From positions 1 through 38,817 of the forward strand of contig RYFE02000047.1 in assembly GCA_004138175.2 (NCBI GenBank): 38,817 nucleotides of DNA, read 5' to 3'. The position numbers and the translations under genes are program-made. The number at the start of each line of letters is the position of its first letter. Position 1 is the stretch's first letter. The notes under the pieces are model-generated. The model was not told where the DNA came from, made no database searches, and saw only the letters and a program-made list of their open reading frames with translations. Shown in pieces: positions 1 to 38,817 of the stretch. The DNA comes from Chloroflexales bacterium ZM16-3. GTDB taxonomy: Bacteria; Chloroflexota; Chloroflexia; Chloroflexales; Chloroflexaceae.

Positions 1-164
1 GGCGGAACTTGGCACCCCAAATGCCCGAATCATAAGTTTCAACAGAAGCGCCTGCGCAGGCCGCGCCTGCGCAAGCCGCAACCGCTGCGCCCACATCGGC
101 GGCGAACGACCAGCCGGATCGCTGCGAGCCAAACGATACGCGGGCAGCTGCCTGCGCTCTGGCG

Positions 165-1730
165 TTGGATCAGGTCAATGGCTCCTACACCTTTCTGCCC
201 GCCGGCGACCAGGACTGGTACCGGCTGATGTTGGAGCCGAATGGCCTGCAGACGGCGATCACGGTGCGCGGTACGGCAGGGCTGGATCTGCGGACCAGTA
301 TCAGCCGCGACGACGGCACACCGCTAGCCGAGATCGCCAGCCCGGCGATCTCCACGACCCTCGCGCCGGACATCACTGGCGGGGTCATCCTGCGGGTTGA
401 GAACCGCGCCCCGCAGATCGCCGACGGCGAAAGCTATGGCATCGAGGTGCGGCAGTCGCTGCCGCCGGAACCCATTGCTACCGCGACCGATGCTGCGCTA
501 CCGACGCCTGATGCCCTGGAGAACAACTGGAATCCCGCGACCGCCGCGCCGATTGGGGTGGGGGTGGTCTACGACCTGAACTTTACCTGCCCGGTGCCCT
601 GGGGCTGTGCCGGCGGCGACCATGACTATGTCCAGCTCCCGGTGAAGGCCGGCATGCCCTACCTCATCGCCACCTTCGACCTCGGGCCGGGCGTGGACAC
701 CGTGCTTGACCTGTTCTGGGGCGACCCCGACCAGCCGCTCGCCACCAACGATGACGCCCGCCCCGGATCGAGCTTCCTGAGCGTGCTGCGCTGGGTCGCC
801 CCCGCTGATGGTGTCGCCATCCTGCGGGTGGCGCCGCGCACCGGCAGGCTCCAGCCCCGCGTTGATGACCCCAAGGCCAGCAGCTATCGCCTGGCCGTGG
901 CGCTGGCCGGCAGCGACCTGGCCCAGCAACTGGAGGAACGGATTGCCACCCAAACCAACGCCCCGACTCCTACACCATCACCCGCACGGCCTGCGGCAGC
1001 CGCTGCGTCCGCAGCCCCTGCCGCGCCATCCGTGGCCCCGACGACCCTGCCGGTCAGCAGCGACGCGCCCACGGGAACCGCCGTGGTGCGGGTGGCGAGC
1101 GCCACCCTGCGCGCAGGCCCGAGCCCCGCCGCCGACGTCATCCAGGAGCTGCCGGCCGAGGCGATCGTGACGCTGCTCGGCCAGGCCAGCGGAGCCTGGG
1201 TGCGCGTCCAGCCCGCCGGCGGCGTCGTCCCCGGCTGGCTGCGCGGCGCCGACCTCGCCCGCCTGCCCGATACGACGGCGACCGTGACCGCCCCGGCCAC
1301 CACTCCTGCTAGCAATCCGCCGGCCCCGACCGCCACGGCGACCGTCCGCCCGGAGGCCGTGCCGCTGGTGGTGACGCCGCTCGACCCGCTGCCGCCGCCC
1401 ATTGCCCCGCCCCCGGCGCAGCGGGTCGCCATCGCCGTCACCGTGCGGGTCGGCACGACCGCTACGGACGCGCAGCGAAATCAGCCCCTCCCAACCCCAC
1501 GCCCGACTGATTTCAGCCCGCTGGAGTCGCTGCGGGTGCAGCTGGTCACCGCCTTCGGCGACGCGCTGGCCGAAGGCCGCACGGATGCCACCGGCCAGGT
1601 CGCGCTCAGCGCGGCGGCTGAGCCCGGCGCGGTGCTGTTTGTCCAACTGCCGGCCGTCGGCCTGCGCCTGCCCGTCGATCCCGCCCAGGCGATGCTCACC
1701 ATCGCCCTGCCCGAGGAGTCTCCCCGATGA
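165..1730 (+). CDS. PPC-domain and SH3-like repeat protein, 5' end uncertain
   Basis: Probable extracytoplasmic protein of the mobile element; function unknown. Two PPC-like (bacterial pre-peptidase C-terminal) beta domains are visible: residues about 1-95, with the GDQDWY signature, and about 115-248, with GGDHDYVQLPV. A Pro/Ala/Thr-rich linker follows, then an SH3b-like domain at about 305-367 (LRAGPS...GWLRG), another linker, and a beta-rich C-terminal domain. The TTG at 165 is only the first usable start. The frame stays open back to 36 and encodes the missing front of the first PPC domain (CEPNDT near 123-137), but a TAA at 33-35 closes it. The true N-terminus, and any signal peptide, is therefore either left of the window in another frame or destroyed. 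The stop overlaps the next start (ATGA, 1727-1730), so the two are co-translated. Confidence 0.7.
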   Translation: MDQVNGSYTFLPAGDQDWYRLMLEPNGLQTAITVRGTAGLDLRTSISRDDGTPLAEIASPAISTTLAPDITGGVILRVENRAPQIADGESYGIEVRQSLPPEPIATATDAALPTPDALENNWNPATAAPIGVGVVYDLNFTCPVPWGCAGGDHDYVQLPVKAGMPYLIATFDLGPGVDTVLDLFWGDPDQPLATNDDARPGSSFLSVLRWVAPADGVAILRVAPRTGRLQPRVDDPKASSYRLAVALAGSDLAQQLEERIATQTNAPTPTPSPARPAAAAASAAPAAPSVAPTTLPVSSDAPTGTAVVRVASATLRAGPSPAADVIQELPAEAIVTLLGQASGAWVRVQPAGGVVPGWLRGADLARLPDTTATVTAPATTPASNPPAPTATATVRPEAVPLVVTPLDPLPPPIAPPPAQRVAIAVTVRVGTTATDAQRNQPLPTPRPTDFSPLESLRVQLVTAFGDALAEGRTDATGQVALSAAAEPGAVLFVQLPAVGLRLPVDPAQAMLTIALPEESPR

Positions 1731-2965
1731 GCACCTCCCCCCTCGAACGCGCCAACGCCGCCCTCCAGGAGGAGGTCTACCGCCAGTGGCGCGACTGGAC
1801 ACGCTACCTCGAAGCCCAGCTGACCCTGCTCGACGCCCGGGCGGCCGAGCGCCAGGTGGCCTTCGAGCGCGACGCGACCCTGGAGGAGCCGGCGCGCCAG
1901 GCCCAGGACGCCCTGGACGCGCTGCCCCCGGCCAGCCGCACCCTGTTCGCCCAGATCCACGAGGAGCGCCGCCAGGCGGTGCAGGCCGCCCAGGAGGCCG
2001 AGACCGGCCGCACCCAGTCGCTTGATCCGGATGCGGTGGATCGGGCCGCGCTTCAGGCGCTGCGCGATGAGGCCAGCGGCGCGGGCGAGCTCAACGGCGT
2101 CGGGGTCGTGCCGATCCGGGCCGGCGGGGCGGTCACCTGGTACGACGTGCAGGTGGCCAGCCTGCGCGCCGCGCCGACGGCGGCGACCTACGCGCTCGGT
2201 GGGGAGGCCGGCGACAGCATGCGCACGCGGGCCATCCTGGCCGGGCTGCTCGTCGCCGGCGGCCTGCTCTTCCTGGCGGTCTGGTTCCTCTGGCCACGGG
2301 GTGGCCGGGCCGAAACCGCGACCGGCCCGGCGATCTCCGCCAATGGCGCCACGATCGCGCCCTGGCCGATCCACCAGGTCGTGGTCACATCCGCTTCCGA
2401 CCAGCCATCGGCCACGCTGCCGGTGGCGACCGCCGCATCCCCGACCGATGCGACGCCGACGGCGATCTGGGACACGACACACCGCGTGCCGCTTCGGCTC
2501 TGTCTGCCGGCGGCCGTGCTCGCCGATGCCCAGCAGATCACGCTCGTCAGCGGCGACGGACGCCCCGACCGCGTCTTCGTCCTGACGAGCACCACCGACC
2601 GTCCCGACCTCCAGCTGGACCCCTGCGGCGGCCGCGCCACGCTGCGCGCCGCCACGTTCCAGCGCCTCGATCAGCCCGCCGACGCCGCAGTTGGCGACAC
2701 CCGCACCCTGGCCGACGGCCGCGCCGCCACGCTCGCGGCGATCCGCCTCACCGGGCCAGGCGACGACCCGACCCTGCCATCCGGCCAGGCCCGAGTCGCC
2801 GTCCATGTGCGCGCCGCTATCACGGACTGGTCGGCCTTCGCGCCGACCCTGCTGCTGCCCGATGGGCAGACCCGCCTGCCCGCCGAGGCACCAATCACCA
2901 GCGGTGATCAGACCACCCTGATCTACCTGGTGCCGCTGCCCACTGCGACCCTGGAGCTGGCCTGA
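1727..2965 (+). CDS. Membrane-anchored element protein, prematurely stopped
   Basis: No family recognised with confidence. Residues 1-110 are charged and probably coiled-coil. One transmembrane segment lies at about 170-187 (ILAGLLVAGGLLFLAVWFLW), so the N-terminal half is likely cytoplasmic. A beta-rich domain follows, reminiscent of telokin-like DUF4352 modules (residues about 310-412). The gene starts inside the stop of the preceding gene and belongs to the same operon. The TGA at 2963-2965 interrupts the frame where Trp would fit, and protein-like sequence continues for another 82 codons, so the product is probably a truncated version of a longer protein with a second similar beta domain. 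Its place upstream of VirB4/VirD4-type genes suggests a role in the transfer apparatus; this is inference. Confidence 0.6.
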   Translation: MSTSPLERANAALQEEVYRQWRDWTRYLEAQLTLLDARAAERQVAFERDATLEEPARQAQDALDALPPASRTLFAQIHEERRQAVQAAQEAETGRTQSLDPDAVDRAALQALRDEASGAGELNGVGVVPIRAGGAVTWYDVQVASLRAAPTAATYALGGEAGDSMRTRAILAGLLVAGGLLFLAVWFLWPRGGRAETATGPAISANGATIAPWPIHQVVVTSASDQPSATLPVATAASPTDATPTAIWDTTHRVPLRLCLPAAVLADAQQITLVSGDGRPDRVFVLTSTTDRPDLQLDPCGGRATLRAATFQRLDQPADAAVGDTRTLADGRAATLAAIRLTGPGDDPTLPSGQARVAVHVRAAITDWSAFAPTLLLPDGQTRLPAEAPITSGDQTTLIYLVPLPTATLELA

Positions 2966-3213
2966 AGCCTGACCCCGCCCGAATCCACCCAGCCAACCCG
3001 CTGGCGGGCCACGCTGCCTGCCCCACCCGACCGCGCCACCGTCGTGCGCGAGGCGCTGGCCATCGAGCGCGTCACGCCGGCGCTGCGCGAGGGCACGTTG
3101 ACCCTGACCGTCACCGTGCGCAACCGGCGCGACGTGCCCTTCACCCTCCGCCCGGACGACCTGAGCCTCACCCGCAGCAATGGAACTGGGTTGCCCCCGC
3201 CATCGTCGGTGTG
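2966..3213 (+). pseudogene. Detached C-terminal continuation of the preceding protein
   Basis: In the same frame as the preceding gene, past its TGA, 82 open codons continue with convincing composition. The segment from ALAIERVTPALREG to FTLRPDDLSLT looks like the first strands of a DUF4352-type domain. It ends abruptly at about 3205-3213, where the foreign GIY-YIG block begins. No start codon with a ribosome binding site is present, so it is best read as a remnant. Confidence 0.5.
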
Positions 3214-3214
3214 A

Positions 3215-4573
3215 TTAGATCAGCCTGTCGGCCAGATCATAGCAGTGGAAGCGGGCAAAGAAATTGGTGCGCTTACGCATCAGATGCAGATTAAGCAGCC
3301 GTGCAGCAGCTAATATGCCGGGGTCCCGCAGGAGCCGCTCAAGTTGATCAATGCCCACAACTTCGATGCTCACCTGATCAATGCCCGCAGCGACATAGCC
3401 AACTTCATCAATCGTCGCGCCAGGATAGATGGCAAGAAAGGGCGCGTTTTGTGGGTAGGCCGCTCGAAACGCAAGGTTGGAGATGTTCACAAAGGCCCAG
3501 ATCTGACGTGGATTATCCTTCAAACGCCCCACGACACACACCTCCATCGTGTTGCTATTGAAGCAGGCGATGCGCGGCCAAGTGCTGGCGTTTGTCGAGG
3601 GCATGCAGCTTACGCTCCAGTAGGCTGGCTCAGTGAGCGCAGGCATGGGAATACACGCCGCCACATACTGGCGCAGGCAGGCAATGATCCGGTTCGCGTC
3701 GGAGCGCTGCTGAAGTTGCGTGAACTTACCCGCCTGCTTCGCGCGCAGATCGACAGGAACTATCGTACGCTGGCCGGTCGCAAGCGTCGTCGAATCAACC
3801 AGCCAGCGGCGCTGATCATCAGGGAGAACCAGATCGTCGAAGGGTGATGACTGGTGTGTGATGCTTGCGTGAACGATGTTTAGCAGCGCGAATCCGCGTG
3901 ACTCCAGAATGTGAATCGCTTCACGCTCGCGCGCATCAAGTATGGCCTTCGTGCGCGGCAGGTGCAGCAGGCTGACCTGTCGGAGAGTGGGGTAGTTTCG
4001 CCGGTGCGTGGCGAGCCGAGCGGTCAGATCGACGGATTGTCCGACATAGAAGCGACCATCAGCTAGATGGAGAACGTAGATACCAGATTTCCTGGGCGGG
4101 ACAAGGTTCGCAGTCGGTGGAGCGAAGCCCAAGGTTGCTAAGATTGCCTCAAGCCCATCCGCCTCTAACGCGGCATCTTGGCGACGGATGGATGCCGCCC
4201 ACTCAGGCCAGTGGAGATCGGGGTCAATCGTCGTTGGCTGTCCAAGCTGAGTTGGCTCGTCTGGCCGACGAAACTCCCAAAGATTATCCTCAGTGATCGG
4301 CCCTTCGGTGATCACCGTCACGTACTCAGGATCAACTGGCTCGTCAAGGAGTTCGACCTCCCAGGGGTAGTCATTAAGGGTGGGCAACAGGATGATCAGC
4401 TCACGATCCTCGCCAAACTGTACCTCAACGGGAGCACTGAGCCGATATACCAGATCATCCGCGGGATCATAAATGATCCCGGCAAAGAAGCAGTGCAGTG
4501 GAGCGGTCGTCGAGTCGCCGTGCGCCAGTGTATATACCTCATCAGGGTTAAGGTTGCGGCGGATGGTACTCAT
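3215..4573 (-). CDS. GIY-YIG nuclease-domain protein
   Basis: A protein of 452 residues with a GIY-YIG domain near residues 162-235. SGIYVLHLADGRFYVGQS supplies the two short GIY/YVG motifs, followed by an Arg-containing helix (LTARLATHRR) and a downstream Glu (AREREAIHIL) in the usual order for metal-dependent endonucleases. The N-terminal ~160 residues (acidic, beta-rich) and the C-terminal ~200 residues match nothing I recognise. The gene runs against every neighbour and has a noticeably lower GC content. It sits exactly where the flanking + strand element genes are broken, so it appears to be a later insertion. Possible roles are homing/mobility nuclease or defence nuclease; I cannot choose between them. 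The start ATG at 4573 lies behind a GAGG (4577-4580 on the complement). Confidence 0.75.
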   Translation of the reverse strand: MSTIRRNLNPDEVYTLAHGDSTTAPLHCFFAGIIYDPADDLVYRLSAPVEVQFGEDRELIILLPTLNDYPWEVELLDEPVDPEYVTVITEGPITEDNLWEFRRPDEPTQLGQPTTIDPDLHWPEWAASIRRQDAALEADGLEAILATLGFAPPTANLVPPRKSGIYVLHLADGRFYVGQSVDLTARLATHRRNYPTLRQVSLLHLPRTKAILDAREREAIHILESRGFALLNIVHASITHQSSPFDDLVLPDDQRRWLVDSTTLATGQRTIVPVDLRAKQAGKFTQLQQRSDANRIIACLRQYVAACIPMPALTEPAYWSVSCMPSTNASTWPRIACFNSNTMEVCVVGRLKDNPRQIWAFVNISNLAFRAAYPQNAPFLAIYPGATIDEVGYVAAGIDQVSIEVVGIDQLERLLRDPGILAAARLLNLHLMRKRTNFFARFHCYDLADRLI

Positions 4574-4681
4574 AGGAGAACCTCATGGAACGATGGATGA
4601 CCAGATGATTCAAAATACACGGAGAGTATACGTAATGGTTACTCGAAAGTCAACCGCCTGTTCATATTCATTTTTTTACCA

Positions 4682-4924
4682 ATGATAGATCCAGGTTCAG
4701 CAGCAAGAAAAGTCAATTTTGAGAAAACATTCGTCTTAGCACTACCCACCAACGACGAGGCTGCACTTCTCACCAACGAGGCTGCACTTCTCACCAACGA
4801 GGCTGCACTTCTCACCAACGAGGCTGCACTTCTCACCAACGAGGCTGCACTTCTCGCCAACGACGCTGCACTCTCGAACAGTCGGGGCTGGATGAGGGTT
4901 TGGGGGAAATCACCAATTGGATAG
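4682..4924 (+). CDS. Possible small heptad-repeat protein (doubtful)
   Basis: An 80-codon frame whose centre is five copies of a seven-residue unit (EAALLTN) encoded by the 21-nt tandem repeat. The unit length is a multiple of three, so the complementary strand is also open (repeating SAASLVR). I see no strong ribosome binding site for either. It could be a short amphipathic repeat peptide or merely an open frame over a repeat. Confidence 0.2.
   Translation: MIDPGSAARKVNFEKTFVLALPTNDEAALLTNEAALLTNEAALLTNEAALLTNEAALLANDAALSNSRGWMRVWGKSPIG
4757..4861. repeat. 21-nt tandem repeat, five units
   Basis: Five head-to-tail copies start at 4757, 4778, 4799, 4820 and 4841, each beginning GAGGCTGCACTTCTC; the last has one substitution. 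A degraded sixth copy begins at 4862. There are no spacers, so this is not a CRISPR array. The array lies between the GIY-YIG gene and the VirB4 stump, within the low-GC block. Confidence 0.95.
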
Positions 4925-4937
4925 AGAACCTGCGTAG

Positions 4938-5531
4938 ATGCTGCGCGGTGTCTGGGACGCTACCACCCTCTTCCTCGACCGCACCAGCATCGGGCCGAGC
5001 TTTGACGGCCACACGACCGTGGACTGGCAGTTCGGCGCGGACATCACCTACTACGACTTCTCCGAGATCGAAGAGATCTACCGCCCGCTCTACTACGCGC
5101 TGACCATCGGGGCCATCCTGCGCTTTATGCGCGACCCGACCCGCGACCGGCGGCGCATGACCCTGCTGCAGATCGACGAGTTCGGCTACCTGACCCAGGT
5201 CGAGGCATTGGGCCGGCTGGCCGCGACGATCGCCAAGGTCGCCCGCAAGTACGGCATCGGCCTGATCGCCATCGACCAGAACCCGATCACCTTCCTGAGC
5301 AGCGACCACGGCCGATTTATCTTTGAGAACGCGGCGGACAAGGTGCTGTTCCACCTCGACGACCTGCCGGCCCGCCAGATGGCCGAGGCGATCTCCGACA
5401 TCCGCCCCGGCCACGTCAGCTACCTGACCCGTGCCGGCAAGGGCATGGCCCTGGCCATCGTCGGCAACGATGTGTCCACGATGAATGTCGAAGCCATCCC
5501 CTACGAGCTGCGCATGCTGCGCGGGTCGTGA
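4938..5531 (+). pseudogene. C-terminal fragment of VirB4/TraC-type conjugation ATPase
   Basis: Only the last ~197 residues of a VirB4/TraC-like (HerA/FtsK-fold) ATPase remain. A Walker B-like strand is visible at residues 76-82 (LLQIDEF), followed by GLIAIDQNP and a C-terminal arginine-containing segment. The Walker A half, normally several hundred residues upstream, is absent: an in-frame TAG lies directly before the ATG (4935-4937), and farther upstream is the foreign GIY-YIG block. In conjugative systems this ATPase powers type IV secretion channel assembly and transfer at the inner membrane. Without the P-loop this piece cannot hydrolyse ATP, so the local copy is presumably dead. Downstream coupling is intact: the stop overlaps the GTG at 5528. 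Confidence 0.75.
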
Positions 5532-5545
5532 ACGTGAGGAAACCC

Positions 5546-5965
5546 ATGCGTATGATGCTTCCGATCCTCCTGCTGGGCCTGCTACTCACAAGCTGTAGCA
5601 CCCAGGCCAGCCAGCAGCCTCCCGCCGAGGTTCACACAGCCTGGATCGCCGCGCTGCGCGCCAACGACCGGGCGGCGGCCCAGCAGCTGCTCGCCGACGA
5701 CGCGGCCGTGACCGTCGATCGTGCCCTGGAGCAGGCCCAGTACCTGGAAATCCTCGATGTGCCGCAGACCGGGCGGCTCCAGGCGGTCGATGTCGCGCCG
5801 CCGGTCGTCCAGGGCGCAGGCCAGGTGGCCACGAGCATCTGGCGGCTGGAGCAGCTGACCAGCTGTTTTCGGGCCACCCTGGCCGAGACGCCGCAGGGCT
5901 GGAAGATCACCGACTGGGCCGAGTTCCAGACCGATTGCCCGCCAGCGCTGGGGGTGCGGCCATGA
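5546..5965 (+). CDS. Small lipoprotein of the mobile element
   Basis: A 139-residue protein with a lipoprotein signal peptide: a short Arg-containing N-terminus, a Leu-rich core and the lipobox LLTSC, giving a lipidated Cys near residue 17. The mature part (AWIAALRANDRAAAQQLLADD and on) resembles small NTF2-like/DUF4878-type domains found in lipoproteins of transfer operons, though I cannot assign it firmly. ATG 5546 is chosen over GTG 5528 because GAGGA (5536-5540) sits five bases upstream and the signal peptide then has normal proportions. The stop overlaps the next start (ATGA at 5962). Confidence 0.7.
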   Translation: MRMMLPILLLGLLLTSCSTQASQQPPAEVHTAWIAALRANDRAAAQQLLADDAAVTVDRALEQAQYLEILDVPQTGRLQAVDVAPPVVQGAGQVATSIWRLEQLTSCFRATLAETPQGWKITDWAEFQTDCPPALGVRP

Positions 5966-6522
5966 TCACCATGACCCGCCAACTCTGGCGGCTCGACGGT
6001 GCCCTGCCGCCCGACACGATCGCGCTGACCGAGGGGCTGCGGCTGCACCTGGCCCACGCGCCGCTGACCACGGTGCTCGTACAGATCGGCGACCGCCGCC
6101 AGAGCTATGTGACCTTGCCCGGCTGTGACGGCTGCCAGCACGACCGCTGCGAACCGGGGTGTCGCACCGAGATGCTGCGCCGGCTGCTGCATCAGGCCGC
6201 GCCAGGGCTCACGCTGAAGCCAGTGATGCGCGGCCTCGCGACCCGGCCCTACACCCGGGTGGTGCTGGCCACGCCCGGGCCGCGCCCGCAGCTGCTAGAT
6301 GCCGAGCTGATGGCCCAGTGGCCCGAGGCCCGGCTGGCCCTCAGCTGGCGCAGCCAGCGCGGCCGCCTGCACGCCGGGGCGCTGCTCGCCGTCGGGGCCG
6401 ATGGCCCATCGCCAGCGGTAGCCCTGCACAGCCGCAGATGGCGGAGTTGGCCTGTGCCGCCCGCCGCTGGGCGCGCGCTGCCATCCCAGCGGCCCCGCTG
6501 GTCGCCGGGGCGCGCGACCTGA
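5962..6522 (+). CDS. Element protein with Cys cluster, 5' part of a frameshifted gene
   Basis: The function is unknown. Residues about 50-70 carry a compact cysteine cluster (CDGCQHDRCEPGC) that could bind zinc. From about codon 150 (near 6415) the composition turns Arg/Pro/Ser-rich and looks out of frame, while convincing protein sequence appears in the frame one base earlier. The simplest reading is that a one-base loss between about 6405 and 6437 split one gene of roughly 355 codons; the native frame then runs to 7037. No obvious slippery heptamer is seen. It overlaps the lipoprotein gene by four bases. Confidence 0.55.
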   Translation: MITMTRQLWRLDGALPPDTIALTEGLRLHLAHAPLTTVLVQIGDRRQSYVTLPGCDGCQHDRCEPGCRTEMLRRLLHQAAPGLTLKPVMRGLATRPYTRVVLATPGPRPQLLDAELMAQWPEARLALSWRSQRGRLHAGALLAVGADGPSPAVALHSRRWRSWPVPPAAGRALPSQRPRWSPGRAT

Positions 6523-7037
6523 TACCACACCTCCTGATGGCAGACCAGATTGGGCAGGCGGTCAACGTCCCCGCTTTCCTCCAGCCCGAGCTGGATTCCC
6601 GTCTGAGCAGCTGGCTGATCCTCGTCATGACTCACCCAACGACATTGGCGCAGGAACCGGAACCGACTCTCGAGGAGACTGGTTCCTCGATCTGGCCGAC
6701 CGGGCCGGAGGGGATGCCGCCGGTGGCGCTGGGGCGGCTGGTCGAGCAGATTATCGTCGAGCCGCGCTTTCAGTCCACCCGCAAGGGCCAGTCGGGCATC
6801 ACGAAGGGTCGCCTGGCTAGCTTGAAATATCCCGGCCTGACCGAGGCCATCGCCCGCTGCCTGATGGTCTGGTTCGACCGGGCGGGGGTGCTGGCCGATC
6901 CCGAGGACGGCCAGGGGCCGTGGCGGGCGCCGCGCCCCTTCGCCCTCCAGGATCTTCCGCTGATCGCCCAGCAGCTGCGCGCCGCCCCGCTGCCCAGCAG
7001 TGTGGACGTGCAGGCGGCCTACGGAGGTGAGGGATGA
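6438..7037 (+). CDS. 3' part of the frameshifted element gene
   Basis: This carries the downstream half of the split gene and reads through ARDLIPHLLMADQIGQ and a helical C-terminal domain (VALGRLVEQIIVEP...IARCLMVWFDRAGVL) that could be a winged-helix or wHTH-like fold; I do not recognise a family. ATG 6438 and ATG 6537 are possible independent starts, but neither has a Shine-Dalgarno sequence, which favours a frameshift over a separate gene. The stop overlaps the start of the coupling ATPase (ATGA, 7034-7037). Confidence 0.5.
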   Translation: MAELACAARRWARAAIPAAPLVAGARDLIPHLLMADQIGQAVNVPAFLQPELDSRLSSWLILVMTHPTTLAQEPEPTLEETGSSIWPTGPEGMPPVALGRLVEQIIVEPRFQSTRKGQSGITKGRLASLKYPGLTEAIARCLMVWFDRAGVLADPEDGQGPWRAPRPFALQDLPLIAQQLRAAPLPSSVDVQAAYGGEG

Positions 7038-10000
7038 GCCAGCAGACCACCAAAAAGAGCGCATCCTTCGGCAGCACCAAGCCGCTGCCGCCGGCTGGGC
7101 TGCGCCCGCCCGCGCCACCCTGGGCGAAGATCGCCGCCTGGGCGGTGCTGCTGCTCTGCCTGAGTCTCTTGCTCAGCCGGGGATACATCCTGGCCTGGGC
7201 GACGACACAGCCGGTGGTCGCGCTGCCCCTGCCGGGCAAACCGCTGCCCGCCGATGGGCCGCAGGGGCTGGCGCGCTTCAGCGCAATGGCCGCCCTGGCC
7301 CTGCGGGCGATCCTCTTTCCGCCGGGCAGCCTGGTTGTCGAGGCACTCGCCGGCCTCGGCTTGCTCGTCATCGGCTTGGAGCTGGCCCTCGGCGCGCTGC
7401 TGCTGGTTATCCAGACAATGATGAGTCGGGTGCAGGGCCGGCAGGCGCTGCTCGTGCGTGTGCCCTACCGGCCGACCGCGCGGGCGAGCGACACCGCCAC
7501 CGACCTGTTCCGCGCCCTGCACCGCCAGCTGCCGATCGCCAACGTCTGGCTCGGCCAGGCCCCCTGGCTCAGCCTGACCCTGAGCGCCCGCCCGGACGAG
7601 CCGGTCGAGTTGGGCATCCTGGTCGCCGGCGGCACGGCCAGGCAGCGGGTCAGCTGGGTCGCCGCCATCCGCAAGACCATCCAGGGTCTTTCACCCGATG
7701 CGCTCGTCGAGCTGCGCCCCGACCCGCTCGCGGCCGCGCTCACCGCTGGCCGCGTGGCGACCTGGGCGGAGTGGAAGCTTTCGCTCGCCCCGATCTACCC
7801 GCTGCGTCTGGCCGACGACCAGCAGGCCGGCGACCTGGTCGGCCCGCTCGTCGCCGCGCTCCAGCCGCGCCAGGGCGTGGGCTACACCGAGTTCCAGCTG
7901 AGCCTGCGCCCGCGCCCCGACGACAGCCACCTGGCCCGTGGCTGGAAGGCCGCCGGCACCCGCCGCCTGCTGCGCCTGATGGGCAAGCACGAGTACGCCC
8001 TCAGTCCGGACGCTCGTGCGTTAGAGACCAAGCTGGCCGGGCCGATCTACGACGCCACCCTGCGCGCGGTGGCAGTCGCAGCCGATGCGGGGCAGCTTGC
8101 CCAGGCCCGCGCGGAAGTGGACGAGGTGAATGCGGTGCTGGGCCAGTACGCCGCCCGCAGCGGCAGCCGCCTGCAGCGCTGGGTGCGCCAGGCCGGCGGC
8201 ACACGGCACATCTCGCGGCGGCCAGCCTGGATGCAGGACATGCGTGGCCAACTGCTTGCCCTTGCCGTCGGTGGTCTGGTCGGCGGCGTGCTCTGGCCGT
8301 TGCTCACTTCCTACCCGCTGTTTGTCGTTGGTCTGAGTCTCATCAGCATGACGATGCTGGGCCGCATCTTCGGCCAGCATGCCCGCCGCCAAGTGAAGCA
8401 GCTCCATGCCCGTGCGGTGCGGGCGACCCCACTTTCCGGCCTGCTCTGGGGAGCGGCCTGGCGTGGCCCGAGCATCCTCAGCGTTACCGAGTTGGCCGGG
8501 CTCTGGCACCTGCCCACCCCAACCCAGGGCCGACTGGTGCGCTGGCTGCCCTGCGCCTACCTGCCCCCGCCGCCCCACGCCTTCGCCGACGAGCCGCCCC
8601 TGGTCGGTGAGGACGGCGTGACGCGCCCGGCTCGGCTGATCATCGGCGTGGGCATGCACCGCGACGACCAGCTGGCACCGGTCGGCATCCCGCTGCGCGA
8701 CGCCCGCCAGGGCATCGCCTTCACCGCTCCGCCCGGCGTCGGCAAGACCCAGATCGCCTCCAACCTGGCCGACCAGCTGCGGCCCTGCGGCTACACCCTG
8801 ATCGACGGCAAGGGCGACGACGCCGGCAACCTCGTCGAGACCATGCGCCAGCGCATCCCACTCGAAGACGAGGCCCGCCTGGTCATCCTCGACACGCTCG
8901 ACGCCGCCTGGCCGGTCGGCATCAACCCGCTTGCTGGGGTGGATCTCGCCGACACCGGCGCGGTCGATCAGGTACTCGGCCAGATCGAGGCCATCTTCGC
9001 CCGGCTCGACCCCGAGACCTGGGCCAAGGCCCCGCGCATGAAGAACTACCTGCGCAAGGCCACCTTACTCGTGCTCGCCGGTGAGAGTCACCCGACGATT
9101 GCCCATGTCAAGCAGGCCTTGCTCGATCAGGGCTACCGCGAGCGCCTGCTCCCGGCCTGCCGCAACGTCGAGGTGCGCGACTTCTGGATCATCGAGTTCC
9201 CGCAGATCGGCGAGCAACAGAAAGCCAGTCGCGACGCCCTGGTCAGCCGCTTCGATATGCTGCTCGACTCCGAGCTGACCCGCTACCTGTTCAACCAGAT
9301 CGCCCCGGCCCTCGCGTTTCATGATGCCATCGCCGAGCGGCTCATCGTCCTCGCCCCCCTGCCCCACCGCACCCTGGGCGGCCTCGCCGGGCCAGTGGGC
9401 ATGCTGCTCTTCCAGAGCCTGCTACGCGCTGCCTTCCGCCGTCCCGGCTCCGATCTCACGCGGCCCGAGTACGGCTTCATCGGCGACGAGTTCCAGGTGC
9501 TGGTCGAGAACTGTGACACCAAGGACGTGCGCGACGCGCTGACCCAGGTGCGCGCCTTCGGCATCGTCACGATTATCGCCAACCAGCTGCACAAGCAGCT
9601 CGGCGACCTGGCCGACTACGCGCTGACCGCGATCTCCAACCGCATCCTCCTGCGCACCCAGGAGCCCGACGCCACGCTCTACGCCCGCCACTACGCCGAG
9701 AGCGGCATCACCGCAGCTGACATCTCCGGCCAGGAGCCGCGCGAGCACCAGTACGCCTGGATCGGCGTCCACGGCACGCTGACCCGGCTCTTCTCGCTAC
9801 GCCCGCTGCCCTGGCTGCCGTCGCTGGAGGTGACAGTGCCGGCCGAGGCCGACACCGCCTGGCAGCAGCGCATTCCGCCAGACTCGCCCACCCCAGCCTT
9901 CGATGCGGCGATCTGCCAGCTGATGTACGGCCAGCACGCCGACCCCGAGGCCATCGCCCAGGCATTGGCCGCCAGTGACGCCGAGCGCTGGGAGCAGTTG

Positions 10001-10360
10001 CTGACCCGCTGGGACGCCATCCGCGCCGAGCACCGCCGGCATCTCCTGGCCCACCCCGGCTGCATCCCCGACACCAAGGCGCGCCAGGTCTGGCGCTCGC
10101 GGCTGCGCGCCGCCCGCCCGCGCGTCCTGGCCATGGCCGAGTACGCCCGCATCCGCCAGGCCATCCAGCCGGGGGAGGCGACGGTACCGAGCCATCGCCG
10201 CACCGCCAGCGGTGCCGCGCCCACATCGGGCAGCGTGGCCGTCGAGCCCAAGCCGACCCAGCAGGCCCACTTCCCCGAGATCGACCGCCGCGAGCCAAGC
10301 CGGCTCAGCCGGAGCGAGCCTGACGACCTGACCGTCGAGCCGGTCGCGGAGGGTGAGTGA
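7034..10360 (+). CDS. VirD4/TraG-type coupling ATPase
   Basis: A large (1108 residues) membrane ATPase expected to couple the DNA-relaxase complex to a type IV secretion channel during conjugation. Hydrophobic segments lie at about 36-60, 100-135 and 395-445, so the N-terminal third is membrane-embedded. The motor domain has a Walker A motif at 565-572 (APPGVGKT, Lys571), a Walker B at 813-819 (YGFIGDE), and TraG/VirD4-like helicase segments such as IVTIIANQLHKQL. Residues beyond 1010 are charged and probably flexible. It is longer than classical VirD4 because of the extra ~500-residue front part. Start and stop overlap neighbours by four bases, and its last codons run into the 12-nt repeat array. 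It is the only core transfer gene that looks fully intact here. Confidence 0.8.
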   Translation: MSQQTTKKSASFGSTKPLPPAGLRPPAPPWAKIAAWAVLLLCLSLLLSRGYILAWATTQPVVALPLPGKPLPADGPQGLARFSAMAALALRAILFPPGSLVVEALAGLGLLVIGLELALGALLLVIQTMMSRVQGRQALLVRVPYRPTARASDTATDLFRALHRQLPIANVWLGQAPWLSLTLSARPDEPVELGILVAGGTARQRVSWVAAIRKTIQGLSPDALVELRPDPLAAALTAGRVATWAEWKLSLAPIYPLRLADDQQAGDLVGPLVAALQPRQGVGYTEFQLSLRPRPDDSHLARGWKAAGTRRLLRLMGKHEYALSPDARALETKLAGPIYDATLRAVAVAADAGQLAQARAEVDEVNAVLGQYAARSGSRLQRWVRQAGGTRHISRRPAWMQDMRGQLLALAVGGLVGGVLWPLLTSYPLFVVGLSLISMTMLGRIFGQHARRQVKQLHARAVRATPLSGLLWGAAWRGPSILSVTELAGLWHLPTPTQGRLVRWLPCAYLPPPPHAFADEPPLVGEDGVTRPARLIIGVGMHRDDQLAPVGIPLRDARQGIAFTAPPGVGKTQIASNLADQLRPCGYTLIDGKGDDAGNLVETMRQRIPLEDEARLVILDTLDAAWPVGINPLAGVDLADTGAVDQVLGQIEAIFARLDPETWAKAPRMKNYLRKATLLVLAGESHPTIAHVKQALLDQGYRERLLPACRNVEVRDFWIIEFPQIGEQQKASRDALVSRFDMLLDSELTRYLFNQIAPALAFHDAIAERLIVLAPLPHRTLGGLAGPVGMLLFQSLLRAAFRRPGSDLTRPEYGFIGDEFQVLVENCDTKDVRDALTQVRAFGIVTIIANQLHKQLGDLADYALTAISNRILLRTQEPDATLYARHYAESGITAADISGQEPREHQYAWIGVHGTLTRLFSLRPLPWLPSLEVTVPAEADTAWQQRIPPDSPTPAFDAAICQLMYGQHADPEAIAQALAASDAERWEQLLTRWDAIRAEHRRHLLAHPGCIPDTKARQVWRSRLRAARPRVLAMAEYARIRQAIQPGEATVPSHRRTASGAAPTSGSVAVEPKPTQQAHFPEIDRREPSRLSRSEPDDLTVEPVAEGE

Positions 10361-10427
10361 TGGCACCAGTGATGTCAGGGATGCTATCACCAGTGATGGC
10401 ACCAGTGATGGCACCAGTGATAGCGCC
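10356..10427. repeat. 12-nt direct repeats, six units
   Basis: Head-to-tail units start at 10356, 10368, 10380, 10392, 10404 and 10416; three are exactly AGTGATGGCACC, the others diverge. ATCACCAGTGAT (10386-10397) forms a small near-palindrome inside. The array overlaps the coupling gene stop codon. Confidence 0.9.
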
Positions 10428-10493
10428 CAACCAGGGTTGCAAACATTTGCAGCTCCGGCGGGAGGGCCGGAATCGGCCGTTTTTCTGGGGTTT

Positions 10494-10530
10494 GGCTACA
10501 AAAAATGGGTTTTGCCAAAAGTTTGTAGCC
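10494..10530. promoter_or_regulatory. 9-bp inverted repeat around an A/T-rich core
   Basis: GGCTACAAA (10494-10502) and TTTGTAGCC (10522-10530) are perfect inverted copies separated by 19 bases. They could be a dimer operator or a hairpin in single-stranded DNA. A second short palindrome, TGCAAACATTTGCA, lies at 10438-10451. Confidence 0.6.
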
Positions 10531-10553
10531 GTGATACGGCGGCGATCACCGGG

Positions 10554-10642
10554 CCGTTTGCGCGTCCAGATGCGCGCCGCTTGGGAGCCGCTTGGGGGCC
10601 GTTTGCCCGCCACTTGCGCGCCGTTTGGGCTCGTTTGCCGCG
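10554..10642. repeat. 11-nt iteron-like direct repeats
   Basis: Units of consensus CCGYTTGSGNG start at 10577, 10588, 10599, 10610 and 10621, exactly 11 bases apart. There is an outlying copy at 10554 and a slightly out-of-phase copy at 10632. An 11-base period is one helical turn and not a multiple of three, so a DNA-level function is more likely than a coding one. Confidence 0.75.
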
Positions 10643-10725
10643 TCCTGATGCAGACGGGCAGGAGCGGCATTCCAGAAGGGGCGATTGAAAGACGGCTTTT
10701 TCCACTTTTTTGGACGAGCGATTCT

Positions 10726-11628
10726 GTGGGAACTGACATTCACAACCTGCTGATCAGCCTCGCCTGGCTGGGCGAGCTGCGCACCGACCACGTGCGCCGG
10801 CTCTGGCTCCCCGATCATCGACTCCAGGCAGCGCAGCGCCTGCTCCAGAGTCTGCGCGCCGAGGGCTACGTCGAGCGGCGCATGTGGTCGCGCTGGGTGC
10901 CTGGGAGAACCACGCCCCAGCGGCAGGGCGCGCTCTGGTCAGTGAGCCGCAAGGGGCGGGACATGATCCGCGAGAGCGACCAGTACCCGCCGGAGTACAA
11001 GGAGCCACGAGCGCGGCGGATGGTGCCCCACGACAGCACGACCAGCGAGGCGATCGTGCGCGTGATCGAGCTGGGCCGCGCGGTGGAGTTCGCGGGCCAG
11101 CGCGGCATCAGCGGGCTCTACGTCGAGCGCGAGGTGCGCCTCGATCCGGCCCGGCCCCGCCCGGTGATGGACGCCCTGATCATCGTCACCGTCGGCGGCG
11201 ACTTCGACCGCCCCGACCTGGTGCCCTGGTCGCGCGACCCGACCCTGGAGGGCGAGCGGCGGGTGCGCTACGCCCTGGAGAACGACCGCGACACCGAGCC
11301 GCCCACGGTGATCGCCGCCAAGGCCAGCCACTACCAGCGCGCCGGCACGCCGGCCTGGGAGCGCCGCTATGGGCGCTTCCCGCTGCCGCTCTGGCTCACG
11401 CCGAGCACCCGCCGGCTCCAGCAGATCCTCGACCTCTGGCGGCAGGCCTGGCCGGTCGGCAAGTGGCTACTGACCACCGACGCCTGGCTGGCCCAGGACT
11501 ACTGGATCGAATACGACCACGGCGCGACGATCGAGCGCCGCCTCTTCTCGCGCAGCGGCCTGCACCGCCCCCAGGGTGATGCCGCAGACCAGGCCGCCAT
11601 TGACCACATCCTCAGGAGGACATCATGA
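10726..11628 (+). CDS. Replication-relaxation family protein
   Basis: Resembles the replication-relaxation (Replic_Relax, MobC-like) family found next to origins and relaxases on plasmids and integrative elements. The N-terminus is a winged helix (IHNLLISLAWLGELRTDHVRR... LLQSLRAEGYVERR). The central part has conserved acidic and aromatic positions (MDALIIVTVGGDFD, ENDRDTEPPTVIAAKASHYQ) that could form a nuclease-like or DNA-binding core. GTG 10726 is chosen because family-like sequence begins there and GGACGAG lies about eight bases upstream. The frame is open back to 10357, but that stretch is repeat-rich non-coding DNA. The protein probably binds the repeats upstream of its own gene, by analogy with initiators and mobilisation accessory proteins. 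The stop overlaps the next ATG. Confidence 0.65.
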   Translation: MGTDIHNLLISLAWLGELRTDHVRRLWLPDHRLQAAQRLLQSLRAEGYVERRMWSRWVPGRTTPQRQGALWSVSRKGRDMIRESDQYPPEYKEPRARRMVPHDSTTSEAIVRVIELGRAVEFAGQRGISGLYVEREVRLDPARPRPVMDALIIVTVGGDFDRPDLVPWSRDPTLEGERRVRYALENDRDTEPPTVIAAKASHYQRAGTPAWERRYGRFPLPLWLTPSTRRLQQILDLWRQAWPVGKWLLTTDAWLAQDYWIEYDHGATIERRLFSRSGLHRPQGDAADQAAIDHILRRTS

Positions 11629-12662
11629 CCACCCAGACCCCACGCATCAACCAGGTACGCATCGTCGGCACCCTCGACACCCAGACCATCTCGCGCCGCG
11701 ACGCCGCAAGCCTGCCCGGCGTCATCCCGGCGGCCGGGCGCGGCGAGCGACCTCGGGCCACGGTGACCCGGCGCTTCAACGCCGTGCAGGGCAGCGAGCA
11801 GCGCGCCGTCTTGCAGGTCGCCTCGCCCTTCGGCACGCCCTTTCAGATCACCCTGCACCTGGAGGCGAGCGTCGCCGGGTGTGCGCTCTTGGAGAGCAGC
11901 CCGCCCGGCACCATCCTCGCGGCCACCGGCGAGCTGGAGTGGGTGCAGATCACCGACCCACGCTACGCCGTGGACATAGACGACCGTGGCCGGCGCAGCA
12001 GCGAGCTGATCGTGCGCGCCCACACCGTGGAGCTCGCCGGTGATGATGACCAGCCGGGCTACGATGTCTGGCTGGAGGGCAGCGTCCTAACCACCCCGCG
12101 TATCCTGCGCCACCCCGACCGGCCCGTGCTCATCGCCGCCACCACCGTGCGGGTGACCATCGAGCACACGCGACCGGGCAGCCGGGCGCGTATCACCGAG
12201 CCAGCCAATGTGGCCGTCGCCATCCCGGTCGATCACCCCGACGCGCCGAACCTGCTGCGCCCGGGCAACCAAGTGATCATCGAGGGCATGCTGGAGCGCT
12301 ACCTCGTCCCGCTGCGCGGCGTCGAGATCGAACGGGCGGTCGCCGCCCTCGACGCGGGCTGGCAGCAGGAGCAGGCTGGGCTCAGCGCCCAGGCCCAGCG
12401 CGACGCCGCGCGGCGCTACGCCCGCCAGCGCCGCCGGCTCCAGGAGACCACCCGCACCCGCGTGGTCGCCGGCTATGTCGAACTGGTCTCCGGCACCCCG
12501 GCCAGCCTCGACGAGGCCCAGGAGCTGCGTGCCGAGAGCCAGCGCCGCCGGCGCGAGGATCGGCGCGGGCGGCGCGAACGGCCGACCGAGCGGAATGAAG
12601 CACCGGAGGAACAGGCACCAACAAACGACTCGATCGACGCAGCTGACCCGAGCGCAGTGTAG
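11625..12662 (+). CDS. OB-fold ssDNA-binding-like protein
   Basis: A 345-residue protein whose first ~110 residues (INQVRIVGTLDTQTISRR... ASPFGTPFQITLHLEASVAGC) and a second unit near residues 145-230 (YDVWLEGSVLT... LRPGNQVIIEGMLERYLVP) have the strand pattern of single-stranded DNA-binding OB folds, apparently in tandem. The C-terminal ~100 residues are highly charged (Arg/Glu) and probably disordered, where SSB normally has its acidic tail. A strong ribosome binding site (AGGAGG, about 11613) precedes ATG 11625, which overlaps the upstream stop. A role in protecting transferred or replicating single strands fits its place beside the relaxation protein and recombinase. The family assignment is tentative. 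Confidence 0.55.
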   Translation: MTTQTPRINQVRIVGTLDTQTISRRDAASLPGVIPAAGRGERPRATVTRRFNAVQGSEQRAVLQVASPFGTPFQITLHLEASVAGCALLESSPPGTILAATGELEWVQITDPRYAVDIDDRGRRSSELIVRAHTVELAGDDDQPGYDVWLEGSVLTTPRILRHPDRPVLIAATTVRVTIEHTRPGSRARITEPANVAVAIPVDHPDAPNLLRPGNQVIIEGMLERYLVPLRGVEIERAVAALDAGWQQEQAGLSAQAQRDAARRYARQRRRLQETTRTRVVAGYVELVSGTPASLDEAQELRAESQRRRREDRRGRRERPTERNEAPEEQAPTNDSIDAADPSAV

Positions 12663-12668
12663 GCGGCC

Positions 12669-12872
12669 ATGGCCAAGCGCACCCCACATCCCACCCTTCC
12701 CGACGACCTGCGTGACCGGGTGCGCCTGGATTCGCCGGGTCGCGCCGGCGGCATGACCGAGTTCGTCCACGCCCTCGCCGCTATTCTGGCGCGTCTGGAC
12801 GCGGAGCAGCGCGGTCGCGTACAATCTGAGCCACCGCAGGGATCTGCGGAGGAGCGAAAGGAGCAGCTGTGA
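12669..12872 (+). CDS. Small protein preceding the recombinase
   Basis: A 67-residue protein with helical segments (LPDDLRDRVRLD, FVHALAAILARLDAEQ) and the same codon bias as its neighbours. The stop TGA at 12870-12872 overlaps the recombinase GTG at 12869, indicating translational coupling. No family is recognised. It could be a directionality or regulatory factor for the recombinase, judging only by position and size. Confidence 0.5.
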   Translation: MAKRTPHPTLPDDLRDRVRLDSPGRAGGMTEFVHALAAILARLDAEQRGRVQSEPPQGSAEERKEQL

Positions 12873-14353
12873 AACGTGCCTCGATCTACATTCGCGTCTC
12901 GACCGAGGAGCAGGCCGAGGAGGGCTACAGTCTGGCCGCCCAAGAGCGGGCCTGCCGGATGTACGCCGAGGTGCAGGGCTGGTCGGTCGTGCGGATCTAC
13001 GCCGACGAGGGGCTGAGCGCGTTCAAGGACCGGATCGAGGATCGCCCGCAGCTGCGTCAGCTGCTCGACGACGTGGCCGCCCGGCGGATCGACGCGGTGA
13101 TCGTCCACAAGCTCGACCGCTTCTTCCGCCGGGTGCGCCTGCTGATGGAGGTGGTTGAGCAGTTCGAGCGCCAGGGCGTGCAGTTCGTCAGCTTCAGCGA
13201 GCAGATGGACTTCTCGACCCCGGTGGGCCGCATGGTGCTGACCAACCTGGGCGGCTTCGCCGAGTTCTACAGCCGCAATCTCTCGACCGAGACCGCCAAG
13301 GGCAAGCGCGAGAAGGCCCAGCAGGGCGGCTGGGTCGGCCCGATCCCGATCGGGTATGAGAAGGGGCCGGACGGCACGCTGATACCCTCGGCCGACGCGC
13401 CGGCAGTGCGACGGATCTTCGCGCTGTACGTCACCCGCCAGCACAGCTACACCAGCATCGCTGACGAGCTGAACGCGGCGGGCTGGCAGACCCACGAGAC
13501 CCGCACCGGCCGGCGCGGGCGCTTCGGCCGCGAGAGTATCCGTACCATTCTGAAAAACGCCGCCTACATTGGGGTGGTCTCAAGCGGCGGGGTGCAGTAT
13601 CCCGGCAAGCACCCGCCGCTGGTCAGCGAGACGCTGTTCGCCACTGCCCAGGCCATTCGTGAGGAGCGCACCGGCATTCACGGCTCACCCGTGCGTCATA
13701 CGATCGCCTGGCTGATCGGCACGGTCTGGTGCGCGCACTGCGGCAGCAAGCTTTGGCACCAGTCGGGGAGCACGAATGGGCAGGGGCGCTACTACTGCTG
13801 TAGCGGGATATCGCGCCGGGAGTGTACGGCCCGCCAGGCGCCCGCAGCCCGGCTCGAAGGGGAGATGGCGCAGATCCTGAAGCTGTTGGTACTGCCGCAG
13901 GCGCTCATCCCACAGATCGTCGCCGAAGCGCGACAGCTTGCGGGCGAGCATCACGCTCCGCCAGAAGTGCGTGACGCGGCGCAGGAGGGCTATCTGCAGC
14001 AGTTGAAACAGGCGTACAATGCGGGTATACTAACGAGGTCTGAGTATCAGCGGAAAGTGAAGGAGGCGCAAGCCGAAAAAAGCCAGCCGCCACGTGGCGG
14101 GGCTTTCGATACGCAGCAGGCGGCTCAGCAGCTCGCTGACCTCCCGCATGTGTTAGAAAAGGCTACCGTACCGGAGCGGCTTGCCGTCGTCAAGGCCTTG
14201 TTCGACAAGATCTGGGTACAAGACCGTACGATCGTGAGGCTTACGCCGCGTGCCGATGTGGGGCCCGTACTCGCCGCTCTGGTACAAGTATTGGATGGGG
14301 TGCCTGATGGGTTTCGAACCCACAGCCTCCTGAGCCACAGTCAGGCGCTCTAA
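12869..14353 (+). CDS. Large serine recombinase (element integrase)
   Basis: Catalyses integration and excision by double-strand cleavage with a 5'-phosphoserine link. The N-terminal resolvase domain starts at residue 1 (YIRVSTEEQ, nucleophile Ser11; RIYADEGLSA; VIVHKLDRFFRR). The recombinase domain follows (about 160-270), then a zinc ribbon (WCAHCGSK... YYCCSG...C, about 285-325) and a coiled-coil segment (about 370-400). At 494 residues it is of normal size. GTG 12869 has AGGAG about eight bases upstream and overlaps the preceding stop. The last ~20 codons (GVPDGFRTHSLLSHSQAL) are the antisense of the host tRNA-His, and the stop codon lies inside the tRNA gene. The open frame therefore ends on host DNA acquired by integration, and the natural C-terminus may differ in the excised form. 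Confidence 0.9.
   Translation: MKRASIYIRVSTEEQAEEGYSLAAQERACRMYAEVQGWSVVRIYADEGLSAFKDRIEDRPQLRQLLDDVAARRIDAVIVHKLDRFFRRVRLLMEVVEQFERQGVQFVSFSEQMDFSTPVGRMVLTNLGGFAEFYSRNLSTETAKGKREKAQQGGWVGPIPIGYEKGPDGTLIPSADAPAVRRIFALYVTRQHSYTSIADELNAAGWQTHETRTGRRGRFGRESIRTILKNAAYIGVVSSGGVQYPGKHPPLVSETLFATAQAIREERTGIHGSPVRHTIAWLIGTVWCAHCGSKLWHQSGSTNGQGRYYCCSGISRRECTARQAPAARLEGEMAQILKLLVLPQALIPQIVAEARQLAGEHHAPPEVRDAAQEGYLQQLKQAYNAGILTRSEYQRKVKEAQAEKSQPPRGGAFDTQQAAQQLADLPHVLEKATVPERLAVVKALFDKIWVQDRTIVRLTPRADVGPVLAALVQVLDGVPDGFRTHSLLSHSQAL
14296..14320. other. Probable element attachment junction at tRNA-His 3' end
   Basis: The integrase gene abuts and enters the 3' portion of tRNA-His while the complete tRNA is preserved, as expected when an element inserts at a tRNA 3' end and restores it. 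The matching direct repeat (other att site) should lie left of the window; none is seen inside it. The exact crossover bases cannot be set. Confidence 0.45.
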
Positions 14354-14372
14354 CCATTGAGCTACAGGCACC
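14296..14372 (-). tRNA. tRNA-His (GTG anticodon)
   Basis: All four arms fold. The acceptor is GTGCCTG/CAGGCAC with the extra G at -1 (14372) opposite C73, the identity pair of tRNA-His. The D arm is GCTC/GAGC, the anticodon stem CCTGA/TCAGG with loop CTGTGGC (anticodon GTG), and the T arm GTGGG-TTCGAAA-CCCAT. The CCA end is encoded (14298-14296). Its 3' end is covered by the recombinase reading frame on the other strand. Confidence 0.95.
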
Positions 14373-14432
14373 ACAGACGTTGCTGAGTATAGCACGGGCT
14401 GGTGCTCAATGTCAAATACTCCTGAGAGACCG

Positions 14433-16370
14433 TTACGTCCTGGGGACTACTTGGCCGAGGGCCTCAGGGGGCCAGTGGAGCATCTGGCCGCGGCAGAGCT
14501 GCGCCATGGGCAGGGAGGCCACGTCGTAGCCCGCCAGCTCAAGCGGGCACTTGCCCCGGATGCGCTTCTGGGCGTCCGGCGTGAACGGGGTGAAGCGGTA
14601 GCACCATGCGAACACCGCCAGGTAGGTCTGCGCTGTCGTGATCGTGTCGAAGCCGCAGAAGGTCTGGTAGTGCTGGTCGAAGCGCCGGTTCACCAGCTCG
14701 GTCGTGTTGTTTGTCTTCGGGATGCGGTCGCGCTCGATGGCGTTGACCAGCTTGGGCCAGTGGCGCTCCAGGCTGGAGAAGAGCGCCTCCACCTCCGGCG
14801 TCGCCGCCACATAGGCGTTCCGCAAGGCCATCACCGTGTCGTAGCGCCGCTGGGCCGTCCGTTTCGTCTTGGCCTGGAAGATGGCATCCAGCTGGTTTTG
14901 GAGCTTCACCGCGTCGGGACGCTGCGTGCGATAGTGCGTCCCGTAGGCGTCGCGCAGCTGCCCATGCCAGGCTTGTAGGGCGTGGAAGATGCACTGGTGG
15001 TGAACCGCGCGTGGAAAGACCGCCGGGATGGCCCGGTCATAATCCGTGCAGAGGTCGGTCACGATGACCTGCGGTACGTAGCCCTTGGCCCGCAGCGCCA
15101 GCAGGAAGGCCCGCGCCGCGTCCGTGCCGCGCACGGGGTAGATTGCGACGTGCAGCAGGTCGTAGGTATACACGTCCACCGCCACATAGACGTACATCCA
15201 GTGGTGCTGCTTGCCCGCCGACTTGTCGTTGGTCGGCACCTTGACCCACTTCTCGTCCACGCCCACCACCCCGCTGCTGCGCACCACGCCGAACAGCGCG
15301 GCGACCGGCAGCAGCTGGCCGCCGAACTGGCTGACCCAGCGATAGGCGGTCGCGGTCGAGACCCCCAGCCCGGCAGCGACCCGGCGGGAGCTGCTGTGTC
15401 CCAGCGCGTAGGCCTGCAGCGCCTGAAGGTGAACCTCGGTGCGCCAGGGCGAGGAGGGCAACAGATCGGGCGGCAGGTTGGTGAAGCTGCCGTGTACGCA
15501 GGCCGTATTCTGGCAATAGTAGCGAACCACATCCACCGTCTGCGGCTGGCCCGCAGCATCGAGGTAGCGCTTGGCGCGCGGGGTACGGCTCTTACGCCGC
15601 ACCTGGCTGCTGCCGCAGTGCGGGCAGCGGATCGTCCCGTCATCGATGGTCTCCCAGTCGCCGCAGAGGATGTGCTGGAGGTGATAGCCCCAGGGCAGCG
15701 GGGTCTCCAGCGCCTGGCCCGCGCCGAGGCCCAACTCCGTGCGCAACGCCAGCAGGTCGGCCAGGCGGCTGCGCTCCTCGGGGGCGGGGCGCTCGCCACG
15801 GGCCAGCCGGGCCTGGAGCTGATCAATGAGCGCAAACAGCTGCGGCACCAGCCAGTCGTCCGTGGGGCGCAGGGTCTCGGCACTGAGCTGGAAGCGCTCG
15901 CGGAGCACGCCGCGGGCGATGAGCAGCCCGCTGTCCTGGCCAATCTGGGTGACCGCGTGCGCGCTCAGCGTGAGCCCCTCGGCCGCAGCGGCGGCCTGGA
16001 CCTCGGCCACCGACCACCACAGATGACGCGCCCAGAGCTGGATGAGCACCTGGCGCTGCGCATAGGGCAGGAGCGGGCCATCGTGGCGGCTCATCAGGCG
16101 CTGCCAGTCGCCGGCCTCGTGGTAGTCCTCCCAGCGGCTGAGCAGCTCCTGGAGGGTGCCGAACCAGCCCGCCAGCCAGGTCTGACAGAGCAACGGTCGT
16201 TTGGCGGGGTGGTGAACCAGGTGGATGCAGCGCAGGAAGAGCAGAAACATCCGTCGGTCAAATTCGTCGACGGGTGTGTGGCGGATGGCGAACTGGTCAC
16301 CGAGGATGACCTCGTAGGTGCCGTCGTCAAGGATGCGCCCCGTGGCGGTGGGCTTGGGCGAACGCGGCAC
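14433..16370 (-). CDS. DDE transposase of a large insertion sequence
   Basis: An intact 645-residue transposase. The N-terminal half is helical and includes a zinc-ribbon-like pair of motifs (CPHC near 249, YYCQNTAC near 286). An HTH follows (RRVAAGLGVSTATAYRWVSQ, about 329-348), then the RNase H-fold catalytic core: first Asp in VVGVDEKW (about 372), second in VIVTDLCTDYD, and a final Glu in PKTNNTTELVNRRFD. The family is uncertain; the motif layout recalls IS240/ISNCY-type DDE enzymes. It ends 60 bases from tRNA-His, and its upstream side runs directly into an ISKra4-like fragment. I could not identify clear terminal inverted repeats, so mobility of this copy is unproven. Confidence 0.85.
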   Translation of the reverse strand: MPRSPKPTATGRILDDGTYEVILGDQFAIRHTPVDEFDRRMFLLFLRCIHLVHHPAKRPLLCQTWLAGWFGTLQELLSRWEDYHEAGDWQRLMSRHDGPLLPYAQRQVLIQLWARHLWWSVAEVQAAAAAEGLTLSAHAVTQIGQDSGLLIARGVLRERFQLSAETLRPTDDWLVPQLFALIDQLQARLARGERPAPEERSRLADLLALRTELGLGAGQALETPLPWGYHLQHILCGDWETIDDGTIRCPHCGSSQVRRKSRTPRAKRYLDAAGQPQTVDVVRYYCQNTACVHGSFTNLPPDLLPSSPWRTEVHLQALQAYALGHSSSRRVAAGLGVSTATAYRWVSQFGGQLLPVAALFGVVRSSGVVGVDEKWVKVPTNDKSAGKQHHWMYVYVAVDVYTYDLLHVAIYPVRGTDAARAFLLALRAKGYVPQVIVTDLCTDYDRAIPAVFPRAVHHQCIFHALQAWHGQLRDAYGTHYRTQRPDAVKLQNQLDAIFQAKTKRTAQRRYDTVMALRNAYVAATPEVEALFSSLERHWPKLVNAIERDRIPKTNNTTELVNRRFDQHYQTFCGFDTITTAQTYLAVFAWCYRFTPFTPDAQKRIRGKCPLELAGYDVASLPMAQLCRGQMLHWPPEALGQVVPRT

Positions 16371-16414
16371 GGCGACGGCGGCGGCCAGGATGCTGCCGCT
16401 CGTAGGGAGAGGCG

Positions 16415-16666
16415 GTGACGGACGCCATCAGCTACTACACGACCCATCAGACACGCATGGCCTACCCGAGCTACCGCGCGCGCGGGCTCCAGATCGGCAG
16501 CGGCCCCGTGGAAAGCGCGTGCAAACAATTGGTCAGTGCCCGCTTGAAGTTGGCTGGGATGATCTGGGACGCGGACGGGGCCGAAGCGGTGGCGGTGGTG
16601 CGCGCCTGGCTGCGGATGGCTCAAATCCCTCAAGATCACTATCCTGGTCATGGATGTAGCGCTTGA
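16415..16666 (+). pseudogene. ISKra4-like transposase, C-terminal remnant
   Basis: About 80 codons matching the conserved C-terminus of ISKra4-type transposases: YRARGLQIGSGPVESACK followed by ARLKLAGMIWDADGAEAV and VRAWLR. A TAG lies just upstream (16403-16405), and the rest of the gene is missing. It abuts the IS200-like remnant near 16640. Confidence 0.65.
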
Positions 16667-16870
16667 TCAGATCGGCGGTGACATGATCCCTCGCAGAGCC
16701 AACGTAGAAGCCATCGGCCCAGAGTTTGCCACCCCAGTGCGTATGCCGAAGCTGCGTGTGGAACGGCCGAACAAACCACCACTAATAGCCCAGTTTGGCG
16801 GGCTCTCGCTGAAACGACAACCGTGGGCAATCCTCAATGATCAGCCATCCCTCCCACCGCAGGAGAGTGT
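16640..16870 (-). pseudogene. IS200/IS605-type TnpA remnant
   Basis: On the complement, one frame reads HTHWGGKLWADGFYVGSA, then DHVTADLIKRYIHDQ. This is the characteristic C-terminal part of Y1 (HUH) transposases, ending near 16640. Farther upstream, fragments such as LIIEDCP appear, with a stop codon between them. The gene is broken and lacks its front half. Confidence 0.6.
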
Positions 16871-17133
16871 TGCAGAATTGGGGGCGTGGGTGGCCCGGCG
16901 GACGTTGGGGGGCAGTTTTTTGTTGGGGTTGGGCGAGGGATTGCGCCGGGGTGCGCACGATTCGGGCGATTCAGTGGCCGATAGTGTGTCCAAATACCCC
17001 TGATTCGGGCCGCTTGGACATGGTTTCAGAGGGGCCGAGTTTACTTTACAGTTTGGCTCGGCCCGCAGACAAACAAACTCCTCGGTAGTATGGTTGGTGT
17101 ACCACCACAAACCATATCGCCAGGGAGGACCAC

Positions 17134-17632
17134 ATGGGTCAGACCCATCCTAGCACGCCCGCCGAGCGGGCACAATGCGCCGCCGCTATGTTGGCACATC
17201 CGCATGAGTACGGAGTCGTGATGCAGTTGAGCCGGGAGTATCAGGTTTCGCGCCCCACGCTCTATGCCTGGCGCGATCAGGCCCAGGCAGCGTTGCTGGC
17301 GGCGTTCACCCCTCCCGTCACGACGGAGGTTTCCTCCTCCGCCGACATGACCCCGCGCCAGGTGCTGACGCTCTGGATCACCCATGCCAGCGTGCGTGGC
17401 ATCCAACATGCCATGGCAGAGGTGCTGCGGCGTGGGGTGAGCCTGGAGACCATCACGACCATCCTGGCGGAGGCCGGCCAGCGCGCGCGAACCTGGATGC
17501 AGACCCATGTGCCCTCCAGCACCCGCGCGTTGGCCCTCGATGAGATCTACGCCAACGACCGGCGCGGGGCCTATCTCAACGTCGTCGATGTCCACAGTGG
17601 TGCGGTCTGGGCCAGCGAAGGCCCGTTGGCAT
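17134..17632 (+). pseudogene. Transposase N-terminal fragment
   Basis: Begins at ATG 17134 behind a good AGGGAGG ribosome binding site. The fragment has an HTH (MQLSREYQVSRPTLYAWRDQ, about residues 30-49) and the start of a DDE core (ALALDEIYANDRRGAYLNVV, first Asp at about 133). At about 17632 the sequence becomes the antisense of dinB, so the open frame to 18330 is artefactual. A small inverted repeat, TATGGTTGGTG/CCACAAACCATA (17088-17115), lies just upstream and may belong to the IS end or its promoter. Family not identified. Confidence 0.6.
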
Positions 17633-18716
17633 CCCATAGGCTGAGCTGGCGCGGCGGAGTGCCCAGCCCGCTCACCCCCACGCCAATCAGGCGCACCGGC
17701 TGGCCGCGGCTCCAGATCTGGCCGAATAGCCGCAGGGCCGCATTGATGATCGTCTCAGCCTCGTCGGTCGGCTGGCGTAGGGTGAGCTGGCGGGTCGGCG
17801 TGGTGAAGTCCGGCCAGCGGATCTTGATCTTCACCGTCGTGCCCATCAGCTCCTTGCGGCGCAACTTCGTCGCCACCTCCGTCGCCTGGGCGCGGATCGT
17901 GCGCTCCAGGCTGGCTCGGTCGACCACATCGTGCGCAAACGTGGTCTCTTGGGAGATCGACTTGGTGGCCCGCTCGGTGACGATCGGGCGCGTGTCGATG
18001 CCGCGGGCGTGGCGAGTCAAGTCCTCGCCGTGCTGGCCGAAGCGGCGGGCCAGGTCGTCGGCGGGCCAGACCGCCAGGTCGCCGATGGTCAGGATGCCCA
18101 TCCCCGCCAGCTTCTCGGCAGTCTTCGGGCCAACGCCCCACAGCGCATCGGCGGGCAGCGGCGCGAGGAAGGCAGCCTCCTCGCCCGGCGGCACCACGCA
18201 GATCGCGTGTGGCAGCGCGCCGCTGCGGGCCATGCCCTTGCCGACATCGGTGGCGATCTTCGCGACCAGCTTGTTGGTCGCCACCCCAACCGAGCAGGAG
18301 AGGCCCAGCGCAGCGCGGACGCTGGCTTGAAGCCGGGCGGCGATCAGCGCGCCGGGCTCGCCGAGGGTGCTCACGTCGAGAAACGCCTCGTCGATGGAGA
18401 TCTGCTCAACCAGCGGCGTGAGGTCGTGCAGCTGCGCCATCACCGCCTGGGAGGCGGCGCGATAGGCCGGGAAGTCCGGCCGCACGGTGATCAGCGCGGG
18501 ACACAGCCGCACCGCATGGGCCATCGGCATCGCCGAGCGCACGCCGAAGGCGCGGGCGGCGTACGATGCCGAGGCCACGACTCCTCGGCCCTCCGGCGAG
18601 CCGCCCACCGCGAAGGGCGTCCCTTTCAGCGTCGGGTCGCGCTGCTCCTCGACCGCGCAGAAGAACTGATCCAAGTCTACATGAATAATGGTTCGATCAG
18701 ACACAGCAACGGCCAT
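17571..18716 (-). CDS. dinB: DNA polymerase IV with replaced C-terminus
   Basis: Y-family translesion polymerase. From the chosen start the palm motifs are clear: HVDLDQFFCAVE near residue 10, YAARAFGVRSAMP, and the catalytic ISIDEAFLDVS near residue 105. Thumb helix-hairpin-helix sequence follows (LWGVGPKTAEKLAGMGI), then the little-finger domain ending with GTPPRQLSLWD. Normal DinB continues for some tens of residues, but here the frame runs at about 17632 into the transposase fragment and stops at 17571. Start ATG 18716 is preferred because GGAG lies about eight bases upstream and homology begins there; ATGs at 18740 and 18764 are in frame. The catalytic part is complete, so activity may survive, but the natural C-terminal tail is lost. 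Confidence 0.85.
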   Translation of the reverse strand: MAVAVSDRTIIHVDLDQFFCAVEEQRDPTLKGTPFAVGGSPEGRGVVASASYAARAFGVRSAMPMAHAVRLCPALITVRPDFPAYRAASQAVMAQLHDLTPLVEQISIDEAFLDVSTLGEPGALIAARLQASVRAALGLSCSVGVATNKLVAKIATDVGKGMARSGALPHAICVVPPGEEAAFLAPLPADALWGVGPKTAEKLAGMGILTIGDLAVWPADDLARRFGQHGEDLTRHARGIDTRPIVTERATKSISQETTFAHDVVDRASLERTIRAQATEVATKLRRKELMGTTVKIKIRWPDFTTPTRQLTLRQPTDEAETIINAALRLFGQIWSRGQPVRLIGVGVSGLGTPPRQLSLWDANGPSLAQTAPLWTSTTLR

Positions 18717-18879
18717 CGCGACAGCTCCGGTACGTGGCATCTCGACCGAGAAATCATAGCACACGGCGGACGTCAGCGACCTGCCAGCTCAATATCATCG
18801 CAGTGAGCGAGGCAAGCATACTACGGTATGAGGCACCACCGGTATCTCGATCCGAAGTCGACAGGAACCAACGCCCAAC

Positions 18880-19211
18880 GCCACAAGCGGCGTCGATCCG
18901 CTCCGCGGAAGCGCGGCAGGAAGGCGAACCCGAGGTCGAAGTGGGAGAGGAAGCCACGCTGGATCAGCCCGCACAGGCCAATTGCCTGGCCGCCAGTCTT
19001 CCGTTCGGTCAGATACAGGCCGGAAGCCATACTCGGCGTAGCTGCGCATCGGCCCGTCCTGGATGTAGGCGACCGCTTGCTCCTCGTCGCGAACCCCACG
19101 GTCGCCGATATAGCGCAGTCAATCGGGGTCGTTGAGCAGCGCGACGATGAACGGCGCGTCGTCGATCGCAAGGTGCCGCAGGCGCAGGCGGTCCGTTTCG
19201 AGCACGACCAT
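18880..19211 (-). pseudogene. GNAT (RimJ/RimL-type) acetyltransferase, broken
   Basis: On the complement from ATG 19211 the sequence reads LETDRLRLRHLAIDDAPFIV, a typical RimJ/RimL start. An in-frame TGA (19121-19119) interrupts it, and it continues with LRYIGDRGVRDEEQAVAYI. After a frameshift near 19030 it resumes as GQAIGLCGLIQRG and FDLGFAFLPRFRG, the acetyl-CoA binding region. The distal part past about 18880 is unrecognisable. Confidence 0.7.
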
Positions 19212-19333
19212 GAGCGCTCATCTCCCTTCTCGTCGCCCACAGCAGGCTGCTCAGAAGCGTAGCATACCACGACCGCCTCTGCAGTGGGCCCGGATCGGGT
19301 CAGCCGGGCTGTGCAGCGCGGTGTCCATCATCG

Positions 19334-20035
19334 TCAGAGCGTGACGATCTCCCCGCTGCCAAAGCGTACGCGTCGCCCATCGCGGCGCAGCTCGATGCCG
19401 GCCCGGCCCTGCACCTGCCATCCGACGTCCACCTGCACCAGCGCGGTCTCCTCATCGATACCGACCACCGTCAGCTCTTCTGGCAGGCCACGCAGGGCCA
19501 GCCCACGCAGCAGGCCGGGCAGTGCGTCGTAGTGGGGCAGCACCAGCACGCCAGGCACCATGCCGAGGGCCGGCCGGGTGGCCAGCGGCCAGCCCAGCCG
19601 TGGGGCGACCAGCGCCGCGCCGAGCGCCATCGCCCCGGCGCTGCAGCCAACAATTACCCCGCCGCCAGCGTACACCGCCAGGATGGCCGCCCAGGCCGGC
19701 GTCTCGCGCAGCGTGTCGAGCAGGAAGCCCGGCTTGCCGCCCGAGAGGTAGACCAGCCCGGCCGCCGCGATTCGCTGCGCCACCGCTGGGTCGTCGGCCC
19801 GCGCGCCCGCCCCGATCGGGATGACATCGACGCTGGCCCCGAGCGCGGCGAAGTGGGCCTGGCCTAGCGCCGCCCAGCGCGCCACAACCGCCGGGCCGTC
19901 GGGAACGGCGGCGGTCGGGATGACGGCGATGTGCGGGCGGCCGCCGCGGGCGATCCGTCCGAGCAGCTCCGCATCGATCGCCCGCATCCCCGTCAGAAAC
20001 TCGCCCGACCCGACCAGGGCCAGCGTCCCCGTCAT
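19334..20035 (-). CDS. S51-family peptidase (cyanophycinase/dipeptidase E-like)
   Basis: A 233-residue protein with the S51/class I glutamine amidotransferase-like fold. The nucleophile elbow is GCSAGAMALG (Ser near residue 130), preceded by LVYLSGGKPGFLLD, the oxyanion/Gly-rich segment of cyanophycinase-like enzymes. HYDALPG and a later IDEETAL contribute the usual His and Glu. A cytoplasmic peptidase releasing Asp- or beta-Asp-containing dipeptides is the family role; the substrate here is unknown. ATG 20035 is chosen because GGAG is six bases upstream; ATG 20047 is also in frame. It follows the truncated NADAR gene by about 15 bases in the same direction. Confidence 0.75.
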   Translation of the reverse strand: MTGTLALVGSGEFLTGMRAIDAELLGRIARGGRPHIAVIPTAAVPDGPAVVARWAALGQAHFAALGASVDVIPIGAGARADDPAVAQRIAAAGLVYLSGGKPGFLLDTLRETPAWAAILAVYAGGGVIVGCSAGAMALGAALVAPRLGWPLATRPALGMVPGVLVLPHYDALPGLLRGLALRGLPEELTVVGIDEETALVQVDVGWQVQGRAGIELRRDGRRVRFGSGEIVTL

Positions 20036-20049
20036 TGCGTTCTCCATCG

Positions 20050-20409
20050 TTATGCAGGGCGCCGCAGCGCATCGCGCAGCCGCATCAGCAGGATGCCGAG
20101 CATGTTCCGGCCGTGGCCATCGCCGCCATCGGCCCAGTAGGCGTCGTTGGTCGTATGCTCGATCAGTGTCGCGTCGCCGGTCGCCAGCAGCGCCTCGCGC
20201 AGCTCAGCGTGCTGGGTGAACTTGGCCTGCAGCGCAGTGTACATCATGTCGTCCTTGACCTGCTCCCAGTCGAGGCGTAGCGGGAACTCCCGGCTCCGCC
20301 CGAGCGCGGCCGCCTCCATCGGCGAGGCCGCAGCGCAGATGCGCGCCTGGATCGCCGGGTCAGGGAACTTCTGGGCCTGGAAGTAGTGCTCGCTGGTCGG
20401 CCAGGTCAC
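20050..20409 (-). pseudogene. NADAR-domain protein lacking its N-terminus
   Basis: NADAR (YbiA-like) proteins act on ADP-ribose/riboflavin-pathway intermediates. The stretch TWPTSEHYFQAQKF is the diagnostic motif, and NDAYWADGGDGHGRNMLG is the second conserved block. Normal members carry about 35 more residues before this motif. Here homology (DGV-TWPTSE) stops at about 20415, where an IS1634-like transposase fragment begins, and a stop codon lies just upstream. GTG 20409 could start a 119-residue product, but the missing front strand makes function doubtful. Confidence 0.65.
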
Positions 20410-20423
20410 CCCGTCAATGCTGA

Positions 20424-21344
20424 GTCGTCAGCGCCGAGGCGTGGGAAACCAGTGTCGAACTGACGCATGCGCTGGGAGACCAGTCGGTCACCTGGACGGA
20501 GCGCCGCATCGTGGTGCGCTCGCCAGCCTGGAAAGCGGCGCAATGCCGCGCGCTCGAACGGCGGCTGGCGCAGGCCGAGGCCGATCTGGCCGAACTGCTG
20601 GTTTCCCGGCGGGGCAAGGTGCGCCCGACGACACCGGACGAGGCGGCGGTCGCCGTGACCCGCATCCTGGAGCGGCAGGACGTGGCGGGGCTGCTGGATG
20701 TGACGGTGCAGGCTGCGGCGCAGACCCGCCACATCCGAGCCTATCGCGGGCAACCGGCACGTGCGGAGACCACCTACACGCTGAGTCTGACCACGACTCG
20801 GGTGGACGCGGCCATCGCGGCGGTGGAGGCTCGGCTGGGCTGGCGGGTCTACGCCACCAACCAGCCTGCCGAGGTCAACAGCCTGACTCAGGTCGTGCTG
20901 GCCTACCGCGACCAATACCTGGTGGAGCACCCGATCGGGCGGCTGAAAGGGGCACCGCTGTCGCTGAGCCCCGTCTACCTGAGCCGTGACGCGCACGTGA
21001 CCGGGCTGGTGCGCCTGCTGACCATCGCGGTGCGCGTACTGAGCCTGCTGGAGTACGGCATCCGCCAGAGTCTGGCCCAGGAGCCGCAGGCCGAACCGCT
21101 CAAAGGGCTGTATGCTGGCCAGCCGAGCCATGGCAGCCGTCGCCCCACCGCCGAGCGTGTGCTGGAGGCATTCGAGAACCTGACGCTGACCGTGGTCACG
21201 CTGCCAAACCAGATCATCCGCCATCTGACCCCGCTGTCGAACCTCCAGCAGCGGCTGCTGGCACTGGCTGGCCTGGAGGTTTCCTGCTATACACGTCTGG
21301 TTGAGCATTTGTCCGAACCACCTAGAGAAATAAGCGAACGGTAA
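20424..21344 (+). pseudogene. IS1634-like transposase, C-terminal fragment
   Basis: Open from just after a TGA (20421-20423). It begins within the catalytic domain (WTERRIVVRSPAWKAAQ) and continues through RLGWRVYATN, the QVVLAYRDQYLVEHPIGRLK block and the C-terminal helical region (LLTIAVRVLSLLEYGIR), as in IS1634/IS4-group transposases. The first two thirds are missing, and the left junction coincides with the truncated NADAR gene. The stop at 21344 is followed by TAGGTGAACCATCCC (21349-21363), perhaps part of the IS end. Confidence 0.7.
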
Positions 21345-21348
21345 GGGG

Positions 21349-21363
21349 TAGGTGAACCATCCC
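21349..21363. repeat. 15-nt sequence repeated inverted at 26215-26229
   Basis: TAGGTGAACCATCCC occurs here and as its exact reverse complement at 26215-26229, in front of the acetoacetyl-CoA synthetase gene. It sits five bases after the IS1634-like gene end, so it may be a terminal repeat remnant. Confidence 0.5.
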
Positions 21364-21475
21364 CAGATTTCACTTTTCGCGCGGAATGCGGCAGATTTCG
21401 CGCGGAGTCTGGAGGAATAGTCGGCCAGCAATCGACGACTTTGCGCTAACCCAACCCCCAAACCCCAACCCCTGG

Positions 21476-21481
21476 TACAAT
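21476..21481 (+). promoter_or_regulatory. -10 box giving a possibly leaderless mRNA
   Basis: TACAAT lies only seven bases before ATG 21489, and no Shine-Dalgarno sequence precedes that ATG. Transcription would start at or next to the start codon. No good -35 box is at the usual distance. The intergenic stretch 21364-21475 holds nothing else recognisable. Confidence 0.4.
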
Positions 21482-21488
21482 ACAAAGC

Positions 21489-24044
21489 ATGACCCACCAG
21501 AACCGTCCGATGAAGCCCGAGGTGATGAGCCCGGCTGGCCACTGGCCGCAGCTGAACGCTGCGATCGAGGCTGGTGCCGACGCCGTCTACTTTGGGCTGA
21601 ACCACTTTTCGGCCCGTGCCAAGGTCAGCTTCACGCTTGATGAGCTGCCCGAGGCTATGCACACGCTCCACCGGCGCGGCGTGAAGGGCTATGTCACTTT
21701 TAACACGCTGGTGTTCGACCACGAACTGCGCGAGGCTGCGCGTGTCCTGGAGCAGATCGCCGCCGCCGGGGCCGACTCGATCATCGTGCAGGATGTGGGC
21801 GTAGCCCGTATGGCCCACCAGATCGCCCCCGACCTGGCCATCCACGGCAGCACCCAGATGAGCATCACGAGCGCCGAGGGTGTTGAGCTGGCCCGCCAGT
21901 TCGGGGTGAGCCGGGTGGTGCTGGCCCGCGAGCTCTCACTGGCCGACGTGCGGGCCATCCGCGCCGCCACCGACATTGAGCTGGAGATCTTCGGCCACGG
22001 CGCCCTGTGCGTCTCCTACTCCGGACAGTGCTTCTCGTCCGAGGCGTGGGGCGGGCGCAGCGCTAACCGAGGCCAGTGTGCCCAGGCGTGCCGTCTGCCC
22101 TATGAGCTGATCGTCGATGGCCAGCATATGCCGCTCGGTGACGCGCGCTACCTGCTGTCGCCGGGCGACCTCTACGCGCTCCAGCACATCCCCGAGATTG
22201 TGCAGATAGGCGTCTCGGCGATCAAGATTGAGGGCCGCTACAAGGGCGAGGCGTATGTGGCCCTGACAACCAGCGCCTACCGCAAGGCGATCGACGAGGC
22301 ATGGGCTGGCCTGCCCCTGAGCATCACCCGCGCCGAGGAGATTATCCTGGAGCAGGTCTACTCGCGCGGCATGGGCGACTACTTTATCTCTGGGACGAAC
22401 CATCAGCGGGTGGTGGCCGGGCGCTCGCCGCGCCACCGTGGCGTGCTGGCCGGGAAGGTGGATCGCGTCTTCGCCAACTATGTGCTGGTGGAGCCGAACC
22501 CCGACATCGCCGAGGCCCCGCTGAAGGCCGGCGATGGGGTGGTCTTTGACGCGGCCGACTGGCGCAGCCCCCAGGAGCCCGAGGAGGGCGGGCGGCTCTA
22601 CCACGTCACCCCGACGCGCGACGGCCTGCTGGAGCTTGAGTTTGCGAATAACGCGGTGGCGTTTGATCGCATCCGCGCGGGCGATCTGCTCTGGCGCACG
22701 CACGACCATGAGACCGACCGGGCGGCCCGGCCCTTCCTTCAGCCCGCCGCGCCGCTGCGCCGCCAGCCGGTGACGGCCCGCGTGATCGCCCACGAGGGCG
22801 CGCCGCTGGAGGTCACCTTCGCCCTGGTGGCCCGCCCCGAGCTGCGGGCCAGCGCGCGATCCGAGCAGCCCCTCGGCAAGGCCCAGCGCCGCGCGGTGGA
22901 CGTGGACTACCTGCGCGAGCAGCTCGGGCGCCTCGGCAGCACGCCCTATGAGCTGGCAGACCTTGAGCTTGATATGAGGGGCCAGCCATTCGCGCCCAGC
23001 TCGCTGCTGAACAGCCTGCGGCGGGATGCGATTGAGTCGCTCTCCAGGAGTCAGGAATCAGGAGTCGGGAGTCGGGGGCCGTGGATCAGGAGTCAGGATT
23101 TGGGAGTCGGGAGCCAGAGGGCGGGCAATGAGCACAGCGCGCGCAGAGCCCCCCCGACTCCCGACTCCCGCGTCCTGAATCCCAGCCTCCACCTCCTCGT
23201 TCGCACGCCCGAGCAGCTCGACGCGGCGCTGGATCTGTACCCAGCCAGCATCACGCTGGACTATCTGGATCTGTATGGGCTGCGACCGGCGGTGGAGCGT
23301 GTGCAGGAGGCCGGGATTGAGGTGCGGGTAGCCAGCCCGCGTGTGCTCCAGCCAAGCGAGCAGCGGGTGGTGCGCTTCCTGCTCAATCTGGGCTGCCCCA
23401 TCCTGGTGCGCTCCGGCGGGCTGCTCCAGGCTCTCCAGGCCGAGGAGCGCCCAGCCCTGATCGGCGACTTCAGCCTGAACACGGCCAATGTGCTCAGCGC
23501 CGAGATCTTTATGGGCATGGGGCTGGATCGCCTCACCCCGACCTACGACCTGAACGCGGCCCAGGTGGCCGACCTGGCCCGCGCCATTGGCCCCGCCATG
23601 ATCGAGGCCGTGGCCTATCAGCACCTGCCGGTCTTCCACACTGAGCACTGCGTCTTCTGCCGCTTCCTCTCCGACGGCACGAGCTATAAGGACTGCGGCC
23701 ATCCCTGCGAGACACGCCGGGTGGCTCTGCGCGACGAGCGCGGTCGCTCGCACCCGGTGATGGCCGACGTTGGCTGCCGCAACACGGTCTTCGGGGCCGA
23801 GGCCCAGGAGGCCAGCCGACATATGGACGCCTGGCGCGATGCGGGGGTGGCCCACTACCGCCTGGAGTTTGTCCACGAGACAGGCGCGCAGGTGGCGCAT
23901 GTGGCCCGCGCGTTTGCCGAGTATCTGGCTGGCGCGATCCCCGCAGCCGAGCTCTCCCGCCGCCTAGCTCAGGTCTCGCCCCAGGGCACCACCGAGGGCA
24001 GCCTGTTTGTGCCCGAGGGCTACGAGCTTATCCCATTGGTATAA
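21489..24044 (+). CDS. U32-family protein, RlhA/YdcP-like
   Basis: The N-terminal U32 domain (residues about 9-330) has the family landmarks: AAIEAGADAVYFGLNHFSAR, the signature EIFGHGALCVSYSGQC near residue 165, and the Cys-rich continuation CFSSE...NRGQCAQACRLPYE. A DUF3656-like middle region follows. The last ~290 residues contain further conserved cysteines (HCVFCRFL, DCGHPC), suggesting an iron-sulfur site. E. coli RlhA (YdcP) hydroxylates C2501 of 23S rRNA; orthology is likely but not certain, and this copy is longer (851 residues). Residues about 518-560 are encoded by a low-complexity inverted repeat (23044-23180) inserted in frame. ATG 21489 is the first start; ATG 21510 (MKPEVMSPAGHW) better matches the family start, but neither has a Shine-Dalgarno sequence. 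Confidence 0.8.
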   Translation: MTHQNRPMKPEVMSPAGHWPQLNAAIEAGADAVYFGLNHFSARAKVSFTLDELPEAMHTLHRRGVKGYVTFNTLVFDHELREAARVLEQIAAAGADSIIVQDVGVARMAHQIAPDLAIHGSTQMSITSAEGVELARQFGVSRVVLARELSLADVRAIRAATDIELEIFGHGALCVSYSGQCFSSEAWGGRSANRGQCAQACRLPYELIVDGQHMPLGDARYLLSPGDLYALQHIPEIVQIGVSAIKIEGRYKGEAYVALTTSAYRKAIDEAWAGLPLSITRAEEIILEQVYSRGMGDYFISGTNHQRVVAGRSPRHRGVLAGKVDRVFANYVLVEPNPDIAEAPLKAGDGVVFDAADWRSPQEPEEGGRLYHVTPTRDGLLELEFANNAVAFDRIRAGDLLWRTHDHETDRAARPFLQPAAPLRRQPVTARVIAHEGAPLEVTFALVARPELRASARSEQPLGKAQRRAVDVDYLREQLGRLGSTPYELADLELDMRGQPFAPSSLLNSLRRDAIESLSRSQESGVGSRGPWIRSQDLGVGSQRAGNEHSARRAPPTPDSRVLNPSLHLLVRTPEQLDAALDLYPASITLDYLDLYGLRPAVERVQEAGIEVRVASPRVLQPSEQRVVRFLLNLGCPILVRSGGLLQALQAEERPALIGDFSLNTANVLSAEIFMGMGLDRLTPTYDLNAAQVADLARAIGPAMIEAVAYQHLPVFHTEHCVFCRFLSDGTSYKDCGHPCETRRVALRDERGRSHPVMADVGCRNTVFGAEAQEASRHMDAWRDAGVAHYRLEFVHETGAQVAHVARAFAEYLAGAIPAAELSRRLAQVSPQGTTEGSLFVPEGYELIPLV
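23061..23168. repeat. Inverted repeat of heptamer units inside the U32 gene
   Basis: The 18-base arm at 23061-23078 (two GGAGTCG units plus GGGG) is exactly complementary to 23151-23168. Further imperfect GGAGTCA/GGAGTCG units lie at 23044-23115. Total length preserves the reading frame. The same heptamer forms the array at 36860-36941. Confidence 0.85.
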
Positions 24045-24063
24045 GCGGTCCGTCGCCGGGCAG

Positions 24064-24170
24064 CCCTCACCCCCCAGCCCCCTCTCCCTGAGCGGGAGAG
24101 GGGGAGCATTCCTCACCAGGAAGGGGTATACTCCCCTCTCCTCTTGAGGGAGAGGGGCTGGGGGTGAGGG
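24064..24170. repeat. Intergenic long inverted repeat
   Basis: CCCTCACCCCCCAGCC...CTCTCCCT (24064-24089) pairs with AGGGAGAGGGGCTGGGGG...AGGG (24147-24170), with inner GAGCGGGAGAGGGGGAG-type sequence. It fills the space between two convergent genes. It looks like a dispersed palindromic repeat and may end transcription from both sides. Confidence 0.7.
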
Positions 24171-24195
24171 GGCAAGATCGCCCCCCTGTTGGGCG

Positions 24196-26184
24196 CTACC
24201 CTGCGAGCCGCCCCTTGAGCTGGGCGGCCAGCTCGACGAAGAAGGGCAGCAACTCGGGGTTCTTGAGCGAGTCGGGGTTGGCGGCCCGCTCCACCGGTAC
24301 GCCCATAAGGATCTTCTTCACCGGCACCTCCAGCTTCTTGCCGCTGAGCGTGCGCGGGATGTCGGGGATGGCGAAGATCTCATCGGGGACGTGGCGCGGC
24401 GAGAGGGCGCTGCGGATGGCGCCCTTGATCTTCTTGGTCAGAGACTCGTCGAGCACAAGCCCCTCGCGCAGCGCCACGAAGAGCGGCATGTACGAGGCGC
24501 CGCCCAGACCCTCCAGGTCGATCACCAGGCTGTCGAGCACCTCGGGCACAGCGTCCACGGCGCGGTAGATCTCGCTGGTGCCCATGCGCACGCCCTGACG
24601 GTTGATCGTGCTGTCGGAGCGCCCGTAGATCACCACGCCGCCGCGCTCGTTGACCACGATCCAGTCGCCGTGCCGCCACTTGCCGGGGTAGAGCTCGAAG
24701 TAGCTCTCGCGGTAGCGCCTCCCATCGGGGTCGTTCCAGAAGTAGATCGGCATCGATGGCATCGGCTTGCTGATCACCAGCTCGCCCATCACGCCCGTCA
24801 CCGGGCTGCCGTCGGTGTCGTATGCCTCGGCATGCACGCCCAGGATGCGGCACTGGATCTCGCCGCTGTAGACCGGCAGCAGCGGGCAGCCGCCCACAAA
24901 GCAGCCGCATATGTCGGTGCCGCCGCTCACCGAGGCCAGCCAGATGTCAGGCCGCACATGCTCATAGACCCAGTCGAAGCCCTCGGGCGGCAGCGGTGAG
25001 CCGGTGGAGCCCACGCCCACCAGCTTGCTCAGGTCGTAGTCGCGCCCCGGCTCAACGTCGGTCTTCATCATTGCGGTGATGTAGCCGGCGCTGGTGCCGA
25101 AGAAGGTCATGCCGCTCTGCTCGGCCAGACGCCAGAGCACGCCCATGTCGGGGTAGCCCGGGCTGCCGTCGTAGCTGACCACCGTACCGCCCACCAGCAG
25201 CGCGCCCACCAGCAGGTTCCACATCATCCAGCCGGTGGTAGAGAACCAGAAGAAGCGGTCGCCCGGCTTCACATTCAGCTGCAGGTGTAGCTCCTTAAGG
25301 TGCTGGATCAGGATGCCGCCCTGGCTCTGCACGATCGGCTTGGGCAGGCCGGTGGTGCCCGATGAGTAGAGCACCCAGAGCGGGTGGTCGAAGGGCACCC
25401 GCTCAAAGGCCAGGGGGCCGGGGGTGGCCAGGGCGTCCGCCCACAGAGTGACATTTCGCATGTCAGTTGGCTCAGCGGCCGCGTCGAGGTAGGGGATGAA
25501 GATCGTATGCTCCAGGCTCGGCAGAGCGGCCTGAAGCTCAGCCACGGCGGAGCGCCGGTCAAAGCGCTTGCCGCCGTACTGGTAGCCGTCGATGGCGAAG
25601 AGCACCTTCGGCGCGATCTGGGAGAAGCGGTCGATCACGCTGGGGCTGCCGAAGTCGGGCGAGCAACTCGACCAGACCGCGCCGAGGCTGGCGGTGGCCA
25701 GGAAGGCCACCAGGGCATGAGGGGTGTTGCCCACATAGGCGACGACCCGGTCGCCAGCGACGACGCCTATGCCGCGCAGGCATGCGGCGACGGCGGCCAC
25801 CTGACGCTCAAGCTCGCCCCAGCTGATCGTGATGAGCGGCTGCGTCTCCGACTGGAAGAGCATGGCCGGGTGCTCGGCGCTGGCGTTGCGGAAGACGTGC
25901 TCGGCGTAGTTAACCTGGGAGCCCTCGAACCAGCGCGCGCCGGGCATGCTGTGGCCAGAGAGCGCCGCCGCGTAGGGCGTGGGCGACTGGATGCGGAAGT
26001 AGTCCCAGAGCGACACCCAGAAGTCGTCGATCTGATCGACCGACCACTGCCAGAGCTCGCCGTAGGTATCGAGGCGCAGCCCGCGATGCTCGGCGAGCCA
26101 GGCCATGTAAGCCCGCATATTGCTCGCCTCCTGAAACGACGACGGCGGAGTCCAGAGCTGGCGCGGGTGGGCGATGTTCGTCAT
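24196..26184 (-). CDS. Acetoacetyl-CoA synthetase
   Basis: An AMP-forming acyl-CoA ligase that activates acetoacetate (ATP + acetoacetate + CoA), linking ketone bodies or PHB breakdown to central metabolism in the cytoplasm. Adenylation motifs are in order: the P-loop-like LYSSGTTGLPKPIVQSQGG (about residues 270-288), FFWFSTTGWMMWN, WLASVSGGTDICGCFVGG, the YGRSDSTINRQGVRMG hinge, and the C-terminal catalytic Lys in RTLSGKKLEVPVKK. The N-terminal ACAS_N-like helix bundle (DDFWVSLWDYF) and overall length (662 residues) fit AacS rather than acetyl-CoA synthetase. ATG 26184 is chosen for its AAAGGGGG ribosome binding site; an upstream ATG at 26226 is unlikely. It is divergent from an iclR-type gene, which may regulate it. 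Confidence 0.85.
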   Translation of the reverse strand: MTNIAHPRQLWTPPSSFQEASNMRAYMAWLAEHRGLRLDTYGELWQWSVDQIDDFWVSLWDYFRIQSPTPYAAALSGHSMPGARWFEGSQVNYAEHVFRNASAEHPAMLFQSETQPLITISWGELERQVAAVAACLRGIGVVAGDRVVAYVGNTPHALVAFLATASLGAVWSSCSPDFGSPSVIDRFSQIAPKVLFAIDGYQYGGKRFDRRSAVAELQAALPSLEHTIFIPYLDAAAEPTDMRNVTLWADALATPGPLAFERVPFDHPLWVLYSSGTTGLPKPIVQSQGGILIQHLKELHLQLNVKPGDRFFWFSTTGWMMWNLLVGALLVGGTVVSYDGSPGYPDMGVLWRLAEQSGMTFFGTSAGYITAMMKTDVEPGRDYDLSKLVGVGSTGSPLPPEGFDWVYEHVRPDIWLASVSGGTDICGCFVGGCPLLPVYSGEIQCRILGVHAEAYDTDGSPVTGVMGELVISKPMPSMPIYFWNDPDGRRYRESYFELYPGKWRHGDWIVVNERGGVVIYGRSDSTINRQGVRMGTSEIYRAVDAVPEVLDSLVIDLEGLGGASYMPLFVALREGLVLDESLTKKIKGAIRSALSPRHVPDEIFAIPDIPRTLSGKKLEVPVKKILMGVPVERAANPDSLKNPELLPFFVELAAQLKGRLAG

Positions 26185-26214
26185 CGAAGCCCCCTTTGGA
26201 AGAATTAAGAATGA

Positions 26215-26229
26215 GGGATGGTTCACCTA
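26215..26229. repeat. Inverted copy of the 15-nt sequence at 21349
   Basis: GGGATGGTTCACCTA is the exact reverse complement of 21349-21363. Here it lies in the leader of the acetoacetyl-CoA synthetase gene, 31 bases before its ATG. Confidence 0.5.
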
Positions 26230-26312
26230 TCCTGTGAGGATGTCCTGAGTTATTTGCGGTCGCTCCAGGCCCACGGCGGTGAAAAAGGCGATGGGCGCTA
26301 TTGTACCGTATA

Positions 26313-26342
26313 TTGACAGCCGCCCCCCGCGCAGGCTATCAT
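26313..26342 (+). promoter_or_regulatory. Sigma-70 promoter for the iclR-type gene
   Basis: TTGACA (26313-26318) and TATCAT (26337-26342) with 18 bases between. The start would be near 26349, about 34 bases before the chosen ATG. The rest of 26185-26382 holds only the 15-nt repeat; no clear operator palindrome was found. Confidence 0.65.
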
Positions 26343-26382
26343 TCCTTCTCATGGAATCGCTATCCGCCTCTTGGAAAATACG

Positions 26383-27153
26383 ATGGTGCAATCACTCGAC
26401 CGGGCGCTAGACGTGCTGGAGTCCCTGGCTGAGTCTGACGAGGATCTCAGCGTCTCGCAGATCACCGCGCGGCTCGGCCTGCCCCTCGGCACCGTCCACC
26501 GGCTGCTCGGCAGCCTGTTGGCGCGTGGCTACGCATCGCAGGACAAGGCGACCCGGCGGTATGGGCCGGGGCCACGCCTGCTTGAGGTTGCCACCCGCGC
26601 CTCCGGCAGCCGCCGCTTTAGCCTGGCCCGCATCGCCCTGCCGGCGCTCCAGCGGCTCACCGAGGCCACCGGCGAGACGAGCAACCTGCTGCTGATCCAG
26701 GGCCACGAGGCGGCCTACAGCGAGCAAGTCTCTAGCCCGCACATGGTGCGGCTCTTCACCGAGGTGGGCCAGCGGGTGCCGCTCTACTGCACGGGCGGCG
26801 GCAAGGCCATCCTCTCCGGCATGGACGAGGCCGATCTGGAGTCCTACATCACCGGAGTCTCCCTGCGCGTCTGGACCCCGAAGACGATCAGCTCGACCGC
26901 TGGGCTGCGCGACGAGGTGCGCCTAGCCGCGCAGCAGGGCTTCGCGATCGATGACGAGGAGCGCGAGCTGGGCGTGTGCTGCGTGGCCGCGCCGATCTTC
27001 GACCGGCTGGGGCGCTGCGTGGCCGCCCTAAGCATCTCCGGCCCGAGCACCCGTATGAGCGCCGCGCAGGCCGCCAGCCTCGGGCCGACAGTGCGCGCCG
27101 AGGCCGACTCGTGCAGCGCGGCTCTGGGCTTCGCCGGGCCGCGCCCCGGCTAA
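26383..27153 (+). CDS. IclR-family transcriptional regulator
   Basis: The N-terminal winged helix (residues about 3-60: LDRALDVLESLAES... VSQITARLGLPLGTVHRLLGSL) is followed by an effector-binding IclR domain of GAF-like fold (about 75-250), with the typical GGGKAILSGM, DDEERELGVCCVAAPIFD and AALSISGP blocks. Length (256 residues) is normal. ATG 26383 is used; TTG 26371 is four codons upstream. IclR members usually sense small carboxylates or aromatics and often regulate a divergent gene, which here is acetoacetyl-CoA synthetase; the regulatory link is inference. A short out-of-frame ORF (26351-26410) overlaps its start. Confidence 0.85.
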   Translation: MVQSLDRALDVLESLAESDEDLSVSQITARLGLPLGTVHRLLGSLLARGYASQDKATRRYGPGPRLLEVATRASGSRRFSLARIALPALQRLTEATGETSNLLLIQGHEAAYSEQVSSPHMVRLFTEVGQRVPLYCTGGGKAILSGMDEADLESYITGVSLRVWTPKTISSTAGLRDEVRLAAQQGFAIDDEERELGVCCVAAPIFDRLGRCVAALSISGPSTRMSAAQAASLGPTVRAEADSCSAALGFAGPRPG

Positions 27154-27162
27154 CGTCCTGAG

Positions 27163-27214
27163 AAGGCCGCTACGCGGCCTGGCTGGTGCAAAGACCAACC
27201 CTGGCCTTGTTTTG
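27163..27214 (+). terminator. Possible terminator after the iclR-type gene
   Basis: AAGGCC (27163-27168) pairs with GGCCTT (27203-27208), followed by GTTTT. Inside are the smaller hairpins GGCCGC-TAC-GCGGCC and GGTTGGTC-like pairing. Alternative folds exist, so this is tentative. Confidence 0.4.
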
Positions 27215-27321
27215 GGAGTGGCGACGTTGCATCAGCCTAGGCTACTAGGCCACCATGCTATACTCCCTGCGTAGGCAGGGTGTCTCACCCTGGATGGGAT
27301 CAGGTAGCAGGAGAAATGATT

Positions 27322-28167
27322 ATGGCACCTCGACTCAACAAGAAAGTTGCGGTCATCACCGGAGGGACACGCGGCCTCGGTCGGGCGATCGCCGAGACAT
27401 ACGCGCGGGCCGGGGCGGCGGTTGTTGTCGCCTCGCGCTCGGCGAGCTCGGTCGCCGAGACCGTAGCCGACCTGCGCGCCCAAGGGTACCGCGCCGAGGG
27501 CATCAGCTGCGATGTGGGCGACATCCAGCAGGTGCGAGCCCTCGCCGATGTGGCTAGGATGACCTTCGGCGGGATCGATATCTGGGTGAATAACGCAGGG
27601 GTGGCCGGAGTCTTCGGCCCCACCTTGGATATCCCGCGTGCGCAATACCGCCAGGTGATCGACACCAACATCCTTGGCACCTACAACGGCTCAACCGTGG
27701 CACTTGAGCACCTGCGGGGGCGAGGGCGAGGCAAGCTGATCAATCTTGTTGGCCGGGGCGACCGCAAGCCGGCCCCGCTTCAGAACGCCTATGGCCCGAG
27801 CAAAGCATGGGTGCGCAATTTCACCCTGGGACTAGCCGCAGAGTACCCCGCGCGCGAGGTCGGCATCTTCGCCTTCAACCCTGGCCTGGTGATCACCGAC
27901 CTGCTCACCGATGTCGATGTCGTCTCTGGCTACGAGGAGCGCGTGCGCGGCCTCGACAAAGTGATCAAGCTGTGGGGTGAGCCGCCCGAGGTGCCAGCCC
28001 GCAAGGCGCTCTGGCTCGCCTCGTCGGCCACCGATGGGCGCACCGGGCTGGCGGTCACGCTGCTCACCCGCAGGCGGCTGGCCGGCGGCATACTGCGCGC
28101 CGGGCTGCGGGCGCTGCTGCGTCGGCCCGCCGTCGCCCCACCCGTGCGCCCTCACGTCGTCGCCTAA
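27322..28167 (+). CDS. Short-chain dehydrogenase/reductase
   Basis: An NAD(P)-dependent oxidoreductase of the classical SDR fold. The nucleotide motif TGGTRGLG is at residues about 13-20, an acidic patch follows the second strand, NNAG is at about 91-94, and the active-site YGPSK at about 156-160. The usual catalytic Ser, about 13 residues before the Tyr, appears to be Gly (INLVGRGDRKPAPLQNAY). The substrate is unknown. Arg after strand 2 (VVVASRSASS) hints at NADP(H). The C-terminal ~45 residues are Arg-rich and longer than usual. ATG 27322 has AGGAGA seven bases upstream; earlier ATGs (27280, 27316) are badly placed. The stop codon TAA (28165-28167) is itself part of the direct repeat flanking the following MITE-like element. 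Confidence 0.8.
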   Translation: MAPRLNKKVAVITGGTRGLGRAIAETYARAGAAVVVASRSASSVAETVADLRAQGYRAEGISCDVGDIQQVRALADVARMTFGGIDIWVNNAGVAGVFGPTLDIPRAQYRQVIDTNILGTYNGSTVALEHLRGRGRGKLINLVGRGDRKPAPLQNAYGPSKAWVRNFTLGLAAEYPAREVGIFAFNPGLVITDLLTDVDVVSGYEERVRGLDKVIKLWGEPPEVPARKALWLASSATDGRTGLAVTLLTRRRLAGGILRAGLRALLRRPAVAPPVRPHVVA

Positions 28168-28177
28168 CTTCTGCCTC

Positions 28178-28350
28178 AGGGCATGTGCAACGTCCTGAGC
28201 GCCTCACGGCTGGCGACTGAAGTCGCGTCGGCGGGGCGCGTTGCGCCGGGCGTCGGCCTGCGCCGACGCCGGAACCGCCCGCGCAGGCGGGCGGCTGGCC
28301 GCAGGCCCCCGCGACGCGGCCTCAGCCGCCAGCGACGTTGCACATGCCCT
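28178..28350. mobile_element. MITE-like element with 17-bp terminal inverted repeats
   Basis: AGGGCATGTGCAACGTC (28178-28194) and its exact complement GACGTTGCACATGCCCT (28334-28350) bound a 173-bp segment with no gene and strong inner hairpins (CGTCGGC...GCCGACG; CCGCCCGC...GCGGGCGG). TAACTTCTGCCT flanks it on both sides (28165-28176 and 28350-28361), like a target duplication. Confidence 0.75.
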
Positions 28351-28368
28351 AACTTCTGCCTTGCCCCG

Positions 28369-28395
28369 CTGGCACTCATTTGCGATGAGTGCTAG
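28369..28395. promoter_or_regulatory. Upstream CIRCE-like operator
   Basis: CTGGCACTC-N9-GAGTGCTAG has the CIRCE geometry and differs from TTAGCACTC/GAGTGCTAA at three positions in total. It lies just before the -35 box of the groES promoter. Confidence 0.65.
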
Positions 28396-28403
28396 AATGG
28401 GCC

Positions 28404-28432
28404 TTGACAAAAGCGATGGCCTTGGGTACTAT
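28404..28432 (+). promoter_or_regulatory. groESL promoter
   Basis: TTGACA (28404-28409), 17 bases, TACTAT (28427-28432): a near-consensus housekeeping promoter lying between the two CIRCE elements. Confidence 0.85.
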
Positions 28433-28441
28433 AGTGAGCGG

Positions 28442-28468
28442 TTAGCACTCTTGACTAACGAGTGCTAA
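28442..28468. promoter_or_regulatory. CIRCE operator (HrcA site)
   Basis: TTAGCACTC (28442-28450), nine bases, GAGTGCTAA (28460-28468): a perfect match to the CIRCE consensus, at the expected transcription start of groES. HrcA bound here would block groESL at normal temperature. hrcA itself is not in the window. Confidence 0.95.
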
Positions 28469-28518
28469 CCGCTCATCTACGTTAGTAAGCATGCCTTGTA
28501 ATGGAGGGATACCTAGCT

Positions 28519-28821
28519 ATGGCGGATTTCCGTATTCGGCCGCTCGGCGACCGTGTTGTGCTCAAGCCGGCTGATCGCGAAGAGAAGACCAAGACCGGCA
28601 TCTTCCTGCCCGACACCGCGAGCAAGGAGCGCCCCATGGAGGGCACGATCCTGGCCGTCGGCGAGGGCCGCCGTGACGACAGCGGCAAGCTCATCCCGAT
28701 GCAGGTATCGGTCGGCGACAAGGTGCTCTTCGCAAAGTACAGCGGCACCGAGTTCAAGGTCGAAGAGATCGAGTACCTCATCCTGGCCGAGAAGGACATC
28801 CTGGGCATCATTCAGGAGTAG
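28519..28821 (+). CDS. groES: Co-chaperonin GroES
   Basis: The 10-kDa lid of the GroEL folding chamber, forming a heptamer. The sequence opens with FRIRPLGDRVVLKPADREEKTKTG, holds the mobile loop (about residues 17-32, IFLPDTA), the dome loop and the C-terminal EEIEYLILAEKDILGII. The length of 100 residues is normal. ATG 28519 is chosen because GGAGGG (28503-28508) is its ribosome binding site; an in-frame ATG at 28501 lies within that site. It is the first gene of a two-gene operon controlled by CIRCE, and groEL follows after 73 bases. Confidence 0.95.
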   Translation: MADFRIRPLGDRVVLKPADREEKTKTGIFLPDTASKERPMEGTILAVGEGRRDDSGKLIPMQVSVGDKVLFAKYSGTEFKVEEIEYLILAEKDILGIIQE

Positions 28822-28885
28822 GAAGGGCCGCAGCGCGCTGCGACCTTACCGTTCTCCCGACCTTTAATCTTACAGAAGAGGATAG

Positions 28886-30547
<1,662 letters not shown>

Positions 30548-30558
30548 AGAAGTTCCCA

Positions 30559-30607
30559 AAGAGAGGGTATGGGAGAGACTTTGTCTCTCCCATACCCTCT
30601 CTTTTTT
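30559..30607. terminator. Strong terminator between groEL and sppA
   Basis: A 20-bp perfect stem (30559-30578 with 30584-30603) around loop CTTTG, followed by a run of T. Because the arms are A/T-ended on both sides, it can serve both convergent genes. The sppA stop codon (30608-30606) lies in the T run. Confidence 0.95.
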
Positions 30608-31610
30608 ATGGACGCCAGCGGTACTCCAGCTGCGGCGCGGGCGGGCTGGTGATCGACCGCAGGCCGAGCGGGTCGGGCTGGGCCTGCGGCGCAGCCAGTC
30701 GGCTCAGCAGCAGCGAGCGCAGCGAGCTGCTGCGGGTGTAGCGCACCACCAGCGCGTCGCCTAGCCCGGCGAGATCTTTCGCCCCGGCGACGGCCTCGTC
30801 CAGATTTCCCAGCTCATCGATCAGCCCCAGCTCAAGCGCCTGCGCCCCAGTGTAGATCCGCCCATCGGCGATCTCCAGCACCCGCTCGCGCGGCAGCCCC
30901 CGCCCCGCCACGATCACATCCACAAAGCCCTGGTATGCCTCGTCCACCACCCGCTGGAGCACCTGACCCTCCTCCTCAGTCGGCGGGCGCGTCGGCGAGC
31001 CAATATCCTTCAGGGCGCCGCTCTTGTAGACGTAGCTCTTCAGGCCGAACCTGTCGAAGGCATCACCGTAGTTGGTCAGCTCCAGGATCACGCCCAAGCT
31101 GCCGGTGAAGGTGTCCTTGTTGGCGTAGATCTTCTCGGATGCCGTGCTGATGTAGTAGCCGCCGCTGGCCGCCGTGGCACCCATGCTGACCACCAGGGTC
31201 TTACCGGCATCACGCAGCTTCGTCAGCTCGGCGTGGATCTCGCTGCTCGCCACCACCCCGCCGCCGGGGCTGTCCACCCGCAGCACCACCGCCTTCACCA
31301 GCGGGTCGCCGGTGGCCTGCTTGATCTGGCTCAGCAAATCGTCCTGGGAGGCCCCGCCGCCAAAGATGTCGCTCCCGGCACCGATTGTGCCGCTGACATC
31401 GATGATCACCACCCGGCTCAGGCCGCTCCCCGACACAGTCTGCTCGGCCCAGCGGCTCGGCTCCAGCGGCCCGCTCGTCGTGTCAGTGCCACCGGCGGCA
31501 GCCAGCAGCAGGGCGAACCCGCCTAGGGGCAGGATCGCGCACGACAGCACCAGCCCCACGATAATTGAGAGGGCGATCAGCCAGCCTCGCCCGCCACGCT
31601 GCTTCTCCAT
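30606..31610 (-). CDS. sppA: Signal peptide peptidase SppA (short form)
   Basis: Membrane-bound serine peptidase (S49) that degrades cleaved signal peptides. The single N-terminal transmembrane segment is at about residues 10-38. The S49 domain follows, with VLRVDSPGGGVVASSEI, the nucleophile Ser in GATAASGGYYIS (about 150) and the general-base Lys in SYVYKSGALKDIGSP (about 200). At 334 residues it is the short, one-domain form found in Gram-positives, archaea and Chloroflexota. ATG 31610 has an AAGGAG ribosome binding site. It is convergent with groEL and shares its terminator. Confidence 0.9.
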   Translation of the reverse strand: MEKQRGGRGWLIALSIIVGLVLSCAILPLGGFALLLAAAGGTDTTSGPLEPSRWAEQTVSGSGLSRVVIIDVSGTIGAGSDIFGGGASQDDLLSQIKQATGDPLVKAVVLRVDSPGGGVVASSEIHAELTKLRDAGKTLVVSMGATAASGGYYISTASEKIYANKDTFTGSLGVILELTNYGDAFDRFGLKSYVYKSGALKDIGSPTRPPTEEEGQVLQRVVDEAYQGFVDVIVAGRGLPRERVLEIADGRIYTGAQALELGLIDELGNLDEAVAGAKDLAGLGDALVVRYTRSSSLRSLLLSRLAAPQAQPDPLGLRSITSPPAPQLEYRWRP

Positions 31611-31632
31611 AAGAGACTCCTTCTCAATGCAC

Positions 31633-31671
31633 AATGCACAATGCAAAAGTGGCACTTTTGCATTGTGCATT
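31633..31671. repeat. Perfect 19-bp palindrome
   Basis: AATGCACAATGCAAAAGTG (31633-31651) and its exact complement (31653-31671) are separated by one base. It lies between two genes of the same strand, just before sppA. No T run follows on either strand, so a repeat or a transcript-processing hairpin is more likely than a terminator. Confidence 0.85.
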
Positions 31672-31683
31672 TATTATGTAATG

Positions 31684-32733
31684 TTACACTACCTCGGCAG
31701 GGGCGCGGTGGAGCGGTAGCATGCCGGCAGCAAGCTGGGCGGGGCTGGGCAGGGCCGACTCGGCGGGCTTGTCGGAGGTGGCCAGGCAGAGCGCCCCCGC
31801 CGCGATCAGGCGCTCTGCCAGGGCGAACAGCTCGCCGCAGAGCGTGAGCCGCCCGTCGGCCATGCGGGCCAGGGTGGCCACGAACTCGGCCCGGCGGAAC
31901 TGCTTGAAGGGCGTCGGGTCTCCGGCGGCCACCCGCTCGCGCAGCTCAGCGTGGAGGGCGGCCAGGCTCGGCGGCACCTGGGAAGTCACCGCGTCGAGCA
32001 TAGCCGCGAAGTCGATCAGATGGCCCACCGCCACATCGGCCCACAGCTCGTCGTAGCTTAGCGCGCCGCTCGCAATCAGCAGGGCGGTCGAGACAACATA
32101 GTCCTGGTTGTCCAAGGTGAAGCTGTGCCACTCCTGGCGGCACAGCTCGGCGTAGGCCCGGCGGAATAGCGAGACATCCATGCTGTGGCCGAGCAACTCC
32201 TCGGCAACGGCCAGGGCTCCCTCGGCCCGCGCCTCGTCGATCGCCCCGTCGCCGCGCCCGCGCGGGCCGAGCAGGGTCTTGTCGATATCGATCAGCAGCG
32301 CGGCGCGATCCCAGCGCACCCCGCGCCGCTCCAGCTCAGCGGCCCAGGGGTGCAGCATCGCCCAGCGGGTGGCCGTGGCGATCGGGCCATCCCAGGTTAG
32401 GCTCTCGTCGGCCACCGGTCGGTCGACGCCGATGAATCCGTAGGTCGGCGGCGCACCCGGCAGATCGCACAGGAAGCGGGCCAGCAGACGGTCGTTCTCA
32501 GTGTCGCCGATGACGATCAGGGCACCCAGGGGCGGGCCGCCACGCTGGGCCTGGGCGGCCTCGGCCAGGGCCAGCGCCACCTGGGCGTAGGCAGCCTGGC
32601 GTTTGCGCGGCAACAGGCCCTCGGGCAGCCCCAGTTGTGCGCGCAGGCTGCTCAGCCCCGGCAGATCCAGGTCGCAGGACTCCAGGTCACGGTAGAAGAC
32701 CCGGTCGGCGGTCAGGTCGGCAATTGTTTTCAT
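31684..32733 (-). CDS. HAD-like hydrolase, function unknown
   Basis: A 349-residue protein. A HAD motif I is visible at about 144-150 (LLIDIDKTLLG, with the DxD pair), a further GDTEND-type block near residue 77, and a late TSDKPAES segment where HAD motif IV/III residues may lie. The order of motifs is unusual, as if the domain were permuted or duplicated, so the catalytic reading is tentative. It probably acts on a phosphorylated small molecule, or as an unknown conserved cytoplasmic protein. It is followed by sppA on the same strand and preceded by the asd gene, from which a 48-bp palindrome separates it. Confidence 0.6.
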   Translation of the reverse strand: MKTIADLTADRVFYRDLESCDLDLPGLSSLRAQLGLPEGLLPRKRQAAYAQVALALAEAAQAQRGGPPLGALIVIGDTENDRLLARFLCDLPGAPPTYGFIGVDRPVADESLTWDGPIATATRWAMLHPWAAELERRGVRWDRAALLIDIDKTLLGPRGRGDGAIDEARAEGALAVAEELLGHSMDVSLFRRAYAELCRQEWHSFTLDNQDYVVSTALLIASGALSYDELWADVAVGHLIDFAAMLDAVTSQVPPSLAALHAELRERVAAGDPTPFKQFRRAEFVATLARMADGRLTLCGELFALAERLIAAGALCLATSDKPAESALPSPAQLAAGMLPLHRAPAEVV

Positions 32734-32750
32734 AGTACAACAACAAATGA

Positions 32751-32798
32751 AAGCCGGGTTGTAGGGGCGCGTCGCGACGCGCCCCTACAACCCGGCTT
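32751..32798. repeat. Perfect 48-bp palindrome
   Basis: AAGCCGGGTTGTAGGGGCGC (32751-32770) and what follows are self-complementary to 32798 around the centre GTCGCGAC. It lies six bases past the asd stop, so the transcript would fold into a 20+ bp hairpin followed by a modestly T-rich stretch (TTTCATTTGTTGTT on the - strand). It may act as terminator and resembles a dispersed repeat. Confidence 0.9.
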
Positions 32799-32803
32799 GT
32801 ATA

Positions 32804-33856
32804 TCAGTTTGAGATCATCCCTTGGGCATACATCAGCTCGGCGTTGAGCAGGGAGCCGCCGGCGGCACCGCGAATCGTGTTGTGGCCGAGGGCCACCAGC
32901 TTATAGTCAAGCAGCGGGCACTCCCGCACCCGACCGACCACCGTGGCCATGCCCCCGCCGATCATGCGGTCGCGCCGGGGCTGCGGTCGGTCGGCCTCAT
33001 CGCGCAGCACAATTGGCTGGGCCGGGGCGCTGGGCAGCCGCAGCTCCTGGGGCAGCGCCTGGAACCCGGCCAGGGCCGCCGTCAGCTCGGCCAGATCCGG
33101 CCTGCGGGTGAAGCTGATCGACAGACAGATCAGGTGTCCCTCTAGCACCGGCACCCGGTTGCAGTGCGCCGAAGTGGCGAAGCTCGCTGGCTGAACCATC
33201 CCGTCGCGCAAAGTGCCGAGCATCTTCTGCGGCTCCACCTCGACCTTGGGCTCCTCGCCGCCGATATAGGGCACCACATTCTCAATCGAGTCGTAGGATG
33301 GCACGCCGGGGTAGCCCGCCCCCGAGAGCGCCTGCATGCTTACCAGCAGCAGCTTCTCCACCCCAAAGGCGTCGATCAGCGGGCGCAGCACCATGGTGGC
33401 CGGGGTCGATGTGCAGTTCGGGTTGGTCACAATCGCGCCGCTCCAGCCACGGTTCTTGCGCTGGATAGCGATCAGGTCGAGGTGATCGGGGTTGACCTCG
33501 GGGATCAGCAGGGGCACATCGTCGGCCATGCGGTGGTCGGCGGCGTTCGAGCAGACCACATGGCCGGCGGCGGCCAGGCGCTCCTCGATCACCCCCGCCG
33601 TCTTGCTTGGCAGCGCCGAGAAGACCAGCGGCGCGTCGAGGCTGGCATCCTCGGGCAGGATCGGCATATCGCGAACAGCGGCCGGGATGGGCGTGTCGAG
33701 CACCCAGCGGCTTGCCTCGGCGTAGGTGCGCCCGGCGCTGCGCTCGCTGCCGGTGAGGGCAGCCACCTCGAACCAGGGGTGGCCTTCGAGCAGCTGGATA
33801 AAGCGCTGGCCTACCGTGCCCGTGGCCCCCAGCACTGCGACTTTCAGTTTCGCCAT
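32804..33856 (-). CDS. asd: Aspartate-semialdehyde dehydrogenase
   Basis: Reduces aspartyl-phosphate to aspartate semialdehyde with NADPH, the branch-point step towards lysine/diaminopimelate, threonine and methionine. The Rossmann motif VAVLGATGTVGQRF opens the protein, with the catalytic Cys in IVTNPNCTSTPATMVLRPL (about residue 149) and the active-site His in FATSAHCNRVPVLEGH. The 350-residue length and the motif pattern match the archaeal/fungal-type branch rather than the E. coli type. ATG 33856 is preceded by AAGGAGGAG. The gene has its own promoter and a structured ~100-nt leader. Confidence 0.92.
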   Translation of the reverse strand: MAKLKVAVLGATGTVGQRFIQLLEGHPWFEVAALTGSERSAGRTYAEASRWVLDTPIPAAVRDMPILPEDASLDAPLVFSALPSKTAGVIEERLAAAGHVVCSNAADHRMADDVPLLIPEVNPDHLDLIAIQRKNRGWSGAIVTNPNCTSTPATMVLRPLIDAFGVEKLLLVSMQALSGAGYPGVPSYDSIENVVPYIGGEEPKVEVEPQKMLGTLRDGMVQPASFATSAHCNRVPVLEGHLICLSISFTRRPDLAELTAALAGFQALPQELRLPSAPAQPIVLRDEADRPQPRRDRMIGGGMATVVGRVRECPLLDYKLVALGHNTIRGAAGGSLLNAELMYAQGMISN

Positions 33857-33869
33857 GTACTCCTCCTTA

Positions 33870-33958
33870 AGACAAGGTTTCAGACGGCAGGCAGCAGGGG
33901 TTGCCCATTGGAACGCCTTGCGCTACGCTGAACGGTAAAGCTCGCTGAAATCTTGTCT
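33870..33958 (-). promoter_or_regulatory. Structured 5' leader of asd (candidate cis-regulatory RNA)
   Basis: On the transcript, AGACAAGATTTCAG (33958-33945) pairs with CTGAAACCTTGTCT (33883-33870) over 13 of 14 positions, enclosing 61 nt. These contain smaller hairpins, for example GGCA-N8-TGCC. The closing stem ends directly before the Shine-Dalgarno sequence. It matches no riboswitch or T-box consensus I know. Confidence 0.55.
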
Positions 33959-33962
33959 GAGA

Positions 33963-33993
33963 TATATAATCCGTACCTGTGCCCAATGCTCAA
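33963..33993 (-). promoter_or_regulatory. Probable asd promoter
   Basis: On the - strand, TTGAGC (33993-33988) and an AT-rich ATTATATA (33970-33963) with 17-19 bases between. The predicted start near 33957 is the first base of the leader stem. Confidence 0.5.
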
Positions 33994-34040
33994 CATTATA
34001 CTCGCTGTGAGACGGTGGATAGTTCTTAACACGAGTGGTG

Positions 34041-34074
34041 AAAAAAAAGGAAAAACCCCTCTAGCAGAGCGGGG
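34041..34074 (-). terminator. Minus-strand terminator with no known gene upstream
   Basis: On the - strand, CCCC-bulge-CTC pairs with GAGGGG across loop TGCTA, followed by TTTTT-CC-TTTTTTTT. It insulates the asd promoter from anything transcribed leftward from 34.08-34.67 kb. A TATAAT (34085-34090) for the + strand gene lies just beyond. The rest of 34091-34273 shows nothing else. Confidence 0.6.
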
Positions 34075-34273
34075 GGCTTTGATGTATAATTACTACACTT
34101 GTTGGTGACAAAGTATTCATCCAGCTGCACTACGCAATCCCTTCGCGCTCCTTCCACGCTGCAGGAGCCACTGCTTGAGACGTCCTACTCACGTCTTGGC
34201 CTGTTTCCGCAGGTGGCACCCACAACGCATACACGCGATCAACGATGATCGCTCGTGGAAGGAGGAACGGTCA

Positions 34274-34657
34274 ATGATCGACCCCATGATTCAGCGCCTT
34301 CTTGAGAAGGCTATTGACACACCGGTAAAGCTACATCTCCTGCTGATCTTTCATGAGAACGTACGCATGGAGGCTTCCGCAAACGCGGTTGCCGACCGCG
34401 TCTGCCGTGATATCTGGAGCGTGTCGCAGGCGCTCGACGAACTGGTTGAGGATGGCGTCATGGGTCGCTCCGTCGCCCCTAGCGGCGATCTGAGCTATCG
34501 CTATGCGCCACTCCCTGAGAACCACGAGCCGATTAAGCGCCTGATCGCGAAGTACGACGACCCGATCGAGCGCGATCTGCTCCAGCGACTCATCCGCGAC
34601 CTCTCTACCTACGCCGCCTATCGCCGATCCAGCTCCTGGGAGTATCAGATCGCCTGA
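34274..34657 (+). CDS. Small winged-helix protein
   Basis: A 127-residue protein whose first ~70 residues read as a winged helix (VKLHLLLIFHENVRMEASANAVADRVCRDIWSVSQALDELVEDGVM, then a short wing). A helical tail (LLQRLIRDLSTYAAYRR) may dimerise. It is most likely a DNA-binding regulator; the target is unknown. ATG 34274 is chosen because AAGGAGGA precedes it by a proper distance; the frame continues upstream but without a ribosome binding site. A TATAAT box lies at 34085-34090, giving a leader of about 175 nt. A strong hairpin terminator follows directly, so it is monocistronic. Confidence 0.7.
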   Translation: MIDPMIQRLLEKAIDTPVKLHLLLIFHENVRMEASANAVADRVCRDIWSVSQALDELVEDGVMGRSVAPSGDLSYRYAPLPENHEPIKRLIAKYDDPIERDLLQRLIRDLSTYAAYRRSSSWEYQIA

Positions 34658-34671
34658 GGTGCAGGGTACGC

Positions 34672-34715
34672 ATAAAAGCAGGGCCGACGCAGTACTGCGT
34701 CGGCCCTGCTTTTAT
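34672..34715. terminator. Bidirectional hairpin terminator
   Basis: A perfect 22-bp inverted repeat centred at 34693/34694 (ATAAAAGCAGGGCCGACGCA and on). It has AAAA on the left and TTTT on the right, so it ends transcription in either direction. Confidence 0.9.
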
Positions 34716-34734
34716 GTCCCTCTTAGAAGCCAAC

Positions 34735-34755
34735 CTTGACAGCAATGCTATCAAG
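34735..34755. promoter_or_regulatory. HAIR-like operator (HspR site)
   Basis: CTTGA-N11-TCAAG keeps the exact 21-base layout of the HAIR element (CTTGAGT-N7-ACTCAAG) with the outer five bases of each half intact. It covers the -35 box of the dnaJ-hspR promoter, as expected for autorepression by HspR. Confidence 0.65.
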
Positions 34756-34765
34756 TCTTTACAAT
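34736..34765 (+). promoter_or_regulatory. dnaJ-hspR promoter
   Basis: TTGACA (34736-34741), 18 bases, TACAAT (34760-34765). Transcription would start near 34772, about 30 bases before the ATG. Confidence 0.85.
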
Positions 34766-34803
34766 ACGTGTAGACATCCGATCTGAAGGAAAACGACCCG
34801 CAC

Positions 34804-35676
34804 ATGAAAGACTACTACCAGATCCTCGGCGTGAGCCGCAGTGCCAGCGACCAGGAGATCAAGCAGGCATACCGCAAGCTCGCGCGCAAATATCACCCCG
34901 ATATCAACCCCGGCGACAAGCAGGCCGAGGCCCGCTTCAAAGAGATCAACGAGGCGTATGAGACGCTGTCCGACAAGGAGAAGCGCGAGAAGTACGACCG
35001 CTTCGGGAGCGACTGGAAGCGCTACGAGCAGGCTGGCCCTGGGGCGGACTACGGTGGCGGCGATGTCTCCGATATCTTCGAGTCGTTCTTTGGCGGCGGC
35101 CGGGGCGGCCGAGGCGGCGGCGGCTTCAACATCAAGATGGACGGCCAGGATGTCGAGCAGCCTGTTGATATCAGCCTCGAAGAGGCGTTTCATGGCACCC
35201 AGCGCAGCATACAGTTCTCGAACCCCAACGGCACCCCGCGCACAATCACGGTGAAGATCCCGGCTGGCTCCGACACCGGCGGACGGGTGCGGGTGTCCGG
35301 CGAGGGCGCGCCCGGCATGAACGGTGGCGCACGCGGCGACCTGATCATGGCCGTGCGGGTGCTGCCGAACGCCCGCTTTGAGCGCAAGGGGAGCGACCTG
35401 CACACGACGATTGACGCCCCCATGTACACGCTGCTGCTCGGCGGTCAGGTCCAGGTGCCCACCCTGACCGGCAAGACGATCACGCTGACCATCCCACAGG
35501 GCACGCAGAACGGTCGCACCTTCCGCCTCTCTGGCCAGGGCATGCCGGTGCTTCACACGGATCGGCGAGGCGACCTCTACGCCCGGATGAACGTGGTACT
35601 GCCGACGAAGCTCGGCGACCGGGAGCGCGAGCTGTTGGATGAGCTGCGGCGGATCGCGGAGGGCCAGCCAGCATGA
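34804..35676 (+). CDS. DnaJ-class co-chaperone (type II, no zinc finger)
   Basis: Stimulates DnaK ATPase and delivers unfolded proteins to it. The J domain at residues 4-68 has the HPD triad (KYHPDIN). A Gly/Phe-rich linker follows (about 78-115), then the two beta-barrel substrate-binding domains ([15 protein letters not shown]... [29 protein letters not shown]) and the short C-terminal region. The CxxCxGxG zinc repeats of type I DnaJ are absent, making it CbpA/type II-like, 290 residues. GAAGGA precedes ATG 34804. It is co-transcribed with the MerR-type gene, whose ATG overlaps its stop (ATGA, 35673-35676). Confidence 0.92.
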
Positions 35677-35966
35677 TCGAGCATACGAGCGAGGAGCGCC
35701 GCTACACGATCCGCGTAGCTGCTCAGCTCGCCGGGATGCACGAGCAGAGCCTGCGTATGTACGAGCGGCGCGGCCTCATCCGCCCCGAGCGGAGCAAGGG
35801 GAACATTCGCCTCTTTAGCGATGAGGATATTGAGCAGATCCGCTTTATCCACCGCCTGATCGACGACCTTGGCGTGAACCTGGCTGGCGTCGAGGTGATC
35901 ATCCAGATGCGCCGCCAGCTCCTCCATGCGCAGGCGGCCCTCGCCGCCCTGCGCGATCAACATTGA
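35673..35966 (+). CDS. hspR: HspR-like heat-shock repressor (MerR family)
   Basis: A 97-residue MerR-type regulator. The winged HTH is at residues about 10-70 ([31 protein letters not shown], then [17 protein letters not shown]) and a short C-terminal helix ([15 protein letters not shown]) provides dimerisation. This pattern, lacking metal-binding cysteines, with translational coupling to a dnaJ-type gene, is the hallmark of HspR. HspR binds HAIR sequences and represses dnaK/dnaJ/clpB operons, usually with DnaK as co-repressor. A HAIR-like site overlaps the operon promoter, supporting autoregulation. It ends 28 bases from the convergent cyclase gene. Confidence 0.85.
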
Positions 35967-35993
35967 TCATGCGGTCAGCCTTCGGCGACAGCA

Positions 35994-36752
35994 TTATGGC
36001 AGGATGGCGACGGCGCGGCATGGCCCGGCGCTGCCGCCCTGCACCTTGAGCGGGAAGCAGGCCATCGTGAAGCCGCTCGGCGGCAGGGCGGCTAGGTTCA
36101 CCAGGCGCTCGATCTGGCAGTAGGGCAGGTCGGCCTGGTGCGCCGGCCAGAAGACGCCCGGCTGGCCGCTGCTCAGGGCCGCGCGGGCCTGGCGATCTAG
36201 CGGCGCGTCCCAGCCCCAAGCGTCGATGCCCATCACGCGCACGCCCTGCTCGTAGAGCCAGCGGGTGGCCTCTACCGTCACGCCTGGCCCACGAAAGATG
36301 TAGTCCGGCTGACCGTAGAAGGCGTCGCGCCCCGTCTGCACCAGCACAATGTCGCCGGGCCTCAGATTGTGGCCTGTGGCAGCGAGCGCTGCCCTGGTCT
36401 CCTCGTCCGTCATCGGGTCGCCATCCTCCTTGTGGCGCATGTCGAGCAGCACCCCTGGCGCGAAGAACCACTCCAGCGGCAGCTGGTCGATCGTCTGGGC
36501 CGGGCTGCCCTGGATGACTGAGTTATAGTGCCAGGGCGCATCGACGTGGGTGCTATCGTGCGTGCCGAAGCGGGTGAAGCTGTCGGTCGCCCAGCCCTCG
36601 CCGTCGCGCAGGAGCGACGCGGGCACCTGAAACAGCGCCTGGATCTGGGCGGCACCATGGGCGTGGCCGTAGTTGGCCAGATCCACCCGGATGGCGTCGG
36701 GCGTGCCGGGCGGGCTGCTGGCAATCGTCGCGGACAGGTCGATGATCGGCAT
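35994..36752 (-). CDS. Cyclase-family metal hydrolase (kynurenine formamidase-like)
   Basis: A member of the cyclase/kynurenine-formamidase fold (PF04199 type). The metal-binding signature STHVDAPWHY lies at residues about 75-84, preceded by FTRFGTHD. Later come GDIVLVQTGRDAFYG, GIDAWGWDAP and CQIERLVNLAALP, the usual order in these ~250-residue enzymes. Members hydrolyse N-formylkynurenine, isatin or related amides; the substrate is not predictable here. ATG 36752 is chosen: GAGG sits six bases upstream and homology begins with MPIIDLSATI. Longer open frames upstream only translate the heptamer repeats. It is convergent with the dnaJ-hspR operon. Confidence 0.8.
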   Translation of the reverse strand: MPIIDLSATIASSPPGTPDAIRVDLANYGHAHGAAQIQALFQVPASLLRDGEGWATDSFTRFGTHDSTHVDAPWHYNSVIQGSPAQTIDQLPLEWFFAPGVLLDMRHKEDGDPMTDEETRAALAATGHNLRPGDIVLVQTGRDAFYGQPDYIFRGPGVTVEATRWLYEQGVRVMGIDAWGWDAPLDRQARAALSSGQPGVFWPAHQADLPYCQIERLVNLAALPPSGFTMACFPLKVQGGSAGPCRAVAILP

Positions 36753-36763
36753 GGGAACCTCGC

Positions 36764-36832
36764 GATTGTAGATTGCAGATTGCAGATTGCAGATTGCAGA
36801 TTGCAGATTGCAGATTACAGATTGCAGATTGC
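36764..36832. repeat. GATTGCA heptanucleotide array
   Basis: Ten head-to-tail 7-base units from 36764, with GATTGTA and GATTACA variants at 36764 and 36813. It begins 12 bases upstream of the cyclase start codon, so it occupies that gene's promoter region. Confidence 0.95.
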
Positions 36833-36859
36833 GTACTTCTATAGTAACGCACTTTCCCC

Positions 36860-36941
<82 letters not shown>

Positions 36942-37007
36942 TAACCCACCCCCGCCCCTTCGCATCAAAGGTGCAGTGGTGGAGAGCTATGTAATAAGGA
37001 CATAACA

Positions 37008-37673
37008 ATGAGTTACATCCAGGAAAAAGATCGCCAGGCAGTGCAGGAGGCTCTCGAAAATCTCCAGCATCCGGTGCATCTGGCCCTGTTCACCTCTGAG
37101 GAGAGCGGCGAGTACAGCACGGTGGCCGCCAGGCTGCTGGCCGAGGTCGCCGAGCTGAACCCCCAGATCAGCCTTGAGGCGATCGACCTGGACGCTCATG
37201 CGGAGCGCGCCGTGGCCTACGGGGTCACGCAGGCACCGGCGCTGGTGCTGCTGAGCGGCGAGGAGCGGGCCGACAACGGCATGCGCTTTATGGGGCTGCC
37301 TTCCGGCTACGAGTTCGTCTCGCTGCTTGAGGCCATCCGCCTCGCGGGCGGGGCTGCCGAGGTAACACTTCAGCCGACCACCCGCGCCTTTCTGGACGAG
37401 CTCCATGCCCCGATGCGCCTACAGGTCTTCGTGACGCCGACCTGCCCCCACTGCCCACGGGCGGTGGTACTGGCCTACCAGATGGCGATGGCCTCGCCAC
37501 ATATTATCGCGGAGGGGATCGAGGTCTCTGAGTTCCCCGAGCTGGGTGATCGCTACAGCGTGATGGGCGTGCCCAAGACGGTGATCGATGGCCTCGTCCA
37601 TATCGAGGGGGCTGTGCCCGAGCCGATGATGCTCGCTCGGCTGCGGGAGGCCCTGGTCGCTGAGGCCAGCTAA
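37008..37673 (+). CDS. Thioredoxin-fold protein (protein disulfide oxidoreductase-like)
   Basis: Two tandem thioredoxin/glutaredoxin folds, as in PDO proteins. The first (residues about 1-110) has strands and helices of the fold but no CxxC (TSEESGEY where it should be). The second (about 115-221) has the active site CPHC in VTPTCPHCPRAVVLAY (about 145) and the cis-Pro in VMGVPKTVI. It is likely a cytoplasmic dithiol-disulfide exchange protein. Length (221) matches archaeal/bacterial PDO. ATG 37008 has AAGGA upstream. A hairpin (37689-37721) follows the stop. Confidence 0.8.
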   Translation: MSYIQEKDRQAVQEALENLQHPVHLALFTSEESGEYSTVAARLLAEVAELNPQISLEAIDLDAHAERAVAYGVTQAPALVLLSGEERADNGMRFMGLPSGYEFVSLLEAIRLAGGAAEVTLQPTTRAFLDELHAPMRLQVFVTPTCPHCPRAVVLAYQMAMASPHIIAEGIEVSEFPELGDRYSVMGVPKTVIDGLVHIEGAVPEPMMLARLREALVAEAS

Positions 37674-37688
37674 CCTCGGTGCCAGCTT

Positions 37689-37721
37689 GCACGGCGTCGG
37701 CAGCCTCCGTCGACGCCGTGC
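37689..37721. terminator. Hairpin after the thioredoxin-fold gene
   Basis: GCACGGCGTCG (37689-37699) pairs with CGACGCCGTGC (37711-37721). There is no T run, so termination efficiency is uncertain. TATACT (37722-37727), directly after it, could be the -10 box for the sigma factor gene. Confidence 0.5.
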
Positions 37722-37813
37722 TATACTAGGGCGAGATGTCTGCCACCTGTGCCTGAATATCAGGCGGTCTGGCTCAGGCATCACAACTCAGGTATCAGCT
37801 GGAGGTAGCGCCC

Positions 37814-38446
37814 GTGCCCGGACCCATGATCACGATCACCGTCTATGATGACGACGCGCAGCTGCTGCATGGCCTGCGCCGCCACGAGCCCGATGCCTGC
37901 ACCTGTATGGTCAAGCGCTTCGCGCCTCTCGTCTACGCCCGCGCCCTGAGGCTGGTGGGCGACGCCGATGAGGCCGAGGGGGTGCTCCAGACGACGTTTA
38001 TCAAGGTGTGCAACGCGATCAATACGTTCGACGGGGCGAGCAGCCTGAGCACCTGGATCTACCGCATCGCCACAAACGAGGGGCTAATGCTGCTGCGGAG
38101 CCGCCGCCAGTCCCTGGCCCTTGACGATGTGGCCGAGACGCTCCAGCCCGATGATATGCCCGACAGCCGCGTCGCATGGCCCGAGGATCCGCTCCGCGCC
38201 TCGCTCGACTCTGAGCTGCGCGCCCAGATCGATGCCGCGATCAGCAACCTGCCCGAGAGCCTGCGCCTTGTGGTGACGCTACGCGATATCGAGGGACTGA
38301 GCACCGAGGAGACGGCAGATCAGCTCGGCCTGAGCCAAGGCGCGGTTAAGGTGCGCCTGCACCGCGCCCGCATGCGCCTCCGCGAGGCGCTGGCCAGCTA
38401 TATCGCCCACCCGGAAGAGGTTGATCATGACGAAGCCGCACGCTGA
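37814..38446 (+). CDS. ECF RNA polymerase sigma factor
   Basis: An alternative sigma factor of the extracytoplasmic-function group. Region 2 is at residues about 25-95 (FAPLVYARALRLVGDADEAEGVLQTTFIKV... LSTWIYRIATNEGLMLLRSRR) and region 4 at about 140-195 (ISNLPESLRLVVTLRDIEGLSTEETADQLGLSQGAVKVRLHRARMRLRE). Regions 1 and 3 are missing, as is usual. GTG 37814 is chosen since GGAGG (37801-37805) lies eight bases upstream; ATG 37826 is an alternative. It overlaps the anti-sigma gene by 20 bases, a classic sigma/anti-sigma pair. Confidence 0.92.
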   Translation: MPGPMITITVYDDDAQLLHGLRRHEPDACTCMVKRFAPLVYARALRLVGDADEAEGVLQTTFIKVCNAINTFDGASSLSTWIYRIATNEGLMLLRSRRQSLALDDVAETLQPDDMPDSRVAWPEDPLRASLDSELRAQIDAAISNLPESLRLVVTLRDIEGLSTEETADQLGLSQGAVKVRLHRARMRLREALASYIAHPEEVDHDEAAR

Positions 38447-38699
38447 GTTACCCCCCTGCCACGACCTAGCCCTTCAGCTGAGCGCCTACCTCGATGGTGA
38501 TCTCCCTGCGGATCTCTGCCGCGACCTTGAGGTTCACATGGGCGACTGCCCCGACTGCCGGGTCGTGCTCGACACACTTGGTCGCACCGTCCAGATCGTC
38601 CGCTCGCTCAGCGACACCCCCATCTTCCTGCCCGCCGATGTCGAGGCCCGGCTGCTGGCCCGCCTTACAGAAATAGCCCGTAAAGCCCAGCAGCTTTAG
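38427..38699 (+). CDS. Zinc-finger anti-sigma factor
   Basis: A 90-residue ZAS-type anti-sigma domain with CHDLALQLSAYLDGDL, then the H-x3-C-x2-C motif in HMGDCPDCRVVLD (about residues 37-45), which binds zinc and clamps the sigma factor. No transmembrane segment is present, so it is a soluble, probably redox-sensing anti-sigma. ATG 38427 is used, with GAAGAGG upstream; it starts inside the sigma gene. Confidence 0.88.
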   Translation: MTKPHAELPPCHDLALQLSAYLDGDLPADLCRDLEVHMGDCPDCRVVLDTLGRTVQIVRSLSDTPIFLPADVEARLLARLTEIARKAQQL

Positions 38700-38747
38700 C
38701 GCTGGGATATAAGGGCTTCACCCGCTTTAGCGGCTTTAGCTGAATGG

Positions 38748-38776
38748 TTGCACTTCTACGTGTGTTATGGTACAAT
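38748..38776 (+). promoter_or_regulatory. Promoter for a gene beyond the window
   Basis: TTGCAC (38748-38753), 17 bases, TACAAT (38771-38776). Nothing else is visible in 38700-38817 apart from a short direct repeat of GCTTTAGC (38725-38740). Confidence 0.6.
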
Positions 38777-38817
38777 TGTTCGCATCGGCATTCGTACCGT
38801 TGCACATTTCCAACTGA

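Follow-up and report, generated by a model that had tools for sequence, protein, structure and literature searches.

A candidate transfer origin with 11- and 12-bp repeat arrays upstream of a putative MOB_C relaxase gene in a Chloroflexales bacterium

The region 10356-10725 of the window, i.e. the whole 38,817-nt stretch of contig RYFE02000047.1 from Chloroflexales bacterium ZM16-3 analysed here, probably serves an integrated conjugative or mobilizable element as its origin of transfer (oriT), with an overlapping control region. The element encodes a candidate MOB_C relaxase directly downstream (10726-11628). The assignment was made from sequence comparison, because of the synteny with a relative, the relaxase family, the 11- and 12-bp arrays recurring near PF13814 genes of two phyla, and the precedent of TraX from plasmid pAD1. 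Most simply, an 11-bp array and the conserved block at its end would form the binding site of the relaxase and the core of the oriT. A 12-bp array further upstream may be a second site, the role of which is less certain.

Repeat arrays and neighbouring genes

The following features were assigned in window coordinates.

4938-5531, forward strand: VirB4-like conjugation ATPase, C-terminal fragment (ORF, 197 aa)
7034-10360, forward strand: large ATPase, probable coupling protein of the VirD4/TraG type (64% identical to L035:6022-9495)
10356-10427, forward strand: 12-bp array, six units with a near-palindromic CACCAGTG core
10438-10451, unstranded: 14-base palindrome TGCAAACATTTGCA (TGCAAA-CA-TTTGCA), read from the sequence
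10465-10478, forward strand: terminator-like hairpin GGCCGGAATCGGCC, 14-base and palindrome-like, then GTTTTT
10494-10502/10522-10530, unstranded: 9-bp perfect inverted repeat GGCTACAAA..TTTGTAGCC with an AT-rich core of 19 nt
10553-10651, forward strand: 11-bp phased array with repeats in register, proposed binding site of the relaxase
10635-10713, unstranded: conserved block, non-coding; may represent the core, a promoter or a 5' leader (65/79 identical to L035 9901-9979)
10726-11628, forward strand: PF13814 (Replic_Relax) protein over the cut-off, candidate MOB_C relaxase
11625-12662, forward strand: uncharacterised gene that overlaps the stop of the relaxase gene; conserved in Candidatus Chloroploca mongolica
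12869-14353, forward strand: large serine recombinase with Resolvase, Recombinase and Zn_ribbon domains, probable integrase of the element

The 12-bp array begins at the upstream ATPase gene's stop codon. Its units follow AGTGATGGCACC with variation, the second and third being diverged. The 11-bp array comprises about five good units (CGCCGCTTGGG, AGCCGCTTGGG, GGCCGTTTGCC, CGCCACTTGCG and CGCCGTTTGGG), and weaker units flank it on both sides. Array scores were compared with 1000 dinucleotide shuffles, allowing any lag of 7-30 in scoring windows of 24, 36 and 66 nt. None of the 1000 shuffles matched the 12-bp array at any of the three sizes; the 11-bp array was matched by none at 36 and 66 nt and by one at 24 nt. 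The repeats and palindromes of the preliminary description are real, and the 9-bp inverted repeat is perfect. It lies 66 nt past the 12-bp array and 22 nt ahead of the 11-bp array, and extrusion of 10494-10530 as a cruciform appears possible. Folding of 10426-10552 as single-stranded DNA gave a z of -2.1, with 6/200 shuffles equally good. The 11-bp array itself folded more poorly than its shuffles and therefore represents no hairpin. One terminator-like hairpin was found in 10300-10780 against 0.7 expected from shuffles.

With up to three mismatches, a 24-mer from the 12-bp array and a 31-mer from the 11-bp array had one extra match in the own genome, a related 12-mer array on contig C68. The 18-mer GGGGCGATTGAAAGACGG of the conserved block occurs mismatch-free only at the loci of the window and C. 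mongolica among the matches listed for 158 class genomes. A widespread repeat was rejected, as pattern matches in other genomes appeared by eye to be mostly coding repeats. A scan of 9800-12800 against Rfam for known RNA elements gave no match at E 0.5, and the plasmid collection held no similar DNA at E 0.01. Viral contigs encoding the PF13814 protein were not confirmed.

The frame 10357-11628 is open (423 aa), as is the corresponding frame of C. mongolica across its 11-bp array. Open frames also cross the arrays of the loci L024, L025 and L026. In a simple base model, such openness has a chance of ~1.6% in the window and 0.2% in C. mongolica. The period of 11 is no multiple of three, mismatches of the conserved block to C. 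mongolica fall 3/8/3 on codon positions 1/2/3, unlike coding DNA, and L010 and L030 have stops between the array and the PF13814 gene. Therefore, 10357-10725 is best taken as non-coding, as described initially, with a gene start near 10726. A coding N-terminal extension of the relaxase was rejected because of the period, the codon-position pattern and the closed frames of the two relatives. The preliminary description had held that an unbroken protein across 10357-10725 in homologous elements would speak against it; an open frame does exist in the window and in C. mongolica, but the conserved stretch does not evolve in a protein-like manner.

The upstream ATPase shows, by eye, a Walker A motif GVGKT and the motifs DGKGDD and GDEFQ. 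It had no Pfam and no PDB match, and hhalign against the pAM373 coupling protein gave a weak alignment covering Walker A only (E 0.002, probability 14%). Window positions 4968-5531 align with 4095-4658 of the C. mongolica locus, the C-terminal part of L035:2334-4658. The latter matches VirB4 models (NF045971, 8.4e-26, under that model's own cut-off). The window's element may no longer be self-transferring, because just this C-terminal part of a VirB4-like ATPase was aligned and a serine recombinase follows. The gene at 11625-12662 had no Pfam or NCBIfam match; window 11641-12522 matches L035 10991-11871 at the DNA level. The VirB4-like fragment is preceded by a reverse-strand ORF (3215-4573) without Pfam match and by a 21-nt tandem repeat (4755-4872, 5.6 copies).

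The nearest relative and the PF13814 protein

The nearest-relative comparison concerns one confirmed genome-contig locus, L035 of Candidatus Chloroploca mongolica (Chloroflexales). Its PF13814 protein is 68-69% and its ATPase 64% identical to the window proteins. In both loci, the coupling ATPase gene is followed in turn by the 12-bp array, hairpins, the 11-bp array, the conserved block and the relaxase gene, and the gene after the relaxase is syntenic as well. Behind the ATPase gene, C. mongolica carries a 30-bp palindrome with 12-bp phase and CACCAGTG core (L035 9589-9618, hairpin z -4.5). Considering all lags, this 12-bp array was reached by 0/1000 shuffles at 24 nt, by 54/1000 at 36 nt and by 419/1000 at 66 nt; it was not picked up by the survey scan described below. 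The 11-bp series GCTTCGTTTGC occupies the same place as in the window and was reached by 0/1000 shuffles at 36 and 66 nt and 24/1000 at 24 nt (all lags). Thus, the conservation of repeat spacing, named earlier as a check, was found in a related element: both periods are kept between the two species and the unit sequences have drifted. A full-length VirB4-like ATPase is encoded upstream in C. mongolica, and a tyrosine integrase downstream.

The window protein scores 37.3-39.9 bits with PF13814 (cut-off 25.3), the C. mongolica protein 24.7 bits, slightly under the cut-off. No NCBIfam match was obtained for the window protein. PF13814 corresponds to MobC for CONJscan, and Rel_PF13814/MobC has been listed for two streptococcal integrative mobilizable elements (IMEs) with VirD4 and a serine integrase (PMC5357655, excerpts). 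MOB_C relaxases are related to PD-(D/E)XK enzymes (PMC12857230, excerpts). The window protein carries the family-conserved residues D149, E185-x-D187, K199 and Y203 (numbering from M1). In a family alignment of 141 sequences, the aspartate is present in 135, the glutamate in 140, D or E two positions on in 140, the lysine in 126 and the tyrosine in 131. The pAM373 relaxase, as aligned, has no lysine in the K199 column. By analogy, the acidic residues and the lysine may act as catalytic residues of the PD-(D/E)XK type.

An N-terminal profile from 17 relatives gave weak matches to helix-turn-helix (HTH) regulators, mostly of the MarR type (E 0.007-0.62), and the N-terminal region is a candidate winged HTH. 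Profile comparison with the pAM373 relaxase was weak, with E 0.4 for two sequences and E 0.0015, probability 16%, for 17 sequences. An AlphaFold2 model from two sequences was unusable (pLDDT 39). According to a 2025 review, the MOB_C prototype TraX of pAD1 carries a winged HTH at its N-terminus and binds to five direct repeats within oriT, ~70-120 bp from nic; a covalent link of TraX to DNA was not observed (PMC12857230, excerpts). Calling the region an undescribed origin type was consequently too strong, as a direct-repeat oriT bound by a MOB_C relaxase had been described for pAD1 in that source.

Arrays beside other PF13814 genes

The survey in Chloroflexota covered 144 PF13814 loci, comprising loci from profile searches and 80 places picked from listings, a selection of all matches. 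At least 200 nt were available upstream at 140 loci and downstream at 143, and up to 800 bp were scanned per side. A lag score above the maximum of 40 block shuffles was counted as significant. Related genes were counted separately, L013/L163 was entered twice, and L002 and L033 were dropped as duplicates. Lags of 11 or 12 were found upstream at 35/140 and downstream at 6/143 loci (Fisher P 4e-7, kin loci counted separately). Upstream, lag 12 occurred at 22 loci, lag 11 at 15, lag 22 at nine and lag 24 at eight, each other lag at four or fewer; downstream, lag 11 occurred at five and each other lag at four or fewer. Lags other than 11, 12, 22 and 24 showed no upstream excess (13 loci vs 17 downstream). 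Background segments (n=79) had lag 12 in three cases and lag 11 in one. After clustering at 40% identity, 11/37 clusters carry an 11/12-bp array upstream and at most four downstream. As best lag, 12 was found upstream at 26/142 and 11 at 12/142 loci, compared with 7/136 and 6/136 downstream.

A significant 11/12-bp array was absent within 800 bp upstream at 105/140 loci. Counting either side, 41/144 loci have such an array and 103/144 are without one at this sensitivity. The mean autocorrelation of all loci at lag 11 is 0.283 both upstream and downstream, and at lag 12 it is 0.308 vs 0.296. With no mean excess at lag 11, the signal is therefore confined to a minority of loci. At L255, an 11-bp array-like stretch near 4034 (G053:C1; 0.69 over 36 nt, without shuffle comparison) is located ~1.2 kb upstream of the relaxase gene. 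This lies beyond the scanned 800 bp, and the number of arrays in the survey may therefore be too low.

Two groups within a single genus (g20) differ in their array units, and most aligned rows have a core near GGCCRTTTGGTCGTGCCGACAYTCTTTAACAG behind the array. The middle of this core is altered in L025 and L026, and the core is absent from L009 and L023. The GGCCRTTTGGTCGTGCCGACAYTCTTTAACAG-like core is a candidate nick or control region.

Outside Chloroflexota, pAM373, typed as MOB_C by MOB-suite, has a 12-bp array directly after the coupling gene (0.83 over 36 nt, without shuffle comparison), followed by large inverted repeats, as judged by eye, and the PF13814 gene. Six further Enterococcus plasmids, a diverse choice among 40 listed out of a total of 282 records, were compared with 60 shuffles each. 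Five of the six exceeded all 60 shuffles, with period 11 in L181, L183, L184 (an unannotated record) and L185, and period 12 in L180. L182 gave a weak 11-bp signal (0.58) below the threshold. Every array precedes the PF13814 gene, and the coupling gene of L183 is separated from the array by a thioredoxin gene. MobC of CloDF13 has the MOB_C family name in common (PMC12857230, excerpts). The CloDF13 record NC_002119 (L036) contained no PF13814 match. Its mobilisation region appears frame-shifted by eye, and its MOB_C relaxase is therefore unreadable from that record.

Alternative explanations and proposed function

The left half of the region (10356-10531) could be a module that is dispersed or exchanged and has no part in transfer, the right half alone belonging to the relaxase. 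This division is unlikely, though it has to be reckoned with. The 12-bp array and its right flank have collinear homologous copies at orthologous places elsewhere in this genus, on G000:C68 (~39680-39817) and G004:C104 (~811-977), with 68% identity over 138-140 nt, E about 0.001 and a flank similarity that beats all 1000 shuffles. The 10438-10451 palindrome has a counterpart in both copies. The stretches read beside them revealed neither a relaxase gene nor a coupling gene like those of the window, and the flank is without detectable similarity in C. mongolica (141/1000 shuffles as good). However, both the 12-bp phase and the CACCAGTG core are retained at the corresponding position in C. mongolica, and a stricter pattern of the 12-mer triple was present in just 4/82 order genomes, two of them apparently with matches within coding repeats. 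For the gene adjoining the C68/C104 module, 61 genomes yielded eight further, distant relatives. Of these, five are located ~3-4 kb or less from a PF13814 gene, four of the five again by tblastn, and the left module therefore probably belongs to this class of elements. It need not be the relaxase's own site and might be a partition or regulatory site.

In plasmid segregation, 11-12-bp arrays are bound by ParR- or TubR-like proteins. A centromere-like partition site of this kind is very improbable here. The gene beside the C68/C104 module appears actin-like by eye, and the vicinity of its relatives to PF13814 genes fits partition; yet the gene had no Pfam or NCBIfam match, and its sole PDB match was short and to a photosystem chain. 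A gene of this type was found by tblastn neither in the window nor in L035, and the survey links the arrays to the relaxase gene. Iteron origins consist of direct repeats and an AT-rich core, which the direct repeats and AT-rich core of the window resemble. Nevertheless, an iteron-type replication origin has hardly any likelihood: a Pfam scan of 19 window ORFs revealed no replication initiator, the nearest gene is of a relaxase family, and integrase-type genes are present, the serine recombinase in the window and the tyrosine integrase in C. mongolica. Of the replication or transfer origin proposed initially, the transfer part is thus supported by synteny, family, array recurrence and the TraX precedent, while the replication part found no support. 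Binding by the downstream protein, likewise proposed initially, is plausible from the TraX precedent.

An operator or promoter region only, with the relaxase or a small regulator repressing the relaxase operon via the arrays and the oriT located elsewhere, is improbable. It would suit the position of the arrays upstream of the gene and of the conserved block, the end of which is 12 nt from the start codon. MobC of RA3, which belongs to a different protein family, is a known example of an autoregulating relaxosome protein (PMC4175270, title). A scan for sigma-70-like promoters found none, though it misses other promoter types. Against a sole operator, five of the six downstream cases (L004, L020, L027, L028 and L034) have 11-bp arrays of ~3-4 similar units downstream of the PF13814 gene, where they are hardly its operator. 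One of the five is situated in the window's own genome (contig C50), and L004, L020 and L028 lie on contigs with two tandem PF13814 matches. Operator and oriT roles are compatible and can coexist.

For the preferred reading as oriT, relaxase binding, a nick site and transfer are proposed by analogy. The putative N-terminal winged-helix region of the relaxase would bind the 11-bp repeats, which lie one turn apart, and several copies would align along one side of the double helix. Nicking by the PD-(D/E)XK-type domain would take place at a separate site nearby, in either the conserved block or the inverted repeat. The upstream coupling ATPase would then receive the nicked strand. The 12-bp array that follows the coupling gene is placed like the array of pAM373 and would serve as a second module for protein binding.

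Like the oriT of pAD1/pAM373, the window has a coupling gene (a probable assignment here), then direct repeats of period 11/12, then a PF13814 relaxase. The binding of repeats by a winged HTH, known for TraX, is a candidate feature of the window by analogy. In contrast to these plasmids, the window holds an integrated Chloroflexota element with two arrays (12 and 11) and an inverted repeat between them; the unit sequences differ, and the inverted repeat is far shorter than that of pAM373 (by eye). The gene types VirD4, Rel_PF13814/MobC and serine integrase are shared with class 8 of the streptococcal IMEs (PMC5357655, excerpts), likened by gene content alone, although the window has a VirB4-like fragment in addition.

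A more general proposal is put forward tentatively, with a likelihood approaching even. The helical period of 11 or 12 bp, not the sequence, may be the common signature of MOB_C transfer origins across phyla. Winged-helix copies would be placed on one DNA face, leaving the unit sequence free in each lineage and keeping the phase; here, two arrays flanking a hairpin would constitute a bipartite oriT. Excerpts from the MOB_C oriT literature (PMC5357655, PMC11104534, PMC9299015, PMC12857230, PMC5714925, PMC5587640, PMC6414798), a set with subscription papers mostly outside, state no 11/12-bp rule, which is weak evidence of novelty. Among three listed titles on Chloroflexota/Chloroflexi and relaxases, none concerned such a transfer origin.

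The region is a candidate transfer origin for a Chloroflexota element. MOB_C relaxases are unusual in being restriction-enzyme-like, with no covalent TraX-DNA link observed (PMC12857230, excerpts). A phase rule for MOB_C oriT binding sites, as suggested by computation in Chloroflexota and Enterococcus, gives a testable geometry of relaxase and DNA. If true, it would enable computational oriT finding in more elements.

Tandem repeats of another kind occur near the far end of the window. A 7-bp array of GATTGCA (36764-36832, 9.9 copies) is located close to a 7-bp array of CCCGACT (36857-36940, 12 copies), and 2.6 CCCGACT units are also found at 23153-23170.
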